The notes beneath the pieces are model-generated. The model was not told the origin of the DNA, ran no database searches, and saw only the letters and a program-made list of their open reading frames with translations. From an uncultured bacterium (GTDB lineage: Bacteria > Cyanobacteriota > Vampirovibrionia > Gastranaerophilales > Gastranaerophilaceae), in the NCBI GenBank assembly GCA_902766975.1, contig CACXFH010000039.1, positions 1 through 34,047 on the forward strand: a DNA stretch of 34,047 nucleotides, read 5' to 3'. Positions 1-34,047 of this stretch are shown here, in pieces. The position numbers were made by a program, and so were the translations under genes. The stretch's first letter is position 1, and each line of letters starts with the position of its first letter.

Positions 1-29
1 AAAATAGAAAAGGATAAGGTATTAACTTT

Positions 30-1559
30 ATGGAAGCAAAAACCTTGCTATTGGTTATTGCAGCTATTGCGGTAATAGTCTTAGTTGCAATGCTGATTAT
101 TCAAAAAAACAAAGTTAGTGCTGCTTTGACCTCCTTGGAAAAGGATAAAAATGCACTGGAAGAAAAAGAAAAAATTCTGCAAAAAGAAGCAAAAATTAAG
201 GCACTTGAAGAATTACAAAGTGACAGAGATGCTTTAAATGAAGAAGAAAGAGAAAGACGTCAGGAACTTACAAGACAAGAACAAAAGTTAGCTAAAAGAG
301 AAGATATTCTTGAAGAAAAAATTCAGGAATACACTGATAAAGAAGTTGAAGTTCAAAAGAAAAAAGATCAACTTTTAGAAAAAGAAGATTATTTGGCAGA
401 ACTTGTGCAAAAACAAACAGAAGAATTAGAAAGAATCTCGGGAATGTCCTGTGAAGATGCTAAAAAAACACTGTTAGAGCAGTTGAAAAATGATTTGGCA
501 CAAGAACAAATGCAATTAATAAGAGAAAATGAAGCAAAAATAAAAGAAGTTTCACTTGAAAAGGCACAAGAAATTCTATCTACCACAATGCAACGATGCA
601 TGATTGAGCAAGTTGTAGAAACAACTGTTTCTGTTGTTGCTTTACCTAATGATGAAATGAAAGGCAGAATCATCGGTCGTGAAGGCCGTAACATAAGAGC
701 TTTAGAAACTTTGACAGGAGTTGATTTGATTATTGATGATACGCCAGAAGCTGTTGTATTATCAAGTTTTGACCCTGTCAGACGTGAAATCGCAAAACTT
801 GCACTTGAAAAGCTTATTGTGGATGGTCGTATTCACCCTGTGAGAATAGAAGAAATGGTTGCAAAAGCTCAAGAAGAAATTGATAAAAAGATATGGGCAG
901 AAGGTGAAAATGCAGCTTTAGAAATGGGTGTTATGGGTTTGAATAAAGAGCTTATAAAAACACTCGGACGATTATATTACAGAACAAGTTACGGTCAAAA
1001 TGTTCTGAAACATTCTCTTGAAGTCGGTCATATCGCAGGAATGCTGGCAGCAGAACTTGGTGCAAATGAAAAAATTGCAAAACGTGCGGGATTATTACAC
1101 GACATTGGCAAAGCTGTAGACCAAACTCAAGAAGGTACGCATATTCAATTAGGGGTGGAAATTGCAAACAGATACGGCGAAAAACCCGAAGTTGTACACG
1201 CAATAGAAGCACACCACGATGATGTAGTAGCAAATACTATTGAAGCCGTTCTTGTCAAAGTAGCCGATGCAATCTCCGCAGGCAGACCGGGGGCAAGACG
1301 TGATACATTAGAAATCTATATCAAACGTTTACAAAAAATTGAAGAAATTGTAAACAGTTATGAGGGAATCAAACAATCATTTGCGGTACAGGCAGGGAGA
1401 GAAGTTCGTATTATTGTTCAGGCTGAAATGTTTGATGATTTGGCTTCAGGTAAACTGGCAAGAGATGTTGCAAAACGCATTGAAGATGAACTTGATTATC
1501 CCGGACAAATAAGAGTAACCGTGGTTAGAGAGTTCAGAGCAACTGAAATTGCAAAATAA
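30..1559 (+). CDS. rny: Ribonuclease Y
   Basis: Membrane-anchored endoribonuclease that starts mRNA decay. The 509-aa protein has the family order: an N-terminal transmembrane helix (about residues 5-24), a long Lys/Glu-rich coiled coil (about 30-190), a KH domain with the GxxG loop as GREG (216-219), and an HD domain with LLHDIGK (His357, Asp358) preceded by a conserved HSLEVGH segment. Length matches the usual 510-520 residues, so it looks complete. The ATG has an AAGGT Shine-Dalgarno site about 9 nt upstream. It is followed by the ymdB-type gene, a pairing common in Firmicutes and other phyla, and probably heads the operon running to 4573. Identity is very secure; the promoter lies upstream of the window. 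Confidence 0.98.
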
Positions 1560-1563
1560 AAAT

Positions 1564-1595
1564 AGTTGAAAGGTTGAATAATTAAACGGTTGAAT
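1564..1595 (+). repeat. Degenerate 8-bp tandem repeat in rny-ymdB spacer
   Basis: Four consecutive octamers can be read here: AGTTGAAA, GGTTGAAT, AATTAAAC and GGTTGAAT, with a decayed fifth unit (GGCTGTTT) after them. The array fills the spacer between the rny stop and the next gene. A related three-unit array lies at 3953-3976 in the same operon. Function unknown. Confidence 0.55.
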
Positions 1596-1619
1596 GGCTG
1601 TTTACATTCAAGAAACATA

Positions 1620-2456
1620 ATGTCAAAAAATGGTAAAACGTTAAAAATAGTTTTTTTCGGTGATATTGTAGGTAAACCCGGACGATTTGCCGTAAGAGAT
1701 TATTTGCTAAATTTGAACAATGATAACGACTATTTAACTACATTTTATATTGCCAATGTTGAAAATGCATCTCACGGTTTTGGTTTAACCGAAAAAAATT
1801 ATAATGATTTTATTGAATATGGTATTGATGCGATGACTTGCGGCAACCATATTTGGGATAAAAAGGATATTTATTCTTATGTCGATAAAGCAGACAGACT
1901 TATCAGACCAATAAATTATCCTAACGGTGTAAAAGGTGTCGGTTCAAGAATAATAGAAAAAAACGGTATAAAAATCGGCATAATTAATGCAATCGGCAGA
2001 GTATTTATGAGTCCTGTTGATTCTCAATGGGAAATTGTAAAAAACGAAATTGCCGTAATTAAGGAAATAACTCCTATCGTAGTTATGGATTTTCATGCCG
2101 AAGCAACTGCTGAAAAAATATGTTTTGCAAAATATTGCTCAGATTTTGGGTTAAGCGCATTTTTCGGCACTCATACGCATGTTCAAACGGCTGATGAAAC
2201 CATTATCAACGGGATGGCATATATTACCGATGCAGGTTTTTGCGGAGCATCCGACGGAGTTATAGGTATGGAATATCAAACTTCTTTGTCAAGATTTTTA
2301 ACAGGAATTCCCGAAAGATATGAAGTTGCAAAAGGCGAGCTGACGCAGGTTAACGCCCTTGAGGTTGATATTGATGTTAACAACGGTCATGCTTTGGCGG
2401 TAAAAAGAGTTTTTTGTAGTAATAGTAAGATAAAGGAAAATGGAGATGAAAACTGA
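1620..2456 (+). CDS. ymdB: YmdB-type metallophosphoesterase (TIGR00282 family)
   Basis: Calcineurin-like metallophosphoesterase of the TIGR00282/YmdB family. Members hydrolyse 2',3'-cyclic nucleotides in vitro and are often encoded next to RNase Y. Metal-site motifs are in order: FFGDIVGKPGR near the N-terminus (Asp15), NVENAS, GNHIWD (Asn75-His76), MDFHAEAT (His159) and GTHTHVQTADE (His185, His187). From this ATG the protein is 278 aa, close to the family norm of about 265. An in-frame TTG at 1590 would add ten residues of no family character and lies inside the octamer repeat, so I prefer the ATG, although neither has a strong Shine-Dalgarno site. The 3' end overlaps the next gene. Family call secure; physiological substrate unknown. 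Confidence 0.93.
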   Translation: MSKNGKTLKIVFFGDIVGKPGRFAVRDYLLNLNNDNDYLTTFYIANVENASHGFGLTEKNYNDFIEYGIDAMTCGNHIWDKKDIYSYVDKADRLIRPINYPNGVKGVGSRIIEKNGIKIGIINAIGRVFMSPVDSQWEIVKNEIAVIKEITPIVVMDFHAEATAEKICFAKYCSDFGLSAFFGTHTHVQTADETIINGMAYITDAGFCGASDGVIGMEYQTSLSRFLTGIPERYEVAKGELTQVNALEVDIDVNNGHALAVKRVFCSNSKIKENGDEN

Positions 2457-3312
2457 TTTACATATTCACACATATTTTTCCGACGGAGTATTTTCACCGG
2501 AAAAAATTGTGGATACTGCCATCGATGTCGGTGTCGGAGCCATTGCAATAACAGATCACGATAATGTTTTGGCTTATGATGTTGCTCAAAAGTATATCAA
2601 AGATAATAATTTATCAGATAAGATACAAATATTGCGCGGCATTGAAGTCAATACATTATATAATGATTATGAAGTTCATATTTTAGGATATTTTATGGAC
2701 GTAAATAATTCGGACTTCCAAAATTTAATAAAAACACAGCAACAGGCAAGAGTAAAACAAACAAAAGAAATACTTGCTCTTTTAGCAAAAAAAGAAGGTA
2801 TCCGAATAAAATTTGAAGACATAAAAAAACTGGTAGCTCCCGGTGGAAGTATAGGCAGACCGCATATAGCCAGAGCAATTACAAGTGCCGGCGGAACAAC
2901 CAATGTGATGGATGCTTATGCAAAATATATTCATTTGGATTCTCCTGTGTATGTCCAAAGAAAAACGGTCTCGCCTCAGGATGCAGTTGAGATAATCTAT
3001 GATGCAGGAGGGATTCCGGTTATAGCTCATCCTCATGATTTGGAAAATATGGCAGAAGGACTGATTAAGGATTTAATGAACTACGGTTTGAGAGGAATTG
3101 AAGCATATCACAGAAAACATTCTCCTGCGATGGTAGAATATTTTTCTTCAATGGCTGAAAATTTCGGTCTGATTGTTACTGGAGGTTCTGATTTTCATGC
3201 TCCCAACATTATGAACGGACAGATTGTACTGGGTAAAAATTTTATACCTGAGTGGGTGTATGATAAATTGATTGAAGAAAAGAAACGTCTTGATATTGCT
3301 AATGTAAATTAA
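2446..3312 (+). CDS. PHP-domain phosphoesterase (TrpH/YciV-like)
   Basis: Metal-dependent phosphoesterase of the PHP superfamily; close relatives (YciV/RNase AM) act on nucleoside 3',5'-bisphosphates or trim RNA 5' ends. The protein opens with DLHIHTYFSDG, followed by ITDHDN, GIEVNT, HILGYF, GRPHIARA, IAHPHD and a C-terminal GGSDFHAP, which together supply the His/Asp/Glu metal ligands. It is about 288 aa, full length for the family. Two ATGs (2440 and 2446) are possible; AAAGG at 2433-2436 is better spaced for 2446. It overlaps the ymdB stop, implying translational coupling. Its place behind rny and ymdB suggests a shared role in RNA or nucleotide turnover (inference). Confidence 0.9.
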   Translation: MKTDLHIHTYFSDGVFSPEKIVDTAIDVGVGAIAITDHDNVLAYDVAQKYIKDNNLSDKIQILRGIEVNTLYNDYEVHILGYFMDVNNSDFQNLIKTQQQARVKQTKEILALLAKKEGIRIKFEDIKKLVAPGGSIGRPHIARAITSAGGTTNVMDAYAKYIHLDSPVYVQRKTVSPQDAVEIIYDAGGIPVIAHPHDLENMAEGLIKDLMNYGLRGIEAYHRKHSPAMVEYFSSMAENFGLIVTGGSDFHAPNIMNGQIVLGKNFIPEWVYDKLIEEKKRLDIANVN

Positions 3313-3315
3313 ATT

Positions 3316-3948
3316 ATGAATAAATTCGCTTGGAAAATTGAATATTCTCTGACTATATTCGCAATTTTTGCGGGTATATTGTTTATGATTCCTACATCTT
3401 TTTCTTCTAAAACTGCCGTATTTATATCCAGATGGAATTCCGAATTTAACAAAATTCAGTATGCATTTTCTGCTTTGAGTGCGCAGACGGATTCCGAGGG
3501 AGTGAAGAATATAAAAAATTCAAAAAATCCAAAAGAACGCGAAAAATACATGATAAAACTCATAAAACCATATTTAAGACTTGAAGAACGGTTTGAAACA
3601 AAAAAATATATTCCGCATTTTATGAACGGTAAAGTAGTTCCTAAAGATGATTTATACTATTTTAGCCTTTTATACACAAATCAGGATGATATGATTGTGG
3701 GTGTTAAGGATATAGCAGATGAAATACCTGATGCCCCCGTTTACATGCTGATGATAGACACAAACGGTTCTAAAAAACCTAATATTTGGGGTAAAGATAT
3801 ATTTGGTTTAAATATTTATATTGACGGGAATGTCAATCCGTTCGGTTACGGTTGGGATGTTGATAAACTCCGAAAAGATTGTTCAAATAAGGGGACCGGC
3901 ACATCATGCTCTCATTTTTACAGAATCGGCGGTGAGTTTGTCGAATAA
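3316..3948 (+). CDS. Prepilin-like protein with degenerate N-terminus
   Basis: The 210-aa protein has one hydrophobic helix near the N-terminus (about residues 10-29), preceded by Lys3 and Lys7, then a polar periplasmic-type region. The C-terminal part (PVYMLMIDTNGSKKPNIWG, KDIFGLNIYIDG, then Cys189 and Cys198) resembles minor pilins and type II secretion pseudopilins, where a D-x-N-G-x-K-x-P-N-x-x-G-x-D stretch precedes a Cys pair. The prepilin peptidase motif (G-F-T-L-x-E) is not intact: the matching stretch reads KIEYSLTIFAIFAGI. It may be a membrane-anchored pilin relative that is not processed. The gene starts 3 nt after the PHP stop with no Shine-Dalgarno site, so translation is probably coupled. 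No other pilus gene is in the window. Confidence 0.6.
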   Translation: MNKFAWKIEYSLTIFAIFAGILFMIPTSFSSKTAVFISRWNSEFNKIQYAFSALSAQTDSEGVKNIKNSKNPKEREKYMIKLIKPYLRLEERFETKKYIPHFMNGKVVPKDDLYYFSLLYTNQDDMIVGVKDIADEIPDAPVYMLMIDTNGSKKPNIWGKDIFGLNIYIDGNVNPFGYGWDVDKLRKDCSNKGTGTSCSHFYRIGGEFVE

Positions 3949-3952
3949 TTAA

Positions 3953-3976
3953 ATTGAACGATTTAACGATTGAAAG
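3953..3976 (+). repeat. Degenerate 8-bp tandem repeat upstream of LOG gene
   Basis: Three octamers: ATTGAACG, ATTTAACG and ATTGAAAG. They resemble the array at 1564-1595 in unit length and sequence. The last unit runs into AAAGG, which serves as the likely ribosome binding site for the TTG start at 3986. Confidence 0.5.
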
Positions 3977-3985
3977 GTCAAAAAA

Positions 3986-4573
3986 TTGATAAAAAATATA
4001 TGTGTATTTTCTTCATCAAGCAATTATTTAGAAGAAATTTATTATAAAGATGCGGCAGAATTGGGCAAACTTATAGGACAAAACGGCTATAATATAGTAT
4101 ATGGCGGTTCAACTTTGGGGATGATGTGGGCTTGCGCATCAGAGGTAAAAAATAACGGCGGGAAAATATATGGCGTAATGCCTCAAAAGCTCATTGATAT
4201 GGGATGCCGGACAGATAATTGTGATGAATTTTATACTTCCTCCGGAATGCGTGAGCGAAAACAGAAAATGGATGAAATTTCTGATGCTGTTATTGCATTA
4301 GCAGGAGGACTCGGGACATTGGAAGAATTTGCGGAAATGCTGGTACAAAAGCAGCTTGGATATAACAAAAAAGCAATTGTGCTTTTAAATACAAACGGTT
4401 TTTATGATAAACTTATTGAATTTTTTGAAAGTATCATTAACAAAAAATTTGCAAATAAATTTGTAAGAGATCTGGTTTATGTTGCGCCTAATCCGCAAGA
4501 GGCAATCAATTACATAAACAATTACAAAGAACCACTATTAACACCGTCAAAGCACGAAATTTACTCCAGATAA
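3986..4573 (+). CDS. LOG-family protein (TIGR00730)
   Basis: LOG-family Rossmann protein; characterised members are nucleoside 5'-monophosphate phosphoribohydrolases (cytokinin-activating enzymes and bacterial PpnN-like relatives). Visible motifs are an N-terminal ICVFSSSSN, VYGGSTLGMM, the catalytic MRERK segment (Arg89-Lys92) and the signature loop LAGGLGTLEEF (residues 105-115). The loop normally reads PGGxGTxxE; here Ala106 replaces Pro while the Gly, Thr and Glu residues are kept. Length (195 aa) is normal. The start is a TTG with AAAGG eight bases upstream, and no ATG fits the N-terminal strand. It ends the rny operon. Enzyme class likely; substrate not predictable. Confidence 0.88.
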   Translation: MIKNICVFSSSSNYLEEIYYKDAAELGKLIGQNGYNIVYGGSTLGMMWACASEVKNNGGKIYGVMPQKLIDMGCRTDNCDEFYTSSGMRERKQKMDEISDAVIALAGGLGTLEEFAEMLVQKQLGYNKKAIVLLNTNGFYDKLIEFFESIINKKFANKFVRDLVYVAPNPQEAINYINNYKEPLLTPSKHEIYSR

Positions 4574-4634
4574 TTTATTTTTTGATATAAAAATTTTTAA
4601 CTTTTGAATAGAATATAATCTGACGAAAAACCAA

Positions 4635-5411
4635 TTAAATAATATTAGGGAATATTTTTTTTGCATTTTTTGATGTTGTCAAAGCGACTTCCGCATATGT
4701 AATCCCTCTCAAGGATGCAATTTCCTCTGCAACATATTTTACATACGAAGGTTGATTTTCTTTTCCTCTGTAGGGTACAGGCGTAAGATAGGGATCGTCT
4801 GTTTCAAGAAGCAAATATTCAAGCGGAATGTTTTGCGCAACTTCTTTTACTTTTACCGCATTTTTAAATGTGACAACTCCGCCTATTGAAATGTAAATCC
4901 CTAGTTTTATGCATTCTTTGGCAAATTCCAAACTCCCCGAAAAACAATGCATAATTACTTGTGAATTTTTATTATTTTCTTTTAAAATATTCAGAGTATC
5001 AAAATAAGCCTCTCTGCAATGTACATTCAAAGGCAGACTCATTTGATTGGCAAAATCAATTTGTTTTATAAAAACTTCTTTTTGCAAATCGACAAAACTT
5101 TTATCCCAATAATAATCGAGCCCGATTTCGCCAATTCCTATGATTTTGCTGTTATTTCTTATTATATTTTCCATATCATTAAGCGTTTTATCGGAAAAAC
5201 ACTTGACTTCTTCGGGGAAAACCCCAACGTAACCATAAATTTTGTCAAATTTTTTAGTAAGCTTATCGACTTCATAAATACTTTTATCATCATAGGAAGG
5301 CACTATGATTGTAATATTTTCGTCTGCACAATTTTGCAAAGCTTCTTCAACAGTGCGCTCTTTTAACATATTTATATGAGAATGGGTATTTATAATTTGT
5401 ATTTTGCTCAT
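4635..5411 (-). CDS. tatD: TatD-family metal-dependent hydrolase
   Basis: TIM-barrel amidohydrolase of the TatD family, whose members are metal-dependent nucleases implicated in DNA repair and RNA quality control. Motifs in order: NTHSHIN (His10, His12), IGEIGLDYYW, a central NVHCREA, MHCFSGS and LLETDDPYLTPVPYRGKENQP. Length (258 aa) is standard. It converges with the LOG gene and diverges from gatD. No Shine-Dalgarno site precedes the ATG; instead an extended -10 box ends six bases upstream (see 5418-5426), suggesting a leaderless mRNA. Family call secure. Confidence 0.95.
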   Translation of the reverse strand: MSKIQIINTHSHINMLKERTVEEALQNCADENITIIVPSYDDKSIYEVDKLTKKFDKIYGYVGVFPEEVKCFSDKTLNDMENIIRNNSKIIGIGEIGLDYYWDKSFVDLQKEVFIKQIDFANQMSLPLNVHCREAYFDTLNILKENNKNSQVIMHCFSGSLEFAKECIKLGIYISIGGVVTFKNAVKVKEVAQNIPLEYLLLETDDPYLTPVPYRGKENQPSYVKYVAEEIASLRGITYAEVALTTSKNAKKIFPNII

Positions 5412-5417
5412 AGTTTT

Positions 5418-5426
5418 ATTATATCA
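5418..5426 (-). promoter_or_regulatory. Extended -10 promoter for tatD (leaderless)
   Basis: On the minus strand the sequence reads TGA TATAAT, then AAAACT, then the tatD ATG. The hexamer is a perfect -10 consensus with a TG extension. A start site about 7 nt downstream would fall on the A of the ATG. No good -35 is visible 16-18 nt upstream. Confidence 0.6.
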
Positions 5427-5468
5427 CGATGTAATTCTGATTCACTGCGATTATAAATAATTTTGTTG

Positions 5469-5474
5469 TATAAT
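5469..5474 (+). promoter_or_regulatory. -10 box for gatD (leaderless)
   Basis: TATAAT followed by TTGACT and the gatD ATG at 5481, giving the same 6-nt linker as tatD. It is not TG-extended in register, and the -35 is weak (TGCGAT at 5446-5451). There is no Shine-Dalgarno site. Confidence 0.55.
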
Positions 5475-5480
5475 TTGACT

Positions 5481-6212
5481 ATGAGAGAAGATTTAAAAAT
5501 TTCAATAGCCCATTTGTATCCTAAATTGCTGAATTTGTATGGAGATTTAGGCAATATTATAACTTTAAAAAAACGCTGTCAATGGCGAGGGATTGAAGTT
5601 GAATTTGAAGAAATAAATATTGGCGATGAGATAAAAAATCACGATTTATATTTTATAGGCGGCGGACAGGATAAACAGCAAGAAGAAGTGGTAGAAGAAC
5701 TTTATTCCCATAAACAAAATTTATTATCCCAAAGAGATGACGGAGCGGTTTTTTTAGGAATTTGCGGAGGATATCAGTTATTCGGACACTATTATCAGCC
5801 GCACGGGAAAGATAAATTAAACGGATTATCATTAATGGATGCATACACCGTCGCAGGCAGTAAAAGGTTTATCGGAAATGTTACTGTTGAAACGGATTTT
5901 TTGACTCCGCAAACATTAGTAGGTTTTGAAAACCACAGCGGGTTAACATATCTTGAAGGAGAGTCCAAACCGCTGGGTTTTGTAAAAGTCGGCAACGGTA
6001 ATAACGGCAAGGACGGTTTTGAAGGCGGAAGATATAAAAATGTTTTCGGAACATATCTGCATGGGTCGCTATTACCCAAAAACCCTCATTTTGCCGATTA
6101 TCTTATTTCTTTAGCTTTAGAAAAACGCTACGGAGAAAAGATTGAATTAACACCGCTTGATGATAAATTTGAACTGGACGCACATAATTCCGTTGTTTAT
6201 AAGGCATATTAA
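5481..6212 (+). CDS. gatD: Lipid II isoglutaminyl synthase, glutaminase subunit
   Basis: Class I-type glutamine amidotransferase of the GatD/CobB-CobQ-like family. With MurT it amidates the D-Glu of the lipid II stem peptide. The N-terminus ISIAHLYPKLLNLYGDLGN and the central GLSLMDAYTV.GSKRFIGNV segment are characteristic. The nucleophile is Cys95 in FLGICGGYQLFG and the catalytic His is His194 in GTYLHGSLLPKNP. It is 243 aa from this ATG, normal for GatD; an upstream TTG at 5463 lies within the -10 region and is unlikely. MurT, normally adjacent, is absent from the window. A role in cobyric-acid-like amidation is less likely, because the protein lacks the synthetase domain of CobQ. Confidence 0.9.
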   Translation: MREDLKISIAHLYPKLLNLYGDLGNIITLKKRCQWRGIEVEFEEINIGDEIKNHDLYFIGGGQDKQQEEVVEELYSHKQNLLSQRDDGAVFLGICGGYQLFGHYYQPHGKDKLNGLSLMDAYTVAGSKRFIGNVTVETDFLTPQTLVGFENHSGLTYLEGESKPLGFVKVGNGNNGKDGFEGGRYKNVFGTYLHGSLLPKNPHFADYLISLALEKRYGEKIELTPLDDKFELDAHNSVVYKAY

Positions 6213-6231
6213 ATTGTTTACACGCTCACGA

Positions 6232-7566
6232 TTAGTTGTGCAAGAATCTGAAATATAAATATATTGAGCTCAAAATAAGTGATATAGCAGTAACCAATGC
6301 ACCGTATTTCATAAATCTGAAGAATGAAATTTTATGTCCTTTAGATGCTGCGGTTTCACTGACTAGAACATTTGCAGCCGCACCTATTATTGTTAAATTA
6401 CCGCCAAGGCAGGCACCTAACGATAGAGCCCACCATAGCGCATGGGTGTGCCCTGTTATAGCATGAGGATTTGCAGGGTTAATCAGTTCTGAAATCAACG
6501 GTGCCATTGTTGCGGTATAAGGAATATTGTCTATAATTCCCGATAAAATACCTGAAGCCCATAAAATAATCATTGTAGCCGCTTTTAAGCTGCCGCCTGT
6601 CAGAGTAATTAACCCATCCGCAAGAAATTTAATTCCGCCGTTTGCTTCAAACCCGCCGATAATTATAAATAAACCTACAAAGAAAAATATCGTAAGCCAT
6701 TCTACATCTCTGTATATTTCTTTCGGTTTTTCAAATAACAGCAAAAATGCAGCCCCTGCAACCGCAAACACAAATGCAGGAATATGAGTCAAATCGTGTG
6801 TTACAAAACCCAGAATTACAAGCAAAATAGTTATAACTGAGCGAATCATAAGCCCTTTATCGGTAATAGTTTTCGTATTATCAATCGTTGCAATTCTCTG
6901 CATCGTTTCGGGTGTCGCTTTTAAACCTTTTCTAAACAACCATATCAGAACACAAATACTAACCAAAAATATAGTAGTTACAATCGGAGTCAGCTCCAGA
7001 ACAAAATCCATAAAACTTAATCCTGCTCTTGTACCAATAATAATATTAGGCGGATCCCCGATGAGTGTAGCCGTTCCACCTATATTTGAAGCTAAAACTT
7101 CCGTTATCAAAAACGGTACAGGATCGGTGTCAAATTCTTTAGCTATGACAAATGTAATAGGCATCATCAAAACAACGGTCGTAACGTTATCCAAAAACGC
7201 AGAAGCAATGGCAGTAAATGCTGCCAAAGAGAATAAAACCGTTTTGGGATGTCCTTTTGTTAAATGTAAAAGTTCAAGCGCAAGCCACTTGAAAACCCCG
7301 CTTCGACTTGAGATATGAACAATAATCATCATACCTATAAGCAAAAATATTACCTGAAAATCAACATGCGCAAAAACACCTTTTATTAACGTTTGAGTTT
7401 TTTCGTCAAAATGAGTTTCAAACGGAATAAGTCCGAGCAGCATTGTTAAAGCGGCTCCTGTCAGAGCAACAACAGATTTTTGTATCTTTTCACTTGCAAT
7501 AAATATATATGCAACTAACAGAATCAACCCTGATATAAGCATACCGTGCGCATGTATAAATTCCAT
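6232..7566 (-). CDS. ArsB/NhaD-type ion transporter (SLC13 permease superfamily)
   Basis: Integral membrane transporter of the ion transporter superfamily (ArsB/NhaD/CitMHS). The 444-aa protein has about 11 hydrophobic segments and the two family re-entrant-loop motifs: AFLDNVTTVVLMMPIT around residue 125 and ASNIGGTATLIGDPPNIIIG around 160, with a matching C-terminal half (SGIIDNIPYTATMAPLI and SLGACLGGNLTIIGAAAN). The nearest match from memory is the NhaD/P-protein group, so Na+/H+ antiport is possible, but arsenite or dicarboxylate transport cannot be excluded. The ATG has AAGAAGGA just upstream, and a TG-extended TAGAAT box lies at about 7608-7616. It converges with gatD across only 19 bases. 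Confidence 0.85.
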   Translation of the reverse strand: MEFIHAHGMLISGLILLVAYIFIASEKIQKSVVALTGAALTMLLGLIPFETHFDEKTQTLIKGVFAHVDFQVIFLLIGMMIIVHISSRSGVFKWLALELLHLTKGHPKTVLFSLAAFTAIASAFLDNVTTVVLMMPITFVIAKEFDTDPVPFLITEVLASNIGGTATLIGDPPNIIIGTRAGLSFMDFVLELTPIVTTIFLVSICVLIWLFRKGLKATPETMQRIATIDNTKTITDKGLMIRSVITILLVILGFVTHDLTHIPAFVFAVAGAAFLLLFEKPKEIYRDVEWLTIFFFVGLFIIIGGFEANGGIKFLADGLITLTGGSLKAATMIILWASGILSGIIDNIPYTATMAPLISELINPANPHAITGHTHALWWALSLGACLGGNLTIIGAAANVLVSETAASKGHKISFFRFMKYGALVTAISLILSSIYLYFRFLHN

Positions 7567-7607
7567 AATATCCTTCTTTCTGCAATAAATGTATATTAAT
7601 CATGCTT

Positions 7608-7616
7608 ATTCTAACA
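7608..7616 (-). promoter_or_regulatory. Extended -10 promoter for the permease
   Basis: On the minus strand TGT TAGAAT, about 41 nt upstream of the permease ATG. The -35 region is weak (TTCTTT at 17-nt spacing). The Shine-Dalgarno site lies between this box and the start, so this transcript would have a leader. Confidence 0.45.
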
Positions 7617-7641
7617 CAAACAAAAAGGGGAAAGAAGAAAA

Positions 7642-7824
7642 TCAATGTATTTTATGAACATTTGACGGGCTTTTATATGAACAGCTTATTTTATAATATT
7701 CTTGTTGTACATCGGTAATCGCCCAACGTATAATTTCCCCGCCGCAAATTTCAGACAGCACCTGCTCAATATCAACTACATCCTTGGATATTTTTACAAT
7801 ATCTGACATTATTGACAATGGCAT
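7642..7824 (-). CDS. Small conserved-type protein of unknown function (60 aa)
   Basis: A 60-aa protein whose core reads MSDIVKISKDVVDIEQVLSE, then ICGGEIIRWAITD and QEYYKISCSYK. It is a soluble mixed alpha/beta sequence with two Cys and no signal or membrane segment. Support for a real gene: it starts 9 nt after the glmS stop and has a strong AGGAG six bases before the ATG. An internal ATG at 7809 is possible but has no such site. It is probably co-transcribed with glmS. I do not recognise a named family; small proteins of this style are familiar to me from Melainabacteria genomes (recall only). Confidence 0.7.
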   Translation of the reverse strand: MPLSIMSDIVKISKDVVDIEQVLSEICGGEIIRWAITDVQQEYYKISCSYKSPSNVHKIH

Positions 7825-7833
7825 ATTTTACTC

Positions 7834-9678
7834 CTATTCTACCGTAACTGATTTTGCAAGATTTCTCGGCTGATCTACGTCTTTCCCCAAGAATTCGGCA
7901 ATATAATAAGCTATAAGCTGCAATGGGACAATAGCAATAATTGGGGATAACATTTCATCAACTTCAGGTACTCTTATTATATAATCAAATAAATCGTCCA
8001 ATTTTTTGTCTGTTGAATTCGTTAGAGCAATCATTCTTGCATTTCGCGCTTTGGCTTCTTCACTGTTTGATAAAAGCTTTTCATAAACAGAACCTTTCAT
8101 CAAAATTGATAAAACAGGCATTGTTTCGTCAAGCATTGCAATCGGTCCGTGTTTTAATTCCCCGGCAGGATACCCTGTTGCATTAATATAGCTGATTTCT
8201 TTAAGTTTCAATGCGCCTTCAAGCGCTGTCGGGTAATTTATTCCTCTTGCGATATAAATAAAATCTCTTGTTCCCGAATATTTTCTGGCACAAGTTTGAA
8301 TATAATCTTTATTTGACAAAATCTGTTCAATTTTTTGCGGAAGCGCAAGCATTTCCTTTTTGAGATTTTGAATTGTCTCAACATCGGTCGAACACTTGAT
8401 TTCAGCCATATACAGCGCTAACAAATAAAAAGAAGTAAGCTGTGCAATATAAGATTTTGTAGCTGCAACGGATACTTCAATCCCTGCATTGACAGACAAT
8501 AAACTGTCAGCTTCACGAGCCATTGCACTGTCGGGTCTGTTCGTAATAATTAAAATATGAGAACCTTTTGCTTTTGATTGTTTGATTGCAGTCAAAGTAT
8601 CAGCTGTTTCACCGGATTGAGATACCCCAATAACAAGAGTATGAGCATCTGTTACCGTTTTTCTGTATATATATTCACTTGAAGCTTCCACATCTACAGG
8701 AATACCGCATAAATCTTCAATTAAATATTTACCTATCATTGCGGCATGTAATGACGTTCCGCAAGCAATTACCTGTATTCGGTTTAAGTTTTTCAGAGTT
8801 TCCTTTGTTAATTGAACTTCATTCAATTCAATCGGAGAATCGCAAGTTTGAAGCTTTCCTACAAGAATATTTCTTATAACATCCGGCTGCTCATGAATTT
8901 CTTTGAGCATGTAATGTTTATAACCCATCTTGCTTAAAGCTACCGGCTCCCATGGCAATTGTTCAATTTTTGGAGTTACTTCATTCCCGTTAATATCCTG
9001 AATTTTTACACTGTTTTTTGTAAGTGTCGCAATTTGATTATCGGATAAATAAATTGCTTTATTCGTGTGTTTTATAAATGCAGGTATATCAGAAGCGGCA
9101 TAATAGCCATCATTACCTATTCCTATAATTAACGGAGCATTCCTCTTTGTTATAACCAATTTTTCGGGTTCATTATTGTGCATAATTTCAAGAGCATAAG
9201 CACCCTCAATTTCTTTTGTTGCAAGTTCAACAGCTTTTGTTAAATCTTTTGTCAGGGCATATTTTTGCGCAACGAGGTGAGCAACTGTTTCAGTGTCAGT
9301 CTGAGAACGAAAAACACAGCCGTCTTTTTCCAGCTTTGCCTTTAGTTCTTTATAATTTTCTATTATACCGTTATGAACAACAACCAGACTACCGCAATTG
9401 CACGTGTGCGGATGAGCATTAACAGTTGTCGGAGCTCCATGTGTTGCCCAGCGAATATGTCCTATACCCATTGTTGATTTTGAAATTTCATAGGCGTGAG
9501 CAGACAATTCGTTTCTCAGATTTTTAAGTTTGCCGACTGCTTTATAAACATTGATTTTATCATCACATTTAACTGCAATACCTGATGAATCATATCCTCT
9601 GTACTCTAATTGTTCTAATCCGTCTAACAATATATCTAAAACAGGGTTTGAACCTACATATCCTACTATACCGCACAT
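7834..9678 (-). CDS. glmS: Glutamine-fructose-6-phosphate aminotransferase
   Basis: Makes glucosamine-6-phosphate from fructose-6-phosphate and glutamine, the first committed step towards UDP-GlcNAc. The N-terminal class II glutaminase domain begins MCGIVGYVG, with Cys2 as nucleophile, and includes IRWATHGAPT and CNCGSLVVVHNGIIENY. Two SIS domains follow (VIGVSQSGETADTL and YPAGELKHGPIAML), ending with the family C-terminus DQPRNLAKSVTVE. Length of 614 aa is typical. The ATG has AAAGGAG about 10 bases upstream. The 5' region does not look like a glmS ribozyme. It likely shares a transcript with the 60-aa gene downstream. Confidence 0.98.
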   Translation of the reverse strand: MCGIVGYVGSNPVLDILLDGLEQLEYRGYDSSGIAVKCDDKINVYKAVGKLKNLRNELSAHAYEISKSTMGIGHIRWATHGAPTTVNAHPHTCNCGSLVVVHNGIIENYKELKAKLEKDGCVFRSQTDTETVAHLVAQKYALTKDLTKAVELATKEIEGAYALEIMHNNEPEKLVITKRNAPLIIGIGNDGYYAASDIPAFIKHTNKAIYLSDNQIATLTKNSVKIQDINGNEVTPKIEQLPWEPVALSKMGYKHYMLKEIHEQPDVIRNILVGKLQTCDSPIELNEVQLTKETLKNLNRIQVIACGTSLHAAMIGKYLIEDLCGIPVDVEASSEYIYRKTVTDAHTLVIGVSQSGETADTLTAIKQSKAKGSHILIITNRPDSAMAREADSLLSVNAGIEVSVAATKSYIAQLTSFYLLALYMAEIKCSTDVETIQNLKKEMLALPQKIEQILSNKDYIQTCARKYSGTRDFIYIARGINYPTALEGALKLKEISYINATGYPAGELKHGPIAMLDETMPVLSILMKGSVYEKLLSNSEEAKARNARMIALTNSTDKKLDDLFDYIIRVPEVDEMLSPIIAIVPLQLIAYYIAEFLGKDVDQPRNLAKSVTVE

Positions 9679-9734
9679 ACTTTCAACTCTCCTTTGTATA
9701 TCGACTTTCAGCGCCGATTTGCTAAATTTAATTT

Positions 9735-9750
9735 CGACATATTAATGTCG
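9735..9750 (-). promoter_or_regulatory. Short inverted repeat upstream of glmS
   Basis: CGACAT and ATGTCG arms flank a four-base ATTA loop about 60 nt upstream of the glmS ATG. It could be an operator half-site pair or a weak hairpin in the leader. A similar ATGTCGACAT palindrome lies upstream of the 54-aa gene at 19300-19309. Function unproven. Confidence 0.3.
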
Positions 9751-9812
9751 GCTTATTATATATAATATCATTAAAATTTTGACATTCTTATTTTTTTATA
9801 AATTTTTTACAT

Positions 9813-10160
9813 TTAGAACGAAAGACCGTAAACACGCATAGGATATTGAGGATAATATGCGTTATGATCATTCCACCTGTTACCTGTATAAAAACCCTGC
9901 TGATATGACGGACCAAAATACGGATTTACATAGGATGAAGGTGGTATTTGCGGGGTATAACCTGTCGGCTGACCAATAAAAGCACTCTTTATTTTGTTTA
10001 ACAGCCCCTTTTGCTCTCCACAATAAGTATGCCCGTTTTCGCCCCAATTTTGATTTTGAGCATAATCTGATGTTGAATAATTCTCGGTGTAAGCGTACAC
10101 ACTCCACCCGGAAAACAAAATTGCAAAAATTGACATAAAAATAAAAAAATTCTTTATCAT
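9813..10160 (-). CDS. Small secreted Tyr/Pro-rich protein
   Basis: A 115-aa protein with a clear Sec signal peptide (MIKNFFIFMSIFAILFSGWS, cleavage probably after VYA near residue 23). The mature part is rich in Tyr, Asn, Gln and Pro (PQIPPSSYVNPYFGPSYQQ, YYPQYPMRVYG) with a single Cys (CGEQ). No catalytic motif is visible. It has GAGAGG about 9 bases before the ATG and is transcribed divergently from the GH38 gene. I do not recognise a family; it may be a periplasmic or surface protein, and the lone Cys is too far downstream for a lipobox. Confidence 0.65.
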   Translation of the reverse strand: MIKNFFIFMSIFAILFSGWSVYAYTENYSTSDYAQNQNWGENGHTYCGEQKGLLNKIKSAFIGQPTGYTPQIPPSSYVNPYFGPSYQQGFYTGNRWNDHNAYYPQYPMRVYGLSF

Positions 10161-10229
10161 AATTAAATCCTCTCAAACAAAATATCTGCGAAATTTATAT
10201 TTTTTTTATCGGTCAATAAGTTTTACAAC

Positions 10230-10258
10230 TGGACTAATTTTATTCAAGGTGATAGTAT
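10230..10258 (+). promoter_or_regulatory. Promoter for GH38 gene, possibly leaderless
   Basis: TGGACT (10230-10235) and TAGTAT (10253-10258) are 17 bases apart, and TGA directly precedes the -10 hexamer (extended -10). The hexamer ends six bases before the ATG at 10265. AAGGTGA, overlapping the -10, could be read as a Shine-Dalgarno site for a longer transcript, so leaderless use is less certain here than for der. Confidence 0.5.
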
Positions 10259-10264
10259 TAATAT

Positions 10265-12322
10265 ATGGCACATAGGAAAAAGAGAGTAATTGCATATTTG
10301 CATTCTCATTGGGACAGAGAATGGTATCGGGAATTTGAAGTTTTTCGTTTAAGATTGCTGAAAGTTTTTGATATTGTAATTGACATGCTATCAGAAAATA
10401 AGATTCCGTCATTTTATTTTGACGGGCAAGTTTGCGCATTACTTGACTATTTAAAATTAAGACCTGAAAAAGAAGAAATAATCAGAAAACTTATTGCCGA
10501 AAAAAAACTTTTTATAGGTCCGTTTTATACTCTTGTAGACGAGTTTTTAACTGACGGAATTTGTTTTCGAAAAAATCTTGAAATCGGATTAAAAATATCA
10601 AGAGATTTCGGCTGCGAAGATTTTATAGGATATTTTGCAGATACTTTCGGGCACAGCCAAAATATTCCTGAAATTTTGGAAGAATACGGGATAGATAAGG
10701 CGATAGTCTGGAGAGGGGTTCCGGATAGCGTACCATCTGATTTTTTATTTTGCGGAGTGCCGACTGTAAATCTCGTCCGCGGGTATTTTATGGATATATT
10801 TTCCGCAAAAAAGACTATTCACGAAAAAGCTCAGTTTTTAAAAGAAAATCTCGATAAAATTGCAAAAAAATCTTCTGATACACTGCTTTTACCGATAGGT
10901 GCCGACCATTTGGGAATTCCTGAAGATATAGCAGAACAAATTGAGGAAGTGAATAATATTCTTGAAGATTATTATATAGAATTAGCTGACCCGTTTAAGT
11001 ATTTTGAAAGTGTTAAATTCAAAGCAAAATACAACGAAGAATTGAGAGATAATTCTCAAACATTTATTCTCCCCGGTTGTTACAGCGCAAGAACAAGACT
11101 AAAACAATTAAATACGCAATGTTCTTATAAACTTGATTTGGCAAACAAGCTTCAGTACAATTTTGGCAACGGTTATGAAAGAGCAATTGAATATGCTTAC
11201 AAGTTGTTGCTGCAAAATCAGGCTCATGACAGTATATGCGGCTGTTCAACGGATGAAGTGCATCAGGAAGATATAATCCGTTACAAAAAAATATTACAAA
11301 TTGCCGATACCATAATTGAGGAAATAAGATTTGAACAAGAGGATGATATTGCCATAAGCTTTATAAATGAAGATAAATATAAGCTTTTAGAATGCAAGCG
11401 GACTATTGTCCCAGATAAATGTCAGATTCTTGAAAAGGAACAAGGTTTTGATACTAAACTTTTGCATGATATAAACAGAATTCCGGTGACCGAGGATTAT
11501 ACAACAATATACACTGTCTTGAGAGAGTTTAATTCTGATGATTCCCAAACAGATTTACAAGTCGGGAATGATTATATTGCAAATTCTAATATAAGATTGG
11601 AAGTTACAAACGGTCAAATTGATCTATATGAAGGTAAAAACGTATATCGCAATTTTATAGAATTTGTTCGGTATAAAGATGAGGGAGATACTTATAATTT
11701 TTGTCCGGAAGTCGGTGACGCGGGGGAAGTCGCTCAAATACGTTCCGCAAGGGTTATAATGAATAAAAATTTGCGCTGCTCACTAAAAATTGACACTTCA
11801 TTTTTTAGCGTAATAGTTTTTTTAAATAAAAAATCAAAACTGATAAATTTTAAAATTAATTGGGTAAATTTGGTTACAAACAGAAAATGGCAAGTACGTT
11901 TCAATTTAAATAAAGCCGTCAAAGAAACATATTCTGAGGACTTGAATAAAATTATAAAAAGGAAATTTGATTCTAATTATAATATGCGAGATAAACTGCC
12001 AAAAGACAAAGGCATAGAAGTCAAAACTAATACTGCCCCAATGCAGAGATATGTCTGGACTAACGGTTTTGGTGTAATAACAAAAGGATTGTGCGAATAC
12101 GAAGTCTACAAAAATACTCTTTCTATTACTTTGTTACGCAGCACAGGTATAATATCCAAACCTGATAATAAAGCAAGAACAACCCCCGCAGGACCACCTG
12201 TTAAAGTACCCGAAGCTCAGCAGCTGGGTGAAAACAGCGCAGAATTTGCGATTGGATTTTTCAAAAATGATGAATGGGTTGACAGAGTTGAGGAAATTTA
12301 TCCTCAGACTATAATTTTGTAA
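10265..12322 (+). CDS. Glycoside hydrolase family 38 alpha-mannosidase
   Basis: Retaining alpha-mannosidase of GH38 that removes alpha-linked mannose from oligosaccharides. The zinc and catalytic motifs are intact: HSHWDREWY (His13, His15, Asp17), YFADTFGHSQNIPEIL with nucleophile Asp126, GADHLGIP, and NQAHDSICGCSTDEVHQED (zinc-ligand His). The C-terminal beta domain is present (TAPMQRYVWTNGFGV, TLLRSTGIIS, PPVKVPEAQQLGE). At 685 aa it is clearly shorter than many bacterial homologues such as MngB at about 880, with a reduced middle region. There is no signal peptide, so it is cytoplasmic. No sugar transporter or phosphotransferase gene is adjacent, so the substrate source is unclear. Confidence 0.92.
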   Translation: MAHRKKRVIAYLHSHWDREWYREFEVFRLRLLKVFDIVIDMLSENKIPSFYFDGQVCALLDYLKLRPEKEEIIRKLIAEKKLFIGPFYTLVDEFLTDGICFRKNLEIGLKISRDFGCEDFIGYFADTFGHSQNIPEILEEYGIDKAIVWRGVPDSVPSDFLFCGVPTVNLVRGYFMDIFSAKKTIHEKAQFLKENLDKIAKKSSDTLLLPIGADHLGIPEDIAEQIEEVNNILEDYYIELADPFKYFESVKFKAKYNEELRDNSQTFILPGCYSARTRLKQLNTQCSYKLDLANKLQYNFGNGYERAIEYAYKLLLQNQAHDSICGCSTDEVHQEDIIRYKKILQIADTIIEEIRFEQEDDIAISFINEDKYKLLECKRTIVPDKCQILEKEQGFDTKLLHDINRIPVTEDYTTIYTVLREFNSDDSQTDLQVGNDYIANSNIRLEVTNGQIDLYEGKNVYRNFIEFVRYKDEGDTYNFCPEVGDAGEVAQIRSARVIMNKNLRCSLKIDTSFFSVIVFLNKKSKLINFKINWVNLVTNRKWQVRFNLNKAVKETYSEDLNKIIKRKFDSNYNMRDKLPKDKGIEVKTNTAPMQRYVWTNGFGVITKGLCEYEVYKNTLSITLLRSTGIISKPDNKARTTPAGPPVKVPEAQQLGENSAEFAIGFFKNDEWVDRVEEIYPQTIIL

Positions 12323-12411
12323 CGGTTTTAAACGATACGTCATTCATGGGATTGAAATTATCACTCAGATGTAGTTTAATGAACTTGTAGTCAATTGCAG
12401 GTAGCAGATTT

Positions 12412-13371
12412 ATGTTGGAAATCACCAAAACACAAGATGACGGGACTTTAAAAAAGCTTGATTTAAATGAGGCGGTTTCCGGTTCATGGTTCAATTTGAT
12501 TGAGCCCACAAGAGAGGAAATTCAACAGGTTTCGCTTGTTTTAGGTTTAGAAGAAAATTTCATAAGTAATTCTCTTGACGCCGACGAGTTATCTCGTATG
12601 GAATTTGAGGACGGGAATCTGTTGGTCATTACCAATGTACCTATTATGGATGATGAAGGGAATTTTGATACTTTGCCGTTGGGTCTGATTTTCACTCCTG
12701 AAAGTATGATTACGGTTTGTTCTAAAGAAAACAAGATTATCAGTTCATTCAATGAAGATACCGCTAAATTTTTTGACACCCGCAAAAAAGCTAATTTCAT
12801 GTTAAGTATATTATTCAGAGCTGCAAAATTTTATCTGCGGTATTTGAATATAATCAATAAACAAACAGAAAATATCGAAGATTCTCTAAGAAAGACCACC
12901 CATAACAAGGCTCTTTTTCAGTTAATGGAAATTCAAAAATCTCTGGTTTACTTTACGACATCGCTAAAAGATAATCAATTGGTACTGCAAAAACTTTTAA
13001 GAATAGTAAATACTAATACAGCTAACTTGCAGTCTATATTAAAATTTACGGAAGACGATATTGACATGCTTGAAGATGTCATTATTGAAAACAAACAGGC
13101 ATCCGAAATGGTAGAAATGCACAGAACAATTCTTGAAAGTATGATGGATTGTATGGCATCAATTATTAATAATAATTTGAACCTTGTAATGAAATTTTTG
13201 GCATCCATCACAATCATATTGTCAATACCCACGATGATAGGAAGTTTTTGGGGAATGAATGTTCCTATGCCGTTCGGGGAAAACAGTTTGGGATTTCTGA
13301 TTGTTATATGTATTTCAATTCTTGCCACCTGCGTAGCGGCACTGTTTTTCAATCGAAAAGGTATGATGTAA
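12412..13371 (+). CDS. corA: CorA-family divalent cation transporter
   Basis: CorA-type Mg2+/Co2+ channel. The 319-aa protein has a long cytosolic N-terminal domain and helical stalk (about residues 110-255) and two C-terminal transmembrane helices (about 260-282 and 292-312). The signature GMN lies at the end of the first helix (IGSFWGMNVPMPFG). Length is typical. The likely start is the ATG after GCAGGTAG; a possible promoter (TTGAAA, 17 nt, TTTAAT) lies at about 12352-12380 in the preceding spacer. It stands between GH38 and a uridine-kinase-like gene with no functional link visible. Substrate ion is inferred from family only. Confidence 0.93.
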   Translation: MLEITKTQDDGTLKKLDLNEAVSGSWFNLIEPTREEIQQVSLVLGLEENFISNSLDADELSRMEFEDGNLLVITNVPIMDDEGNFDTLPLGLIFTPESMITVCSKENKIISSFNEDTAKFFDTRKKANFMLSILFRAAKFYLRYLNIINKQTENIEDSLRKTTHNKALFQLMEIQKSLVYFTTSLKDNQLVLQKLLRIVNTNTANLQSILKFTEDDIDMLEDVIIENKQASEMVEMHRTILESMMDCMASIINNNLNLVMKFLASITIILSIPTMIGSFWGMNVPMPFGENSLGFLIVICISILATCVAALFFNRKGMM

Positions 13372-13442
13372 ACAAGATTGTAAATTTATATGTATAATTT
13401 CTTAATTTTTTGTCAAAAAATATTTTTTTTTGATTTTTATTT

Positions 13443-13451
13443 TGATATAGT
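13443..13451 (+). promoter_or_regulatory. Extended -10 for kinase gene
   Basis: TGA TATAGT, predicted to start transcription near 13458. That excludes the GTG at 13454 and supports the ATG at 13481, which has AAGGAAG just upstream. The -35 region is only a T-run. Confidence 0.4.
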
Positions 13452-13480
13452 AGGTGAAAATAATTCCAAAAAGGAAGATT

Positions 13481-14344
13481 ATGTTAAATACAGCAAACAA
13501 GGTTAACAAAGAACAAAAGAGCGAAAAACTCTACGTTTCGCAACCAAATGACAAGCTATCTCATATCGAAATCCGTTTAAAAAATATTTTTGAAAATGAA
13601 CTAAAATCTGAAAATTCGGTTTTAATCGATTATAAACCAGATGTTGTAAAGCGTCTTGCAGATTTTATATCAGGAAAAGTTACACGCTCGGCATCAATAG
13701 GTATTGCGGGTGAAACAGCCAGCGGAAAATCGACAATTACCCTTGATATTATAGATACTATTGATACATTTGCCGATAAATATGAATTAGAAAATGTAAT
13801 AACCAGAGTAAATACTGATGATTATTATTATGACCGTTCCGAAATGGTTAAAGCGGCAGGAAGTTTTGCGGAATTTGCCAAACACTATGATTTGGATATC
13901 CCTGATGCGTTAGAACTTGAATTGATGCATGCTCATATAAAAGAATTGTTGTCAGGAAAAGAAGTTTACCTACCCAAATATGACATGTCAGGAACGGCAA
14001 TCAGATATGATAATCATACCCTTGCTCAACCGTCAAAGGTTATCATTTCAGAAGGTTTGTTTGCTTTGACAGAAAAAATTAAAGATGCATTTGATTTCAA
14101 AATTTATGTGGATGTAAGACATCATATTCAAAAAGAAAGATTTTATATAAGAGCCGAAGAACGCCATCTTGGTGACAGCGCAGATACTATATATAAAAAT
14201 GCTTCCCAAAAAGCAGAAATTTATATTCGTCCGTGCAAAGAGCATGCTGATATTATATTGTCAGGAGAAGCCGTTCGCACACGCTACAAGAACTTTTTAA
14301 ACAAAATTATTGCAATTGTGGAAGAAGAACACTTTTCAAAATAG
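13481..14344 (+). CDS. Uridine kinase-like P-loop kinase
   Basis: P-loop NTPase of the phosphoribulokinase/uridine kinase family. The Walker A motif GIAGETASGKST lies at about residue 78, followed by RVNTDDYYYDRS (substrate-binding Asp) and DIPDALELELM, KYDMSG, VIISEGLFAL and the RAEERHLGDS lid region. An N-terminal extension of about 75 residues precedes the kinase core, longer than in canonical Udk (about 210 aa in total). Upstream GTG at 13454 is rejected in favour of the ATG with AAGGAAG. Uridine or cytidine phosphorylation is the default guess, but other small-molecule substrates are equally possible. It converges with der. Confidence 0.85.
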   Translation: MLNTANKVNKEQKSEKLYVSQPNDKLSHIEIRLKNIFENELKSENSVLIDYKPDVVKRLADFISGKVTRSASIGIAGETASGKSTITLDIIDTIDTFADKYELENVITRVNTDDYYYDRSEMVKAAGSFAEFAKHYDLDIPDALELELMHAHIKELLSGKEVYLPKYDMSGTAIRYDNHTLAQPSKVIISEGLFALTEKIKDAFDFKIYVDVRHHIQKERFYIRAEERHLGDSADTIYKNASQKAEIYIRPCKEHADIILSGEAVRTRYKNFLNKIIAIVEEEHFSK

Positions 14345-14371
14345 ATAATTATTTTGGGTAATTATATTTTC
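14345..14371. terminator. Weak AT hairpin between convergent genes
   Basis: ATAATTA and TAATTAT arms (14345-14351 and 14359-14365) flank a 7-nt loop and are followed by ATTTTCC. It lies exactly between the stops of the kinase gene and der. The stem is entirely A-T, so it may be at most a weak bidirectional terminator. Confidence 0.3.
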
Positions 14372-14372
14372 C

Positions 14373-15701
14373 TTATTTTTTATCTTTACGCTCTCTTGCG
14401 CTTAGTCTTATAGGATTGCCCCAAAAACCGAAAGCCTCTCTGAGTCGGTTTTCAAGATAGCGCTTATAATTATCTTTTAAAAGTTCCTCGCTATTTACGA
14501 AAAATACAAATGTCGGCGGTTGAGAATTGACCTGCGTTGTATAATATATCTTTAATCTTTTGCCTTTAAAACTTGTAGGAGGATTCAATGCATAAGCTTC
14601 GTTTATAACTTTATTCAAAAGCCCTGTTGAAATTCGCTTGCAACCCTCATTATAAATCTTAATTCCTTCCTCAAAAATTTGAGTCAACCTTTGTTTTGTT
14701 ACTGCACTGATGAAAATTTTGGGAGCATAGCTTAAAAACGGAATATCCCGTTCAAGTTTTTCACTGAATTTATTTATCGTATTTGCTTTTTTGTCTTCTA
14801 TTAAATCCCACTTGTTAATAGCAACTATTATTCCTTTGCCTGCCTCTGTAATTAGTGAAGATATACGTTTATCCTGATCTGAAATTCCCTCTTTTGCATC
14901 TATAACCAAAAGCGCTACATCACAATCTCTTATAGATCGGATTGCTCTGTCCACCGCAAATTTCTCTACTCCGTAGTCAACTTTTGATTTTTTTCTTATT
15001 CCTGCCGTGTCTACGATTGTAAAATCAGTATCATTATATTTTATATAACTGTCAATACTGTCACGAGTAGTTCCTGACACGTCAGAAACTATTACTCTTT
15101 TTGTGTCTAACAATGCATTCACAATAGATGATTTTCCTGCATTCGGACGTCCGACAATTGCAATTCTTATACGGTGCTCTGTTTCTTTTTCTGCACTATA
15201 TTCAAAATCTTCAGTAATAATTTCCAATAAATCCCCAACTCCGCCTGAACCATGCAAAGCCGAAATTGCTATCGGATCTCCGACAGACAAGGCATAAAAA
15301 TCACTTGTCATTGCCATTGATTCGGGATTATCACATTTATTTACCGCAAGATAAATTGGTTTTGAAGCCCTGCGTAATATATTTGCAATATCATAATCAA
15401 TCGGATTAATCCCCTCTTTCCCATCGACAAGAAAAATGATTTTATCTGCTTCTTCACAAGCTAATTGAGCCTGAGAAAATATTGAATTCATAATATCATC
15501 ATCGTCTCCGGGGATAATTCCGCCTGTATCAATGACGGTAAAACCCTTACCCTGCCATTCGACATCAAAATAAATTCTGTCTCTTGTGACTCCCGGAGCA
15601 TCATCTACAATGGAATTTCTGGCTCCGACAAGACGGTTCACAAATGTAGATTTCCCGACATTTGGACGACCGACTATTGCAACTGTTGGTTTTCTGTTCA
15701 T
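14373..15701 (-). CDS. der: Ribosome biogenesis GTPase Der (EngA)
   Basis: Tandem-GTPase protein needed for 50S subunit assembly. Domain 1 has GRPNVGKS (residues 11-18), DTGG and NKCD. Domain 2 has GRPNAGKSS (about 185), DTAGIRKK and NKWDLIE. A KH-like C-terminal domain follows (PTSFKGKRLKIYYTTQVNSQ, then RENR-type helix and NPIRLSARERKDKK). The 442-aa length is standard. There is no Shine-Dalgarno site before the ATG; a strong promoter ends six bases upstream, so the mRNA is probably leaderless. It diverges from the yceD-rpmF-plsX-fabH operon. Confidence 0.98.
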   Translation of the reverse strand: MNRKPTVAIVGRPNVGKSTFVNRLVGARNSIVDDAPGVTRDRIYFDVEWQGKGFTVIDTGGIIPGDDDDIMNSIFSQAQLACEEADKIIFLVDGKEGINPIDYDIANILRRASKPIYLAVNKCDNPESMAMTSDFYALSVGDPIAISALHGSGGVGDLLEIITEDFEYSAEKETEHRIRIAIVGRPNAGKSSIVNALLDTKRVIVSDVSGTTRDSIDSYIKYNDTDFTIVDTAGIRKKSKVDYGVEKFAVDRAIRSIRDCDVALLVIDAKEGISDQDKRISSLITEAGKGIIVAINKWDLIEDKKANTINKFSEKLERDIPFLSYAPKIFISAVTKQRLTQIFEEGIKIYNEGCKRISTGLLNKVINEAYALNPPTSFKGKRLKIYYTTQVNSQPPTFVFFVNSEELLKDNYKRYLENRLREAFGFWGNPIRLSARERKDKK

Positions 15702-15707
15702 AGCTTA

Positions 15708-15736
15708 AAAATATCATGAATAATTAGGTTTGTAAA
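15708..15736 (-). promoter_or_regulatory. Promoter for der with -10 six bases before ATG
   Basis: On the minus strand: TTTACA (15731-15736), a 17-nt spacer ending in TGA, TATTTT (15708-15713), then TAAGCT and ATG. Hexamer spacing is ideal and the -10 is TG-extended. The predicted start falls on the A of the ATG. This is the best-supported leaderless candidate here. Confidence 0.7.
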
Positions 15737-15756
15737 ATGGGAATCCGGTAAAATCC

Positions 15757-15785
15757 TTGATTTTATTGTCTATTTTTGCTAAAAT
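15757..15785 (+). promoter_or_regulatory. Promoter of the yceD-rpmF-plsX-fabH operon
   Basis: TTGATT (15757-15762), a 17-nt spacer ending TGC, and TAAAAT (15780-15785): near-consensus and TG-extended. Predicted start is about 15792, giving a leader of roughly 22 nt that contains AAAGGAG. It lies back to back with the der promoter. Confidence 0.7.
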
Positions 15786-15813
15786 CAAGTATACACAGGA
15801 AAAGGAGTATGAG

Positions 15814-16071
15814 ATGGCACAACAATATAACAATCCGAATGCACAAAATATTAAAAAACGTTATGCTGTTTTGGCATTCATTAAAGGTTCGACAGCACCG
15901 CTGGTTTTGTACGTAAAAGAACCACAGCAACTATATGACGAATTGGCAAATCTAATGCAGTCACAAAAAGCAGTTTTGTTTGAACACGAAACAGAAGGAC
16001 CGATTAAAAAAGTATGTTTTATGTCTAATCAGCTTGCAGCAATTGCAATTCAGGAAGAACAATATATTTAA
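15814..16071 (+). CDS. Small protein of unknown function heading the lipid/ribosome operon (85 aa)
   Basis: An 85-aa soluble protein starting MAQQYNNPNAQNIKKRYA, with a beta-rich, hydrophobic-alternating middle (VLAFIKGSTAPLVLYVKEP) and a C-terminal KVCFMSNQLAAIAIQEEQY. The ATG is fixed by AAAGGAG with 6-nt spacing; the longer frame back to 15757 runs into the promoter and is excluded. It lies 2 nt upstream of yceD and is the first gene of the operon. No recognised motif or membrane segment. Its fold could be a small beta-barrel or PilZ-like element, but this is a guess I would not rely on. Confidence 0.75.
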   Translation: MAQQYNNPNAQNIKKRYAVLAFIKGSTAPLVLYVKEPQQLYDELANLMQSQKAVLFEHETEGPIKKVCFMSNQLAAIAIQEEQYI

Positions 16072-16073
16072 TT

Positions 16074-16574
16074 ATGAAAAAAATATTACTGATTGAAGAT
16101 ATTGAAAATGCAAAAAATAAAACATTACATTGCGTTTTTAATGAAAAAATAGAAGAAATAGATTGTGTTACGCCAATCAAAGCAGAGCTTGAAGTAAAAT
16201 CGTTAGGCGAATTTATTCAAATCAAAGGACACGTTAGCGGAATTGTAAATTTAGAATGCGATTTGTGTCTTGGAAAATTTAATCATAATTTGGATTTTAA
16301 TATTGATGAAATATATTCAAAAGGCTCGCTGCTGAAAGGTTATGAGAATTCTGATAAAGAATATGAAATCAAGGAAGGGCAGTTTATAACAGACCTTAAC
16401 GGAGAAAAAGAAATAGATATTTATGACTTATTGTATCAATCTGTAATATTAAGTTTCCCAAATAAAAAGGTTTGTGGTATAAATTGTAAAGGGAAGGAAT
16501 ATTTATCTCAAGAAAATAATTCCGATCCGAGACTGGAAGTCTTTAAAAATATCCAAATTAACCCAAAAAAGTAG
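16074..16574 (+). CDS. yceD: YceD/DUF177 family protein (23S rRNA accumulation)
   Basis: DUF177 protein; the E. coli and plant homologues are needed for normal 23S rRNA accumulation. The 166-aa protein has the family layout: N-terminal beta region, a first CxxC (NLECDLCLGKF, Cys62 and Cys65), the acidic EIDIYDLLYQSVILSFP segment, a second Cys pair (VCGINCKG, Cys134 and Cys138) and the C-terminal DPRLEVFKNI. It starts 2 nt after the previous stop with no clear Shine-Dalgarno site, so it is probably translationally coupled. Adjacency to rpmF and plsX is the conserved arrangement and supports the call. Confidence 0.92.
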   Translation: MKKILLIEDIENAKNKTLHCVFNEKIEEIDCVTPIKAELEVKSLGEFIQIKGHVSGIVNLECDLCLGKFNHNLDFNIDEIYSKGSLLKGYENSDKEYEIKEGQFITDLNGEKEIDIYDLLYQSVILSFPNKKVCGINCKGKEYLSQENNSDPRLEVFKNIQINPKK

Positions 16575-16601
16575 ATAGTAGAAAATAAAAAGGAAAGAAA
16601 A

Positions 16602-16937
16602 ATGGCAGTACCAAAGAAAAGAACAGGTCATAGCGCTCAAGGTTCAAGAAGAGCAAACTGGAAAGCTGTAAAGCCTGAAACAACAAAATGCCCTAACTGT
16701 GGCGCAACAGTTTTAGCGCATACTGTATGCACAGAATGCGGAACATATAAAGGTCAACCGGTAAAATTAGCAGATAAAGCAGCTGCAGCTGCAGCACCTG
16801 CAAAAAAAGCCGTTAAAAAAGCAGCTCCTAAAAAGACCGCAAAAAAAGCAGAAGCTAAAGTTGAAGAAACTAAGGCTGAAGAAGCAAAAGAAGAAGTTAA
16901 AGCAGAAGAACCTGCAAAAGAGGAAAAAGCAGAATAA
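16602..16937 (+). CDS. rpmF: Ribosomal protein bL32 with long charged C-terminal tail
   Basis: Large-subunit protein bL32. Residues 1-57 are canonical: MAVPKKRTGHSAQGSRRANW, then a zinc site with Cys30, Cys33, Cys43 and Cys46 (CPNCGATVLAH and CTECGTYKG). Normal bL32 ends at about 55-60 residues, but this one continues for some 54 more residues of low complexity. The tail is first Ala/Lys-rich (AAAAAAPAKKAVKKAAPKK) and then Glu-rich (EETKAEEAKEEVKAEEPAKE). The Shine-Dalgarno site AAGGAAAG precedes the ATG. The extension is in frame and ends at a clean TAA; its codon use is highly repetitive, as expected from expansion. Confidence 0.95.
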   Translation: MAVPKKRTGHSAQGSRRANWKAVKPETTKCPNCGATVLAHTVCTECGTYKGQPVKLADKAAAAAAPAKKAVKKAAPKKTAKKAEAKVEETKAEEAKEEVKAEEPAKEEKAE

Positions 16938-16944
16938 ATCTATA

Positions 16945-16978
16945 CAAGTTAGGATGATAAAATATCATCCTGAACTTG
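16945..16978 (+). promoter_or_regulatory. Hairpin A in rpmF-plsX spacer
   Basis: Arm CAAGTTAGGATGATA (16945-16959), loop AAA, then TATCATCCT and AACTTG (16963-16978) with one bulged G at 16972, giving a 15-bp stem. It begins 7 nt after the rpmF stop. The right arm is also part of the left arm of hairpin B, so the two cannot form together. It is followed by TTTCAG rather than a U-tract, so it is not a typical terminator. Confidence 0.6.
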
Positions 16979-17022
16979 TTTCAGCATCTTAAAGAAATAA
17001 GATATTGAAACGAGTTCAGATG
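16966..17022 (+). repeat. Hairpin B: long imperfect palindrome upstream of plsX
   Basis: Left arm 16966-16991 (starts CATCCTGAACTTGTTTCAG) pairs with right arm 16998-17022 (TTGAAACGAGTTCAGATG at its 3' part) around the loop AAGAAA. There are about 24 pairs including two G-U, one C-A mismatch and one bulge. The arm sequence resembles dispersed palindromes I recall from several bacterial genomes, so it may be a mobile palindromic element. It ends 11 nt before the plsX Shine-Dalgarno region. Confidence 0.65.
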
Positions 17023-17040
17023 GTAGTTGAAAGAGGGAGT

Positions 17041-18108
17041 ATGGCTAGAATAGCAATAGATGCAATGGGTGGAGATTACGCCCCGAGAAAAATAGTTGAG
17101 GGCGCTTTGTGGGCTGCAATGGAATACGGTGTTTCGCTTGAGCTTGTCGGTCAGGAAGATGCAATTCAAAAGGAGCTTGACCATATAAGAAAAGTCGGTT
17201 ATGTATTGTCAGATTGCGGAACAAAAGGGCATAAAAGAAGAATAAGAATTGATTTAGATAAAATTGATTATACAATTACTCATGCATCAGAAGTTATAGG
17301 CATGGGTGAAGCTGTCGGTCAATCAATCAGACGTAAAAAGGATTCATCTATAGTGGCATCGGTTAATGCGGTAGCACAAGGACGATGTGAAGCTGTTGTA
17401 TCAGCAGGCTCAACAGGTGCGGCTATGGCAGCAAGCTTATTCGGATTAGGCAGAATTTCAGGTATAACAAGACCTGCCATTGCCGTTACATTACCAAGAA
17501 TGGATAAGCCTGTTGTTATTATTGATGGCGGAGCTAACAGTGATTGCACCGCCGGAATGTTGGCTCAATTTGCGCAAATGGGCGTTGCATACGCAAAGCT
17601 TAGTCTTGGAATAGAAAATCCTAAGGTCGGAATTTTGAGTATCGGAGAAGAAGAAGGTAAAGGCAATGAACTGGTAAAAGAAACTTATCCTTTACTTAAA
17701 CAGATGAATGAAGATGGCAGATTTGAGTTCGTAGGAAACGTTGAAGGTAAAGAAGTATTTAAAGAAAAGGCTGATGTAATTGTAACGGACGGTTTTTCAG
17801 GCAATATCGTATTAAAAGTAACCGAGGGTTCGTCATCATTACTTTTAAATATGATTAAAACAGAATTTAAATCGGATATAATAGGAGCGATAATCGGTTT
17901 GCTTGCAAAACCGTTTTTGCGCAGAATTTTAAAACGTGTAAACTGGGAAGTTTTCGGCGGCATGCTTCTTCTCGGGGTTAACGGAATTTCAGTTATTGCA
18001 CATGGCAGAAGTTCGGCTTATGCAATGAAAAATGCTGTTGGTGCAGCAGTGAAAGTACTAAACAAGGATATAAATTCAAGAATATCAGAAAGTATAAATA
18101 ATGAATAA
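17041..18108 (+). CDS. plsX: Phosphate acyltransferase PlsX
   Basis: Converts acyl-ACP to acyl-phosphate, the acyl donor for PlsY in phospholipid synthesis; peripheral membrane enzyme. The N-terminus MARIAIDAMGGDYAPRKIVEGA is diagnostic, followed by HASEVIGMGEAVGQSIRRKKDSS, SAGSTGAAMA, GISTRP-type GITRPAIAVTLP, DGGANSDC, NVEGKEVFK and DVIVTDGFSGNIVLKV. Length of 355 aa is slightly above the usual 330-345. The longer frame with TTG at 17005 lies within the palindrome and is rejected; the ATG at 17041 has GAGGGAG just upstream. It overlaps fabH by 8 nt, indicating coupling. Confidence 0.97.
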   Translation: MARIAIDAMGGDYAPRKIVEGALWAAMEYGVSLELVGQEDAIQKELDHIRKVGYVLSDCGTKGHKRRIRIDLDKIDYTITHASEVIGMGEAVGQSIRRKKDSSIVASVNAVAQGRCEAVVSAGSTGAAMAASLFGLGRISGITRPAIAVTLPRMDKPVVIIDGGANSDCTAGMLAQFAQMGVAYAKLSLGIENPKVGILSIGEEEGKGNELVKETYPLLKQMNEDGRFEFVGNVEGKEVFKEKADVIVTDGFSGNIVLKVTEGSSSLLLNMIKTEFKSDIIGAIIGLLAKPFLRRILKRVNWEVFGGMLLLGVNGISVIAHGRSSAYAMKNAVGAAVKVLNKDINSRISESINNE

Positions 18109-19111
18109 TTTAAAACCTATGAAAATTGCAGGTGTCGGTTATTGCGTACCGCAAACAGTAATAACAAATGATGACTTAAAAAAGCTTTACGAAACATCGG
18201 ATGAGTGGATTTATTCCCGTACCGGAATCAAGGAAAGACGAGTTGTTTCAGGTAATGAGACCGCAATTGATTTGGGTTTGGTAGCTGCCAAAAATGCCAT
18301 GCAAAAATCGGGGTTTGAACCGAAAGATATTGATTGTATCATTTCAGCGGCATCTGTTCCGCCCCAGTTATATCCGACTTTAGCTTGTACATTGCAAGAC
18401 AAGCTGGGGATTCCCAATCAAGTGCCGGCATTCGATTTAACTGCTGCTTGCACGGGACTTATATATGCTATGCAGGTTGCAAGAGGTTTTATTGGCGCAG
18501 GGATATATAAAACTATTTTAATAGTTGCATCTGATAACAATTCAAAAATTACCGATTGGACAGACAGAGGTACTTCCATTTTGTTTGGTGACGGAGCCGG
18601 AGCAATGGTTGTTACTGAGGCTGATGACGGTATTGATGATATTCTGTCTATTAACATAAGCGCTGATGGTTCAATCGGGCAAATGATTCAGACTAATATG
18701 CCTGGGCAATGCTGCCCGCTTGTAGAACAAGCCGATGAATCCGGTACGGGTAAAATTATTATGAACGGTAAAGAGGTTTATAAATTTGCTGTTTCTACAG
18801 TTCCGTCGTACGTAGAAGAATGCATAAAAGCATCCGGCATGACTTCTGATGAAATTGATTATTTAATTCCCCATCAAGCTAATCAAAGAATTATAGAATC
18901 AATTCAAAACCGACTCAAATATACTGATGACAAGGTAATATCAAATATCAAATATTACGGAAATACATCCGCAGCATCAATTCCGATTGCTCTTGTTGAA
19001 GGTGTTGAACAAGGCAAAATCAAACTCGGGTCAACTGCTGTTCTATGCGGATTTGGGGCAGGCATGACCTGGGGCGCTGCCGTAGTCAGACTTCGTGAAG
19101 GTATTTGCTAG
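18101..19111 (+). CDS. fabH: 3-oxoacyl-ACP synthase III
   Basis: Starts fatty-acid elongation by condensing acetyl-CoA with malonyl-ACP. The Cys-His-Asn triad is present: Cys117 in FDLTAACTGLIYAM, His in LIPHQANQRI, Asn in YYGNTSAASIP. TSDEWIYSRTGIKERR and the C-terminal LCGFGAGMTWGAAVV are typical, and the 336-aa length is normal. The ATG at 18101 overlaps plsX; an internal ATG at 18119 (MKIAGVGYCVP) is an alternative start matching the family better. It is the last gene of the operon, and its stop lies one base from the stop of the opposing 54-aa gene. Confidence 0.97.
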   Translation: MNNLKPMKIAGVGYCVPQTVITNDDLKKLYETSDEWIYSRTGIKERRVVSGNETAIDLGLVAAKNAMQKSGFEPKDIDCIISAASVPPQLYPTLACTLQDKLGIPNQVPAFDLTAACTGLIYAMQVARGFIGAGIYKTILIVASDNNSKITDWTDRGTSILFGDGAGAMVVTEADDGIDDILSINISADGSIGQMIQTNMPGQCCPLVEQADESGTGKIIMNGKEVYKFAVSTVPSYVEECIKASGMTSDEIDYLIPHQANQRIIESIQNRLKYTDDKVISNIKYYGNTSAASIPIALVEGVEQGKIKLGSTAVLCGFGAGMTWGAAVVRLREGIC

Positions 19112-19112
19112 G

Positions 19113-19277
19113 TTATAAATCTTCAGGTAAGAAGATAGCGTTTTTACTTAATATTTCTCTAGTATGTTCGTAACAGCAACTTTTGCGTGTCAGTTTTTGG
19201 TACTCTCTTACTATATTGAGAACATCGTCAACGGATAATTTAATAATACGTCTTTCGCTTTCAATTATATTTGCCAT
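19113..19277 (-). CDS. Small protein of unknown function (54 aa)
   Basis: A 54-aa reading frame: MANIIESERRIIKLSVDDVL, then NIVREYQKLTRKSCCYEHTR and EILSKNAIFLPEDL. It is charged and helical-looking, with adjacent Cys residues and no signal peptide. Strong evidence that it is real: AAAGGAG six bases before the ATG and a coherent, ungapped frame. It lies downstream of the dehydrogenase gene on the same strand, but an 87-nt gap with an ATGTCGACAT palindrome suggests its own control. Similar short proteins with IESERR.IKLSVDDVL are familiar to me from Melainabacteria (recall, not checked). A small nucleic-acid-binding or adaptor protein is possible, unproven. Confidence 0.75.
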   Translation of the reverse strand: MANIIESERRIIKLSVDDVLNIVREYQKLTRKSCCYEHTREILSKNAIFLPEDL

Positions 19278-19299
19278 TTTAAGCTCCTTTCGTAATTAA

Positions 19300-19309
19300 A
19301 TGTCGACAT
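19300..19309. promoter_or_regulatory. Perfect 10-bp palindrome upstream of 54-aa gene
   Basis: ATGTCGACAT lies 22 bases upstream of the small gene's ATG and just upstream of its Shine-Dalgarno site. It shares the ATGTCG/CGACAT half-sites with the inverted repeat upstream of glmS, which suggests a common regulator site or coincidence. Confidence 0.3.
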
Positions 19310-19364
19310 AACTTGAAATTAACTTAAAAAGGTCATTTGAAAGGTATAAAAATAGAGTTTAAAA

Positions 19365-20360
19365 TTATAATAGATTTTTGATTATGGCATCCGTAAATTC
19401 AGTAGTAGAAAGAGTTCCTCCTAAATCTGCGGTTTTCTTATCTTGTGATAATGTTTTAAATAAGGCATTTTCAATCCTATTGGCATGTTCAAATTCATTA
19501 ATGTATTTCAGCATTTCTATTGCTGATAATAAAAGTGCCGTCGGATTTGCCCTATTTTGTCCTTTAATATCAGGAGCAGACCCATGAACAGGTTCAAATA
19601 CAGCGTAATCTTTACCTATATTCGCGCCTTGAGCTACACCAAGCCCCCCGATTAGCCCAGCTGTCAAATCCGAAACAATATCCCCATATAAATTCGGTAA
19701 AACTAAAACATCAAAACGGGTCGGCTCCTGCACAAGTTGCATACATAAATTATCTACAAGTATTTCTCTTTGTTTTATTTGCGGATAATTCTTTGCAATG
19801 TTGCGATAAGACTCCAAAAACAAGCCATCCGACAGTTTCATTATATTAGCTTTAGTGACAACGCAAACCTCATGCCTGTTATTTTTTACGGCATAATCAA
19901 ATGCGAATTTACAAATACGTTCAGAAGCATGTCTTGTTATAATTTTTATACTATGAGCGGTGTTTTCATCAATCTGTTCTTCAATTCCGGCATACAAATC
20001 TTCGGTGTTCTCTCTTACCACAACAATATCCACATTTTCAAATCTCGTTTTTACCCCCGGAAGATTTTTACATGGACGAAGATTTGCATATAGATCCAAA
20101 TCTTTTCTCAATTGAACATTTACCGAGCGAAAACCTTTTCCGATTGGGGTGGTAACAGGAGCTTTGAGCGCGACTTTATTCTTTTTTATTGAATCTAAAA
20201 CTCTTTGAGGCAAAGGGGTTCCTTCATTCTCTATTACATCAGAGCCGGCTGTCTGAATATCCCAATTTATATCAAGTCCGCTTGCTTTGATAATCTTTAC
20301 AACGCTTTCAGATATTTCAGGACCTATTCCGTCCCCGTTTATTAAAGTTATATTGTGCAT
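19365..20360 (-). CDS. icd: Isocitrate/isopropylmalate dehydrogenase family protein (probably NAD-dependent IDH)
   Basis: Beta-decarboxylating dehydrogenase using Mg2+ and NAD(P). MHNITLINGDGIGPEI opens the protein; GFRSVNVQLRKDLDLYANLRP is the isocitrate-binding loop of short NAD-IDHs; then VVVRENTEDLYAGIE, VTKANIMKLSDGLFLE, LVLPNLYGDIVSDLTAGLIGG and EPVHGSAPDIKGQ. At 331 aa it fits the NAD-IDH or homoisocitrate group rather than the 400-aa NADP enzyme. No leuCD genes are nearby, favouring IDH over LeuB. The ATG has GGAGG eight bases upstream and TATAAT at 20380-20385 on the same strand. Confidence 0.88.
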   Translation of the reverse strand: MHNITLINGDGIGPEISESVVKIIKASGLDINWDIQTAGSDVIENEGTPLPQRVLDSIKKNKVALKAPVTTPIGKGFRSVNVQLRKDLDLYANLRPCKNLPGVKTRFENVDIVVVRENTEDLYAGIEEQIDENTAHSIKIITRHASERICKFAFDYAVKNNRHEVCVVTKANIMKLSDGLFLESYRNIAKNYPQIKQREILVDNLCMQLVQEPTRFDVLVLPNLYGDIVSDLTAGLIGGLGVAQGANIGKDYAVFEPVHGSAPDIKGQNRANPTALLLSAIEMLKYINEFEHANRIENALFKTLSQDKKTADLGGTLSTTEFTDAIIKNLL

Positions 20361-20379
20361 AATAAAAACCTCCGCAATA

Positions 20380-20385
20380 TAAATT
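20380..20385 (-). promoter_or_regulatory. -10 box for the dehydrogenase gene
   Basis: Perfect TATAAT on the minus strand about 20 nt before the ATG, with GGAGG between them. No strong -35 is visible in the T/C-rich sequence upstream. Confidence 0.45.
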
Positions 20386-20427
20386 ATACTACAGAGGGAA
20401 AAAAAATAGGGGAAATAAGTCTTTTAA

Positions 20428-21759
20428 TTATCCGTGAAATGCTTTATATGATCTTTCTATATTTTTATTTAAAGCTGATTTTACGGATTCATATTCTGTT
20501 TGAATAGCATTGTGTTCGGTATCAAGCTGATTTAGTTTTCTTTGAAACTTTTCATCTTTTGCATTAATTTCTGCATTCTTTCTTTGATATTCCGCTTCCG
20601 CTTTTGCAACGGCTTTATCATTGCTGCTTTCTGTTATGTCTGAAACGGATGAATAAATTTTGCCGCTCCATTTTATACCTTTCAAATTAAAGACAAAAGG
20701 ATTTTCAATATCCTCAAGCATCATATCGGCATTGGTATTATTCACCATTTCTATATTTACATAACCTTTTGACAGTGCATTTGTTATCCAAGTACTGCTA
20801 TTAAATAATTTTGAATCATCACTTGAAATTCTGTTTTTATTTGTTATTCCATTATTAAATTCGCTTATGCCTTCTTTTGCATTTAAGTACGTATAATTAT
20901 TCAGCCCTGTTTTTGCGGATGAGGAACCGTTCAATTTATACCAGAGATTTGTAAACCATTGCGCTTTTGTAACATCATCATATATAAAAGCACGATTGGC
21001 AGAAATACCCAAATTATCAAGCTCATTCTGATACTTACCTGTTTCCTCCTTATATTTTTGATAATTGTCATATAAATCTTTATATGATACTTCTATATTT
21101 TTTCCGTTTGCATCTTTGCCTACGACAATTTTTGTTTTTCCGCCTGTATTTTTTATGTCGGCTTGGATTTGGTCAATCAATAAAGATTCTTTTGCTGCTT
21201 TATAAGAAATAAATTTGGCAAAATTATCTTCTGTTTGAGCTGTGTTTTTATCAACTGTCCAATCACTTTCCTGATAATTGCGATTTTTTGCATTATCTTC
21301 AACCGCTTTATCCCAATATTGAGCCCACTGACCATAATTGGCAGGACTTCGGTGGATGTTATTCCATGAGTTTTCAAGAGTTTTAGATTTAAATGTTTTT
21401 GTTATTCCGTGCCTGTCAAGATAGTCCTGCAAGTCCTTTGAAGCCTTGAATATATTTATTTCCTTGCTGTCTAATACTACCTTTCCGGCAGAATTTGTTA
21501 ATATGTATTGGTTTTTGTTATCCGCATACTCATACAAAGACGATACCGTTAATGGTGTGTTATTTGATTGACCTGTAGAATTAAATGATACAAAAGAGAA
21601 TTGAGTGTCACTTAAAGCTTTGATATAATCTGCACTTGCCTGTTGAGATTGCGCTGCAAGACGCATTTTGGCATTTGATATCTGCTGAGATTCATACTCA
21701 TTAGATGTTAGCCTTGTGGTTATAGATAATAATCTTGCCTGTGACGATGATAATCCCAT
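20428..21759 (-). CDS. MGLSSSQARLL-type protein of unknown function (443 aa)
   Basis: No named family recognised beyond the N-terminus. The start reads MGLSSSQARLLSITTRLTSN, then EYESQQISNAKMRLA, a conserved-looking leader I associate with multi-copy proteins of Gastranaerophilales; its heptad pattern recalls flagellar or type III-exported helical proteins. The middle is polar with Asn, Lys and Tyr (EYADNKNQYILTNSAGK). The C-terminus is a coiled coil (SSNDKAVAKAEAEYQRKNAE to YESVKSALNKNIERSYKAFHG). There is no signal peptide or membrane helix. The frame extends to 21810, but AAAAGGAA about 10 nt before the ATG at 21759 and the typical N-terminus support the shorter form. Possible role: an exported, filament-like or secretion-related protein (inference). 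Confidence 0.7.
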   Translation of the reverse strand: MGLSSSQARLLSITTRLTSNEYESQQISNAKMRLAAQSQQASADYIKALSDTQFSFVSFNSTGQSNNTPLTVSSLYEYADNKNQYILTNSAGKVVLDSKEINIFKASKDLQDYLDRHGITKTFKSKTLENSWNNIHRSPANYGQWAQYWDKAVEDNAKNRNYQESDWTVDKNTAQTEDNFAKFISYKAAKESLLIDQIQADIKNTGGKTKIVVGKDANGKNIEVSYKDLYDNYQKYKEETGKYQNELDNLGISANRAFIYDDVTKAQWFTNLWYKLNGSSSAKTGLNNYTYLNAKEGISEFNNGITNKNRISSDDSKLFNSSTWITNALSKGYVNIEMVNNTNADMMLEDIENPFVFNLKGIKWSGKIYSSVSDITESSNDKAVAKAEAEYQRKNAEINAKDEKFQRKLNQLDTEHNAIQTEYESVKSALNKNIERSYKAFHG

Positions 21760-21982
21760 TAAAAAGTGTTTCCTTTTAAAAGTACTCTTAGTCTTTATGT
21801 CGGTCTGCATGCAGTTGTACTTTAAGTTTTTGCAGGGAATGTAAAGTTATGTAACAAAATATATATAAATTGAATATAAAAAGGCAATATTTTTTTAAGT
21901 GAAGTTTTTATATATATGTAAGAGATAAATAAAAAAAAGAAATCGTTTAATTAAGAGTTTTAAAGAAGAGAGGAACAAAACT

Positions 21983-22159
21983 ATGGCAACTGTGCTGTTA
22001 TTTTCTGATGCAATTACAAATATGTACAAAGATACATCTGAAGGCTTAAAAGATGTTAAACTTAATGATAATCGTAAAGTAAGAAAGACTTTAACTCAGA
22101 TGATGAAACAATCTTTCTTCCAAGGAGCAAACAGATTCGGAACGAATTTTATTGCATAA
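21983..22159 (+). CDS. Small protein of unknown function (58 aa)
   Basis: A 58-aa frame: MATVLLFSDAITNMYKDTSE, then GLKDVKLNDNRKVRKTLTQM and MKQSFFQGANRFGTNFIA. It has a basic centre and an aromatic C-terminus and no signal peptide or membrane segment. Support: AGAGGA about 8 bases before the ATG, isolated between a divergent gene and a strong terminator, so it forms a one-gene transcript with a 78-nt purine-rich 3' region. It is transcribed divergently from the MGLSSSQARLL gene, which may mean a shared function, such as a chaperone, but this is inference. No family recognised. Confidence 0.7.
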   Translation: MATVLLFSDAITNMYKDTSEGLKDVKLNDNRKVRKTLTQMMKQSFFQGANRFGTNFIA

Positions 22160-22237
22160 GTTTGTTGGATAATCAAAGGAAAAGGAAACTGATTAAGGAA
22201 ATAGGATAAGGATAACAAGGAATTAGGAATACTATAT
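22160..22237 (+). other. Purine-rich 3' untranslated region with seven AGGA motifs
   Basis: Between the stop of the 58-aa gene and the terminator lie AGGA tetramers at 22177, 22183, 22196, 22203, 22209, 22218 and 22225. None is followed by a credible gene. It could act as an anti-Shine-Dalgarno decoy or simply be low-complexity sequence. Confidence 0.45.
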
Positions 22238-22265
22238 AAGCCCTCAATAATGAGGGCTTTTTATT
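22238..22265 (+). terminator. Intrinsic terminator of the 58-aa gene
   Basis: AAGCCCTCA (22238-22246), loop ATAA, TGAGGGCTT (22251-22259), then a T-tract TTTTTATTTG. A 9-bp stem with five G-C pairs. It lies 8 nt from the dapB stop on the other strand, where it could also slow readthrough, though the U-tract is poorer on that side. Confidence 0.9.
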
Positions 22266-22267
22266 TG

Positions 22268-23020
22268 TCATTTTAATAAATTCTCAAGACCATACACAAA
22301 ATCATTTTTAGCAAACACATGCTCAATAGCAAGCATAACTCCGTCCATATAGCATTTTCGATCGGTAGAGTCGTGTCTTATTTTTAAAATTTGTCCGTTT
22401 GAACCGAATAAAACCTCCTGAGAAGCCATAAATCCGGGCATGCGAACAGAGTGTATTTGAATATCCGAATATGAATTTCCGCCTCTGGCACCTTTGATAG
22501 TCTCTGTTTCCGGACAGTTGCCGGTTTTAAATGTTTCTTTTGCTTCTGACATCATTAGAGCTGTTTTTATTGCGGTACCCGAAGGAGCGTCTTTTTTTTG
22601 GTTATGATGCATTTCAATTATTTCCGCATTGTCAAAATATTTTGCAGCTTTTTGAGCAAACATCATCATCAAAACCGCTCCGGTAGAAAAATTCGGGGCA
22701 ATCAAACAGCCTGTACCGTTTTTTGACGACAAATCCTTGAGTTCATTTATCTGCTCATCAGATAATCCTGTTGTTCCGATTACAATTTTTATCCCATTAT
22801 TCAAACAATATTTTGCATTTTCATAAATTGATTTAGGTTGAGTAAAATCAACAAGAACGTCTATTTTTGTATTTTTAATTGCCTGTTCTATTGTCTGAAA
22901 TACGTCATCGCCTAATATATCAATTTTAGCAACAAGTTCTGTACTCGGATTATCTAAAACTGTTTGACAAACTTCTTTGCCCATTTTGCCGTTTGCACCG
23001 CACACTGCAACTTTTATCAT
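22268..23020 (-). CDS. dapB: 4-hydroxy-tetrahydrodipicolinate reductase
   Basis: Lysine/diaminopimelate pathway enzyme using NAD(P)H. The nucleotide-binding VAVCGANGKMGKEV opens the protein; VIGTTGLS, IAPNFSTGAVLMMMFAQKA and the catalytic EMHHNQKKDAPSGTAIKTA follow, ending with FVYGLENLL. The 250-aa length is normal. It starts 1 nt after the pentapeptide-repeat stop, with its GGAG inside that gene, so the two are an operon. It supplies meso-diaminopimelate for the MurE encoded at 29447. Confidence 0.97.
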   Translation of the reverse strand: MIKVAVCGANGKMGKEVCQTVLDNPSTELVAKIDILGDDVFQTIEQAIKNTKIDVLVDFTQPKSIYENAKYCLNNGIKIVIGTTGLSDEQINELKDLSSKNGTGCLIAPNFSTGAVLMMMFAQKAAKYFDNAEIIEMHHNQKKDAPSGTAIKTALMMSEAKETFKTGNCPETETIKGARGGNSYSDIQIHSVRMPGFMASQEVLFGSNGQILKIRHDSTDRKCYMDGVMLAIEHVFAKNDFVYGLENLLK

Positions 23021-23021
23021 A

Positions 23022-23561
23022 TTAGTATTCTCCGTCGCTCATGATAGGAGCATCATCTTCATCTTTTAATGCGGACAAATCATCAGAGCAAACACTGTCA
23101 AAATCTTCAGGCAGCATATCCGTATCCGGCCATTGAGTATCATTATCATAACGTGCAGAGGCTAAATTTTCGGAGGCAGACAAATCAGAATTAGATAAAT
23201 CGGCTTCAGAAAGAATACAGCCTGCCATATCCGCACCGGTGAACGTGCAGTACGTCATTTGTGCATAGCTGCAATCTGCCCCTGTTAAAAGCGCATCCGT
23301 AAAGTCACATTCAACAATGGAAGCTCTTGTAAAATCAACTGATGTTAAATCTGAATCGGCAAAATTTACCAAAGACAAATCGCTATCTGCAAAAGAACTT
23401 GAGTTTAAATCGACTCCGCTAAAATCAATATCTTTTAATACAATATTAGAAAAATCAACTTCACTTAAATCAACATCTTCTCTGTCTTTTTTCCATTCAT
23501 TAAATTGTTCGGGGGTTCTTTGTATCAAAGATAACAATTCATCTTTTGTATAATCAAGCAT
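23022..23561 (-). CDS. Pentapeptide-repeat protein
   Basis: A 179-aa protein with a right-handed quadrilateral beta-helix of pentapeptide repeats. From about residue 35 to 130 the A(D/N)LXX pattern recurs (VDFSN, IDFSG, VDLNS, VNFAD, SDLTS, VDFTR, CDFTD, ADCSY, CTFTG, ADMAG, ADLSN), about 17-20 repeats. A short N-terminal helix (MLDYTKDELLSLIQ) and a very acidic C-terminus (EDDAPIMSDGEY) flank it. The start is fixed by AAGGAG six bases before the ATG; the longer frame to 23597 overlaps the promoter region. It is first in an operon with dapB. Function unknown; some pentapeptide proteins mimic DNA and protect gyrase, but no such link is shown. Confidence 0.85.
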   Translation of the reverse strand: MLDYTKDELLSLIQRTPEQFNEWKKDREDVDLSEVDFSNIVLKDIDFSGVDLNSSSFADSDLSLVNFADSDLTSVDFTRASIVECDFTDALLTGADCSYAQMTYCTFTGADMAGCILSEADLSNSDLSASENLASARYDNDTQWPDTDMLPEDFDSVCSDDLSALKDEDDAPIMSDGEY

Positions 23562-23610
23562 TTTAGTCTCCTTAAAATATTTCTTTATTATTCGCACACG
23601 GTAGGCTACT

Positions 23611-23640
23611 ATAATAAAACATCAATATATATATAGTCAA
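23611..23640 (-). promoter_or_regulatory. Promoter of the pentapeptide-dapB operon
   Basis: TTGACT (23635-23640) and TATTAT (23611-23616) on the minus strand, 18 bases apart. It lies 5 bases past the end of the response regulator gene. Confidence 0.5.
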
Positions 23641-23645
23641 GAGTT

Positions 23646-24293
23646 TTATACAATTTTGTATTTCAAAGCTTTCAAAGCAGCTTGCAAACGGTCATCAACT
23701 TCCAATTTTTGCAAAATACTTGCAACATGCGCTTTTGTTGTATTTACGCTTATTACAAGATTTTGCGCAATTTCCATATTGCTGTACCCTTCAGTCATAA
23801 GTTTCAGTATTTGTGCTTCTCGGGCGGTCAAATCATAATTTTTATAATTCCCTTCTTTATCATCAATTTTTGTTGTCGATGTAGCCTGAAGAACTATATG
23901 TGCAATACTCGGGTCAAACCATGCCGCACCTTCCGAAACCGACTGAACGACCTGAACAAGTCTTTGCAAATTGATTTCTTTTGAACAATATGCATTTGCG
24001 CCTGCCTTTAGACTGTTTAATACTTCTTTTTCATCTCCGTGCGAGGTTAAAATTATTATTTTTGTATCATTATTTATTGCATGTATTGCCTGAGTTGCTT
24101 CAATTCCGTTCATTTGAGGCAACCCAAGATCCATTATAACCAAATCAATTTTGTTATTCTTAAAAATTTCAACAGCATCTTCTCCGCTTGATGCTTCGTA
24201 AATTACCCCTATATAATCCACATCTTCAAATGTTGTTTTTAAGCCGAAACGTGTTAATTCGTGATCCTCTACTATTAATAAGTTTTTCTTCAT
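23646..24293 (-). CDS. NarL/FixJ-type response regulator
   Basis: Two-component DNA-binding regulator of 215 aa. The receiver domain has the acidic pair (IVEDHE), phosphoacceptor Asp55 in VIMDLGLPQ, the Thr/Ser of IILTSHG and the Lys of YCSKEI. The C-terminal LuxR-type helix-turn-helix is complete (LTAREAQILKLMTEGYSNME, NLVISVNTTKAHVASILQKL). Its ATG overlaps the TPR gene stop by 4 nt (ATGA), a sign of coupling. No histidine kinase is encoded in the window; the neighbours are a TPR protein and an HD-GYP phosphodiesterase, so it may answer to a distant kinase. Confidence 0.93.
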   Translation of the reverse strand: MKKNLLIVEDHELTRFGLKTTFEDVDYIGVIYEASSGEDAVEIFKNNKIDLVIMDLGLPQMNGIEATQAIHAINNDTKIIILTSHGDEKEVLNSLKAGANAYCSKEINLQRLVQVVQSVSEGAAWFDPSIAHIVLQATSTTKIDDKEGNYKNYDLTAREAQILKLMTEGYSNMEIAQNLVISVNTTKAHVASILQKLEVDDRLQAALKALKYKIV

Positions 24294-25831
24294 ATATTCA
24301 ATTCCTTTTTAGATGATTCATAATCCGGATTTAATTTCAAACTGTGTTCAAAATTTTCCTTTGCTTCTGCCATAAGCCCCTTATGCTTTAGTATTAAGCC
24401 CAGATAGTAATAATAACGATAATCACTGTCGTCAATAAATTTTACCGTACTAAGATATGAAATGGCATTGTCTATATGTTCTTTTTTTATTGCAACCCTT
24501 GCCAAATCTATCCAAGCATCTTTAAAATCCGGATTTATGGAAATTGCTTTTTTCAGATACTCAAGTTCTCTGTCAGGCTCAAGTAATGCCATTTGATAGT
24601 ATGCCATAAAGGATTTCGCAGAAACTTTCAATATTTTAGAATAAATCTCTTTTGCTTTTTGAATATCATTCTGTGTTAAATAAACTTGTGCAAGAGCAAG
24701 TTCCGGAGCAAAGTCAAGACTTTTGCCGGATATCTTTTTATAATATTTTATAGCGGAAGGATAATCTTTATTGCGCGCGGCAATATTCCCTAAAATAAAC
24801 CTTGCATCTACATTTGACTTGTCAATATCAATAGCTTTTAGAGCATAATTTTGTGCTTTTTCATATTCCTTCATGTCATAGTACACTTTTGCATATAAAG
24901 CATAGACATCTTTATTTATACTTTTTTTACCGGATATTGATGTTTGCAGCACACCTATTGCCTTGTTATATTCTTTATTATCATAATAATAATATGCAAG
25001 ATGATATTTCTTCAGATAATCATTTTTTACGGATTTATACAAAGCATATTCTTTTGATGAGTTTATTTCATCCTCAAATAAAACTGTTTTAAAGTCTGTA
25101 TTGCCTACATCATTGAGGGTATTAAGCGCATCTTTCGGATTATCGCTTTGCGATAGAATTTCTGCCTTTAAGCGTTTATAATTCAAGTTTTTGGGATTTT
25201 TTGATATTGCTTGATTTATATACACTTTTGCCTGAGAAATATTTCCGCTTTTCATTGAACCGTATGCGGCTATATAATTTGCATAATCTGAGTCGGCAAG
25301 CATAGATGTCTGCTTTAATAATTCTGCAGTTGCCTCTCTTGATTGGTCATTATACTGCATGTTAGAGTACAATTCCGAAAGATAAATCTGATCTTTTTGA
25401 GTTAACACACTTGCAGGGAAATAATATTTTTTAATATCTTCTTCTAACATAGAAGAAAGCGAATCATCCTGAATTTTAGACATTGCCAGTTCCGATAAGT
25501 TAAAAAATCCGATTGACGCCATATCTTTTGACAATCGCATATAAACATAATCATTTGGATTTACGCTGTCAATTATAAGCCTGAAATCAGAATAAGCGGA
25601 ACGAACATTGCTTTTTGTATATTTATTCATAGCAATTGTGTACTGGTTTTTAATTGCATTTTTTGATAATGTCGCCTTTTTTAGACCTGTTGACCTGAAC
25701 TTTTCATTACGAGTATACAAATCCGAGGTATTTTCAAGAGGATTTACAGGCATAATCCCTTTCATTTCAATAGATAGCGCTGGGGAACCCAAACAAATCA
25801 ACAATATTACGGAAAATATCTTTTTAGGCAT
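24290..25831 (-). CDS. Exported TPR-repeat protein
   Basis: A 513-aa protein with a signal peptide (MPKKIFSVILLICLGSPALS) and many tetratricopeptide repeats. Typical repeat pieces are KNLNYKRLKAEILSQSDNPK, DVYALYAKVYYDMKEYEKA, DARFILGNIAARNKDYPSA, PELALAQVYLTQNDIQKA and a C-terminal DYRYYYYLGLILKHKGLMAE. It probably works as a protein-interaction scaffold in the periplasm. The start is at 25831 with GAGGTG upstream, rather than 25852, because it restores a clean signal peptide. It overlaps the HD-GYP stop by 8 nt and the response regulator start by 4 nt, so it is the middle gene of a coupled three-gene operon. Confidence 0.87.
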   Translation of the reverse strand: MPKKIFSVILLICLGSPALSIEMKGIMPVNPLENTSDLYTRNEKFRSTGLKKATLSKNAIKNQYTIAMNKYTKSNVRSAYSDFRLIIDSVNPNDYVYMRLSKDMASIGFFNLSELAMSKIQDDSLSSMLEEDIKKYYFPASVLTQKDQIYLSELYSNMQYNDQSREATAELLKQTSMLADSDYANYIAAYGSMKSGNISQAKVYINQAISKNPKNLNYKRLKAEILSQSDNPKDALNTLNDVGNTDFKTVLFEDEINSSKEYALYKSVKNDYLKKYHLAYYYYDNKEYNKAIGVLQTSISGKKSINKDVYALYAKVYYDMKEYEKAQNYALKAIDIDKSNVDARFILGNIAARNKDYPSAIKYYKKISGKSLDFAPELALAQVYLTQNDIQKAKEIYSKILKVSAKSFMAYYQMALLEPDRELEYLKKAISINPDFKDAWIDLARVAIKKEHIDNAISYLSTVKFIDDSDYRYYYYLGLILKHKGLMAEAKENFEHSLKLNPDYESSKKELNI

Positions 25832-27539
25832 TTGGCACCTCTTGTTCTTCACAATTCAGATAATACTTGTTAAATAAATCAAGAACAGCCTGCTCCACTT
25901 GGGTTCGTTCTTCTTTTTGCGAATAATTTTTAATATCGTAAAGATTATGTGATTTAAGCACAGATAAATCTTCTTCTGATATTTTTGTGTTTCCTTCAGA
26001 CATAAACACACTGATAATTTTATCTGTTGTAATTTTCAAGAATGTATCAACCAAATTCGGATCAAAATGCGCTCCTGCACCGTCTGATATTATACTCAGT
26101 ACATTTTTTATCGGCATTTTATCACGGTAGTGTCTTTTTGAGGTTATAGCATCAAATACGTCCGCAACTGCAAGAATACGCCCGCCCAAGGTAATTTCTT
26201 CCCCTTTCAGGTGCCTGTAATAACCGGTTCCGTCGTATTTTTCATGATGAGAAGAAGCCATCTCCGTTATAACTCTGAAATCAGGTGACATGTATAACTT
26301 ATTTAATATATTATGTGTAATTCTTACATGTTCCTGAATATGTTTATATTCTTCATCAGTCAGTTTCCCGTCTTTTTGGAGTACGGAATCTCTTATTCCG
26401 ATTTTACCGATGTCATGCAATGTTGCGGCTTTTTCAAGTAAACTTTTATCTTTTGCATCCAATCCAAGCTCATCAGCAATTAGCGAAGAATATAATTTTA
26501 CTCTTTTAGAGTGACCTGCCGTTATTTTATCTCTTGCATCGACTGAAGTTGCCAACGTGTCAATAAAACTTTCAAACAATAACTTTTGCTCTCGATACAT
26601 TTGAAGCTGTTGGTCAAATAACTGAGCATTTTCTAATGCTATACTTGCACTTCCTCCGATTGCAACAAGCAAATCTTCATCATTTTTTGTAAATATTCCA
26701 TCTATTTTATTTAAAACCTGAAATGCGCCGATTATTTCATGATTATTATTCATTATAGGCATGCAAAGAATGGTTTTGGTTCTGTAACCTGTATTTTTGT
26801 CAACTTCCGGATTAAATCTAGAATCTGAATAAGCATCCGTAATATTTAATGTCTCGCCTGTCTGAACGACAAACCCTGCCAATCCTTTATCGGCGGGAAA
26901 TCTTATTTCTTTGTTTTCTACCCCGAGCGCAACTTTTGACCATAATTCGTTTGAATCTTTATCCCATAAAAATACCGTACATCTATCAGCCTGCATCGCA
27001 TTTTTTGTTTCTTCCGCAATAACTCTTAGTAATTCATCAATATCTGTCAATGCAGTGATTGAACGGCTGATTTTTACTAATGAAACCAACGGATCGGTTT
27101 GAGTAGGCAAAGAATAATCCATACCGTTTTGCAACTGTTTAATTCTGGTATTTATCATATCGGCAAGAGAGTATTCATCGTTTTGTGCGGATATTTTCAA
27201 TGCATTGTTGTAATGAATCAATGCAACTTCTTTATTACCTTCGGAAAAATTTATATTTCCTTTCATTAATTCGTTTATCAACAAGGCTGAATTATTTTCT
27301 GATTTATTAGCCAAAAAAGCCCCTTCTTCCAAAGAGTTACTATCATCAAATCCGTTTATTGAAAAATTGAGAAAATAATTTAAACTCAAACAAATAGACA
27401 AAAGAGTCGTATCATTGTTTTGTTTTGCGGTTTCATAAATCGATAAAACAATGTTTTTTGCAGCATCATAATCTTTTGATTTTATTAAATCAAGCGCTTT
27501 TTCTATTTGAATATTAGTACCTTTACTACCTGTTATCAT
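25824..27539 (-). CDS. GAF-HD-GYP domain protein, probable cyclic-di-GMP phosphodiesterase
   Basis: A 571-aa cytosolic signalling protein. Residues 1-130 are helical and TPR-like; a GAF domain spans about 155-305 (DRCTVFLWDKDSNELWSK, GLAGFVVQTGETLNITD, GAFQVLNKIDG); a linker helix leads to an HD-GYP domain at about 320-530. The metal and catalytic residues are kept: HDIGKIGIRD (His375, Asp376), HVRITHNIL, HHEKYDGTGYYRHLKG and VADVFDAITSKRHYRD. The canonical GYP is here GYY (Pro to Tyr). HD-GYP proteins hydrolyse c-di-GMP or related dinucleotides; activity is likely but the altered motif leaves some doubt. The ATG follows AGAGG at 6-nt spacing. It heads the operon with the TPR and response regulator genes. 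Confidence 0.92.
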   Translation of the reverse strand: MITGSKGTNIQIEKALDLIKSKDYDAAKNIVLSIYETAKQNNDTTLLSICLSLNYFLNFSINGFDDSNSLEEGAFLANKSENNSALLINELMKGNINFSEGNKEVALIHYNNALKISAQNDEYSLADMINTRIKQLQNGMDYSLPTQTDPLVSLVKISRSITALTDIDELLRVIAEETKNAMQADRCTVFLWDKDSNELWSKVALGVENKEIRFPADKGLAGFVVQTGETLNITDAYSDSRFNPEVDKNTGYRTKTILCMPIMNNNHEIIGAFQVLNKIDGIFTKNDEDLLVAIGGSASIALENAQLFDQQLQMYREQKLLFESFIDTLATSVDARDKITAGHSKRVKLYSSLIADELGLDAKDKSLLEKAATLHDIGKIGIRDSVLQKDGKLTDEEYKHIQEHVRITHNILNKLYMSPDFRVITEMASSHHEKYDGTGYYRHLKGEEITLGGRILAVADVFDAITSKRHYRDKMPIKNVLSIISDGAGAHFDPNLVDTFLKITTDKIISVFMSEGNTKISEEDLSVLKSHNLYDIKNYSQKEERTQVEQAVLDLFNKYYLNCEEQEVPNA

Positions 27540-27556
27540 CTATAACCTCTTTGTAA

Positions 27557-27585
27557 ATTCTACTACATTTTTTGAATAAATACAA
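27557..27585 (-). promoter_or_regulatory. Promoter of the HD-GYP operon
   Basis: On the minus strand TTGTAT (27580-27585), 17-nt spacer, TAGAAT (27557-27562). Start predicted near 27550, giving a leader of about 11 nt with AGAGG close to its 5' end. Confidence 0.55.
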
Positions 27586-27649
27586 AGTTATTTACAATAC
27601 TTACGAAATATTAAAATTATTTAATATATTACGGATATGATGTCGAATG

Positions 27650-27658
27650 TGATAGAAT
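27650..27658 (+). promoter_or_regulatory. Extended -10 for ftsI (leaderless)
   Basis: TGA TAGAAT followed by ATTATT and the ATG at 27665. The 6-nt linker puts the predicted start on the A of the ATG. The -35 is weak (TACGGA at 17-nt spacing). No Shine-Dalgarno site. Confidence 0.6.
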
Positions 27659-27664
27659 ATTATT

Positions 27665-29431
27665 ATGGGATATGTTAAAGAGAAAAAAACAAACGATAGC
27701 GGCGGAAGATTTCGTCGTTGCAATAATGTAACCAATTGGCTTGATATACTCTATATTTTTATAATAATAGTACTAATAATTCATTTGTTAATCCTTCAAA
27801 TAATTGATCCGAACAGATATAGAGAACGCGGGAAAATGCAACGTGCAAGCCATAATTTTGAATTAAGAGGCGATATATATGATCGCAACGGCATAAAACT
27901 TGCAACGGACAGAATCTATTACAACATTTATGCCCGTCCGATTGATTATTCAAGCAGAGAAACTCCTGAAAAAGTTGCCGGTGTTATAGCTCCGATATTG
28001 GGACTAAATGAACAAGCATTGTTAAAAAAGATTTCGGATAAGAGTATAAAAGTTCATGCGGTAAAAAAGAATGTTGACCGTGACACTGCCGAAAAACTAA
28101 TGAAAGTAATTTCAAAAAACAATTTTCGCTCAATATCACTTGATAAAAAAGATGTAAGGGAATATCCGCAAGGGGTATTTGCAGCGCATGTACTCGGATT
28201 TTACAATTTTGATGCGGGAGTATCGGATGGGGTTGAATACTCGGCAAAAGACAAGCTTGAGCATGTCGTAAAAGCTACAGGCTATCAACAAACAAGAGAC
28301 GGAAAAATAATTTATAAATTCTCAACTGATCCTGTTGCTCCGACTATGAGTCCGAAAGGATTGGATGTCACTTTGACAATAGATGCCGCAATTCAGCATG
28401 TTTGCGAAAAAGAACTTTTTAAAATGGTAAAAGAAAAAGGTGCCCTGCGCGGGGCTGCAATAGTGATGAATCCTAAAAACGGTGAAATTCTTGCTTATGC
28501 GGTTTATCCGACTTATGATCCTAATCATTTTCAGAAAGCATCTAATAATACTATTAAAAACTGGCCGTTAACAGATGTATATCCCCCGGGCTCAACTTTC
28601 AAGATTATTACGGTAACAAGTGCGATGGAACTTGGTAAAATTAATGAAAATTCTATCATAAAAGATCAGGGGAGAATTAAATTTGGGCATTATACAATTG
28701 AAAATTATGACTATAAACAGCGCGGAGCTCCCGGGAATATAAATTTGGTTTATTTATTTGAACATTCCAGTAACATAGGTTCTGTAAACGTCGGATATTT
28801 AATGACCCATAAGGAGTTTTATTCGATGCTCAAAAAATTCGGTTTCGGGGATAAATCAGGAATAGATTTACCCGGAGAATCATCAGGGCTATTAGCTTCC
28901 CCTAAATATTGGGATAAAGGTATACATATGACAATGTCTTACGGATATGGTACATCAGTATCAATTATGCAAATGGTATCAGCCGTTTCGGCATTGGCTA
29001 ATAACGGTGTGCGAGTAACGCCACATATAATAAAATATACGCCGGAGGAGGAAGAAGAACGAATTAAGCATATTCCTACTATTTCTCAGCAGACTGCAAA
29101 AACAATTACAAAATTGCTTGTACAGAGTGTCAATAACGGAAGGTCAACAATAAAATCCGACAGATATAATATCGCGGCAAAAACAGGGACTTCAAGAAAA
29201 CCTGCAGCAAACGGCAGAGGTTATTCAGGAACAATGTACACTTCCACAATCGGGTATTTCCCTGCAAACGATCCGCAAGTTTTGGTTTATGTAGTAGTTG
29301 ACAGTGCATCGAAAGGTGCGATATGGGGGAACACGGTTGCAGGACCGATATTCCACGAAATAACCGAACAAGTCGGAAGAATATTAGATATCAAACCTGA
29401 CAAAGTTCAAGCACCAACAAAGAAAAAATAA
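27665..29431 (+). CDS. ftsI: Class B penicillin-binding protein (FtsI/PBP3-like)
   Basis: Septal peptidoglycan transpeptidase. The 588-aa protein has a cytoplasmic start, one transmembrane anchor (about 25-47), a pedestal domain with ELRGDIYDRNGIKLA, and a transpeptidase domain. Active-site motifs are SxxK at Ser310 (PPGSTFKI), SxN at 368-370 (EHSSNIGS) and KTG (AAKTGTSRKP). FtsI is preferred over PBP2/MrdA because murE follows directly, as in division and cell-wall clusters. It has no Shine-Dalgarno site; a -10 box ends six bases before the ATG. It diverges from the HD-GYP gene over 125 bases. Confidence 0.92.
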   Translation: MGYVKEKKTNDSGGRFRRCNNVTNWLDILYIFIIIVLIIHLLILQIIDPNRYRERGKMQRASHNFELRGDIYDRNGIKLATDRIYYNIYARPIDYSSRETPEKVAGVIAPILGLNEQALLKKISDKSIKVHAVKKNVDRDTAEKLMKVISKNNFRSISLDKKDVREYPQGVFAAHVLGFYNFDAGVSDGVEYSAKDKLEHVVKATGYQQTRDGKIIYKFSTDPVAPTMSPKGLDVTLTIDAAIQHVCEKELFKMVKEKGALRGAAIVMNPKNGEILAYAVYPTYDPNHFQKASNNTIKNWPLTDVYPPGSTFKIITVTSAMELGKINENSIIKDQGRIKFGHYTIENYDYKQRGAPGNINLVYLFEHSSNIGSVNVGYLMTHKEFYSMLKKFGFGDKSGIDLPGESSGLLASPKYWDKGIHMTMSYGYGTSVSIMQMVSAVSALANNGVRVTPHIIKYTPEEEEERIKHIPTISQQTAKTITKLLVQSVNNGRSTIKSDRYNIAAKTGTSRKPAANGRGYSGTMYTSTIGYFPANDPQVLVYVVVDSASKGAIWGNTVAGPIFHEITEQVGRILDIKPDKVQAPTKKK

Positions 29432-29446
29432 AAAGGAGAATATAAT

Positions 29447-30922
29447 ATGAAACTTGATGAATTAATAGAGTATTTAAAATATAAAGATTTGATAAACTTT
29501 AAGAATGTAGAAATTTCAGGGATTTCGTATAATTCAAAAACAACAAAGCAAGGTGATATTTTTGTTTGCCTTATAGGCGAGCACACTGACGGGCATGAGT
29601 ATGCTCAAATGGCGATTGATAACGGAGCAGTTGCATTGCTTGTAGAAAAAAAAGTTGAAGGAGTAAATGTTCCGCAGGTTCAGGTTACTTCGACAAAATA
29701 TCAAATTGCTGACATTGCGGACAGATTTTACTCTAGTCCTTCAAAAGGCATAAATTTAATAGGTGTTACGGGCACAAACGGCAAAACTACCGTGACACAT
29801 TTAATTCAGAAAATTCTTGAAGAAAACAACAAAAAATGTGCACTAATCGGAACTTTAGGGTATAAGTTATCATCAACAAGCGAATATCGAAATGCAAAAC
29901 ACACAACCCCTCAAGCGCCTGAATTACAAGCTACACTGAGGATGATTAAGGATATTGAAAAAATTGATAATGTTGTAATGGAAGTCAGCTCACACGCTCT
30001 TGAGCAAAACAGGGTTGGCGGATGCAGATTTAACGGAGCCATTTTTACTAATTTAACTCAAGATCACTTGGATTATCACATTACAATGGAAAATTACTTC
30101 AAGGCAAAAGCTTTATTATTTCAAAGGTTGGAGGAAGGCAATTTTGCAGTGATAAATATTGATGATGAGTACGGCGAAAGATTTTTAAATGAAGTGCCGG
30201 AAGGTGTGTCAAAATTCACGTACGGAGTCAAGAAAAAAGCTGACGTAATGGCAACAGGTATAAGTTTTTCTCCAAACGGTGCCGAATTTACTCTTACGTA
30301 CAAAGGAAATGAATATAGCGTAAACTTGCACATGAACGGAATGTTCAGCGTATATAATGTACTTGCGGCAATATCAGCCTCAATTGCGATGAATATTGAT
30401 ATCGAAATTGCTCTTAATGCATTACAGAATGTTCACGGGGTAGCAGGCAGATTTGAGGTCGTTAATAAAAAGCCTCTTGTGATTGTGGATTATGCACATA
30501 CTCCGGACGGATTGGAAAATGTATTGAAAACTGCAAGAGAAATCACTCCGTCAAACGGCAAATTAATATGCGTATTTGGCTGCGGCGGGGACAGAGATGC
30601 AACTAAACGCCCTAAGATGGGTGCAATTGCACAACAATTATCAGACCGAATAATTATTACAAGTGATAACCCCAGAAGTGAAAATCCGCAGCAAATTATA
30701 ACAGATATTATTGCCGGTCTGAAATCGGTCAATCCCGAAATTGTTACGGTTGAACCTGACAGAAAAGAGGCAATTGCTCTTTTAAAAACTGTTGCGTCTA
30801 ACAATGATGTTGTGATAATTGCAGGTAAAGGACATGAAGATTATCAAATTCTTAAAGACAAAACCATTCATTTTGATGACAGAGAAGAAGCAAGAAAAGT
30901 TTTCGCAGGGAGCGTAATTTAA
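29447..30922 (+). CDS. murE: UDP-MurNAc-tripeptide synthetase (meso-diaminopimelate type)
   Basis: Adds the third stem residue to UDP-MurNAc-L-Ala-D-Glu. The 491-aa protein has the N-terminal UDP-binding domain (SYNSKTTKQGDIFVCLIGEH), the P-loop GVTGTNGKTTVTHLI, the central EVSSHAL and TNLTQDHLDYH, and the C-terminal domain with VDYAHTPDGLENVL, CGGDRDATKRPKMG and DNPRSENPQ. The DNPR motif marks the diaminopimelate-specific subgroup; lysine-type enzymes differ here. AAGGAG lies about 9 nt before the ATG. It starts 15 nt after ftsI and is surely co-transcribed. Confidence 0.98.
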   Translation: MKLDELIEYLKYKDLINFKNVEISGISYNSKTTKQGDIFVCLIGEHTDGHEYAQMAIDNGAVALLVEKKVEGVNVPQVQVTSTKYQIADIADRFYSSPSKGINLIGVTGTNGKTTVTHLIQKILEENNKKCALIGTLGYKLSSTSEYRNAKHTTPQAPELQATLRMIKDIEKIDNVVMEVSSHALEQNRVGGCRFNGAIFTNLTQDHLDYHITMENYFKAKALLFQRLEEGNFAVINIDDEYGERFLNEVPEGVSKFTYGVKKKADVMATGISFSPNGAEFTLTYKGNEYSVNLHMNGMFSVYNVLAAISASIAMNIDIEIALNALQNVHGVAGRFEVVNKKPLVIVDYAHTPDGLENVLKTAREITPSNGKLICVFGCGGDRDATKRPKMGAIAQQLSDRIIITSDNPRSENPQQIITDIIAGLKSVNPEIVTVEPDRKEAIALLKTVASNNDVVIIAGKGHEDYQILKDKTIHFDDREEARKVFAGSVI

Positions 30923-30961
30923 AAATTAGCAAAAAACTTTTTTACACGTTTTATACAAGGT

Positions 30962-31894
30962 ATGAAAATCATGGGCAATTTTATAACAAAACCACTTATA
31001 GAACAGCATTTCCACGGTGCATACGGAATTGATTTTAATAAAGCAACAGTAAATGATGTTTTAGACTTGGCACAAAAAATAAAAAAAGAGGGAGTTGGAG
31101 GTATTTTCCCTACTCTTGTTACTGATACTGTTGAAAATACTCAAAAACAGATTAAAGTAATAAAAGAAGCATCAAAAAAACAAAAAGAGGGGGCAAAAAT
31201 TTTAGGAATTCACCTTGAAGGAATATTTTTAAACCCTGAGAAAAAAGGTATTCACAATCCTATGCATTTTTTGCAACCGACAGTCGAAAACTTTAAAAAA
31301 ATTGCAGATGATTTTATTAAAATTGTCACCCTCGCACCTGAGTTATGCAAAGCTTACATGCAAGGCGAAAATCTTATTTCTTTTTTGAATAAAAAAGGGG
31401 TGAAAGTTCAAGCAGGACACTGTATCGGAGCAGATTTAAAAGGATGTGACGGAGTAACCCACATGTTTAATGCGATGAGCGGAATTAGCCACCGAGCGAA
31501 ATCAACATCTCTATCTGCACTCATTGATGATAACATTTACACAGAAGTCATAGCAGACGGAGTTCATGTCAATGATGATGCATTAAAATTATTGTTTAAA
31601 ACTAAACCCGCAGATAAAGTTCTGCTAGTGTCTGATTCTTTGCCTTGTACTCACAGTAATGTGAGCAGTTTTATTTTTGCGGATGAAAAAGTTTATTTTG
31701 ACGGAGAAAAAGCAACATCAGCACAAGGTACCCTTGCAGGCAGCACAAGTTTACTTCCTGATATAATTAAAAAACTTGGTAAAAAAGGCTTGTTTAATCC
31801 CCAATATATAAATAACCCATACAAATATCACAAGATAGACCTTGACGGCAAACTTGAATGGGATAAAGATTTTAATATTATTAATATTAAATAA
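30962..31894 (+). CDS. nagA: N-acetylglucosamine-6-phosphate deacetylase, compact form
   Basis: Amidohydrolase-fold deacetylase for GlcNAc-6-phosphate. Catalytic motifs are present: HFHGAYGID (His16, His18), GIHLEGIFLNP with metal ligand Glu86, QAGHCIGAD, THMFNAMSGISHR, VIADGVHVND, and LVSDSLPCT with the catalytic Asp. It is only 310 aa against about 380 for usual NagA. The N-terminus begins directly at the barrel, lacking the beta-sandwich strands that normally precede HxHG, and the C-terminal sandwich part is replaced by a short NPYKYHKIDLDGKLEWDKD tail. It may start at 30962 or at the ATG 30971, which suits AAGG better. It follows murE and may feed recycled amino sugar into the glmS-linked pathway. 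Confidence 0.85.
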   Translation: MKIMGNFITKPLIEQHFHGAYGIDFNKATVNDVLDLAQKIKKEGVGGIFPTLVTDTVENTQKQIKVIKEASKKQKEGAKILGIHLEGIFLNPEKKGIHNPMHFLQPTVENFKKIADDFIKIVTLAPELCKAYMQGENLISFLNKKGVKVQAGHCIGADLKGCDGVTHMFNAMSGISHRAKSTSLSALIDDNIYTEVIADGVHVNDDALKLLFKTKPADKVLLVSDSLPCTHSNVSSFIFADEKVYFDGEKATSAQGTLAGSTSLLPDIIKKLGKKGLFNPQYINNPYKYHKIDLDGKLEWDKDFNIINIK

Positions 31895-31897
31895 TTC

Positions 31898-31926
31898 TTT
31901 ACATTTTATGCTAAAATATGTAATTT
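31898..31926 (+). promoter_or_regulatory. Possible promoter for frameshifted small gene
   Basis: TTTACA (31898-31903) and TAATTT (31921-31926) are 17 nt apart. The -10 is poor, so this is tentative. Confidence 0.3.
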
Positions 31927-31966
31927 TTACAAAAAGAAATCCTTTATGTAAATATAGGAGAAAATT

Positions 31967-32238
31967 ATGAAAGCAAAAATGTAAAAATTAATACCGAATT
32001 CATAAGCTCTTATTATAATTTAAAAAATGCATGTTCGGATTTTAATACAATAAAATCAAAATACGGAAAAGATAGCGACGAATATAAAAATGCATTTAAA
32101 AGGCGCCAAATAGCTGAAGCCCGTTACTCAAATACAAAAGGCTTAACAAGCGATAGCAGTCAAAATGCACTTTGCGAAAATGATGTTCATTCGCTGTTAA
32201 AATCATATACAAATAATGTGCATTCATGGTATGCTTAA
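31967..32238 (+). pseudogene. Frameshifted small gene of about 90 codons
   Basis: A good Shine-Dalgarno site (AGGAG, 31956-31960) precedes an ATG whose frame ends after five codons (MKAKM, stop at 31982). The adjoining frame is open from 31924 to a TAA at 32236-32238 but has no usable start codon. If one extra A is placed in the A5 run at 31975-31979, or the ribosome slips by -1 there, the protein reads MKAKNVKINTEFISSYYNLK and continues to YTNNVHSWYA, about 90 aa, rich in Asn, Ser, Lys and Tyr. This may be a real single-base deletion, a programmed or slippage-based shift, or an assembly error. The protein family is not recognised. Confidence 0.7.
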
Positions 32239-32244
32239 TTAGCT

Positions 32245-33819
32245 CTATTTCTTGGATTTATCCGCCAATTCCGAATCGACTCTCAAAAATACAGGAAAAA
32301 TTTCTTCTTTTGTAATAAGTTTTCCTGTTTTTATATTTGATACTGTAATATCATCGTATTTTATTGTGATATCATACGATAATTGTTTTGCCATATCAGC
32401 TGCGATATTCGGGCAATACGGATAAATTAAAGAAGATATTACGCACATAATTTCCAATACTGTTGCCAAAACTTGACCGCATTCGCTCATTTTTTCTTCT
32501 TTTGCCAAAGTCCATGGAGCATTATCGGTTACATATTTATTTGTCGCATCAACTAAAGCTATAATCTCTTGAGCAGCTTCCTGAATTTCAAAATGATTAA
32601 AATGATTTTCTACAATTTTAACTGTTCCAAGTGCGGTTTTTAACAAACTTTCAGCCTCTTTTGAACGATTTTCGATAAATTCGGGTTTTATTTCCCCATC
32701 AAAATATTTGACAAGCATTGATAAACTTCTGTTTAATAAATTGCCCATGCTGTTTGCCAAATGAGCGTTCACTTTTTCTTTGAAGTCCTGATCGGAATAA
32801 TTGCCGTCACGCCCGCAAGGAGCGGATGTAGCCATATAATATCTAAAAGCATCGGGATACTTTAATTCAAAATTTTCTAAAACAGATGTCGGTGAAACAA
32901 CATTGCCTAATGACTTAGACATTTTTGTTTCATCAATTGTAATCCAGCCGTGAGCAAAAATATGCTTAGGCAGCGGTAAATCCAATGCCAGCAAAATCGC
33001 AGGCCAGTAAATTGCATGGAATTTTAATATATCTTTCCCTATTACATGAACATCAACAGGCCACAATTTATTAAACTGCTCAGATGAACCGTCAGGATTA
33101 TACCCTATAGCCGTAATATAATTTGATAACGCATCTATCCACACATAAATCGATTGTTCAGGGTCATCTAATATATCAATTCCCCATCCGACATTTTCTT
33201 TTGAACGGGATACTGAAATATCCTGAATATCTTCAAGCTGATTTAAAACTTCATTTGCTCTGAACGACGGAACGATAAAATCGGGATGTTCCTTGATGTG
33301 CTTGATAATCGCATCTTTATAATCGGTTAATTTGAAGAAATAATTTTCTTCTTTTACTATATCCGGTTTCTTTTGATGATCAGGACAAAGACCGTCTTCT
33401 GTTAAGTCTTTCGGATTTAAAAAGCACTCACAACCCTGACAATACCACCCTTCATATTCATGCTTATATATTGCACCTTTATCTTTTAATTTTTGAAATA
33501 TTTTTTGAACGACTTTTTCATGATCTTCATCTGTCGTTCTAATAAATCTGTTATATTTAACATCCAATTTTGACCATGCATCTTTAAATTTTTGAGCATT
33601 TATATCGCAAAGTTCTTTTGGGGTGATTCCTTGTGATGCTGCAGTTTTTTGAATTTTTATACCATGTTCATCCGTTCCGGTTAAGAAAAACATATTATCC
33701 GTTCTCAAAGAATAATGACGAGCGATGATGTCTGTTAAAATTTTTTCATAAGCATGTCCGATATGCGGCGCGCCGTTTACATAGTCTATTGCGGTAGTTA
33801 AATAATATTTATCAAGCAT
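32245..33819 (-). CDS. metG: Methionyl-tRNA synthetase
   Basis: Class I aminoacyl-tRNA synthetase charging tRNA-Met. HIGH is present as APHIGHAYE (His19-His22) and KMSKS as ETKMSKSLGN. The zinc-knuckle region has WYCQGCECFLNPKDLTEDG followed by CPDHQK. The anticodon-binding domain starts NSMGNLLNRSLSMLVKYFDG. At 524 aa it lacks the C-terminal EMAP/Trbp111-like tRNA-binding extension found in many MetG. The ATG follows GAGAGG, and a TG-extended TAGTAT box lies at 33845-33853. No T-box leader fits the short upstream region. Confidence 0.97.
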   Translation of the reverse strand: MLDKYYLTTAIDYVNGAPHIGHAYEKILTDIIARHYSLRTDNMFFLTGTDEHGIKIQKTAASQGITPKELCDINAQKFKDAWSKLDVKYNRFIRTTDEDHEKVVQKIFQKLKDKGAIYKHEYEGWYCQGCECFLNPKDLTEDGLCPDHQKKPDIVKEENYFFKLTDYKDAIIKHIKEHPDFIVPSFRANEVLNQLEDIQDISVSRSKENVGWGIDILDDPEQSIYVWIDALSNYITAIGYNPDGSSEQFNKLWPVDVHVIGKDILKFHAIYWPAILLALDLPLPKHIFAHGWITIDETKMSKSLGNVVSPTSVLENFELKYPDAFRYYMATSAPCGRDGNYSDQDFKEKVNAHLANSMGNLLNRSLSMLVKYFDGEIKPEFIENRSKEAESLLKTALGTVKIVENHFNHFEIQEAAQEIIALVDATNKYVTDNAPWTLAKEEKMSECGQVLATVLEIMCVISSLIYPYCPNIAADMAKQLSYDITIKYDDITVSNIKTGKLITKEEIFPVFLRVDSELADKSKK

Positions 33820-33844
33820 TATAATATCCTCTCTATATAAACAT

Positions 33845-33853
33845 ATACTAACA
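33845..33853 (-). promoter_or_regulatory. Extended -10 promoter for metG
   Basis: TGT TAGTAT on the minus strand about 25 nt before the metG ATG. The -35 region is weak. A leader of roughly 19 nt holds the Shine-Dalgarno site. Confidence 0.45.
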
Positions 33854-33926
33854 CAAACATAAAAATTTAAATTTGAGATATACGATTTTAGTATGATTTA
33901 ATCATTATTTTTTATTGTAAAGACTC

Positions 33927-33955
33927 TTTACATTTTAAAAAACTTGTACTATAAT
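33927..33955 (+). promoter_or_regulatory. Strong promoter for the secreted-protein gene
   Basis: TTTACA (33927-33932), 17-nt spacer, TATAAT (33950-33955): a near-perfect sigma-70 promoter. Predicted start is near 33962, leaving a leader of about 46 nt with GAGGAAG. Confidence 0.8.
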
Positions 33956-34007
33956 AATCTCGATGTTGGTTTACTAATAGTAGTAGAAAAGAAAGAGGAA
34001 GTAAAAA

Positions 34008-34047
34008 ATGAAAAAATTATTAGCAGGCTTATTAGTAGCAGGTATGC
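34008..34047 (+). CDS. Start of a secreted protein gene (truncated by window end)
   Basis: Only 13 codons are in the window: MKKLLAGLLVAGM, a typical start of a Sec signal peptide. AAGAGGAAG lies about 6-8 bases before the ATG and a near-consensus promoter upstream, so the gene is likely to be well expressed. The product cannot be named from this fragment; the frame is open to the window edge. Confidence 0.7.
   Translation, partial: MKKLLAGLLVAGM

Follow-up and report, generated by a model that had tools for sequence, protein, structure and literature searches.

Between malE and malF of Escherichia coli there lies a REP hairpin that separates two cistrons, in the same way as the rpmF-plsX site considered here. 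The study of E. coli differential decay names malEFG and, in the passages concerned, states that the stabilised segment ends just after a stable hairpin lacking a U-tract in 26 of the 34 operons whose first gene is stabilised (PMC5927463). For Clostridium, a correlation between stem-loop energy and transcript ratio is described in a section of another report (PMC4423207). As for the genes themselves, rpmF, plsX and the fab genes are presented as one operon in an excerpt of PMC5049393. In E. coli, about 60% of the plsX-containing transcripts come from promoters further upstream, yielding an mRNA that also carries yceD and rpmF, and plsX has an additional weak promoter of its own, according to portions of PMC3896788.

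The site was analysed in an uncultured gut bacterium of the Gastranaerophilaceae (Cyanobacteriota, Vampirovibrionia; assembly GCA_902766975.1) and in its relatives. The window denotes the whole stretch of 34,047 nt of contig CACXFH010000039.1. An original prediction, made from the window alone, read two mutually exclusive hairpins between rpmF and plsX as an attenuator or translational switch. This observation was partly right. The switch is unsupported, and our best guess is a role in RNA stability or insulation.

REP units and predicted fold of the window spacer

The gene order yceD-rpmF-plsX-fabH is borne out by Pfam matches, and rpmF indeed lies beside plsX and fabH as originally proposed. 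All four genes are on the forward strand: yceD (DUF177, PF02620; 16074-16574) precedes rpmF (ribosomal protein L32, PF01783; 16602-16937), whose product has a K/A/E-rich tail by sequence, and plsX (phosphate acyltransferase, PF02504; 17041-18108, with its ATG at 17041) is overlapped by fabH (3-oxoacyl-ACP synthase III, PF08541/PF08545; 18101-19111). The rpmF-plsX spacer measures 103 nt and contains the plsX Shine-Dalgarno region GAGGGAG (17033-17039, forward strand), which is predicted to be mostly unpaired in both folds discussed below. By analogy with E. coli, rpmF and plsX are assumed to be co-transcribed. A possible promoter in the spacer, a single 9-of-12 match at 16941-16968, was not credited, as it comes from a scan with 19 matches against 12.9 expected.

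The region 16930-17060 has a predicted fold of -37.2 kcal/mol (z = -6.1, none of 200 shuffles being as stable), and the spacer alone gives a z-score of -5.8 in the shuffle test. Both inverted repeats are present at the positions that had been given for them, with stems beyond chance (z about -6). The distance of 7 nt between the rpmF stop (16937) and the first of them, hairpin A, is confirmed, as is the lack of a run of U after the end of the second, hairpin B. Taken singly, A and B have energies of -15.7 and -26.2 kcal/mol. What does not hold is the claim that they cannot coexist, since the predicted optimum contains the core of A (16951-16971, forward strand) and B (16972-17017, forward strand) side by side. 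In this optimum, A is paired as 16951-16959/16963-16971, with pair probabilities of 0.94-0.96 for the central and 0.46-0.76 for the end pairs. Hairpin B, 19 bp formed by a forward and an inverted REP unit, is paired as 16972-16984/17005-17017 plus 16986-16991/16998-17003, with probabilities of 0.89 to 1.0 from 16972 inward. Only the outermost pairs of A, which join 16945-16950 to 16972-16978, compete with B. The full hairpin A (16945-16978, forward strand) is, from folding and forced-fold costs, a transient or minor form: forcing it costs 5.2 kcal/mol, or 6.9 kcal/mol by the ensemble of a longer stretch. When the transcript is folded as it grows, full A is the best structure until about 17010, B has captured the base of A once 17014 is made, and a brief strand exchange from A to B during transcription is plausible on these models. 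The window has no Rfam match above the gathering score; the best sub-threshold match, MIR5304 (28.8 of 75 bits, E 3e-4), was taken as a chance resemblance of the sort that a long hairpin gives.

The spacer is a cluster of three REP copies in alternating orientation (partial inverted, forward, inverted). The partial copy (16944-16959, reverse strand) matches the forward unit's first half in reverse complement, apart from one missing base, and forms the 5' arm of A. The forward unit (16963-16989, forward strand) has the tag TATC, the stem ATCCTGAA/TTCAGCAT and the loop CTTGT, and the inverted unit (17000-17026, reverse strand) is decayed at its outer end. The apparent A/B switch arises because the middle copy can pair with either neighbour; the overlap follows from REP copies lying side by side and would at most represent a short-lived stage of folding. 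Within the window's own genome (1.69 Mb), an 18-base REP piece was found at 24 places with at most 3 mismatches, compared to 5 for the reversed pattern, and 9 of the 24 are inside an ORF of at least 80 codons as called by a simple ORF finder. Inverted REP doublets elsewhere in this genome (L015/L026, L016 and L019) are predicted to form a long hairpin alike. The REP core occurs 6 times in the 347 kb sampled of this genome and 0 times in 400 kb of G022.

These units resemble the CGTC-tagged REP super-family (Di Nocera et al. 2013, PMC3733652), as characterised in passages of its description, in combining TGTC with an 8-bp stem that starts with AT and a 5-nt loop, in their occurrence as doublets and in having no known dedicated transposase. 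The tag is TGTC in copies such as the clean copy L011 and a degenerate TATC in the window. The stem, which in the super-family measures 8-9 bp starting from AT with a loop of 4-5 nt, is ATCCTGAA/TTCAGGAT with the loop CTTGT in L011 and has one mismatch in the window copy. The elements are also repeated and mostly extragenic. They differ in their low copy number, in the degenerate, three-unit cluster of the window and in their tail, which starts with CT (CTC or CTT) and is not CCA; the same description allows, in the part concerned, that CCA fits most CGTC-tagged repeats, not all. A 25-nt piece of L011 has perfect matches (E 8e-4) in plasmid records of Sphingobium, Novosphingobium and Sphingomonas, none of which lists a gene at the matching position, and 14 records match it in all. 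Weaker matches were to Treponema (90-92%, E 0.03-0.1) and to Sulfurovum (94%, inside an annotated gene). These plasmid and other-taxon matches agree with the spread of the super-family as published in sections of PMC3733652. A search of the plasmid collection with the window spacer itself gave nothing at E 1e-5.

A further likeness is to REPINs, inverted REP doublets that, in the words of part of PMC3116915, form one hairpin or less stable smaller hairpins. A RAYT-linked REPIN was rejected as an established fact: Y1_Tnp was detected in 21 of the 46 genus genomes, and the REP core occurred in the fetched flanks of only one of the 8 Y1-transposase loci searched (out of 35 listed), 0.6-1 kb away. 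At another place in the window's genome (L123, about 1320-1940, C72), a Y1-transposase (RAYT-like) gene lies beside and overlaps the palindrome GGTTGGGGTTTCTACCCCAAC, a different repeat from that of the window. In the literature, the REP core string was not found in papers, and the matches listed held no description of these elements for Gastranaerophilales or Melainabacteria/Vampirovibrionia. The cluster in the window is itself an ordinary REP arrangement; what makes the locus notable is that different hairpins have replaced one another at a single orthologous site.

Hairpin turnover within the genus

The spacer was readable in 45 of the 46 same-genus genomes, G025 being dropped as its contig ends inside plsX, and G040 has two plsX loci, which gives 46 spacers with 45 distinct sequences. 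All 46 fold beyond their shuffles (median z -4.5, weakest -2.66), with none of 200 shuffles as stable for 38 spacers and 1-3 for the other 8, and none is empty. One plsX gap with a z-score of +0.46 (L090) resulted from a spurious ORF that cuts the spacer, and the full spacer of the same genome (L044) has a z-score of -4.2. Among 110 other ++ gaps, 39% lie at z below -3, many of them terminators by eye, the gap classes being approximate as genes in the sampled regions were called with a simple ORF finder.

The sequence of the spacer, in turn, is exchanged. Local alignment with a cluster threshold of 40 (the largest score of 3000 shuffled pairs was 35) divides the spacers into 11 clusters, a number that over-splits them, as the REP-like L042 is left outside the REP cluster and hairpin A is common to the short and REP clade II spacers. 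Three broad kinds can be recognised: REP (9 spacers), palindromes with repeated units of 8-9 nt, referred to as octamer type (16), and short hairpins (21). Parsimony on a yceD/rpmF/plsX tree requires 16 changes among clusters and 6 among the broad kinds, compared to an average of 20.4 for shuffled kind labels, indicating that the kinds are partly inherited. The 8 genomes with a PlsX 93-95% identical to that of the window include three of the REP kind (L034, L036, L037) and five of two other kinds (L035, L041; L038-L040). In L045, L047 and L051, the alignment places hairpin A on the short hairpin that sister species carry, with the REP part as an extra segment 3' of it.

Pairing is retained within the alignable sets. 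With pairs predicted from the same alignments, counted without a covariation control and with L055 left out as a copy of L053, the short-type set of 13 has 2 of 10 pairs changed on both sides and 0 of 130 cells non-standard; the REP set of 5 has 6 of 26 pairs changed on both sides, three of which sit in the core of A, and 4 of 130 cells non-standard. The remaining sets offer little: the GTTGAATA set has 0 of 26 and 5 of 104, respectively; and both-side changes number 1 of 32 pairs in REP clade II and 2 of 16 in short2. The original prediction had expected a neutral insertion to reveal itself by a spacer that is not conserved in relatives or that lacks compensatory changes. The sequence is indeed not conserved, whereas the presence of a structure is, and some pairs have changed on both sides. 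A hairpin that is kept while its sequence is swapped suggests that shape matters more than letters. Where a structure persists through replacement and not through point changes, the usual test for covariation would have little power.

Comparison sites and dispersed palindromes

Within the same gene set, the yceD-rpmF spacer is short. The median is 30 nt in the 42 of 44 that were parsed (two were not, and L034 and L128 are not included), and the 3 of 42 longer than 50 nt, the only ones folded, have folds of -6.3 kcal/mol or weaker. Outside the genus, 61 of the 175 plsX-matching family genomes were sampled, about 1-2 per genus plus the best-scoring ones, of which L244 and L258 could not be parsed. 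Judged by length and energy, without z-scores, 33 of the 59 parsed rpmF-plsX spacers are at least 56 nt long with folds of -16.1 kcal/mol or lower, and the other 26 fall below 40 nt and fold no more stably than -4.0 kcal/mol, with none between these classes. The short, weakly folding spacers show the rpmF-plsX hairpin to be dispensable outside the genus.

Two more sites were found via a DNA search with one octamer-type spacer. Taking as filled, by our own choice, spacers of at least 55 nt with a fold of -18 kcal/mol or lower, and with L178, L188 and L314 assigned separately, the rpsB-tsf spacer in the genus is filled in 32 of 37 cases and empty in 5. Of the 43 groES-groEL spacers, the same limits class 12 as filled and 25 as empty; 5 intermediate ones and 1 truncated by a contig end count as neither. 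Incomplete loci (groES-groEL in G033, tsf in G011) are outside these totals. Both spacers are filled in the window's genome (L167, L200), and two groES-groEL spacers hold a REP dimer (L324, L325). In nine of the 32 filled rpsB-tsf spacers (L183-L187, L307, L308, L310 and L312), one conserved, longer and clade-specific structure (AAAAGGTGAATTGTAAAA...CACCTTTT) replaces the exchangeable palindromes.

Upstream of rpsB, a conserved and structured-looking leader was seen (GCCCTAGTCGG...CCCGATG...CAGTGTTTCCCGTAGTAC; L131:211-447, L129:477-730, L130:452-719), with no Rfam match at the gathering score for L129 and L131. Likewise, a conserved hairpin-bearing stretch lies between co-directional genes (GCGAGAGTG...CATTCTCGCATTATTT) at L095:10358-10468, L096:10639-10749, L098:10283-10394, L101:10291-10401 and L104:10959-11079, with no Rfam match for L095 and L098.

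Our account of the octamer family draws on sites identified by eye and on a pattern count, the autocorrelation filter having been too strict and having returned few elements. Across the 46 genomes, the pattern has 476 matches compared to 63 for the reversed pattern, overlapping arrays being counted repeatedly; 15 genomes have no matches and the window's genome has 18 (reversed pattern, 12). In G016, 20 fetched stretches hold 21 octamer sites. By approximate gene calls, 10 of these separate co-directional genes (rplU-rpmA, rny-ymdB and the gene preceding yceD among them), 10 are in other gaps and 1 is undetermined, a spread that shows the elements to be dispersed and not confined to operons. 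Some species (G014, G016, G017, G018, G027 and others) carry many arrays of TAAGnnnn octamers and others have none, and among the matches listed the unit sequence leans to a genome-specific type. This TAAGnnnn-like family of 8-9-nt repeats has seemingly not been described before.

Candidate roles of the stem-loop

By analogy with the systems described for E. coli and Clostridium, we propose, with moderate confidence, that the mRNA stem-loop insulates or stabilises the rpmF segment relative to plsX, its sequence being exchangeable and often repeat-derived. In this proposal rpmF and plsX would share a transcript, as in E. coli, and the stem-loop would end the rpmF segment. Cleavage would occur in or beyond the spacer, upon which the stem-loop would stop 3'-5' exonucleases and the rpmF mRNA would outlive the plsX-fabH mRNA. 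Such a difference in lifetime would suit the larger demand for a ribosomal protein. Since the proposed role asks only for a stable hairpin, one mobile or slippage-prone palindrome could take the place of another. A candidate for the cleavage enzyme, RNase Y, has its gene in G016, the one genome examined. We infer selection for the structure, an effect on the mRNA ratio and the nucleases that would bring it about. The original preference for control of translation or RNA stability over strong termination is supported in its stability half, given a fold in 46 of 46 spacers and stems that remain paired with some both-side changes, and is unsupported in its translational half. Counted against the stabilising stem-loop are its dispensability outside the genus, the occurrence of the repeats in other gaps, which fits mobile elements, and the abundance of strong folds in these genomes. 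As a generalisation for this genus that is somewhat less likely than not, the rpmF-plsX, rpsB-tsf, groES-groEL and other core-operon sites might carry structure-only stem-loops that tune the mRNA ratio of neighbouring genes, built from interchangeable, recruited palindromes of the CGTC-type REP dimers and of the TAAGnnnn-like family.

The main rival is neutral repeat insertion, in which the site tolerates REP or palindrome insertions and the arms stay complementary through slippage or template switching, the structure serving no purpose in the mRNA. This would account for the dispersal of the repeats, for groES-groEL sites being both filled and empty along with the 5 of 37 empty rpsB-tsf spacers, and for a hairpin that is optional outside the genus; much of the constancy is moreover inherited, with kinds clustering on the tree. 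We nevertheless consider it unlikely, if still a serious contender. No genus spacer is empty despite 6 to 16 changes of kind, the yceD-rpmF spacer stays short, and 21 of the 46 spacers hold a short hairpin that showed no sign of being a repeat; in the 13 of these that were aligned, all 130 cells are standard pairs. A site that is filled in 46 of 46 cases, set against a mostly empty groES-groEL, speaks against neutrality at rpmF-plsX, with the qualification that kinds are partly inherited.

Partial termination or attenuation of transcription, which would lower plsX relative to rpmF, appears improbable. A scan of 15650-19400 gave 8 terminator matches against 2.2 expected, including one at 16949-16973 with a weak T-rich tail, and several short-type relatives have T-rich stretches 3' of the stem. 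However, B is not followed by a U-tract and lies directly 3' of A, and the tails differ between types. A strong intrinsic terminator was rejected, as hairpin B is followed by CAGATGGTAG without a U-run and the weak match concerns the core of A only.

A regulatory switch between A and B, sensed by ribosomes finishing rpmF, is very improbable. All 9 REP-type spacers do have an early hairpin A (-13.9 to -20.8 kcal/mol) that shares 6-18 nt with B and costs only 1.2-8.4 kcal/mol to keep, A forms before B in the growing chain, and half of the both-side changes in the REP set are in the A core. Nevertheless, B is predicted to form alongside the A core, holding full A in the window takes 5-7 kcal/mol, and the plsX Shine-Dalgarno region is predicted to be about equally accessible in the free fold (0.78) and with full A forced (0.73). 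Furthermore, 37 of the 46 spacers lack a strong early hairpin with re-pairing, the nearest being L044 with an early fold of -13.3 kcal/mol. By a bare count of at least 5 re-pairing bases, 14 of 16 octamer-type and 3 of 21 short-type spacers would also qualify, but 14 of the 16 octamer-type spacers have early folds no stronger than -8.2 kcal/mol, and keeping the early fold costs at least 10 kcal/mol in 15 of 16.

DNA gyrase is among the proteins that bind REP elements. Action at the DNA level, with the REP as a site for gyrase or another protein and no role in the mRNA, is the least probable reading. In its favour, REPs are said in a passage of PMC2817692 to bind several proteins; against it, this site accepts different sequences that have only palindromic structure in common.

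If the stabilising or insulating stem-loop is real, the 46 orthologous spacers, which keep a hairpin while its sequence is swapped among repeat kinds, would form a natural experiment on whether intergenic REP-like repeats are junk or working RNA parts. Compared to the malE-malF hairpin of E. coli, the REP family and the operon are different and the role in the window is putative. In E. coli, the structures of differential decay generally lie in coding regions, unlike the intercistronic site found here. A close likeness is to the stem-loops of selective RNA processing and stabilisation (SRPS) or differential decay as described in parts of PMC4423207, PMC5927463 and PMC8219983, which share the lack of a U-tract, the placement 3' of the gene expected to be more abundant and the conservation of position. 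A stable hairpin without a U-tract between co-directional genes is found at rpmF-plsX as well, T-rich tails in some short-type relatives aside. The difference from these systems is that here one orthologous site exchanges repeat kinds.
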